Source: Bacillota bacterium
GTDB lineage: Bacteria; Armatimonadota; HRBIN16
DNA: 32,212 nt
Direction: 5' to 3'
Assembly (NCBI GenBank): GCA_023511455.1
Contig: JAIMBJ010000034.1
Location: 1 to 32,212, forward strand
Made by a program: the position numbers and the translations under genes. Under the pieces are notes generated by a model. It ran no database searches and was not told where the DNA came from. It was given only the letters and a program-made list of their open reading frames with translations. Positions 1 through 32,212 of the stretch are shown here, piece after piece. Numbering within the stretch: position 1 is the stretch's first letter; every line of letters starts with the position of its first letter.

Positions 1-212
1 CTGTGATACCATCGAAGCGTTTGGATATGTGACATTTCAAACTGGGAATTAAATGTGACTCGCCATTGGTAACAACATCACCTAAAGTTTTATCATAGAC
101 AAAGTTCAGCAGCTTACTGGCACATCTCACGGTTTTCGGGAAGGTCTCTGCAGAAACCGTCGCGCTATCCGAAAATAGTTAGAGGAAGTCTACGACAGGA
201 GGTCGCACACGG
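1..212. other. Left-edge stretch without a confident gene
   Basis: No confident gene is visible here. On the minus strand a frame stays open from about position 175 to the left edge, with a GTG at 130-128 as the only plausible start and no Shine-Dalgarno in front of it. It could be the 5' end of a gene leaving the window or a chance open frame. The base composition is more AT-rich than in the genes that follow. Confidence 0.4.
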
Positions 213-383
213 ATGTGGGCATTCTTTGCATATCTCATCGCGGCAACCGCGTTCTACACGATTCTGGTCCTGATTGCCCAGCCGGAGCCGTATGACTCCG
301 AGTCGTGGGAGATGTCGGACGACATGGAATTGCCTGTCAGCCCGGCATCCGAGGAGTGTGCACCGTACCGGAAGGCGGCTTAA
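213..383 (+). CDS. Possible small single-pass membrane protein (56 aa)
   Basis: An ATG at 213 follows a perfect AGGAGG at 197-202 with 10-nt spacing. The 56-residue product begins with a hydrophobic stretch (about residues 3-22, WAFFAYLIAATAFYTILVLI) that should form one membrane segment. An acidic, proline-containing tail with one Cys follows. The stop codon (381-383) overlaps the stop of the convergent MFS gene (380-382). No family is recognised. The ribosome site and membrane helix make it more likely real than chance, but conservation is unknown. Confidence 0.5.
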   Translation: MWAFFAYLIAATAFYTILVLIAQPEPYDSESWEMSDDMELPVSPASEECAPYRKAA

Positions 384-1630
384 ACGCCGCGCTTGCGGTA
401 GGCACGTAACGACACCGCCTGCGTGTACGCCCCCAGCAACATGAGCGACAGGCATATCAGGAAGCTGGCGTGGAAACCAACTACATGCAGCATGGGCGCG
501 GCGACAAAGGGCGCAACAGTGCCGCGTATTCCCAGCAACATACTGTGCAGTGCCTGATATTGTGCCTCTTTACCTTCCTCGGAAAGGGTTAAAATGACAT
601 TGAGATAAGCCAGTTCGATTCCTGCTGCTGCAATGCCCTGAACGACTGCCGCAGGTATCAAATGCCACCACGCTCCTGAGAAGAAATACACAATGGGCAT
701 CAGACACTGCAAAAGGATGTTCACGAGCGCAGTCCAAAGCGCACCATGTCGATCCATGAACTGCCCCCAGTAGGCGAAGGCGATGATGGAGCATACCGAA
801 GAGGTGTTGGTAAGCATCGCTACCTGCACGTTGGTCACGTTCAGTCGATCTACCTGATACAGTGGATAGATAGTGAAAGCAACCAGATTCCCGAAGCCGT
901 AAGTCATCACGGACGCCGCAAACCAGCGGAAACCGTGATTATGTTTTAGAATCGCCATCGTCTGCAGCCAGAATCCGAGAGCGGACAGCCGTTCTTGCTG
1001 GGCTTCGGGCGCAGAGGACTCCGTCACCGGAACGCGACTGAAGCACCATGCCCCCACGATTCCCACAGCAGCTGCTACCGGAAAAACCCACTTGAAGGGT
1101 ACACCCGAGTCTAACAGGTGGCCAACGATAAGAGACACTATCAACACTGCGCTGTAGGAACCAACCCGCACCAGCCCCATCGCCCTGCCCCGTTCCTCGT
1201 CCGGGTAGATGTCTTTCATCAAGGCTGTGTAAGCGGGACCTGAGATGGAGCCGATAATCTGCGCCAGCCCTATCAACAACACAAAGTGCCACGCCCGGGT
1301 AACCAGAAACATCCCGAAAAACAGGGCGCGCGCAAATGTCCATGAGTACACGCAGAAGGGCATCTTGGCTCTGCCTACCATCTGCCTTGCCCAGAGGGGA
1401 GCGAGTAGACTGCCGATGAAGGGAGCGGCGGTGAGCAGGCTAATCTCGAGGCGACTGGCGTGCAGGTCGGCGCGGGCAATGCGCATCACAAAGGGGAAAA
1501 TCGCCCCCATGTAAATACCGCCAAGCAAACCTGCCAGTGCATCCCAGCGATAAGCGGGAATGACGTGCGGAGAGAGTACTCTCCCCACCAGTCGCTCCCC
1601 GTTCAACTTTTCAACCACCCGTGAAAACAT
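380..1630 (-). CDS. MFS transporter, 12 transmembrane segments
   Basis: A 416-residue integral membrane protein of the major facilitator superfamily. Hydrophobic segments fall into two six-helix halves separated by a hydrophilic loop near residues 200-230. After helix 4 a loop reads SGPAYTALMKDIYPDEERGRAMG, where the DEERGRAMG part resembles the loop motif of MFS_1 carriers. The substrate cannot be told from the sequence. Either GTG (1633) or the adjacent ATG (1630) may start the protein; ATG is chosen. It is transcribed away from the flagellar operon and has its own extended -10 promoter. A drug or metabolite exporter is possible but unproven. Confidence 0.85.
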   Translation of the reverse strand: MFSRVVEKLNGERLVGRVLSPHVIPAYRWDALAGLLGGIYMGAIFPFVMRIARADLHASRLEISLLTAAPFIGSLLAPLWARQMVGRAKMPFCVYSWTFARALFFGMFLVTRAWHFVLLIGLAQIIGSISGPAYTALMKDIYPDEERGRAMGLVRVGSYSAVLIVSLIVGHLLDSGVPFKWVFPVAAAVGIVGAWCFSRVPVTESSAPEAQQERLSALGFWLQTMAILKHNHGFRWFAASVMTYGFGNLVAFTIYPLYQVDRLNVTNVQVAMLTNTSSVCSIIAFAYWGQFMDRHGALWTALVNILLQCLMPIVYFFSGAWWHLIPAAVVQGIAAAGIELAYLNVILTLSEEGKEAQYQALHSMLLGIRGTVAPFVAAPMLHVVGFHASFLICLSLMLLGAYTQAVSLRAYRKRGV

Positions 1631-1680
1631 CACAAACAGACATCCGGGAACATGCTTTTCTCCATGCGTTCATTGTCTCC

Positions 1681-1689
1681 ATTATACCA
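1681..1689 (-). promoter_or_regulatory. Extended -10 promoter for the MFS gene
   Basis: On the minus strand the sequence reads TGGTATAAT, a perfect TATAAT -10 (1686-1681) with the TGn extension. No good -35 lies 16-18 bp upstream, as is common for extended -10 promoters. The predicted leader is about 45 nt. Confidence 0.6.
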
Positions 1690-1711
1690 AAAACGCTTAA
1701 GGACGCCCCTG

Positions 1712-1739
1712 TAAAGAAGCCAGAAACCGTTGCCGATAA
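1712..1739 (+). promoter_or_regulatory. Sigma-28 (FliA/SigD) type promoter of the flagellar operon
   Basis: TAAA at 1712-1715 is followed 16 nt later by GCCGATAA at 1732-1739. This is the full -10 consensus of flagellar sigma-28 factors, with a TAAAG -35 at a spacing within the usual range. Transcription would begin near 1747, about 46 nt before the flgF start. A consensus match this complete directly upstream of flagellar genes is unlikely by chance. Confidence 0.75.
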
Positions 1740-1792
1740 TGCATACCGGTATCTCACGCAGTGCTTGAGATTTCATACTGGGAAGAGGCTCT

Positions 1793-2527
1793 ATGTTACG
1801 CGGGTTGCAAATCGCAGCATCAGGAATGCTGGCGCAACAGATACGACACCAGACCATCGCCAATAACCTGGCGAACGCCGACACCGCCGGCTACAAGGCG
1901 GATGAGACGGTGTTTCGCACCGCTCTGGACAATGCCATCTGGCGCCTTCGTGACCCGCTAAGGGGTGCACCGACACCGCAGATAGGCACGTTGTCCTTTG
2001 GCGCAGAGGTCGATGAGGTGGTTACCGACCTGCGCCCGGGAGCCATCGCACTTACCGGACGTCCGCTGGATGTCGCCATCGACGGGGATGGGTTTTTCGC
2101 GGTCAGTACCCCACAAGGTGAACGATACACCCGCGACGGCGCGTTCCGGCAAGCGGCGAATGGCACTCTGGTAACCGCCGACGGAATGCCAGTATTGGGG
2201 ACACGCGGCATCATTCGCAGCGCAGGTGTTACCGTGACCATTGCTGCGAACGGCGACGTGCTGGCAAATGGGCAACTGGTCGACCGACTGCGCATCGTGC
2301 AGTTGCGCAACGCATCCAAAGAGGGCGCAAATCGCTTTACGGGAAACGCACAACCCCTGCAGGAGTTTCGCTTGCAGGTGGGCGCGCTGGAACGCGCCAA
2401 CGTGTCTGTGGTGCAGGCAATGGTAGACATGATCTCGGCGATGCGTGCGTATGAGGCGTCCCACCGGGCGGTTCTGGCGCACGATGAGACCCTGCAGAGG
2501 GCGGTAAACGACGTGGGTAAAGTGTAG
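1793..2527 (+). CDS. flgF: Flagellar basal-body rod protein FlgF
   Basis: The 244-residue product belongs to the FlgF/FlgG rod-hook family and forms part of the rod that crosses the periplasm. The N-terminus (MLRGLQIAASGMLAQQIRHQ, then TIANNLANADTAGYK) is the classic flagellar basal-body rod motif. Residues around 95-115 carry the AIDGDGFFAV and YTRDGAF signatures. The C-terminus ends with the coiled FlgG/F module (NVSVVQAMVDMISAMRAYEA). It is called FlgF rather than FlgG because a second, more typical FlgG follows and this copy is slightly shorter and more divergent. A GGAAGAGG ribosome site lies at 1781-1788. It is the first gene of the operon, behind a sigma-28 type promoter. Confidence 0.92.
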   Translation: MLRGLQIAASGMLAQQIRHQTIANNLANADTAGYKADETVFRTALDNAIWRLRDPLRGAPTPQIGTLSFGAEVDEVVTDLRPGAIALTGRPLDVAIDGDGFFAVSTPQGERYTRDGAFRQAANGTLVTADGMPVLGTRGIIRSAGVTVTIAANGDVLANGQLVDRLRIVQLRNASKEGANRFTGNAQPLQEFRLQVGALERANVSVVQAMVDMISAMRAYEASHRAVLAHDETLQRAVNDVGKV

Positions 2528-2644
2528 CTTCAGGTTTTTCGGCTGGACCGTGCGTGCGCCAGGCACGGAAGCCGATGAACGCCCCTGACTGACCGAGGGG
2601 GCATTAGAGATAGCAGAAACAGTGTGGAGGAGGTTTGATCCAAA
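2528..2644 (+). promoter_or_regulatory. Structured flgF-flgG spacer with two hairpins
   Basis: This 117-nt spacer is the longest gap inside the operon. It can fold into a stem of CGGCT (2540-2544) with AGCCG (2570-2574) enclosing CCGTGC (2548-2553) with GCACGG (2563-2568), leaving a GGA internal bulge at 2545-2547. A second hairpin pairs GCCCCT (2581-2586) with AGGGGGC (2596-2602). No T-run follows either stem, so simple termination is unlikely. A strong GGAGGAGG ribosome site (2626-2633) precedes flgG. It may be a cis-regulatory leader or an mRNA processing site; no known riboswitch class is recognised. Confidence 0.45.
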
Positions 2645-3433
2645 ATGATGCGGGCGCTTTTCACATCGGCGACCGGCATGGCTGCACAGCAGTTGCATCT
2701 GGACGTCATCGCCAACAATCTGGCAAATGTCAACACGGTCGGCTTCAAGCGTAGCCGGGCAGACTTTCAGGACCTTCTGTATCAAACGCTTCGCCCTGCA
2801 GGAACCACTGCCGCTCGCGGAACACAGGTACCCACCGGACTCAACGTCGGGCTGGGCGTACGTCCGGTCTCCACCGCCACCATCTTTACTACGGGCACTC
2901 TTCAGAAGACCGACAACCCTACCGACCTGGCGATAGAGGGCGACGGCTTCTTTAAGGTGCTGTTGCCAGACGGCACGGTGGCATACACCCGCGACGGCGC
3001 GCTCAAGATAGACGTGCAGGGGCGGCTGGTTACCTCCGATGGCTATCCTCTGGAGCCGGAAATCATCATCCCGCAGGATGCGCAGACCATCACCATCGGT
3101 AAAGACGGTACGGTATCGGTGTTGCGTGCCGGGCAAACAACGCCCGACGAAGTGGGTCAAATCCAGCTGGCGCGTTTTATCAATCCGAGCGGTCTGCAGC
3201 ATCTGGGTCAAAACCTGTACAAACCGACAGCCGCATCGGGTGACCCCGTCGAGGGCGCGCCCGGTGAGCAAGGCTTCGGCACGGTTGCGCAGAACATGCT
3301 GGAGATGTCCAACGTGCAGATAGTGGACGAGATGGTGGCAATGATTATCGCTCAACGCGCCTATGAAATCAGCGCGAAAGCCATCCAGACCTCCGACGAG
3401 ATGCTGAATATCGCCAACAATCTGCGGCGGTAG
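2645..3433 (+). CDS. flgG: Flagellar distal rod protein FlgG
   Basis: The 262 residues match the usual FlgG length of about 260. The N-terminus ([20 protein letters not shown], then [21 protein letters not shown]) is the conserved rod signature. The middle contains [11 protein letters not shown] and AYTRDGAL. The C-terminus ([20 protein letters not shown], then [12 protein letters not shown]) is the FlgG C-terminal helix. FlgG builds the distal rod between the FlgF section and the hook and is exported by the flagellar type III system, which fits the lack of a signal peptide. It is preceded by a strong GGAGGAGG site and a structured spacer. Confidence 0.96.
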
Positions 3434-3445
3434 AGGTGACAGGTG

Positions 3446-4399
3446 ATGCGGGTGTTCCTTTCCATCATCGTCGCAGTGCTGGCAGCAGATGCGTGGGGCG
3501 TCCAGCAGCCGCGCATCGAGGTGCGCGAAGTGAGCACGGTCAAAAAGGCTCAGTTTACTCTGGGTGACGTAGCCACCTTCCGCGGCGTGGATGCCCAGAT
3601 GCAAGCCAGGCTGGCAGGCGTGGTGCTGGGAACCTCTCCCCTGCCCGGATTGGAGCGCGCTATCACGATGGAGCAGATTGTCACCCGCCTGCGCCAGCAC
3701 GGGGTTCGCCCGGAGGCTGTTGAGATTGTCGCTCCGGCGAGGATAGTGGTGAGGCGGGAAGCGCATCTCTTTCCGGCACAACGGGCGATAGACGCGGCAA
3801 TGCAGAAGCTGCGAGAAACGGCATCCTTACCAGACGATGCTCAGGCGATATGCGACGCGCCTGTTCGCGACCTTTCGCTGCCCGCGGGCGATGTGCAGGT
3901 CGCCGCGGGCGAACCCCGCTCGCTGGGTGCGGGTTTGTACCTGGTGCCGGTGCAGGTGGCATGTCCGGGAGTCCCGCCCGTCACTCTCAACGTGCGCCTG
4001 CGCGTCAACCGCTGGCGCGAGGTGCTGGTTGCCCAGAGGGCGATACGCGCTGGTGAGGCCATCGAGAGCGACATGGTAGCGATTCAACGCATTGCTGTCG
4101 CTACAGATGACCCTGACCTGCTGAGCGACGCCGCCGAGGTAGCAGGCAAAATCGCTCGCTACAGGGTGGGTGCCGGGCAACCGCTGAAGCGTTCGGCGGT
4201 GGAGGATCCCGTGGTGATACATCGGGGGCAGAACGTCAAACTGCTGGTAAGGCTGGCGGGAGCTGTGGTGGAAACCAGCGCAGTCGCACTGCAGGACGGC
4301 AAGGCAAGCGCACGCATTCGCGTGCAGGTAACCGATACACGCAAGACCCTACTGGCTACCGTGCTGGACGCGGAGACAGTGACGGTGGATATGCCATGA
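3446..4399 (+). CDS. flgA: P-ring assembly chaperone FlgA
   Basis: FlgA is a periplasmic chaperone for assembly of the FlgI P ring around the rod. The N-terminus (MRVFLSIIVAVLAADAWG) is a Sec signal peptide. The mature protein starts with a region that includes VREVSTVKKAQFTLGDVATF, seen in many FlgA proteins. The C-terminal third has the SAF domain (EVLVAQRAIRAGEAIESDMV) and ends in the beta-rich FlgA tail with VIHRGQNVKLLVRLAG and ARIRVQV. GTG (3443) and ATG (3446) are adjacent; ATG is chosen because it sits 7 nt after AGAGGTG. At about 317 residues it is longer than the enterobacterial protein (about 220) but normal for outgroup bacteria. Confidence 0.92.
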   Translation: MRVFLSIIVAVLAADAWGVQQPRIEVREVSTVKKAQFTLGDVATFRGVDAQMQARLAGVVLGTSPLPGLERAITMEQIVTRLRQHGVRPEAVEIVAPARIVVRREAHLFPAQRAIDAAMQKLRETASLPDDAQAICDAPVRDLSLPAGDVQVAAGEPRSLGAGLYLVPVQVACPGVPPVTLNVRLRVNRWREVLVAQRAIRAGEAIESDMVAIQRIAVATDDPDLLSDAAEVAGKIARYRVGAGQPLKRSAVEDPVVIHRGQNVKLLVRLAGAVVETSAVALQDGKASARIRVQVTDTRKTLLATVLDAETVTVDMP

Positions 4400-4415
4400 G
4401 ATGGAGGCAAAAACG

Positions 4416-4985
4416 ATGCGACTGATAGCTGTGACCGTAGTCATCATCTGGATTTCCGGGTACGCCCTGGCAGACTCGCTGTGGAAAGATGGCAATCGCA
4501 GCCTGTACGCCGACCGCAAGGCAGTCAAAGAGGGAGATGTGCTGACGGTGCTCATCTACGAAAGCACCACCGCATCGAGCCGCGCCGACACCAAAACCAG
4601 CAAGAGCGACTCGTCCTCCACCAAGCCAGGCGTGGGACCGTTGCTCAGTATGCTGCCCGAATGGTCGGTTAGCGGCAAGACCGGCTCGCAGGCTTCTGGC
4701 AGCACCACGCGCAGCGGCACGCTGGTAGGCAAAATCAGCGTGGTCGTGAAGGAGGTGCTTCCCAACGGTAACCTGAAGGTGGAAGGCACCCGCACGGTTG
4801 GCGTCAACGGCGAGAAAGAGAAAATCGTGTTGACCGGCATTGTACGACCGGAAGATGTGTCGGCAGAGAACACCGTAGCCTCCACCGCCATTGCGCAGGC
4901 GGAGATTCATTACGAGGGCAAGGGACCCGTCGGCAACAAACAGCGCGAAGGGCTGCTGACCAAACTGCTGAAGTGGCTCTTCTGA
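4416..4985 (+). CDS. flgH: Flagellar L-ring protein FlgH
   Basis: FlgH forms the outer-membrane L ring that supports the rod. The FlgH signatures are clear: SLWKDGNRSLYADRKAVKEG and DVLTVLIYESTTASS near the start, GKISVVVKEVLPNGNLKVEG in the middle, and a close near IVRPEDVSAENTVAS. The ATG at 4416 is preferred because GGAGG (4403-4407) lies 8 nt upstream; an in-frame ATG at 4401 lacks a good site. From 4416 the protein opens with a clean signal peptide (MRLIAVTVVIIWISGYALAD). Unusually there is no Cys anywhere, so the lipobox found in proteobacterial FlgH is missing and signal peptidase I cleavage is expected. Confidence 0.93.
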   Translation: MRLIAVTVVIIWISGYALADSLWKDGNRSLYADRKAVKEGDVLTVLIYESTTASSRADTKTSKSDSSSTKPGVGPLLSMLPEWSVSGKTGSQASGSTTRSGTLVGKISVVVKEVLPNGNLKVEGTRTVGVNGEKEKIVLTGIVRPEDVSAENTVASTAIAQAEIHYEGKGPVGNKQREGLLTKLLKWLF

Positions 4986-5012
4986 GATGACGCTTTCACG
5001 GGGTGGTAGAAG

Positions 5013-6113
5013 ATGAAACAAACGGCATCCATCGTTATCGGATTATGCATCTGCGCCGTACTGGCACTGGCAACGCCGGAGGTGCGATTGAAAGACATCG
5101 CGCAAGTGTATGGCGCGCGCGGCAACCAGCTCATTGGCTACGGGCTGGTGGTCGGACTGGAGGGCACAGGAGACAGCAAAGGCACGCTGTTCACTACTCA
5201 ATCGGTGGCAAACATGCTGCAGCGATTTGGCATCGGTGTACCTGCCGGGCAGATGAAGGTCAAGAACATCGCTGCAGTCGTGGTCACCGCCGACCTTCCG
5301 CCATTTGCGAAAGAAGGTAGCCGAATCGATGTGACCGTCTCCTCTATCGGCGACGCTCGCTCTTTGCAGGGGGGCACCTTGCTGCAAACTCCGCTGATGG
5401 GTGCGGATGGCAACGTGTACGCGGTGGCGCAGGGACCGATTTCAGTCGGCGGTTTTGGGGCGTCATCAGGTGGTTCTTCCCAGCAGAAGAACCACCTGAC
5501 CGTCGGGCGCATACCGGCGGGAGCCATTGTGGAGCGCGAGGTGCCCGCCAGCGTGGTCAAGGACAACAGCGTGCTGATCACCCTGAATACGCCCGACTTC
5601 ACCACGGCCGCTCGCGTGGCATCTGCCATTCGGCAGAAGTTTCCGCAGACCCTGCCCCGTGCGCTGGATGCCGCTACAATCCGGGTAGACATGACCGGTG
5701 AAGACCGCGAAGACGTGGTGACGCTGATTGCCGCCCTGCAGGAAATAACCGTCCAGCCGGATGTTCCTGCCCGCGTGGTGATTAACGAACGCACGGGCAC
5801 GGTGGTGCTGGGAGGGAACGTCACGCTCAGCGCGGCGGCGGTGGCGCACGGCAACCTGACGGTGCGCATTGAAGCCAAGTCGCAGGTGTCTCAGCCCAAT
5901 CCTCTGTCTGGAGGCACCACGGCAGTTACCACCCGCCGAGACGTGAAAGTAACGGAACAAGCCGAACGGCTGGTTGCCCTGCCCGAAGCGGTCACAGTGG
6001 AGCAGCTGGTGAAGGCGCTCAACACGCTGGGAGTGAGTCCGCGCGACCTGATGTCCATTTTGCAAGCGTTGCGAGCAGCGGGCGCGCTCCACGCCGAGGT
6101 GGAGGTGCAATGA
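5013..6113 (+). CDS. flgI: Flagellar P-ring protein FlgI
   Basis: The 366 residues match the FlgI family length. A signal peptide (residues 1-20, ending in ALA) precedes the conserved opening VRLKDIAQVYGARGNQLIGY and GLVVGLEGTGDS. Later motifs include NIAAVVVTADLPPFAKEGSR, IDVTVSSIGDARSLQGGTLL, PDVPARVVINERTGTVVLGG and the C-terminal LVKALNTLGVSPRDLMSIL. FlgI assembles the P ring in the periplasm with FlgA help. Its presence with FlgH implies an outer membrane. The stop overlaps the flgJ start (ATGA). Confidence 0.97.
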   Translation: MKQTASIVIGLCICAVLALATPEVRLKDIAQVYGARGNQLIGYGLVVGLEGTGDSKGTLFTTQSVANMLQRFGIGVPAGQMKVKNIAAVVVTADLPPFAKEGSRIDVTVSSIGDARSLQGGTLLQTPLMGADGNVYAVAQGPISVGGFGASSGGSSQQKNHLTVGRIPAGAIVEREVPASVVKDNSVLITLNTPDFTTAARVASAIRQKFPQTLPRALDAATIRVDMTGEDREDVVTLIAALQEITVQPDVPARVVINERTGTVVLGGNVTLSAAAVAHGNLTVRIEAKSQVSQPNPLSGGTTAVTTRRDVKVTEQAERLVALPEAVTVEQLVKALNTLGVSPRDLMSILQALRAAGALHAEVEVQ

Positions 6114-6409
6114 TGCGCGTGGAGCCCCGCGAAACAATAGACATTCAGCGGTGGAAACTACGTGATGCCGCGCGGCAACTCGAAGCACAGTTTCTGCACC
6201 AGCTGCTGCGCGCCATGCGCCGCACTATAGTCCGCACGCAGTCGAGCTACGCAGTCCAGATGTACACCGACATGACGGACGAAGCGCTGGCAAGGCAGCT
6301 GGCGCAGAGCGACCAGTTTGGTCTGGGCAAGCTGGTCTATGAGAAACTCAGTCCGTATGTGCAAACGCTTGAGACAGTGTTAGGAGGGAACGAGAATGAA
6401 CAGACATGA
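6110..6409 (+). CDS. flgJ: FlgJ-type rod-binding protein (N-terminal domain only)
   Basis: The 99-residue protein corresponds to the rod-binding domain at the N-terminus of FlgJ: LRDAARQLEAQFLHQLLRAM, then YTDMTDEALARQLAQSDQFG. In enteric bacteria FlgJ carries a second, muramidase domain that opens the peptidoglycan for the rod. That half is absent here, as in many non-proteobacterial flagellates, so another hydrolase must do this job. It starts within the flgI stop (ATGA) and overlaps flgN by 14 nt, indicating translational coupling. Confidence 0.88.
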   Translation: MMRVEPRETIDIQRWKLRDAARQLEAQFLHQLLRAMRRTIVRTQSSYAVQMYTDMTDEALARQLAQSDQFGLGKLVYEKLSPYVQTLETVLGGNENEQT

Positions 6410-6896
6410 AGACGTCATCTGGCGTGACCTGATTTCCAACCTGCGCGAACAGCGCAGACATATCCACGCGCTGATCGGCCTGGCGCGCGAGCAAACACAT
6501 GCCCTGGCAGAGGCGAATGTGGAAAGGCTGGCGGAGATTACTCAGGAACAGGCAGCACATCTGGATGAGATAGACACACTGGAGCGCCAGCGCGAGGAGA
6601 TCGCTCGTCGCATCGGTGAGGCACTGGGGCTGCACGCCCAGCCTCCTACGCTCTCGGACTGCGCGTGCCTTGCGCCGGATAACGCAGCGCGCACGTTGAA
6701 ATGGCTGCAGAGAGAGCTGCTTCAGGACATCCGCCAGCTGCAAACGTTAAACGAACGCAACCGCACCCTGGTGCATCATGCAGCGGAAACGGTGAATACC
6801 TGGCTGGCGCTCGTGGTGAACGCCGCCTGTAATCAGGCGAGCTATCACCCACAGTCCAGCACAGGGGTGGCGGTCATCCTGAACACGGAGGTTTAA
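6396..6896 (+). CDS. flgN: FlgN-like export chaperone for FlgK and FlgL
   Basis: This 166-residue protein is predicted to be mostly alpha-helical and rich in charged residues and Gln, as expected of the FlgN family. That family binds the C-termini of the hook-filament junction proteins FlgK and FlgL and delivers them to the export gate. Heptad-like stretches occur at residues 10-75 (LREQRRHIHALIGLAREQTH onwards) and in LQRELLQDIRQLQTLNERNR. The sequence is divergent, so the call leans on its place directly before flgK and flgL. AGGAGGG lies 8 nt before the ATG. Confidence 0.78.
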   Translation: MNRHEDVIWRDLISNLREQRRHIHALIGLAREQTHALAEANVERLAEITQEQAAHLDEIDTLERQREEIARRIGEALGLHAQPPTLSDCACLAPDNAARTLKWLQRELLQDIRQLQTLNERNRTLVHHAAETVNTWLALVVNAACNQASYHPQSSTGVAVILNTEV

Positions 6897-6900
6897 CCCT

Positions 6901-8274
6901 ATGCCCTGGACGTTCTTCGGGATCGAACTGGCGTCGCGCGCCCTGCAATCGATGCAGATGGCGATGAATACGACGGGCCATAACCTGGCGAACATCAACA
7001 CGCCCGGCTATTCGCGTCAGAGGGTGAACCTTGCTACAACCGAACCTCTGGTTCTTGAGGGTGTCAGGACGCTGTTCATGGGCAGCGGCGTGCGTGTGGA
7101 AAGCATCCAGCGTATTCGGGATGTGTTCCTTGACGGGCGACTTGCTAATACCAGCAGTCAGTACCACCGACTCAACACGCTTTATCAGCGATTGACGCAG
7201 GTGGAGGATGTCTTCAGCGAACCCACCGACGCCGGTTTGTCCCGCCAGATTATCGGCTTCTTCAACGCCTTTCAGGAGCTGTCTGCCAACCCTGAGAACG
7301 TCGGAGTACGCGCCAGCGTGTACCAACAGGTGGAGGGTATGACACGCACCTTTCGCCAGCTGGCAGGACGACTGGATGAAATCTTTGTGGAGATGGAACA
7401 GCGGGTACAGGCGACAGCCAGTGAAATCAACTTTATCGCCCAGAGCATCGCCGACCTTAATGTGAAAATACGCTACAACAAAGCACTGGGCACAACGCCC
7501 AATGACCTGCTGGATAAACGAACCAGCCTTATAGAAAAACTTTCGGAATACGTCGAGGTTCGTACGACGGAGTTTTCAGACGGCACGGTGAGGCTATCTC
7601 TGGGAGAGTTCGTCCTGGTGGAGGCGGAGCGTGCGAATCCCCTACCCAGTGACGCGGACTATGTGAACAAAATATTCACCGATGGCGCAGATGTACGGGC
7701 ATACATCGCTGGTGGAAGCGTGGGCGGGCTCATGGACGCGATGGAATACATCCGCACTTACCGGGACCGGCTGGACAGACTGGCGCGCGAAATGGTCGAC
7801 GCCGTCAACATTGTCCATCAGTCAGGTTACGGGCTCGATGGCAACACCGGTTACCGTCTGCTGGAAGGTAGGGATGCACTGAGCATCCGGGTGAGTGACG
7901 ACGTTCTCGATATCAACCACATTGCAGCGGGAGTGACACCTGCACCGGGTGACGGCAATAAGGCACTGGAGCTAGCGAGGTTGCGCCAGCAGCCTATTGC
8001 GAATCTGGACAATAAAACCATACCCGACTTCTATAGCGCACTGGTGGCGGAACTGGGAGAACATACCCGTGCAGCGTCTACCGGTCAGGAAAACCAGAAG
8101 ATTATTCTGCAGAGCCTGCAAGCCGAGCGAGAGGCGGTTTCCGGCGTAAACATGGACGAGGAAATGTCCAACCTGCTGCGCTACCAGCGCAGCTATCAGG
8201 CGGCAGCTCAACTGATAAGCATCATGGATGCCGCCATTGCCGATATGCTGGCGGCATTTGCTGGACGCCGATAA
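6901..8274 (+). CDS. flgK: Flagellar hook-associated protein 1 (FlgK)
   Basis: FlgK is the first junction protein between hook and filament. The N-terminus has FGIELASRALQSMQMAMNTT and GHNLANINTPGYSRQRVNL, diagnostic of FlgK. The family C-terminal region is GVNMDEEMSNLLRYQRSYQA, then AAQLISIMDAAIADML. At 457 residues it is shorter than the enterobacterial protein (about 547), consistent with a reduced outer domain. It has no signal peptide and is exported by the flagellar apparatus with FlgN help. The gap to flgN is 4 nt. Confidence 0.96.
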   Translation: MPWTFFGIELASRALQSMQMAMNTTGHNLANINTPGYSRQRVNLATTEPLVLEGVRTLFMGSGVRVESIQRIRDVFLDGRLANTSSQYHRLNTLYQRLTQVEDVFSEPTDAGLSRQIIGFFNAFQELSANPENVGVRASVYQQVEGMTRTFRQLAGRLDEIFVEMEQRVQATASEINFIAQSIADLNVKIRYNKALGTTPNDLLDKRTSLIEKLSEYVEVRTTEFSDGTVRLSLGEFVLVEAERANPLPSDADYVNKIFTDGADVRAYIAGGSVGGLMDAMEYIRTYRDRLDRLAREMVDAVNIVHQSGYGLDGNTGYRLLEGRDALSIRVSDDVLDINHIAAGVTPAPGDGNKALELARLRQQPIANLDNKTIPDFYSALVAELGEHTRAASTGQENQKIILQSLQAEREAVSGVNMDEEMSNLLRYQRSYQAAAQLISIMDAAIADMLAAFAGRR

Positions 8275-8296
8275 TGATAGCAGGAGATGATGGAAC

Positions 8297-9178
8297 ATGC
8301 GTATCAGCACAGCACAGATGCTTAACGCAATGCAACAGGTGATGGAGCGCAATTACGAACGGTACCACCTGGCACAGCAAACGGTGATAACGGGCAAGCG
8401 CATCCAGCGACCTTCTGATGACCCTTTCGGTGCATCGCTGGGTATTACCCTGCACCGTCTGCTGCAGGAGAGTGAGCAATACCAGCGCAACCTCAAAACC
8501 GCCAAGAATTTTCTCTCCATTACCGACGTAGCGCTGGAGAACCTGAACGACCTGGTTCGCCAGGCAAAGAGCCTCGCGATACAGGCGGCGACCGATACAC
8601 AGAACCCAGAGGGGCGTGCTGCCATCGCACAACAGATAGGACAGATTCTGGCGGAGATTGTCAGTATCGGAAATAACACCACTTACGGCGACCGCTTCAT
8701 CTTCGGCGGATTGCAGACGCTGAAGGCGCCGTTCAGCGTGTCGGGTGATACGCTCGTCTATCACGGCGACCACGGCAATCTGAATATCGAAGTCAGCCCC
8801 GCTGTGGTCATGAGCGTCAACGTGCAGGGTGACCCCCTGATCACCGGCATCTACAACGCGATTGCGCAAATCAAGCGCTATGTGGAGACCAGCGACATCG
8901 AGAACCTGTCCAGAGAAGGCTTGCAGGAGTTACAAAACCAGCTGGATAACCTGTTGCGTACGCGCGCTGTGGTAGGGAGTAAAGTGCAGCAGATAGAGAT
9001 GATCCAGCAGCGCATAGAGAAAAGGCACGTGGACTTTACGGAACTGCTCAGCAGCATCGAGGACGCCGACATAGCGGACGCCATCACCAGGCTGAAGATG
9101 GCAGAGACCACTTACCACGTCACTTTAGCGACCATGGCGCGATTAGGCAACCTGAGTCTGCTGGACTTTCTCGCCTGA
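8297..9178 (+). CDS. flgL: Flagellar hook-associated protein 3 (FlgL)
   Basis: FlgL is the second junction protein and resembles flagellin at both ends. The N-terminus (MRISTAQMLNAMQQVMERNY, then TGKRIQRPSDDPFGA) has the conserved RPSDDP motif of FlgL and flagellins. The middle contains NNTTYGDRFIFGGLQT, typical of FlgL. The C-terminal helix includes LLSSIEDADIADAITRLKMA. Length is 293 residues, close to the family norm. It lies 22 nt after flgK with an AGGAGA site. Confidence 0.95.
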   Translation: MRISTAQMLNAMQQVMERNYERYHLAQQTVITGKRIQRPSDDPFGASLGITLHRLLQESEQYQRNLKTAKNFLSITDVALENLNDLVRQAKSLAIQAATDTQNPEGRAAIAQQIGQILAEIVSIGNNTTYGDRFIFGGLQTLKAPFSVSGDTLVYHGDHGNLNIEVSPAVVMSVNVQGDPLITGIYNAIAQIKRYVETSDIENLSREGLQELQNQLDNLLRTRAVVGSKVQQIEMIQQRIEKRHVDFTELLSSIEDADIADAITRLKMAETTYHVTLATMARLGNLSLLDFLA

Positions 9179-9189
9179 GGGGATAAAGG

Positions 9190-9708
9190 ATGACAATGAC
9201 TTGCATCGATAGCACTCGTTTCGGTAGAATTGAAGTTGACGAGGAGGCGGTAATCACCTTCCCGCAGGGTTTGTTCGGGTTCGAAGAACGCCGGCGGTTC
9301 GTCGTGCTGTGTCTCGACGAGAAAAGCCCCTTCCGCTGGTTGCAAAGTCTGGAGGACCCGAACCTGGCGTTTGTGGTGATCGAGCCACGCCATTTCATGC
9401 CTGATTACGCGCCGACCATTTCTGACGCCGACGTCGAAGCACTGGAACTGGATGCGGATACACCGTATCTGACTTTTGTGATTGTTACTATTCCGCCGGG
9501 AAAACCCGAGGAGATGACCGCCAACCTGATGGGTCCCATTATCATCAACGCGGTCACGCGCATCGCTCGTCAGGTCATTGTGGAAGATGATTGCTATACA
9601 ACCAAGCATAACATCCTGCAAGAGATGATGAAAATGCAACCCGAAGCCAGGGAGGGCGCCGATGCTGGTACTCACACGCAAAGTGAATCAGAGCATCGTC
9701 ATTGGTGA
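9190..9708 (+). CDS. fliW: Flagellar assembly factor FliW
   Basis: FliW binds unassembled flagellin or CsrA. When flagellin is secreted, the freed FliW inhibits CsrA and lets flagellin mRNA be translated. Family features include [40 protein letters not shown], and a late [20 protein letters not shown]. At 172 residues it is longer than the usual 140-150; the last 15 residues are encoded inside csrA, which starts in another frame (47-nt overlap). Confidence 0.94.
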
Positions 9709-9901
9709 TGACATCGAGGTAGTTGTGCTGGAAGTGCGAGGTGAACAGGTTCGCATTGGCGTGCGTGCGCCCAAAGCGATAACGATACATCGCAAGGAGG
9801 TCTACGAGCAAATCCTCCAGGAGAACCTGAAGGCAGCCTCCGCTTCGGCAGATGACCTCGTCAAGCTTCAATCACGGCTGGCTGACGAAGGCAAATTGTA
9901 G
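9662..9901 (+). CDS. csrA: Carbon storage / translational regulator CsrA
   Basis: CsrA is a small RNA-binding dimer that blocks ribosome sites containing GGA motifs and in flagellates represses flagellin translation. The core [20 protein letters not shown] and [20 protein letters not shown] is textbook CsrA, followed by a 25-residue C-terminal extension to 79 residues. The ATG follows AGGGAGGG (9649-9656) lying inside fliW. That site contains a GGA, so self-control is possible but not shown. Confidence 0.97.
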
Positions 9902-9928
9902 CCGCCATGCCGGGGAGGTAATGCCTCG

Positions 9929-10837
9929 TTGTCCCGCAAAATGCTGGCAGCTGTGATATCGGTTGTTTCTAACAGCACGCTCGTGGTGCTGAAGTTGGCG
10001 GTAGGCTTTTTGTCTGGCTCCGTAAGTATCATCGCTGAAGGCATCCACTCCGCAAATGACCTGATTGCCGCACTGATTGCGTTCATCTCGATCCGTATTT
10101 CCGAAAAGCCCCCAGACAAAGAACATCCCTACGGACATGGCAAAGCGGAAAGCATCTCTGCCGCTGCCGAGGCGATACTCATTGTTGGCGCGGCGGTGTG
10201 GATTGTGATAGAGGCTGTCCGAAGGCTCCTGAAACCAGAGCCTGTCGAATACCTCGGCGTGGGGGCGGCAGTGATGGGAATATCGGTGGTGCTGAACATC
10301 GTCGTATCCCGCTATCTGTTCCGGGTGGCGCGTGAGGAAGACTCCCCTGCTCTGGAAGCCGACGCCCACCATCTGGCGACCGATGTGTATACTTCGATGG
10401 GGGTTGTCGCTGGACTGGCTGTAACCTGGCTGACCGGCTGGCATATCGTGGACCCCCTGATGGCTATCGCCGTGGCGGTGTTAATACTGCGAATCGGCTT
10501 GGGGCTGACCATGAAGTCACTGCACCACTTAATGGACGCCCAGCTGCCGACCGCCGAGGTGTCGCGCATCGAGGACATTCTCAACGGCGAGACGCGCATC
10601 CATTCGTGGCATAACCTGCGCACGCGCAAATCCGGCAGCACACGCCATATCGACCTGCATATCGTATTCCGCAATGACGCTACACTAATGGAAGCGCATC
10701 AGGTGGCGGACGAACTCGAAAAGCGCATCGCCGCGGAGATGGCGCCGGCACATGTGGTCATCCATGTGGACCCGTATGATCCACACAAGGAGCAAACCAC
10801 GTCCGAAGAGATGCCGCGACAGGGAGATAAAAAGTAA
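9929..10837 (+). CDS. Cation diffusion facilitator (CDF) metal transporter
   Basis: A 302-residue CDF family protein exporting divalent metal by proton antiport across the inner membrane. Six membrane helices (about residues 7-190) precede a cytoplasmic ferredoxin-like domain (about 205-290, containing HNLRTRKSGSTRHIDLHIVF). The transport site is visible as H40-S-A-N-D44 in helix 2 and H148-L-A-T-D152 in helix 5. An HD/HD set is most often linked to zinc. The loop KEHPYGHGKAE is a further family signature. The start is TTG at 9929, 10 nt after GGGGAGG; ATG at 9941 is an alternative. It lies 27 nt after csrA in the same direction, probably as the last gene of the flagellar transcript. Confidence 0.9.
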   Translation: MSRKMLAAVISVVSNSTLVVLKLAVGFLSGSVSIIAEGIHSANDLIAALIAFISIRISEKPPDKEHPYGHGKAESISAAAEAILIVGAAVWIVIEAVRRLLKPEPVEYLGVGAAVMGISVVLNIVVSRYLFRVAREEDSPALEADAHHLATDVYTSMGVVAGLAVTWLTGWHIVDPLMAIAVAVLILRIGLGLTMKSLHHLMDAQLPTAEVSRIEDILNGETRIHSWHNLRTRKSGSTRHIDLHIVFRNDATLMEAHQVADELEKRIAAEMAPAHVVIHVDPYDPHKEQTTSEEMPRQGDKK

Positions 10838-10960
10838 ACTGTGCTGGCAAAAACCGGAACCTGCGTAGAGGAACTTCACGTATTTAAACGTGACTGCAGC
10901 GCTCGCAACCCTGTTGTGAAAGCAATTTGAGAAAAAATCCACAAACATCCGGAGAATCGC

Positions 10961-10989
10961 TTGACAAAAGGTGCGTGCTGTGATATATA
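10961..10989 (+). promoter_or_regulatory. Sigma-70 type promoter P1
   Basis: A perfect TTGACA -35 (10961-10966), a 17-bp spacer and TATATA -10 (10984-10989) give a strong housekeeping promoter. Initiation is expected near 10996, leaving a leader of about 208 nt before the sigma factor start. Confidence 0.7.
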
Positions 10990-11060
10990 TAGATTGACTA
11001 AATAAATGCGTCGTTCTTGCAATCAAGCAGGAACGGGCAGAGATGTAGAGAAAAATATAC

Positions 11061-11088
11061 TTGAAATTGTTGTCAACAGTGGTAAAAT
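11061..11088 (+). promoter_or_regulatory. Sigma-70 type promoter P2
   Basis: TTGAAA (11061-11066), a 16-bp spacer and TAAAAT (11083-11088) form a second candidate promoter. Its transcript would start near 11095 and keep the two downstream hairpins. Confidence 0.55.
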
Positions 11089-11203
11089 AGTGAATCCTTT
11101 CTGCGCGATGATGTGTCTAATTATTGGGAAGGCTACGGCAATAGCGTAGCGATGTAAATGCCCGTTCATCGGGCACGGTCACCGAGGGAGGGAGAAAAAC
11201 AGA

Positions 11204-12226
11204 GTGAGTCGGCGAAACAACACAAAAGTGCGAAGCACCGCCCCAGTTGTGGAGGAGCCTCTGCGGGAGGAGCACCTGGAAGTGTCGGAGATAGAAAACG
11301 AGGTGCTCGACTCCTTGCTGGATGAGGATGTGCTCGTTGCCGAACCGATTGTCTCCGACCTGCACGAGGCAGACCTGCTGCCGGACGACCTGGGCGAAGA
11401 GGTCCATGAGCGCGACGAGGAAATCCAGATGTGGATGCGGCAGGCGCGTAAAGCACGCTTGCTGACCCCAGAGGAAGAGGTAGAGCTGGCTCAGCGTGTG
11501 GCACAGGGCGACGAAGAAGCGAAGACGCGCCTCATTGAAAGCAACCTGCGTCTGGTGGTATCCATTGCCAAACGTTATGCTTCGCGCGGCATCGCTCTGC
11601 CTGACCTGATTCAGGAAGGCAACCTGGGGCTCATTCGTGCGGTGGAGAAGTTCGACTGGCGTCGCGGCTATCGCTTCAGCACCTACGCCACGTGGTGGAT
11701 TCGCCGCGCCATTGCCCGCGCCATCATCAATCAGGGGCGCACCATCCGCATCCCTGTGTACGTGGCGGAGATTATTCAGAAGGTGGTCAAGGTCAGCAAC
11801 ATGCTCCGGCAGGAGCTGCAGCGCGACCCCACCACCGAGGAAGTGGCGATGGCGTTGAGGATGTCGCCGCGCCGAGTGGAAGAGGTCATGCGCGTCGCCT
11901 TAGAGCCGGTTTCGCTGGAGACGCCCGTGGGAGAAAAAGACAACTCCACCATTGGCGACTTCGTGGAAGCAGAGAACACTCCCCACCCCACCGATGTGAC
12001 CGACGCGATGATCCGGCGCGAGCAGATTGAAGCGATACTCAGCAAGCTCACCGAGCGCGAGGCGGAAGTGGTGCGCATGCGCTACGGACTGATTGACGGC
12101 TACGCGCGCACTTTGGAAGAGGTGGGTCAGGAGCTGGGCGTGACGCGGGAACGGGTGCGGCAGATTGAACTGCGTGCGATTAAGAAGCTGCGCCAGATAG
12201 GTCCGCAAGAGCTCGCCAAAATGTAG
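11204..12226 (+). CDS. RNA polymerase sigma factor, SigA/RpoD-like (sigma-70 group 1/2)
   Basis: This 340-residue primary-type sigma factor has an acidic N-terminal part (residues 1-70) and then regions 1.2 to 4.2. Visible motifs are [20 protein letters not shown] (1.2), [20 protein letters not shown] and [20 protein letters not shown] (2.1-2.2), [17 protein letters not shown] (2.3-2.4), [13 protein letters not shown] (3.0), and [20 protein letters not shown] (4.2 helix-turn-helix). The [10 protein letters not shown] stretch differs from the RIPVHMVETI of typical RpoD, so it may be an alternative group 2 factor. The start is GTG, after GGGAGGG at 11 nt. Two promoters and a structured leader precede it, and a hairpin terminator follows. 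Confidence 0.92.
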
Positions 12227-12260
12227 CGCCCTTCTCCGGCACAGCCGGTTCACATAAAAA

Positions 12261-12295
12261 CGGCGGCAGGAGAAACCCTGCCGCCGTGTCTTTTG
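12261..12295. terminator. Bidirectional Rho-independent terminator
   Basis: A perfect 10-bp stem CGGCGGCAGG (12261-12270) / CCTGCCGCCG (12277-12286) has a 6-nt loop. On the plus strand TGTCTTTTG follows; on the minus strand TTTTT (from AAAAA at 12256-12260) follows. It can end both the sigma factor transcript and the converging lipoprotein operon. Confidence 0.8.
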
Positions 12296-12299
12296 TAGG

Positions 12300-12731
12300 C
12301 TACCAGGGGGTAGCAGGTGGCGGAGCGGCGGCGCGCACACTGACCGCAGCAGCACTGCCGGAGTTACCAGCTTTATCTCGCGCCGAGACCACGAACTGCA
12401 CGTTGCCCGGCTGGCTCCCTCCCCACGATGGGGTGAACTGCACTGCGTAGGTCGCGCCGCTGCCAGCTGAAAGCGTCTGGGTCGCCTCGCTTCCGTCCGG
12501 ATAGATAGCCTTCATGGTAACGGCATCCACGCCGGAGCTGTCGTCTGTGACGTCTGCTTCCACGCGCACGCTCGTCACGCCGGGCACAATCAGTGTGGAT
12601 GGCTCTACCACCACCCGGCTGATGGTCGGCGCGGTGGTGTCGGGAGTTACGGGAACACCCCCACCACCGCCGCAGGCAGTCAACACCCATGCCGAGGCCA
12701 CTATCAGAACGATGAACCGTATCGTCTTCAT
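12300..12731 (-). CDS. Small Ig-like lipoprotein
   Basis: The 143-residue protein has a lipoprotein signal peptide with lipobox LTAC (Cys20) followed by a Gly run. Residues about 30-130 (TAPTISRVVVEPSTLIVPGV, later QFVVSARDKAGNSGSAAAVS) look like one Ig/cadherin-like beta domain, ending in a short Pro/Ala tail. It should be anchored to a membrane facing the periplasm or outside. It lies 10 nt downstream of the giant multidomain protein and is probably co-transcribed with it. No enzymatic role is visible. Confidence 0.8.
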   Translation of the reverse strand: MKTIRFIVLIVASAWVLTACGGGGGVPVTPDTTAPTISRVVVEPSTLIVPGVTSVRVEADVTDDSSGVDAVTMKAIYPDGSEATQTLSAGSGATYAVQFTPSWGGSQPGNVQFVVSARDKAGNSGSAAAVSVRAAAPPPATPW

Positions 12732-12741
12732 CGCTGTCCTC

Positions 12742-15700
12742 CTATCGCGTCAACACCACCGGGATGTTCACCCGTGTCTGGCGTCCGTCTTCGTCTGTGG
12801 CGCGCAGTTGTAGCAGGTACGCCCCTGCGGGCAGGGCGATACCGCTATCGTCCGTACCGCGCCATGTCAGCGACTGCGTGCCTTCCACCGCGCGACCGCC
12901 AAACGGGTTCAACTGCGCGACCGGTTTGCCGCTGGCGTTCAACACTTCCGCCGTCACCGCAGCTGGTGCAGTCAGGTGGAAGGTGATATGGAACACGCCG
13001 CCGCGCGTTCGGGTAGCGGTAACGCCCGTGATTTTCAGCCCGACCCCGCTTTCAGGCTCGGCAATCACCTGGAACTGTCGCGTGGTCTCGCCCGGCGCAG
13101 GCACAAACCGATACGACGCGGTCGTGCGCAGATAGTGCCTCTTGCCGGTCTTTTGGTCCACCAGCCACAGCGCGGTGCCGCGTGGCACGCTCGCGATATT
13201 GCCGAACGTGAGCGTCAGCGGGCTGTCTGCGTCTGGAGCAGGCGTCCACTCGGCGGAGAGGCTCCACGTTTGCTTGCCCGAACCGCTGCGCACATCCACG
13301 GCATACGGCTGTCCGGAGCGAAGCAGCGACAGTTTGAGTGAACCGGCGCTGCTCAATGGCGGTGCTGGCGGCAGCCCCACTGACAAGCCCCGTCCGCTTG
13401 TGGAGACGCCTACCGTCACCTCGGCGGTCTCGCCGGCGCATTGCAGGCGCACCGGGAAGCTCCAACCGCTGCGACCGTTTTCTGCGCGACGTCCTGTGGC
13501 AGCGCGTCCATCAGCTGGCGCGGGCAGAATGAGGTTACACGCCTGATGCGCGTACACCCAGCACCCTTGCCATGCCCCCAACTGGGAGAGGACACCGGGC
13601 ACGATGCTGTTGTCATAGACCAGCACGTACTTGCTGCCGTCCCAGGTCCACGCGTAATCTTCCAACCACCCAGCGACTTGTGCCTCCGCCAGGCTCTTGG
13701 TCTGGCCGCCCAGACTGACCTGCAACGCGCTGAGGTTCCATGACAGGCTCTCCAGCCACGGGTTGCCGATGAGGTTCCAGCCCTGTTGCAACGGTATCGT
13801 GAAGGGCTGCGACTCGTCGGGTACATCGCCGCGAATGGTCGGACGCTGAGCAGTGGGCAGTTGCACCCAGTAGCCCCTGCCGACCTGCAGGGCGACACTG
13901 GGATAGCGCACGTAGCCGGAAGCAGGTTCGTACACCGCGAGTTTGTCTGCTTCAAAGCCCAGCACCCGTTGCGCGTTCGGCTCTTCGCTCACTACGGGTA
14001 GGGCGATCAAACGCAGACCAGCAGGCAGCTCTGGCGCAACGCCCGCCGTCGTGGTCGCCTGCGGCTCGGCTGGCATCGCCATACGGTTGCCCACCTTATC
14101 CTCGCCCACGGCGTAGAAACGATAGGTGTAGCCAAACTTGCCCTTGAAGGATGCGCTTCCCGTCTGCTGGCGGCCATCGTCCGGTGTAAACGCCTGCCAC
14201 AGCTGGAGTGCACCACCGTTGGCGGAGTACCACACCTCCGCTTGGGTGACGCCAGAGGCGTCATCCGTGCCCTCCCAGCCGACCGAGAAGGTGGGCTTGT
14301 TTTGCACTCCGGGCATCTCAGCCATACGCACCTGGGGCGCCTGCTTGTCCAGCGTCAGCACGTGCTCGTTGGTCTTCATCGCCGGGTTCGAACCCAGGTG
14401 CGGGTCGAAGGTGATGGTCGCTTTGTTCACGATGCGCGTGCCGGACGCAACCTCTGCCTTCGGGCGGATGCGGAAGGAGACATAGCCTTCACCCTCTGGC
14501 TCGTTGTTGTTCGGAGGCAGGAAGCCATTCTCGTGATGCTCTCCCGAGCGGGTATCGATGCCCTTGAAGACCACCCGCAGTTTGCGCGTGGACGGGTCGT
14601 AACTGCTCTCCACCCGCACCACGAGGTTGTTGCCGAGGTCAACACCCTGCGACAGTCGGCTCGCAGGCGCAGGCAGCGTGACGTGCCGGTTGCCGAAGCC
14701 GAACGCGGTGAACTCCAGCGTGCTGTCGTCGAGGCTTTCATCCAGCACGTCCTCGATGAGCACCTCCTCTGCGCTCGCAGTCGCGGTGGGTAGATTTTCG
14801 AAGTAGACGGTGTAGTCTATCGTTTGGCCGTCGGCAATGAAGCCGTCGACGCCTGGTGAGCCGCTCTTCGCGTTGGGGTCCCACGCGCGGGTCACCCGCA
14901 GGTTTTTGCATTCCCTGCGCTGGCGCAGCCTGTCTGCAAGACGGCGAAGCTCCTTTCCTTTTTCAATACAATCCTGACCCTCCGCGAGGAAGGCTTTGAC
15001 CGCGGTAGTGGCAGGGAGTAATGCCCAATCCAGGTCTGGCGCGAGCTGACTGGCAATCTCGCCCAGCAGAATCTCCATCGGGTGGTCTCCCTTTGCCACC
15101 TGATAGGCTTTCTCCGCCGCCTTCTGGAACTTTTCGCCGTATTTGGCTTTCACGAAGTCCTTCAATGCCTGTTCGGTGGCGCCTGCCGCCAGTTGCGACA
15201 GCCACTCTGCGGCGAAGCTGCCTGCCTGACGGTAGGCGTTGTACAGACGGTTGCTCTGCTCATCCGTCAGGTCGACCCCTTCCAGTGCGAAGTCCTCACG
15301 CAATCGTCGTTTAATCATCCGCTCGCAGCTGGCCTGAAGGAGACGGTGTCCTGCCCATGCCTTGATAATGGTGGCGCCGCTCAAGACGAGCACAACCGCC
15401 GTCGTCATCGGCTCCAGGCGGGTGCGAATGTGCGCCCGGCTGTCGGTAATCTGAATGACCAGCGAGTAGGTGGCGCTCGCGCCCGGAGCCAGCTGCGGTA
15501 GCAACAGCGGAATATCCGACAAACCGGCTGGTTTTGTGCCGCGTGCTACCTCGTTGCCCTGAGAGTTGTACACCCAGTACCTGATGGAAGGGTTCTCACC
15601 CGCCGGCACGTTCTGCAACGATAGCTGCACCTTCACAAACGGCGTCTCCCATACCGTGTTCGGGTTGGTCACGTGAATCTGGAAGGTCTCCCGCCGTCCC

Positions 15701-18267
15701 CAGCGGATGAACGGCTTGTTAAACTGCAGGTCAGCTTCCATCCCGAACGTGCGAATCGTGGGCGCCTGCCACTCCTGCGTGCCGATACTCGGATGGCTGA
15801 TGCGTAACGTAGGCGCAACGTCTTGCAGCACTTTCTCCAGCAACGCAAAGCGCGCGCGCACCTGCGTGCCGTCTTCCGAGACCGTGACCTCATCTGCAGC
15901 CACCTCGGTGCTGGTCGCCGTGCCCACCGGGAACAGCAGCCACACCTGAGGCGTGCCCTGTTCGCGGTTGATGGACAGCCCGCCCACTGTCACGTCCACG
16001 TAGTTGAACATGGTGTACACGTTATGGAAGCGTACACCCGGTGCGCCAACCCAGACCGCCACCTCCGTTTGCGCCCCATCCGGCAGGTCGCTGGACTCCA
16101 GAGACGCACGCACGGTAAGGTTGCCGCCCGGAGCCGCGTCCTGTGCGACCTTCACACGGAAGCTGGCGGAGCTGCTTGCTCCCGCACCCAGGCTTCCAAT
16201 GCTCCATTGCGCCGTCCGGGCGCTGGTGTCATACGTGCCACCCTCCGAGAGAGAACCTTCCACCACATCCATTTTCTCAGGCAGAACGCATTTCAGCACC
16301 ACGTCGGAGGCAGGCACGTCCCCTTCATTCGCATAACGCACCTCTACCGCGACCTCATCTCCCGCGCTTACCATGCCGGGCGTTGCCGAAGCGGTGAGGC
16401 TCGAGCGCGCGCCCGAAAGACTTAGCACGTATTGCCTCACCTGCGTTTGGGGCAGCTGACCGTGGTCCATTACGCGGATGTAGTAGCGTCCCTCGCGCGG
16501 GTTGCTGATGGTGAGGCGGACGGGCGGATTGAACCGTTGCGTTGCGCTCCATCGCTCCCAACTACCGATAGACCCGCGCCATACGTCGAGGTTGGTCACA
16601 TTGCCGGGAGCCTCCACTGTCAACTGCAGCGCGCGTACCCCTGCCGGCACATCCAGTTGCAGCCAGTCGTAGCCGTCGTTGTGGTAGACGGTACCAGTAT
16701 AACTCTGCCCCAGTCTCACTGTTAGCAGATTGGTGCCTGCATACACCACAATCTGTCCCGCTGCGGCTGGCGTAATCTCCACCTCGTAGTCGCCAGCAGC
16801 GGGGTTGTTACGTTCAATCAGGATATCTGCCCCCACGCTTTCAGCGATTTTGGTGCCGCCGAAGAACAGACGCATCGTATGGTTCTGAACCGTCTCCACC
16901 GAACGCGCTGTCAGGAACAGTTTGGTCGCGCCCTCGGGAACTGTTACCGTCCCGCGCCAGGTGCCACCTGCCATAGTGAGCGTTCGGAGCTGTCCTAACG
17001 GGAGTGTCGGTTTGACCAGCGTGAAAGTGCGCTCTGAGCTCCAGTTGCTCCACACCCAGCCGTCGGTGACCTGCACCCGCCAGCGGTAAACGCCGGTCGC
17101 CAGAGTGGGATCCAGATTGAGGCTCACCACCTCATCGCTGGAGGCGGAGGGCTTATCAAACGCCGAAGCGTCAACCGTCTGGTCGTAGCGCTTGACCACC
17201 GTTCCGTCTTCAGTCATCAGCTCCACCCGGAAACGCAGCTGGTCGGCGGAGTCGGGGTCTGTTGCCTTGAAGGATAACACCCAGTCGCTAACCGTTGCGC
17301 CGGGATCAGGATAGAGCAGCTGCACGCTCGGCGGGGTGTTGGTCGCCCAGGTCATGGGCACACGCCACACCGCCACACCGCCCCAGCCCCCGGCGGCAAT
17401 GATAAGGTCATTGCCCTGTCGGGCGATCGACACATCGTATACCGGCTCGTTGTGCCCGCTGAGCGCACGCTCCAGCATGCCGTCCTGTAGCCGCCACACC
17501 TTCACAGCGGCGTCTTCTCCAACCGTGACGAACACATTGCCCGACGGGTCGAACCGAACGCGATTGATGCCTCTCTCATTGCCGACCCATGTGTGCGCTT
17601 GCTTGCTCAAGATGTTGGTGAACTCGAGGGTGTCTCCCAAATCACGGATGGCTTTGATATACCACCACGTGTTGTCCGCCACCACCATGATGTTGCCCCT
17701 GGGGTGAACGGCCACAGTTTGCATATTCCAGCCACCGAGTTCCTGATTCAGTTCGCCCGTGTCCACGTGCCATACGCGGAAGGCGGTGTCATAGTTCCAA
17801 CCGGCTGCCCGCGCAGCGGCAAGCAGGTATTTTCCATCCGGGGTGAACACCATATCGTCGACGCTAAAGTCTCCGCTGGCACTGCCAAGAGCGTGAACGA
17901 CGGAGCCGTCGCTACTGTCAAATAACGCGTGGTATTGCCTCAACCATCCATCCACACGCAGGACAGCAAGAAGTCCACCGTTCGGGGAGAAAGCGGCTGT
18001 CCACAGTATTGTGGTTCGCCAGAGTTCCGTGCCATCCGGGAATGAGCGCATGACCCCGTTCCCAGACTCACTGACGAACATCTTACTACCGTCAGGAGAA
18101 ATCCATACGGCACCTGTGCCGCTGGGCAAACTCAATTGTTCCCTACCATCCGCAACCCGCATGACGCGTGTCGGTCCGGAATAGTTGGAGTATGCGACGA
18201 AGTTGCCGTCTGGAGACATGGCTACTGAGTTCACTTCGCGTGTCGTCGGTGGCAGTATCACGCGCAC
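12742..18267 (-). CDS. Large multidomain surface protein, downstream part after an in-frame TAG (1841 aa)
   Basis: This is the 3' part of a giant exported protein. Apparent domains in order: WD40-type blades (about 1-310, with SPDGNFVAYSN, FTPDGKYLLAAA, FDPSGNVFVTVG); a fibronectin III-like domain (about 315-415); two pre-peptidase C-terminal type beta domains (about 425-620); a DUF11-like repeat (about 625-745); a helical, charged region (about 990-1115); a domain opening with TRAWDPNAKSG (from about 1125); an Ig-like domain (about 1315-1420); and a C-terminal FlgD-like Ig module ending in AGAYLLQLRATDEDGRQT. There is no signal peptide. The GTG at 18267 is in the same frame as the upstream gene, separated only by a TAG and 12 codons. 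Reinitiation at this GTG (GGGAG 5 nt upstream) is possible but would yield a cytoplasmic fragment. Confidence 0.75.
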   Translation of the reverse strand: MRVILPPTTREVNSVAMSPDGNFVAYSNYSGPTRVMRVADGREQLSLPSGTGAVWISPDGSKMFVSESGNGVMRSFPDGTELWRTTILWTAAFSPNGGLLAVLRVDGWLRQYHALFDSSDGSVVHALGSASGDFSVDDMVFTPDGKYLLAAARAAGWNYDTAFRVWHVDTGELNQELGGWNMQTVAVHPRGNIMVVADNTWWYIKAIRDLGDTLEFTNILSKQAHTWVGNERGINRVRFDPSGNVFVTVGEDAAVKVWRLQDGMLERALSGHNEPVYDVSIARQGNDLIIAAGGWGGVAVWRVPMTWATNTPPSVQLLYPDPGATVSDWVLSFKATDPDSADQLRFRVELMTEDGTVVKRYDQTVDASAFDKPSASSDEVVSLNLDPTLATGVYRWRVQVTDGWVWSNWSSERTFTLVKPTLPLGQLRTLTMAGGTWRGTVTVPEGATKLFLTARSVETVQNHTMRLFFGGTKIAESVGADILIERNNPAAGDYEVEITPAAAGQIVVYAGTNLLTVRLGQSYTGTVYHNDGYDWLQLDVPAGVRALQLTVEAPGNVTNLDVWRGSIGSWERWSATQRFNPPVRLTISNPREGRYYIRVMDHGQLPQTQVRQYVLSLSGARSSLTASATPGMVSAGDEVAVEVRYANEGDVPASDVVLKCVLPEKMDVVEGSLSEGGTYDTSARTAQWSIGSLGAGASSSASFRVKVAQDAAPGGNLTVRASLESSDLPDGAQTEVAVWVGAPGVRFHNVYTMFNYVDVTVGGLSINREQGTPQVWLLFPVGTATSTEVAADEVTVSEDGTQVRARFALLEKVLQDVAPTLRISHPSIGTQEWQAPTIRTFGMEADLQFNKPFIRWGRRETFQIHVTNPNTVWETPFVKVQLSLQNVPAGENPSIRYWVYNSQGNEVARGTKPAGLSDIPLLLPQLAPGASATYSLVIQITDSRAHIRTRLEPMTTAVVLVLSGATIIKAWAGHRLLQASCERMIKRRLREDFALEGVDLTDEQSNRLYNAYRQAGSFAAEWLSQLAAGATEQALKDFVKAKYGEKFQKAAEKAYQVAKGDHPMEILLGEIASQLAPDLDWALLPATTAVKAFLAEGQDCIEKGKELRRLADRLRQRRECKNLRVTRAWDPNAKSGSPGVDGFIADGQTIDYTVYFENLPTATASAEEVLIEDVLDESLDDSTLEFTAFGFGNRHVTLPAPASRLSQGVDLGNNLVVRVESSYDPSTRKLRVVFKGIDTRSGEHHENGFLPPNNNEPEGEGYVSFRIRPKAEVASGTRIVNKATITFDPHLGSNPAMKTNEHVLTLDKQAPQVRMAEMPGVQNKPTFSVGWEGTDDASGVTQAEVWYSANGGALQLWQAFTPDDGRQQTGSASFKGKFGYTYRFYAVGEDKVGNRMAMPAEPQATTTAGVAPELPAGLRLIALPVVSEEPNAQRVLGFEADKLAVYEPASGYVRYPSVALQVGRGYWVQLPTAQRPTIRGDVPDESQPFTIPLQQGWNLIGNPWLESLSWNLSALQVSLGGQTKSLAEAQVAGWLEDYAWTWDGSKYVLVYDNSIVPGVLSQLGAWQGCWVYAHQACNLILPAPADGRAATGRRAENGRSGWSFPVRLQCAGETAEVTVGVSTSGRGLSVGLPPAPPLSSAGSLKLSLLRSGQPYAVDVRSGSGKQTWSLSAEWTPAPDADSPLTLTFGNIASVPRGTALWLVDQKTGKRHYLRTTASYRFVPAPGETTRQFQVIAEPESGVGLKITGVTATRTRGGVFHITFHLTAPAAVTAEVLNASGKPVAQLNPFGGRAVEGTQSLTWRGTDDSGIALPAGAYLLQLRATDEDGRQTRVNIPVVLTR

Positions 18268-18303
18268 CTTCGCTCCCGACTCCAGCGAATACTGCTCGAT
18301 ACC

Positions 18304-18306
18304 CTA
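18304..18306 (-). other. In-frame TAG interrupting the giant WD40 protein gene
   Basis: The codons run ...CCG GGT AAT CTG TAG GGT ATC GAG CAG TAT... on the minus strand. The frame stays open on both sides and both sides code for beta-propeller blades. A single C-to-T change from CAG (Gln) would produce it. Read-through, recent inactivation or a base-call error are all open. Confidence 0.9.
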
Positions 18307-19290
18307 CAGATTACCCGGCTGGTCATAGATTCCTACATACAGGTCGGTGCTACCGCGCACAGCGAGACCGTACAAGAACGGCGCGACCGTGATGCTTAAC
18401 GCAATTGACCGCTGTTCCGCGCCGTCTGCGGCAGCGAACACTTTGACCGTGCCGGCGTTCCAGCGGGTGATAAGCAGCTGACTGTCCGCAGAAAAGTCTA
18501 CAGGCACTAATGAGTCGAAACTGCCCCTATCCAGCGTATAGAGCGGGGTATCCCAGTTCGAGGTGCTCCACACCCGAACGGTGCTGCCTGCGGAAAGCGC
18601 CAGGTAGCGTCCGTCCGGCGAGTATGTCAGGCTGACATTCTCGGGCAGACCCTCGGCGAGGGTGCGCGCCTCGCTCCAGTCGGACACGCGCCACAGCTTG
18701 GCGGCGGTGCCGCCGTTGGCGGAGGCGAGGTACTGACCGTCGGGCGAGAACTTCAGCGAGTAGACGTACCTTCCCGGCTGCGGCAGGTCGGTCACCTTCT
18801 CTCCGGTCGTCAAGTCGTAGACCTGCAGGTAATTCCAGCCCCCTGTTGCCAGCCAGCGTCCGTCTGGCGAGAGAGCGACCGCGCGCAGCCAGTGCGGAAG
18901 GCCCGCTCGTATCTCCCGGTACCGGCTCCAGTTCGACGTCCGCCAGACGATAGCCGTTAGCCGCGATGAGGCTTCGCTCGCGCCCAGAAGATACTGCCCG
19001 TCCGGAGTAAACGCCACATCACGCCAGCCGCCTGTCAACCCAGTCAGCACCTTCACCACTGAGCCGTCGTTGGTGTTGAACACCAACACGGAACCCATCG
19101 CTCCGGGTACCGCCATGAGGCTGCCATCTGGGGAAACAGACGGTTTCACGTGGTCAGGTGCCAGTCGGGGAAAGAGGAGTACGGGGTCGTTTGGGGAAGC
19201 ACGGAGAGGAAGATGAAACGCGCCAGTGAAAACAAGACCCACAAACAGAAGGAGACCGAGCCTCCTGCGCGGAATAGAAGATTTTGCCAT
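18304..19290 (-). CDS. Large WD40 surface protein, upstream part with signal peptide (328 aa)
   Basis: The start ATG at 19290 follows GGAGGG at 4 nt. An upstream in-frame ATG (19392) lacks such a site and would bury the signal peptide. Residues 1-32 (MAKSSIPRRRLGLLLFVGLV, then FTGAFHLPLRAS) form a Sec signal peptide. At least six WD40-like blades follow, marked by SPDGSLMAV, FTPDGQYLLGAS, LSPDGRWLATGG, FSPDGQYLASANG and YSPDGRYLALSAG, each with a VWR or LWRVSDW type ending. The frame ends at a TAG inside a blade and coding potential resumes in the same frame. Taken together the gene would span 12742-19290, about 2,182 codons. It may be one read-through protein, a pseudogene, or an exported propeller acting alone. 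Confidence 0.75.
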   Translation of the reverse strand: MAKSSIPRRRLGLLLFVGLVFTGAFHLPLRASPNDPVLLFPRLAPDHVKPSVSPDGSLMAVPGAMGSVLVFNTNDGSVVKVLTGLTGGWRDVAFTPDGQYLLGASEASSRLTAIVWRTSNWSRYREIRAGLPHWLRAVALSPDGRWLATGGWNYLQVYDLTTGEKVTDLPQPGRYVYSLKFSPDGQYLASANGGTAAKLWRVSDWSEARTLAEGLPENVSLTYSPDGRYLALSAGSTVRVWSTSNWDTPLYTLDRGSFDSLVPVDFSADSQLLITRWNAGTVKVFAAADGAEQRSIALSITVAPFLYGLAVRGSTDLYVGIYDQPGNL

Positions 19291-19375
19291 GGAACCCTCC
19301 CTTGTCCGTCTCGGGGTGAACCCTAGAAGTTGCCGCGGCTGTTGTTGGGCGCACGCAGGAGACAGATGTGATTTC

Positions 19376-19410
19376 ATGCCGAGTATCGGCATTTGTGAAC
19401 AATTTCTCTA
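19376..19410 (-). promoter_or_regulatory. Sigma-28-like motif overlapping a palindrome, upstream of the giant protein
   Basis: On the minus strand TAGA (19410-19407), 16 nt, then GCCGATAC (19390-19383) matches the flgF promoter's spacing, with one mismatch in each element. The -10 is part of a 17-bp palindrome, ATGCCGA-gta-TCGGCAT (19376-19392), which could instead be a repressor site. The leader would be about 85 nt. Confidence 0.35.
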
Positions 19411-19434
19411 GGTCAATTTGGTGTTCCCTGCATC

Positions 19435-19463
19435 TTGCAAAGTTTTCGGAAAGATTGTACGAT
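19435..19463 (+). promoter_or_regulatory. Candidate promoter for the Uma2 gene
   Basis: TTGCAA (19435-19440), a 17-bp spacer and TACGAT (19458-19463) form a plausible sigma-70 promoter. It would start transcription near 19470, just ahead of the ATG at 19483. Confidence 0.4.
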
Positions 19464-19482
19464 ATGTTGTGAGGTGAAAGCG

Positions 19483-20061
19483 ATGAGCCAGGTGGCGTTG
19501 CAGGATGTGAAGCGATGGAGCCTTTCGGAGTGGCTACAACTGCCAGAGGGGCCACCTTTTTACGAACTGGAGAATGGGAGATTAATCCAGATGCCTTCGC
19601 CACGACGGGAACACCAGCGGGTGGTGGCTAAACTCTTTAACTATCTGGACAAGTGGTGCACGGTTCGACAATTGGGCACGGTGGTCATGGAGGTGGATGT
19701 TGCCCTCCCGACGGGTCGCGGATACATCCCGGATATTGCGTTCGTGCGTCGCGAGCGAGAGGCGGAACTGCTGGCGGAAGACGGTAAGATACATGGCGCA
19801 CCGGATTTGGTGGTCGAAGTGCTCTCAGAAGGCTCGCGCTCCCGCGATTTGTTCCGAAAGTTCGAGGGTTACCAAGAGGCAGGCGTGCGTTATTACTGGA
19901 TTGTGGATCCCGAAGCGTGGCTCATCGCCGAGTACGCGTTGACCGAGCAGGGCTATGTGTTGCGCAGCGTGACTGAAGAGGGGGAAGTGTTCCGACCGAG
20001 CCTGTTCGAAGGGCTCGAGATTGACCTGAAAGCCATTATGACCACCACGCAGAGACCGTAA
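19483..20061 (+). CDS. Uma2 family PD-(D/E)XK nuclease-like protein
   Basis: The 192-residue protein has the Uma2 (DUF820) fold of the restriction-endonuclease-like superfamily. Signatures are YELENGRLIQMPSP (E30), GYIPDIAFVRR (PD at 83-84), and PDLVVEVLSEGSRSRDLFRK, whose D108, E112 and K126 fit the catalytic set, followed by YYWIVDPE. The start at 19483 is chosen over 19435 because the promoter candidate lies between them and the family usually begins close to this point. The biological role of Uma2 proteins is poorly known; a DNA nuclease activity is a family-level inference. It converges with the amidohydrolase, 4 nt apart. Confidence 0.9.
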   Translation: MSQVALQDVKRWSLSEWLQLPEGPPFYELENGRLIQMPSPRREHQRVVAKLFNYLDKWCTVRQLGTVVMEVDVALPTGRGYIPDIAFVRREREAELLAEDGKIHGAPDLVVEVLSEGSRSRDLFRKFEGYQEAGVRYYWIVDPEAWLIAEYALTEQGYVLRSVTEEGEVFRPSLFEGLEIDLKAIMTTTQRP

Positions 20062-20065
20062 AGCA

Positions 20066-21307
20066 TTACACTTTCTGCCCCCGTAGATAAACCGCCTGAA
20101 TGCTCATCAGGTTCTCGATACGTTCCAGCGGGTTGCTGGACAGCACCACCATATCCGCCCTCGCCCCCGGCTGCAGGCTCCCTATCCTGCTCTCCTGCCT
20201 CAGCGCCCGCGCAGCCACCACCGTCGCCGCCCGCAACGCCTCTTCCGGCGTGAAGCCACATTGTACCAGAAGACGCAGCTCGTGATGCAGGGCGGCACCA
20301 GGCAGCACACCCGGTGCAGGCGTATCAGTACCCGCCCCAATAAGGACACCCTGCCGCCGCGCCTCTGCCACAAACTGCTTGAAGACGCGCACCGCGCGCT
20401 CCGCCATGCGAAAATCCGCAGCCGTCCACCCGCGCGTAGAGAGAAAGTCCCAGTAGGGGCGCGCCCATTCCCGCTGCCACTCCGGTGGCAAAGCCACGCC
20501 TGCCGGATGCTTCTGTCGCCACCACGGTGGGATGTCGTACACGCTCAGCGTGGGCGTCCAGACGATGGATGTCGCGTAAGCCAGCTCCATCAGACGACGG
20601 GTGCGCTCTGTATCCATCTCCAGGCGTTCAAACCCAGCAAACAGGCGCAGATAGTCGCTCTTTCGTTTCTCGTCCACCGATGGACGGTTTGGCAACAGCT
20701 CATGCAGGAGGCAATGCGCATGCTCGATACCGCTGATGCCCAGTCGCATGAGCTGCGATGCCGCAATCGTCTCGTGGTGTGTGGTGGTAGGCATTCCCAG
20801 CCAGCGCGCATAGTCGATCACCGCCTCACAGGTGGGCAGGTCGGCGTTCACGTAGAGTTTGAAGCCGTCTGCGCCGAGCTTGCGCATGTGTTCGAGCAAG
20901 GCGGGTACGTCACGCGGGTTTTTCACCGCCACCGCTTCCCACCACGAGGGCTTGCCGGTGTCGATGTTGCGTCCCATCCAGTACACATACGGGCGTCTGT
21001 CCCCCTTGCGCCAGGCCTCCCGCCACTGCGCAATGACCCTCGGCGAGGAACCCATATCGCGTACGGACGTGACCCCGTAGCGCACGAAGAGTTCAGGCGT
21101 TTTCACCTCATCCACATGCACATGCAGGTCGATCAGTCCGGGAATGACCCATCCGCCTTTGCCGTCAATCAGGCGCACGTTAGACGAGAAACGAACCACG
21201 TCCGCGCGCCCTACATCGCTAATCCGTTCCCCCTCCCAAAGCACAAAGCCCGGGTGGATGACCTGCCTGCCATCCCATACGGTAACGTTGATGAGTGCTC
21301 GCGGCAT
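20066..21307 (-). CDS. Metal-dependent amidohydrolase (imidazolonepropionase-like)
   Basis: This 413-residue TIM-barrel hydrolase belongs to the amidohydrolase superfamily. Metal ligands are visible: H62-x-H64 (DLHVHVDE), probable bridging Lys150 (GADGFKLYVN), His177/178 (TTTHHET), His196/198 (IEHAHC) and Asp328 (GAGTDTPAPG). A small beta domain is formed by the N-terminal 55 and C-terminal 50 residues (SLQPGARADMVVL). There is no signal peptide, so it is cytoplasmic. Members act on dipeptides, hydantoins or other cyclic amides; the substrate cannot be assigned. A GAGGAG site precedes the ATG. Confidence 0.9.
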   Translation of the reverse strand: MPRALINVTVWDGRQVIHPGFVLWEGERISDVGRADVVRFSSNVRLIDGKGGWVIPGLIDLHVHVDEVKTPELFVRYGVTSVRDMGSSPRVIAQWREAWRKGDRRPYVYWMGRNIDTGKPSWWEAVAVKNPRDVPALLEHMRKLGADGFKLYVNADLPTCEAVIDYARWLGMPTTTHHETIAASQLMRLGISGIEHAHCLLHELLPNRPSVDEKRKSDYLRLFAGFERLEMDTERTRRLMELAYATSIVWTPTLSVYDIPPWWRQKHPAGVALPPEWQREWARPYWDFLSTRGWTAADFRMAERAVRVFKQFVAEARRQGVLIGAGTDTPAPGVLPGAALHHELRLLVQCGFTPEEALRAATVVAARALRQESRIGSLQPGARADMVVLSSNPLERIENLMSIQAVYLRGQKV

Positions 21308-21340
21308 GTTTGGCTCCTCGCATCCTTCAAACGTGCGCTT

Positions 21341-21375
21341 ATGTATTGTAGCATAGTTATATGTATTGTAGCATA
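21341..21375. repeat. Tandem 15-bp direct repeat, 20-bp period
   Basis: ATGTATTGTAGCATA occurs at 21341-21355 and again, identically, at 21361-21375. The 20-bp step (about two helical turns) places both copies on the same DNA face. They lie between the divergent amidohydrolase and HEPN genes, just upstream of a TACAAT -10 candidate (21384-21389). An operator bound by the toxin-antitoxin complex is a reasonable guess. Confidence 0.6.
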
Positions 21376-21408
21376 CTTACTGGTACAATTGCCTTGGGGG
21401 GAAGATGC

Positions 21409-21795
21409 ATGAACCGCGCACGAGACTGGCTGCGCCAGGCAGAGCGAGACCTGCAACAGGCGGAAACGAGCAAGCGGGAACGCTTGCACGAGTGGGCGTG
21501 CTTCGCCGCGCAACAGGCTGCCGAAAAGGCGGTGAAAGCTCTGCATCTAAAGTACGGGCAATACGGTTGGGGGTATGTGGTCGCCAGACTACTCGAAGAC
21601 CTTCCAGCCGACATCACCGTACCGCCAGACCTGATAGACAAGGCAAGAGTACTCGATACATTCTACATCCCAACCCGATATCCTAACGGTTTTTCCGAGG
21701 GCGCGTCCTATGAGCATTATGGCGCTTTGCAAAGCGAGGAGGCAATTCGGTATGCCCGTGAGGTCGTTGAATTCGCGCGTGCTCAAATGGCCTGA
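21409..21795 (+). CDS. HEPN domain protein (partner of MNT nucleotidyltransferase)
   Basis: The 128-residue helical protein matches the HEPN family: MNRARDWLRQAERDLQQAET, then EWACFAAQQAAEKAVKALHL, and IPTRYPN with EEAIRYAREVVEFARAQM at the end. HEPN proteins paired with a minimal nucleotidyltransferase form toxin-antitoxin modules in which the HEPN partner is often an RNase. The RX4-6H catalytic motif of such toxins is not evident here, so it may be an inactive or differently acting member. The start at 21409 follows GGGGGGAAG. It overlaps the next gene by 44 nt. Confidence 0.85.
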   Translation: MNRARDWLRQAERDLQQAETSKRERLHEWACFAAQQAAEKAVKALHLKYGQYGWGYVVARLLEDLPADITVPPDLIDKARVLDTFYIPTRYPNGFSEGASYEHYGALQSEEAIRYAREVVEFARAQMA

Positions 21796-22108
21796 CCTGC
21801 AGACCGTTCGTGAGGCGGTCGTGGAGTGGGCGCAGCAGATAGCAAAGCAGCGTCCAGAGGTCGCCCGCATCGGTCTTTTCGGTTCGTATGCACGGGGAGA
21901 TTGGGGCGTCGGCAGCGATATCGACCTCGTGGTGATTGTTCGTCACACCGACGTGCCTTTCATGCGGCGCGCGCTGGACTACGACACGCGCGGATTGCCC
22001 GTTGGGGCGGACGTGCTGGTGTACACCGAAGCGGAATGGCAGCAGATGCTTCGGGAGGGCAGGTTTGCCCCTACCATAGAACGTGAGGCAATTTGGGTAT
22101 ATCCGTGA
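21752..22108 (+). CDS. MNT-type minimal nucleotidyltransferase
   Basis: This 118-residue protein has the nucleotidyltransferase signature GLFGSYARGDWGVGSDIDLV: GS at 44-45 and two metal-binding Asp at 56 and 58. In MNT/HEPN modules this enzyme can add AMP to the HEPN toxin and so neutralise it. The ATG at 21752 follows GAGGAGG (21736-21742) at 9 nt; an upstream in-frame ATG (21710) lacks a good site. It overlaps the HEPN gene by 44 nt, suggesting coupled translation. Its TGA abuts the stop of the converging methyltransferase. Confidence 0.88.
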   Translation: MPVRSLNSRVLKWPDLQTVREAVVEWAQQIAKQRPEVARIGLFGSYARGDWGVGSDIDLVVIVRHTDVPFMRRALDYDTRGLPVGADVLVYTEAEWQQMLREGRFAPTIEREAIWVYP

Positions 22109-23338
22109 CTAACGCTTCTGCATCAGCACGATGCGGTTGGTGTTGGTGCCTTTCACGCGGTTGGACACGCCCCAAATGTGCGCCGTTTTGGTGAAATGCT
22201 GGTCGTTAATCACGATTGCCTGCGGCATCAGGGGCAGTCCCTGTACAGCCTGAACCACTACCTCTTCCAGCCGCACCTTCCCGCCGCGCACTTCGCCCAC
22301 TTCAAAGGCTATCCAGCCACCCTGCACCAGCACCCGCGTCAGCTCGCGGAACACGTGCCGCATCGCCTCGCGCCATTCGTGTACCCCGCGCGCGATGGTG
22401 ATGGGCACGGCTTGTGGGTCAATACCGCAGAACCAGCACCGCAGCCAGTTGTCCTGAGCATAGTCCACCACATCCAGAAACGGCGGCGAAGTCACCACCA
22501 GATGCACGCTGGCATCGGGAATCTCCGGGGTGTGGTGCGCCTGCCGGGTGAGCAGCAGCGCCCGCGGTGCTACCGATGCCAGACGGGCACGTACCAGACT
22601 GTCGCAATCTCTCAGCAACGAACGGGATTTTTGCAGGATAATGGTTTTTACCTCGCGTCGCGGCGGGGTCTGCCCCAGCCGCTGGTTGATTTTGCGCTGC
22701 GACTCAATGGACACCGCCTGGTTCGGCGGCAGCGTATACACCGAAAAGAAACCTTTCGAGTGTCCTGTAAGCCGGTTGACCGCTACCATGCGTATCCAGC
22801 GGTCTACGTCGTCCATATCACCTGCCCTCTCCCGCTGCAACAGATACTCTCGCAGTGCGCAGATTTCGGTAAGCGTTTCGGGATGATAGAATACCTCCAG
22901 CTCCTGTGGGTAGTGCCTGCAGTGACTCAGGTCTAATTGCCTTAACCGGTCTGCGACTGCAGCGAGGGACGGCGGGTTCAAACGCGGGCGGGTCAGGATG
23001 TCACTCAGGGGGTTCACGTCACACCCAAACGGCACACGTCCCATCAGGGCAGCTTCAATTAGCGTAGTGCCGCGCCCCATGAAGGGGTCATACACGACAT
23101 CACCAGGTTGGGTGAGCAGGTCAATAAAGAATCTTGGCAGCTGCGGCTTGAAGCAGGCGCGGTAGGCGATTTCGTGAAGGCTGTTCGCCTGACGCTGTTT
23201 TGACGTCCAGAACTGGTTGACGTAAGTGGGGACGCCTTTCGTCTCCTGCACGACGCTTTCCCTACCAAACTGATTGAAATCTGTCAGATAATCGTGCAAC
23301 ACCTTCAGGTCGTCGGACGTCCCCTGCATGTCGCTCAA
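22109..23338 (-). CDS. DNA methyltransferase (N6-adenine or N4-cytosine type)
   Basis: The 409-residue protein transfers a methyl group from S-adenosylmethionine to an exocyclic amino group in DNA. The cofactor motif is DPFMGRGTTLIEAALMGR (84-101), followed by CDVNP; the catalytic motif is TSPPF (283-287). The cofactor-then-catalytic order with about 190 residues between could hold a target-recognition region. The conserved GHSKGFFSVYTLPPNQAVS (192-210) has unknown meaning. No restriction enzyme clearly pairs with it. TTG (23338) or ATG (23329) starts it; the TTG overlaps the stop of the upstream coiled-coil gene. Confidence 0.85.
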   Translation of the reverse strand: MSDMQGTSDDLKVLHDYLTDFNQFGRESVVQETKGVPTYVNQFWTSKQRQANSLHEIAYRACFKPQLPRFFIDLLTQPGDVVYDPFMGRGTTLIEAALMGRVPFGCDVNPLSDILTRPRLNPPSLAAVADRLRQLDLSHCRHYPQELEVFYHPETLTEICALREYLLQRERAGDMDDVDRWIRMVAVNRLTGHSKGFFSVYTLPPNQAVSIESQRKINQRLGQTPPRREVKTIILQKSRSLLRDCDSLVRARLASVAPRALLLTRQAHHTPEIPDASVHLVVTSPPFLDVVDYAQDNWLRCWFCGIDPQAVPITIARGVHEWREAMRHVFRELTRVLVQGGWIAFEVGEVRGGKVRLEEVVVQAVQGLPLMPQAIVINDQHFTKTAHIWGVSNRVKGTNTNRIVLMQKR

Positions 23339-23676
23339 TTCAGCATCGTATCGCCGATGGGGCGTTTGCGCACGATGACGAACCCCAGAGCATGGGAATC
23401 GGACGGCTTGGGCTGTCCCTGAATAATTGCCCGCACAATGGCATCCAGCTGCTTCACGCGCTGTTCGGTCTCTTCCTGCCGCGCCTGCAGTTCCTTCACC
23501 ACTGCCTCCAGATAAGCCTGGCGCATCTCCAGTTCGCGCGCTTTGCGAAGCAACTGGCGCATTTGCTCATAAAGCCGCTTCACTTCCACAGGCTCTATGG
23601 CTTCCAGCACCTGCTGCCGCAGGTTCCCATCTTCCAGCAGCAACGCGATAATGGTTTGTGCATCTATCCTTTCCAT
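23335..23676 (-). CDS. Coiled-coil protein of unknown function (113 aa)
   Basis: The product has a short leader (MERIDAQTIIALLLEDGNLR) followed by a long amphipathic helix, residues about 28-88 (VKRLYEQMRQLLRKARELEM and LQARQEETEQRVKQLDAIVR), likely a coiled coil, and a short C-terminal tail. Its stop overlaps the methyltransferase start, so the two are probably made together. It resembles the coiled-coil N-terminal parts of some PD-(D/E)XK proteins but has no nuclease domain. No function is assigned. Confidence 0.7.
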   Translation of the reverse strand: MERIDAQTIIALLLEDGNLRQQVLEAIEPVEVKRLYEQMRQLLRKARELEMRQAYLEAVVKELQARQEETEQRVKQLDAIVRAIIQGQPKPSDSHALGFVIVRKRPIGDTMLN

Positions 23677-23916
23677 CGCCCCGGTTCACCTGACTGGTTT
23701 CTATTCTCATCTCATTTTACCGTATGCGCGCAGGAAGCGCAAAGGGGATGAGCGCAGGTGCAGCGTTCTCCAACCGCGAGTCCCCTCGATTTCCGATGAG
23801 TCAATGGTATGACGCACCAGCACTTACTCGCACCGTCCAGGATTAGCCAGATACGGGTTGGTTTCGACAAACAACCCTCTGCCGGTGGGTCCTCCCGCTG
23901 GGCTGTGCTAAGAGGT
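23677..23916. other. 240-bp intergenic region
   Basis: No gene is supported here, and no clear terminator was found for the GH2 gene that ends at 23917. The left part carries a promoter for the coiled-coil/methyltransferase pair. Confidence 0.5.
23714..23742 (-). promoter_or_regulatory. Promoter for the coiled-coil/methyltransferase pair
   Basis: On the minus strand TTGCGC (23742-23737), a 17-bp spacer and TAAAAT (23719-23714) form a sigma-70 type promoter about 38 nt before the ATG at 23676. Confidence 0.5.
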
Positions 23917-26190
23917 TTATCTCCCGCCAGCAATGCCAACGTCAATGTATTGCCCTCCGACCGTCTGCCGACAATGCACGGCAATCACGTTTTCGCCGGG
24001 CTTGAGCGCGTTCTTCAGCGCATCCGTCAGCAGGTGTTCCACATAACCGGTGACAAAGCCTTTGAAACTTGCCACCCGTGTACCGTTGATGTAGACCTCC
24101 GCGTCCTCGTCGTGATGGATGACCAGCGCCAGGTATCGGAAGTTGACCTCTTTCAGATGGAAACGCCGCCGCAGCCAGATGTCGCTGGTGTCCCACACGG
24201 TGCGCACCACCGCACCCGGTGTACCCGACGTGCCAAAACCGCCTTCACCCTCCTGCCAGTGGCTATCGTCGAAGTCGGGCAGGAACCAGCCGGTGGCTGG
24301 CGCGCGGGTGGTGTAGCGCCAACGCTGTCCCGCCTGCTGGGAGGTGGGCAGTAGCGTCTGCCACTGAATGTCCAGCACGCGCGGCGGCTGTGTCTCGTAC
24401 GCAGCGGGGCGCTGGTTAATCGCTTTAAGCCACGCGGGGTCATACTTGGGCTGGCGGTTGTAGTAGTAAACGCCGTTCTGCTCCTGCTCGATATCGTACA
24501 GCTGGGTGTAGCAGAAGCCGAACATGTTCGGGTTATCGAGCAGCGTATCGGTCAGCGCTTTGTAGCGCCTCAGGAACTCCTGCAGGTCGGTCTCACCATA
24601 GCCCCAACCGCCCTCACTCAGACGCTGGGTACGGATGCGTATCCCCCCGTATTCGCTCACGAAGTAGGGTTGTCCGCGATAGGCGCTGCGCGGGTCAGCA
24701 GGCACGTTATTCCAGGCGCGCGTGCCCAGCTGTTTGAAGGGTTCGTAGCGTTGCGCAAAGACCCCCGGCTCCTGCGTGTAATCGTGGCAGTCATACACAT
24801 CCGTTTCGGGCACGAAGTGCACGTAGCCACTGGCATCCAGCCAAGGACGTGTTGGATCCATCGTTTGCGTGGTGGCAAGCAGTATCTGCGCGAAAGCGGA
24901 GCCTCTGCTGCTATCGGTTTCGTTGAGCGGGCACCAGCCAATGATACTGGGATGGTTACGGTCGCGCTCAATCACCTCTCGCCACTCGTTGACTGCATAC
25001 GTCACCGCCTCGTAGTCGTTCACGTTCAGCCCCCATGAGGGATACTCGCCCCATACCAGGTAGCCCAGCTTGTCCGCCCAGTACAGGAAGCGTGGTTCAA
25101 ACACCTTCTGGTGCAGGCGCGCGCCGTTGAACCCGGCAGCCATCGCCAGCTCAATATCCTTGCGCAACGCCTCATCGGAGGGGGCGGTGTAGATGCCGTC
25201 GGGATAGTAGCCCTGATCCAGCACCAGTCGCTGGAAGACCGGCTTTCCGTTGATGAGGAATCGGTTGCCCTCGATGGTGATCTTGCGCAGCCCGAAATAA
25301 CTCTTCACCGTGTCCAGCACCCTTCCCCCGCGCTCCACGGTAATGGTCAGGTCGTACAGGAACGGCTTTCCGGGGTGCCAGAGTTTGACGGTAGACAGTT
25401 TTAGCACACCGAGGGTATTGCGCCAGTTCGCAGGTACTATCTCCTCCCCCACCAGTTTACCGCCTGCGTACGCTCGCAGGCGCACCTTCGTGCCTTTCTG
25501 TGTACCGTCAATCCAGCCCTGAAAGAGAACGCGCCCTCCATCGGGGTCGGGTGTCAACGCGAAGCTTTTCAGATAGCTATCGCCAGTTGCTTCCAGCCAC
25601 ACGGTTTGCCAGATGCCGGTGGTGCGGGTGTAAACGCAACCGTAAGAGTGTCGCTCGTGGCTTTGCTTGCCCGTCGCCTGCTTGCCGGAGCGAGTCTCGT
25701 CGATCACGTGCACCACCAGTTCGTTGTCGCCTTTGCGCACCTTGCGGGTGACCTCGAAGCGGAAGGGCGTGTAACCGCCGCGATGTTCGCCCAGAAACTC
25801 GCCGTTCAGCCACACGCGCGCGTGCCAGTCCACTGCTCCGAAGTGCAGGAACAGCCGCTTCCCTTTCATGCGGGCAGGCACGCGGAAATGCCGGCGGTAC
25901 CACACGTGGGTCATGAAATCGGTGTTACCAATACCGGAGAGTTTGCTCTCCGGAGCGAACGGCACCAGGATTCGTTTCGAAAAGCTCTTGCCCGTGGTCC
26001 AGCCCTCCTGCTCGCCGATGCCACGTTCATCGATCTCGAACTCCCATTCGCCGTTCAGGTTGAGCCACAGCTCGCGCTGAAAATCGGGGCGAGGGTGTTC
26101 AGGGCGAGGGATTGTCGATTCAGCCTGTGTCTTTCCCATCACACCACCCATTAGAAAGAGTAGGAATAGAACAAGTAGGCGCAAGTTCAT
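23917..26190 (-). CDS. Secreted glycoside hydrolase family 2 enzyme
   Basis: The 757-residue protein opens with a signal peptide (residues 1-23, MNLRLLVLFLLFLMGGVMGK onwards). A jelly-roll sugar-binding domain (about 35-205), an Ig-like domain (about 205-310), a TIM barrel (about 312-600) and a C-terminal jelly-roll (about 625-757, with DDSHWQEGEGGFG and HHDEDAEVYING) follow. The GH2 catalytic pair is visible: acid/base Glu424 in PLNETDSS and nucleophile Glu513 in FVSEYGGIR. The 89-residue spacing fits beta-galactosidase, beta-glucuronidase or beta-mannosidase types; the substrate is not decided. It lies 12 nt after the rhamnosidase gene, with GAGGAG upstream of the ATG. Confidence 0.92.
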   Translation of the reverse strand: MNLRLLVLFLLFLMGGVMGKTQAESTIPRPEHPRPDFQRELWLNLNGEWEFEIDERGIGEQEGWTTGKSFSKRILVPFAPESKLSGIGNTDFMTHVWYRRHFRVPARMKGKRLFLHFGAVDWHARVWLNGEFLGEHRGGYTPFRFEVTRKVRKGDNELVVHVIDETRSGKQATGKQSHERHSYGCVYTRTTGIWQTVWLEATGDSYLKSFALTPDPDGGRVLFQGWIDGTQKGTKVRLRAYAGGKLVGEEIVPANWRNTLGVLKLSTVKLWHPGKPFLYDLTITVERGGRVLDTVKSYFGLRKITIEGNRFLINGKPVFQRLVLDQGYYPDGIYTAPSDEALRKDIELAMAAGFNGARLHQKVFEPRFLYWADKLGYLVWGEYPSWGLNVNDYEAVTYAVNEWREVIERDRNHPSIIGWCPLNETDSSRGSAFAQILLATTQTMDPTRPWLDASGYVHFVPETDVYDCHDYTQEPGVFAQRYEPFKQLGTRAWNNVPADPRSAYRGQPYFVSEYGGIRIRTQRLSEGGWGYGETDLQEFLRRYKALTDTLLDNPNMFGFCYTQLYDIEQEQNGVYYYNRQPKYDPAWLKAINQRPAAYETQPPRVLDIQWQTLLPTSQQAGQRWRYTTRAPATGWFLPDFDDSHWQEGEGGFGTSGTPGAVVRTVWDTSDIWLRRRFHLKEVNFRYLALVIHHDEDAEVYINGTRVASFKGFVTGYVEHLLTDALKNALKPGENVIAVHCRQTVGGQYIDVGIAGGR

Positions 26191-26202
26191 CGTCCTTGCT
26201 CC

Positions 26203-28827
26203 TCAGGGAGTTATCCTCAAGCACTCCAGCCGATACCTCCCCGAAGCCACCTCCAGCACCACGTAATCTCCCTGTCTGCCGACCACCTCAATCTCCGGTA
26301 CGCTTTCCAGCGGCTGACCGCTCTCGGTCACGGCAGCGGCGTCGGCAGCTGGGAGGTACACGGTGGCGGTGGTGTTGGGCGGAACGGTGATGTCCCACAG
26401 CAACTGCTCCCCTTCCCTGCACCAATGACTGGTAATCAAGCCATGCATCGAGCGGTAGGTGGCTCGCGCCCAGCGCAGCCCGGGAAGCAACTGGGGTTTG
26501 AACACGATGCGTTTGAAACCAACACCCTGCTCTGAAGGGAGAATGCCCGCCACCCCGTAGAAGAACCACGCATCGAACCCGCCCTGCATGGGATGGTTGG
26601 CAGAGCGCGGTCCTTCCTGCTGGTCGATCTCGGGCTCGCTCCAGCACTCCCAGAGTGTAGTCGCTCCCAGCGAAAACAGGTGTCCGATACTGGGATAATC
26701 CAGCTGGTGTAAAATCTTCATCGCCACATCGCCGTGCCCGTACTCGCTCAATGCCCAATAGAGGTGTCGACTACCCATGATGCCTGTGGAGTGATGTCCG
26801 CCGTGTTTTTCCATTACATCGCGGGCAAGGCTATCGGCGATTGCCTGTTCGTGTCCTTCGGGAGCCAGTCCCCACGCCAGCGCCAGTGCGTCCGCCGCCT
26901 GACTGCCAAACGTGCGATTTGGCGCATCGTAGAACCGCTCGATGAACGCCTGCCGGATATTTCGGGCGAGCGCGCCAAACCACGCGGCATCTTCATCCTT
27001 GCCGAGAACGGTTGCTATCTTTTGCATCAGCGTCGCATCGAGATAGAAGACCGCGGTGGACGTGATAGGGATGGGTGTGTTGCCGGGCACCGAGCCAGGC
27101 GCGCACCAGTCTCCCAGCCCTGTGGAAACGATGTGACCTTCGGAGATACTCAGCAGGTGCTCCACCCACCGTTTCATGGTGGCGTAGTGGCGCTCCAGCA
27201 CGCGGGTATCGCCGTAATAGAGATACAGGTAGCAGGGGATTTGCACCACCGCCGTACCCCAGTCGGGTGACGCCTCGCCGATTTTGCGTTTGCCCGGTGC
27301 CACAAAAGTGGGCAGCCCCTTTTCGGTCAGCGAAGTCTCGATGTCTTCTAAATACTTCGTCCAGAACGGCGCCATCTCAAAGTTGTAGATGGTCATCTCC
27401 GCGGAGACGTGCGCGTCGCCCAGCCAACCGCACCGCTCGCGGTGGGGGCAGTCGGTGGGAACGCTGTGCAGGTTGCTGATTTCCGTCCAGAGGGCTGTCC
27501 GGTGGATGCGGTTGAGCATCTCATCCGAGCATTCGAACGTGCCAGCGGGAGGCACGGCGGTATGCACGACCACCGCTTCCAGCATATCCAGAGTGGGAGT
27601 GCCCGGATATCCGGTCATCTCGACGTAGCGGAAGCCGTGATAGGTGAAACGTGGTTCCCAAACTTCGACACCGACGCCTTTGCATGTGTAGCAGTCGGTC
27701 TGCACCACCGTGGTGGCGAACACCCCCGTGCTTTCCGGGTTCAGAGTGCCGTCGGGGTGTAACTCCTCCGCGAAGCGCAGGGTGATAGCGGTCCCCGCAG
27801 GTGCGCTAACTCTCAACCTTATCCAGCCCGCGAAGTTTTGCCCCATATCATAAATCCACACTCCCGGCTGCGGGCTGCTGAGGGCCACTGGCGGAAATGT
27901 GCGGGTGCGCTTGATGGGGGGCATCAGCTGGCTTTGCAGGCTCTGCGTGGGAGCAGGCACCACGCGTACCGATTGCCACCGCGAATCGTCCAGCCCCGGC
28001 TCGTTCCAGCCGGGTATCTCGCGCCGTGCGTCGTACTCCTCGCCCGCATATACGTTATTCTTTAGCACGGGACCGGGCGTTGTCTTCCACGACTCGTCGG
28101 TGCACACGGTTTCCGTATGCCCATCGGCGTACTCCAGCACCAGCTGCATCAGCAGCACTGGCTCCCCGTAAGACATTCCGCCCCAAACGATTGCCTGATG
28201 GAACCAGCCATTGCCCAGCATCACGCCGACGCAGTTGATGCCCTCACGTAGCGCGTCGGTCACATCATGCACCACGTAAAACGCCCGTCGTTCGTAATCG
28301 GTCTGGGCGGGGTCAAGCACCTGTTCGCCGATGCGTTTGCCGTTCAAGTACAGCTCGTAGTATCCCAGACCACAAATCAACGCACGCGCCCGTTGCAACC
28401 CCGACCACACGGCGAACTCTTTGCGGAACAGCGGTGCCGGCTCGGCAATCGGGGCGCGAATCCACTTTGCCTGCCACCCATCGGGTGCCAGTATCCCCAT
28501 CTCCCACCAGGTAACCTCACTCCAGTCGGAGGGCTGGCCGTATCTGTCCCACACCTGCACCTTCCAGTAGCATCGCTGCAGCGAGCGCAACGGTTTGCCC
28601 CCATAAACCACGTGGCAGGTGCGTTCGGAGTCGACCTTGCCGGTGTCCCACAGGTCAGCCCGGTCTTGCGCCAGCAGTTCGGGTGTGCTGGCGACCAGAA
28701 TACGGTAGGCGGTCTGTCGCTGCCCGCGCTCATCGCTCCACAACGTCCAGCTCAGCCGCGGGTCGGGAACGTCCACTCCCAGCGGGCGCGCCAGATACTC
28801 ACAACGCAGGTCTATGGCAGTTGTCAT
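26203..28827 (-). CDS. Alpha-L-rhamnosidase, glycoside hydrolase family 78
   Basis: The 874-residue enzyme releases terminal alpha-L-rhamnose by inversion. The N-terminal domains (about 1-330, RCEYLARPLGVDVPDPRLSW, later AQTDYERRAFYVVHDVTDAL) are the Bac_rhamnosid_N type. A concanavalin-like domain (about 335-430), an alpha6/alpha6 barrel (about 435-770) and a C-terminal beta domain follow. The active-site set is complete: D459, E464, W468 and D471 in DCPHRERCGWLGD, and the probable base Glu727 in TLWECW. There is no signal peptide, so it is likely cytoplasmic, unlike its GH2 neighbour. No clear Shine-Dalgarno precedes the ATG. Confidence 0.94.
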   Translation of the reverse strand: MTTAIDLRCEYLARPLGVDVPDPRLSWTLWSDERGQRQTAYRILVASTPELLAQDRADLWDTGKVDSERTCHVVYGGKPLRSLQRCYWKVQVWDRYGQPSDWSEVTWWEMGILAPDGWQAKWIRAPIAEPAPLFRKEFAVWSGLQRARALICGLGYYELYLNGKRIGEQVLDPAQTDYERRAFYVVHDVTDALREGINCVGVMLGNGWFHQAIVWGGMSYGEPVLLMQLVLEYADGHTETVCTDESWKTTPGPVLKNNVYAGEEYDARREIPGWNEPGLDDSRWQSVRVVPAPTQSLQSQLMPPIKRTRTFPPVALSSPQPGVWIYDMGQNFAGWIRLRVSAPAGTAITLRFAEELHPDGTLNPESTGVFATTVVQTDCYTCKGVGVEVWEPRFTYHGFRYVEMTGYPGTPTLDMLEAVVVHTAVPPAGTFECSDEMLNRIHRTALWTEISNLHSVPTDCPHRERCGWLGDAHVSAEMTIYNFEMAPFWTKYLEDIETSLTEKGLPTFVAPGKRKIGEASPDWGTAVVQIPCYLYLYYGDTRVLERHYATMKRWVEHLLSISEGHIVSTGLGDWCAPGSVPGNTPIPITSTAVFYLDATLMQKIATVLGKDEDAAWFGALARNIRQAFIERFYDAPNRTFGSQAADALALAWGLAPEGHEQAIADSLARDVMEKHGGHHSTGIMGSRHLYWALSEYGHGDVAMKILHQLDYPSIGHLFSLGATTLWECWSEPEIDQQEGPRSANHPMQGGFDAWFFYGVAGILPSEQGVGFKRIVFKPQLLPGLRWARATYRSMHGLITSHWCREGEQLLWDITVPPNTTATVYLPAADAAAVTESGQPLESVPEIEVVGRQGDYVVLEVASGRYRLECLRITP

Positions 28828-28883
28828 AGTGCCATATTGTTTCGCTCGAGGGGGCTATCAGTCCTGCACCGGGAGAGCGACCC

Positions 28884-29408
28884 TTATCGGTGTGAAGGCT
28901 CCATCTTCACGTGCCCATCCGCATAGAGACGCAGGGTCATCTCCGGGAACCGGTGCCAGCTATCCGAGACCACCTTGGCCTCCGAAGCGGGCGTGGTTCG
29001 GATGTACACCGCCCAGTCGGGGAAGTTGGGGTCGTACGCGCCAATGTTGCGGAAGTAATCGATGCCGTAGTCCACATCGCCGAGATAAAAGTAACTGGTG
29101 CCCGGCGATACCCAGTACTGCCCGGGCGGTGCGTTGCCCTCAAAGTGGTCCAATCGGCACAAGAAAACGCCTCGATGTGATACATATCCCGGCATGAGTG
29201 AGAGCAGACGCAGTGGATACTGGTCATCGTAGTCTGTGACGTACATCTGGATTGCCATGCCAATCTGCCGCAGGTGGCTGGCACACTCGGTTTCGTAGCT
29301 GCGCTTGCGTGCGGTGCTGAACACCGGCAGCAGCAACGCCGCCAGCAGCCAGATGATGCCGATGACAATCAGCATCTCCGGCAAGGAAAAGCCTCTTCGC
29401 CTACGCAT
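28884..29408 (-). CDS. Prepilin-type protein with H-X-DG like C-terminus
   Basis: The 174-residue protein begins MRRRRG|FSLPEMLIVIGII: a basic leader, a prepilin peptidase site after Gly6, Phe1 and Glu5 of the mature chain, then a 20-residue hydrophobic helix. The C-terminus LYADGHVKMEPS resembles the DG-ending pilin-like proteins abundant in Planctomycetes and Armatimonadota. It could be a type IV pilin or a type II secretion pseudopilin. It overlaps the upstream O-antigen-ligase family gene by 8 nt. Confidence 0.88.
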   Translation of the reverse strand: MRRRRGFSLPEMLIVIGIIWLLAALLLPVFSTARKRSYETECASHLRQIGMAIQMYVTDYDDQYPLRLLSLMPGYVSHRGVFLCRLDHFEGNAPPGQYWVSPGTSYFYLGDVDYGIDYFRNIGAYDPNFPDWAVYIRTTPASEAKVVSDSWHRFPEMTLRLYADGHVKMEPSHR

Positions 29409-30603
29409 GGTGTGTTAACTCCTCCCGAAGAATCGATCCCCACACGGCGGAGAGCAGTAACGTCTCCACTGCCTCCTCCACCCTGCCAAAGACCGATTGA
29501 AACATGCCCAGTATCGCGATGCTCAGCAGCGCGCCTCCCAAGCCCCATCGGTAAACCGGCGTCAGCAACCGCAATCGCTGAAAGAACCCCGCCACCAGCA
29601 TGATGGCGAAGACACCTCCCCACACGCCCCGCTCGCACAGCCACAACAAAAGTTGATTCTCGGGTGCGCCATACCACGTGCTGACCGCATAACCACGCCA
29701 GGTGGACGTGTAGCGCAGCCGCACGTTATCCGTTCCCACGCCCCATAGCCAGTTCTCACGGAACAACTTCCAGCCCATGCGCCAGATTTCCACTCGTGCC
29801 TGCGCAGTGGTATCACCCAGCGGACTGCTCTCCAGCCGCAGCAGATACATACCCCCCAGCAGTATCCACAAAGCCACTCCCAGAGCAACAGCCAATCCCT
29901 TCCATCGCGACAATGCCCAAAGGCTGGCAGGCAAAACCACACTCGCCGCCAGCCATGCCGACCGCGAGTAGGTCAACCACAGCGCGACGCTCATCAGCAT
30001 CGCCATCGTCAGAACAGCGATGCCCACCTTATGATAGCGCAAACGCCACCAGAGTGCAACGCCCATCGGCAGGGCAATGAGCATCAGCGTATACACATGC
30101 ACCGGCGTGCCGAACGTCCCCCCGGCGCGGGCGAGGCGGTAGGTGTGAAACAGGTTCTGTCCCTGCCAGTAGTACGTGAGCGTATACACCGCCTGTCCGA
30201 ACGCCAGCACGGCGACGACGCCCATCAGCTGGTCGAGACGCAAAAGCCTTGCGCAGGCTAACCCGACAGCGATGAACAACAGCACCATCGAGCATCGCAT
30301 ATAGCCTGCTCCAGTGTAACCACGTTCCAGCGGGTCGAAAAGGTAGCCGCTCGCCAGCACAGGAAGTAGCAACCACAGCAGGCTTGCCCAACGCTCGCGT
30401 GCAGCCTCCCTTCCGAAACTGCCCCATGCCACCACAAAAGCTATTGCGGCTGCCAGCAGGGCACTCAGCGGTGGCAAATCTCTCCATATCCACCTGATTA
30501 ACGCGCTTGCCGAGATGTTCTCCCAAAACGTGTTGGGCAGTACGAAACCGACGGTCAGCCACAGTACGAACAACACACGCAAGACCGCCCATCTGTTCAC
30601 CAT
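29401..30603 (-). CDS. O-antigen ligase / Wzy-C family membrane protein
   Basis: This 400-residue integral membrane protein has about 10-12 hydrophobic helices and a large outer loop around residues 255-320. Family features are LTYSRSAWLAAS (an Arg in the loop after a helix), WRMGWKLFRENWLWGVGTDN, and PENQLLLWLCERGVWGG. In WaaL and PglL proteins the last motif usually carries His-Asn; here it is Glu-Asn, so ligase chemistry is uncertain. Members join or polymerise lipid-linked glycans on the outer face of the inner membrane, some onto pilins. Overlap with a prepilin gene supports the pilin idea without proving it. Confidence 0.85.
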   Translation of the reverse strand: MVNRWAVLRVLFVLWLTVGFVLPNTFWENISASALIRWIWRDLPPLSALLAAAIAFVVAWGSFGREAARERWASLLWLLLPVLASGYLFDPLERGYTGAGYMRCSMVLLFIAVGLACARLLRLDQLMGVVAVLAFGQAVYTLTYYWQGQNLFHTYRLARAGGTFGTPVHVYTLMLIALPMGVALWWRLRYHKVGIAVLTMAMLMSVALWLTYSRSAWLAASVVLPASLWALSRWKGLAVALGVALWILLGGMYLLRLESSPLGDTTAQARVEIWRMGWKLFRENWLWGVGTDNVRLRYTSTWRGYAVSTWYGAPENQLLLWLCERGVWGGVFAIMLVAGFFQRLRLLTPVYRWGLGGALLSIAILGMFQSVFGRVEEAVETLLLSAVWGSILREELTHHA

Positions 30604-30604
30604 G

Positions 30605-31714
30605 CTATGCCCTTCGCTCCGCTCGACTTACCCGCCAGTACCAGTACACGCCGATGGCAACCAGCACAACCGGAGGAAGAAAGCGCCATACGCCTGCGTC
30701 AAGCGAGGGTTCTTGTCCGGGTAGCCGTTCAGGTCGATCAGGGGATACCTTAGCCAACTCCTGTATCTCCTGCAATGGGGGCAGGCGACGTTCTGGGAGA
30801 GGATAGATAACGCCAGCATCGCCCAACCTTACATCCTTGACAGGTATACCAGGGCGAAGCCACTCTGGCGGTATTTTGTTTGACGGTCGCACCTCCAGCA
30901 GAGAAAGCTTCTGTACATTGTTTCGCAGCCCTCCGGTCACCTCAATCTCCTGCGGCAACCACAGATCCTGATAGCGCTTCCAGCGTTTTACCTGAAGGAG
31001 GAGCACAGTACCGTCAGACCTTTCCAAACGCACCGACGTTAATGCATGCCCTTTGCCTGCATCCAGAGTGAATTCAGCTGGCGATGTCGTCGAATACGGA
31101 TTCAGCGGCGAATCAGGAGGATCGAACTTTCCGTAAAGGGTTACGTATGAACCATTTTTGCTCTCGGAAACCAGGCGTATGTCAGAGAGCCAGCGTGTTG
31201 GGGCGAACCCTGTGATCGCAAGCGCAATCACAGGTTCATGTAATATCCACATCGCGTAAGGTATGGCTGTTAAACCCTGCTCGTGTTGGAGCACGCCAGT
31301 AGGATATAGAGCCGCCCGGTAGGGAACCACGATGTTCTCCGCACCGATTACCGGCAGTTCCCCTGTAAACATGTACCCTTCACTAAAACCCTTTACAATC
31401 CACCGAGCCCTTTGACGAAATCCGTAAGCCAGCCGGGCATACATCCGTCGGATACCCGGTTCTACAGCGCGACGTTCGCTGGGGGGATGGGAATCTAAAG
31501 CACGCTTCACGTCTTGTTCGAGGCGTTGGATAGCACTGGGGTCGGCAGGCACATCCCTCGTCCAAAGCCAGACAGTCTCTATTTCCTGCACTGAACGCTC
31601 TCTCTTAGTGAGCGCGTGTTTTAGATGATGCATGCTGGTTTGGGCGCGTGGTGCGTCCTCCAAGACGACGTATATCCCCAACAAGATGGTAATAACAGGT
31701 ATGCTCTTTCCCAT
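30605..31714 (-). CDS. Exported protein with C-terminal membrane anchor, unknown function
   Basis: The 369-residue protein has a signal-peptide-like N-terminus (MGKSIPVITILLGIYVVLED, cleavage perhaps after Ala24) and one C-terminal membrane helix (about 345-362, FLPPVVLVAIGVYWYW) followed by a basic tail (RVSRAERRA). This topology exposes a 320-residue outer domain: helical at first (about 28-95), then beta-rich with TRWLSDIRLVSESKNGSYVT and DLWLPQEIEVTGG. The beta part recalls LolA-like carrier folds, but this is only an impression. It is 1 nt upstream of the ligase-family gene. An AGGAGGG lies 16 nt before the ATG, unusually far. Confidence 0.7.
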   Translation of the reverse strand: MGKSIPVITILLGIYVVLEDAPRAQTSMHHLKHALTKRERSVQEIETVWLWTRDVPADPSAIQRLEQDVKRALDSHPPSERRAVEPGIRRMYARLAYGFRQRARWIVKGFSEGYMFTGELPVIGAENIVVPYRAALYPTGVLQHEQGLTAIPYAMWILHEPVIALAITGFAPTRWLSDIRLVSESKNGSYVTLYGKFDPPDSPLNPYSTTSPAEFTLDAGKGHALTSVRLERSDGTVLLLQVKRWKRYQDLWLPQEIEVTGGLRNNVQKLSLLEVRPSNKIPPEWLRPGIPVKDVRLGDAGVIYPLPERRLPPLQEIQELAKVSPDRPERLPGQEPSLDAGVWRFLPPVVLVAIGVYWYWRVSRAERRA

Positions 31715-31784
31715 TGATGTCGTGCGCCACCCCTCCTACTATATGCAGTTGACCGTGTGCTCGCACTGCCGAATATCAATCAGC

Positions 31785-32153
31785 TCAGACCCCCATCCCC
31801 AAGGGGTTCCAGATTACCCCACAGTTCGCAGAGGTGCAGGGAGGAGACCCCACGCACTGGGATTGATAAATATATGGGACGTCCTTAGTATAGAACTCCC
31901 GGCAACATATCATCTGGCTGGTCTGTCTGCATCCACCCTCCCGCGCAACAATTTTGCTGCAGTAGCCTGAACACCGTTGACCGCTTGGGCTACAGTGGGA
32001 CTCTATTCTGAGCAGACGCTCATATTGATGACAGTAACCTATCTCTACACTAGTTGTGCTTCTGGCTTCAGCAACTGGTGTGAAAATGCCAATAAGATTC
32101 CCCCCTATCCACACCGCCACCGCCACCAGAAACGGGAACACATGCTGTCGCAT
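31785..32153 (-). CDS. Secreted cysteine-rich small protein
   Basis: The ATG at 32153 follows GGGAGG at 9 nt and gives a clean signal peptide (MRQHVFPFLVAVAVWIGGNL, cleavage near VAEA|RS). The mature part of about 90 residues holds ten Cys, including one CC pair, in an even spread. Disulphide bonding in the periplasm or outside is therefore likely. The tail is NCGVIWNPLGMGV. No family is recognised. It is the first visible gene of the leftward operon, 70 nt before the membrane-anchored protein. A TAGAAT -10 candidate lies at 32191-32186; its -35 would fall at or beyond the window edge. Confidence 0.75.
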   Translation of the reverse strand: MRQHVFPFLVAVAVWIGGNLIGIFTPVAEARSTTSVEIGYCHQYERLLRIESHCSPSGQRCSGYCSKIVAREGGCRQTSQMICCREFYTKDVPYIYQSQCVGSPPCTSANCGVIWNPLGMGV

Positions 32154-32212
32154 CAACGGATACCTCCCTTTAAAGTTAACCATTGATTCTATCGAACCAA
32201 CACCCCAAAAGG

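What the first reader, a model, noticed from the sequence alone, without database searches (positions are those of the whole stretch)
18260..18320. Single in-frame TAG inside a ~2,180-codon beta-propeller surface protein
The frame upstream of the TAG has a signal peptide and WD40 blades but stops mid-blade. The frame after it, in the same register, completes the blade and runs 1,853 more codons through WD40, PPC, DUF11 and FlgD-Ig type domains without a signal peptide. One substitution (CAG to TAG) explains it. Alternatives are stop read-through giving a short propeller and a long surface form, recent inactivation, or sequencing error. The lack of further stops or frameshifts argues the change is new or tolerated.
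Basis: partly seen in the sequence, partly recalled or inferred. Interest (0 to 1): 0.75.

Follow-up and report, generated by a model that had tools for sequence, protein, structure and literature searches.

The report
Recently broken giant surface-protein gene
A gene for a very large secreted propeller protein in an uncultured Armatimonadota bacterium carries one early stop codon; because related species have the gene intact, wrecked or deleted, this is most likely an ordinary, recently inactivated and dispensable gene, not a new way of reading stop codons.

Summary
The minus-strand gene at 12742-19290 has 2,182 codons, a signal peptide, two WD40 propellers, then PPC, DUF11, DUF7619 and FlgD-Ig-type domains. 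Its only internal stop is one TAG at 18304-18306 (codon 329). The 1,853 codons after it are stop-free (about 57 stops expected in random sequence) and align with same-genus orthologues that have no stop there.

The best reading is recent inactivation of a dispensable gene. Across the genus the orthologue is intact in G003 and open to a contig end in G004. It is wrecked in G001 by two frameshifts and two out-of-frame deletions. It is deleted with a scar in the closest relative, G007, and absent from the same locus in G002 and G005. No relative has a stop at the site. No CTA-anticodon tRNA was found, RF1 is present, and TAG ends 8 of 21 genes in the window. No RNA structure follows the TAG. The absence of further lesions implies less than about 1.4% neutral change since the stop arose.

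"CAG to TAG" is not supported, because the site lies in a variable loop. Assembly error or strain polymorphism remains possible without reads. Read-through is not excluded, but no result favours it.

The parts
12742..19290 (-). Gene for the large secreted WD40/PPC/DUF11/DUF7619/FlgD_ig protein, 2,182 codons, broken by one TAG
   Evidence: orthologous single ORF in G003 (2229 aa from the most upstream start) and G004 (open to contig end)
18304..18306 (-). Single in-frame TAG, codon 329 of the gene
   Evidence: not a stop in G001, G003 or G004
18307..19290 (-). Upstream part: signal peptide and about six and a half blades of the first WD40 propeller (predicted truncated product, 328 aa)
12742..18303 (-). 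Downstream part: rest of blade 7, second propeller, PPC, DUF11, DUF7619, FlgD_ig; no signal peptide
18265..18267 (-). GTG that could in principle allow re-initiation after the TAG (GGGAG about 5 nt upstream); its product would lack a signal peptide
   Evidence: inference only
19291..19420 (-). Leader with GGAGG-like ribosome site and a short upstream sequence (GAGAAA..TTCACAA) similar in G001, G003 and G009; looks intact
   Evidence: by eye
19435..20061 (+). Uma2-family (PF05685) gene between this gene and the amidohydrolase; missing at this place in G001, G003 and G004
12300..12731 (-). 143-aa protein without a Pfam match, adjacent downstream of the propeller gene wherever that end was seen (G001, G003, G009); only its last 32 codons remain in G007

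Best explanation
A recent nonsense mutation has inactivated a dispensable gene for a giant secreted surface protein. Translation ends at codon 329, so only a signal peptide and an incomplete first propeller would be made, which probably misfolds and is degraded. The remaining 1,853 codons are intact only because too little time has passed for further damage. The genus loses this gene (with its 143-aa neighbour) repeatedly. Shown: the TAG, the intact orthologues, and the decay and deletion in relatives. Inferred: that no useful full-length protein is made, and that the mutation is fixed in the species rather than a strain variant.
For: Single-ORF orthologues exist in the same genus without the stop. 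The G001 orthologue is clearly dead: two small frameshifts in the first propeller and two internal deletions of about 90 and 113 codons that also change frame, in a contig of 31x coverage whose neighbouring genes are intact. The closest relative, G007, lacks window 12392-20039, keeping the last 32 codons of the 143-aa gene as a scar. G002 and G005 have amidohydrolase and sigma factor on one contig without the gene between them. The absence of a second stop in 2,182 codons implies at most about 90 neutral substitutions since the loss (about 1.4%, 95% limit). pN/pS below 1 on both sides of the TAG shows past purifying selection, weaker in the propellers than in neighbouring enzymes.
Against: There is only one lesion, and a lone in-frame stop is a weak mark of pseudogenes: PMC7918605 states that in-frame stops without other signs of degradation are poor markers. 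The leader and ribosome site look intact. No reads, transcripts or peptides could be examined, and no second genome of the same species was available.
Confidence: 0.76

Rival explanations
1. Assembly or sequencing artefact, or a minority-strain allele that entered the consensus: the population carries an intact gene.
For: The window is a single contig of a 73-contig genome with no read data. The rest of the gene is undamaged. PMC7918605 names sequencing errors as one of four sources of in-frame stops.
Against: The window's neighbouring genes tested against relatives are full length and undisturbed. Single-base errors in assembled consensus are rare (general knowledge). Loss of this same gene in relatives makes a real mutation more likely here than at a random gene.
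Confidence: 0.14
2. Programmed or tolerated stop read-through, giving a short propeller and a rare long surface form.
For: The frame after the TAG is open and shows past purifying selection. Leader and ribosome site look intact. Read-through of in-frame stops has been proposed to be widespread in bacteria (PMC7918605).
Against: The stop is shared with none of the orthologues, whereas PMC7918605 restricts its cases to stops shared by two or more species. No RNA structure after the TAG: z = +0.95, 165 of 200 shuffles fold at least as well. The short form would end within a blade, not at a domain boundary. Relatives make the long form from an uninterrupted ORF.
Confidence: 0.06
3. Amber suppression or TAG reassignment: a tRNA reads TAG as an amino acid in this organism.
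For: Only that the frame continues.
Against: 43 tRNA matches in the genome: 42 typed genes, none with anticodon CTA, and one weak match whose loop reads CCC. RF1 is present above its cut-off. TAG ends 8 of 21 window genes. Limit: tRNAs for Tyr, Ile(GAT), Thr(GGT) and Ala(TGC) were not found, so the set is incomplete.
Confidence: 0.01
4. The gene has split into two working products: a secreted short propeller, and a second protein started again at the GTG at 18267.
For: A GTG with GGGAG about 5 nt upstream lies 36 nt after the TAG.
Against: The second product would lack a signal peptide and stay in the cytoplasm. Both halves would hold a broken blade. No relative has such a split.
Confidence: 0.03

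Closest known systems
Recent bacterial nonsense pseudogenes, e.g. independent inactivation of one gene in related strains (arginine decarboxylase genes in Chlamydia trachomatis, PMC2720952; title and abstract only)
   Same: One early stop in an otherwise intact gene, and different lesions of the same gene in relatives.
   Different: Here the gene is a very large surface protein in an uncultured thermophile-type lineage, with no transcript, protein or read data.
In-frame stop codons conserved within bacterial genes, proposed as read-through (PMC7918605)
   Same: A single in-frame TAG, and low dN relative to dS in the surrounding sequence.
   Different: The stop here is not shared with any orthologue, and relatives have decayed or deleted the gene.
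Tandem WD40 double propellers (Foldseek hits such as 2ymu, a highly repetitive propeller, and 1nr0, two seven-bladed propellers)
   Same: Two consecutive WD40 propellers of about seven blades each, from the model.
   Different: The matched eukaryotic proteins are intracellular; this one is secreted and carries PPC, DUF11 and FlgD-Ig-type modules. Model confidence is modest (mean pLDDT 67).

Membership tests
Recent nonsense pseudogene | Otherwise intact ORF broken by a disabling change relative to orthologues | tested here: met
   One TAG; G003 and G004 orthologues uninterrupted
Recent nonsense pseudogene | Gene dispensable: lost or decayed in relatives | tested here: met
   Wrecked in G001, scar in G007, absent at the locus in G002 and G005
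Recent nonsense pseudogene | Relaxed selection after the lesion | tested here: inconclusive
   The event is too young and the orthologues too distant (synonymous sites near saturation); pN/pS is historical
Recent nonsense pseudogene | No functional full-length product | not testable with these tools
   Needs peptides or ribosome profiling
Functional stop read-through gene | Stop conserved at the same position in orthologues | tested here: not met
   G001, G003 and G004 have no stop at the site
Functional stop read-through gene | Purifying selection after the stop | tested here: inconclusive
   pN/pS 0.24-0.54 after the TAG in G000-G003, but this reflects the time before the mutation
Functional stop read-through gene | Stimulating RNA structure downstream (present in some known cases) | tested here: not met
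   z = +0.95
Amber suppressor or recoded genome | tRNA with CTA anticodon | tested here: not met
   None among 43 tRNA matches; four common tRNAs missing from the assembly
Amber suppressor or recoded genome | Loss of RF1 or avoidance of TAG as stop | tested here: not met
   RF1 present; TAG ends 8 of 21 window genes

The most novel reading that the evidence does not exclude
The TAG is read through at a low, useful rate, so the cell secretes mostly a truncated propeller and displays a few full-length 2,182-residue surface proteins, in a lineage whose relatives make only the long form.
Probability: 0.05. Interest if true: 0.5.

Novelty: new member of a known kind. Interest (0 to 1): 0.15.

Why it matters
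It matters little by itself: it is another case of a large, dispensable surface protein being lost. What adds some value is that one genus shows several stages of loss of the same gene (intact, single stop, multiple lesions, deletion with scar, absence). It also cautions against reading a lone in-frame stop in a metagenome-assembled genome as recoding. Were read-through real, it would be a natural test of stop-controlled surface display.

Tried and rejected
Searches with the C-terminal module reported matches with '1 TAG' or '1 TAA' in G007, G001 and G002; on inspection these are ordinary terminal stops after '...LILP' or '...LLLP', not internal stops. A weak extra tRNA match (34.5 bits) was checked as a possible suppressor; its anticodon loop reads CCC. 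Repeats near the site that could point to a copying error or phase switch: none spans the TAG. A close intact copy elsewhere in the genome as a backup: none, the best other G000 propeller match is 34% identical, and DNA at the site matches only itself. Uma2 insertion as the cause of silencing: considered, but a promoter-like sequence and ribosome site shared with relatives lie between the insert and the gene. The G003/G004/G001 N-terminal sequence was compared for the ancestral codon and gave no answer.

Full report
OBSERVATION. The minus strand reads TAG at 18306-18304. It separates two ORFs in the same frame, 18304..19392 and 12742..18267; reading through gives one protein with no other internal stop. 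The likely start is the ATG at 19290, which has a GGAGG-like site before it and a signal peptide after it, as in relatives. From there the gene has 2,182 codons, the TAG is codon 329, and 1,853 codons follow. Random sequence of this composition would hold about 57 stops in that stretch, P(none) about 7e-26. Pfam finds WD40 propellers, PPC, DUF11, DUF7619 and FlgD_ig. An AlphaFold2 model of the first 727 residues (mean pLDDT 67) shows about 14 four-strand blades, read by me from the strand list as two propellers of seven. The TAG falls between the second and third strands of the seventh blade, in a low-confidence loop. The best structural matches are WD40 double propellers.

WHERE IT IS. The window is the whole of one contig of a 3.85 Mb, 73-contig genome, 99% complete. 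Same-genus records are an Armatimonadota MAG of class Chthonomonadia (G001 = JABUFA010000012, isolate Ch118) and an uncultured bacterium MAG (G004 = CAKZNX010000133).

RELATIVES. G003 has one uninterrupted 2,229-codon ORF (from its most upstream start) aligned end to end; G004 has an open ORF of at least 2,028 codons that runs off its contig. Neither has a stop at the site. The site is in a loop of variable length and sequence, so the ancestral codon cannot be read from relatives. The neighbourhood sigma factor / 143-aa gene / propeller / amidohydrolase / methylase / GH2 is kept in G001 and G003, and the propeller-to-GH2 part in G004.

DECAY IN THE GENUS. In G001 the orthologue is split by two small frameshifts in the first propeller and by two deletions of about 90 and 113 codons that also shift the frame. 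The contig title gives 31x coverage and the flanking genes are intact. G007 is the closest relative (sigma factor 99.5% over the 211 aligned residues, amidohydrolase 88%). There the sequence jumps from the counterpart of window 20039 to that of 12392, leaving the last 32 codons of the 143-aa gene as a scar; G007 is 77% complete and its contig short, so this rests on one assembly. In G002 and G005 the amidohydrolase and the sigma factor lie on one contig without propeller or 143-aa gene between them. In G009 the two ends of an orthologue lie on two contig edges, the C-terminal end followed by the 143-aa gene. In G006 and G008 the locus is broken by contig ends and no orthologue of this similarity was found. 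The gene is therefore dispensable and repeatedly lost, or gained and lost, in this genus.

AGE OF THE LESION. About 3.3% of random substitutions in this gene make a stop. Finding no second stop bounds neutral change since the event at about 90 substitutions (1.4%) at 95%; the lack of frameshifts points the same way. pN/pS between G000 and G003 is 0.51 before the TAG, 0.53 in the rest of the propellers, and 0.37 and 0.24 further on, against 0.23 for the amidohydrolase and 0.15 for the GH2 neighbour. Synonymous sites are close to saturation, so these figures describe the long past, not the time since the stop.

READ-THROUGH AND RECODING. RF1 is present. Of 43 tRNA matches, 42 were typed, none with anticodon CTA; the weak remaining one has CCC in its loop. 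Four common tRNAs are missing from the assembly, so the set is incomplete. TAG ends 8 of 21 window genes. The 121 nt from 24 nt upstream of the TAG fold no better than shuffles. PMC7918605 argues that some lone in-frame stops in bacteria are read through, and bases this on stops shared by two or more species; that condition is not met here. The same paper warns that a lone stop is a poor mark of a pseudogene, so a small probability is kept for read-through.

NEIGHBOURING CHANGE. A Uma2-family gene (19435-20061, plus strand; PF05685, E 9e-37) lies between the propeller gene and the amidohydrolase. G001, G003 and G004 have about 150-220 bp there. A partial 70% DNA match to this stretch exists on another contig of the genome. 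A GAGAAA..TTCACAA sequence before the gene is similar in G000, G001, G003 and G009 (by eye), so the insert need not have silenced the gene.

VERDICT. The most likely explanation is recent inactivation of a dispensable surface-protein gene (0.76). Artefact or strain variant (0.14) can be settled only with reads. Read-through (0.06), a two-product split (0.03) and suppression (0.01) lack positive evidence.

Noticed in passing
window 19435-20061 (+): Uma2-family gene (PF05685) between the propeller gene and the amidohydrolase, missing there in G001, G003 and G004; a partial 70% DNA match lies on contig C7 of the same genome. G007 may keep about 27 bp resembling its 3' end at the deletion junction.
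   Followed up: partly
window 12300-12731 (-); L131 953-1378; L108 3630-3725: A 143-aa gene without a Pfam match directly follows the propeller gene in G000, G001, G003 and G009 (at another genomic place in G009) and is lost or truncated where the propeller gene is missing (G002, G005, G007), so the two may travel as a pair.
   Followed up: partly
window 17340-19203 (-): Similarity to relatives is mosaic: residues 30-327 of G000 are 60% identical to G004 and 53% to G003, but residues 330-650 only 43% and 46%, which suggests exchange of propeller segments.
   Followed up: no
window 12742-14500 (-): The C-terminal part (about 430 aa, with the '...WIEDYAWGW...' stretch) is shared by many large proteins in every genome of the genus, with related stretches in a groundwater Armatimonadetes MAG and a Planctomycetota MAG, like a common sorting or anchoring module.
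   Followed up: no
L080 69-134 (G000 contig C5): Shortened tRNA-like gene with anticodon-loop CCC that scores 34.5 bits and is not called by ARAGORN; a normal tRNA-Gly(CCC) also exists, so this may be a decayed or specialised tRNA-Gly.
   Followed up: partly
L109 about 5527-7045 (G005): Where other species have the propeller gene, G005 has a minus-strand open frame of about 395 codons with a repeated 'YAEFQEYRKQTDERFREL' coiled-coil motif.
   Followed up: no
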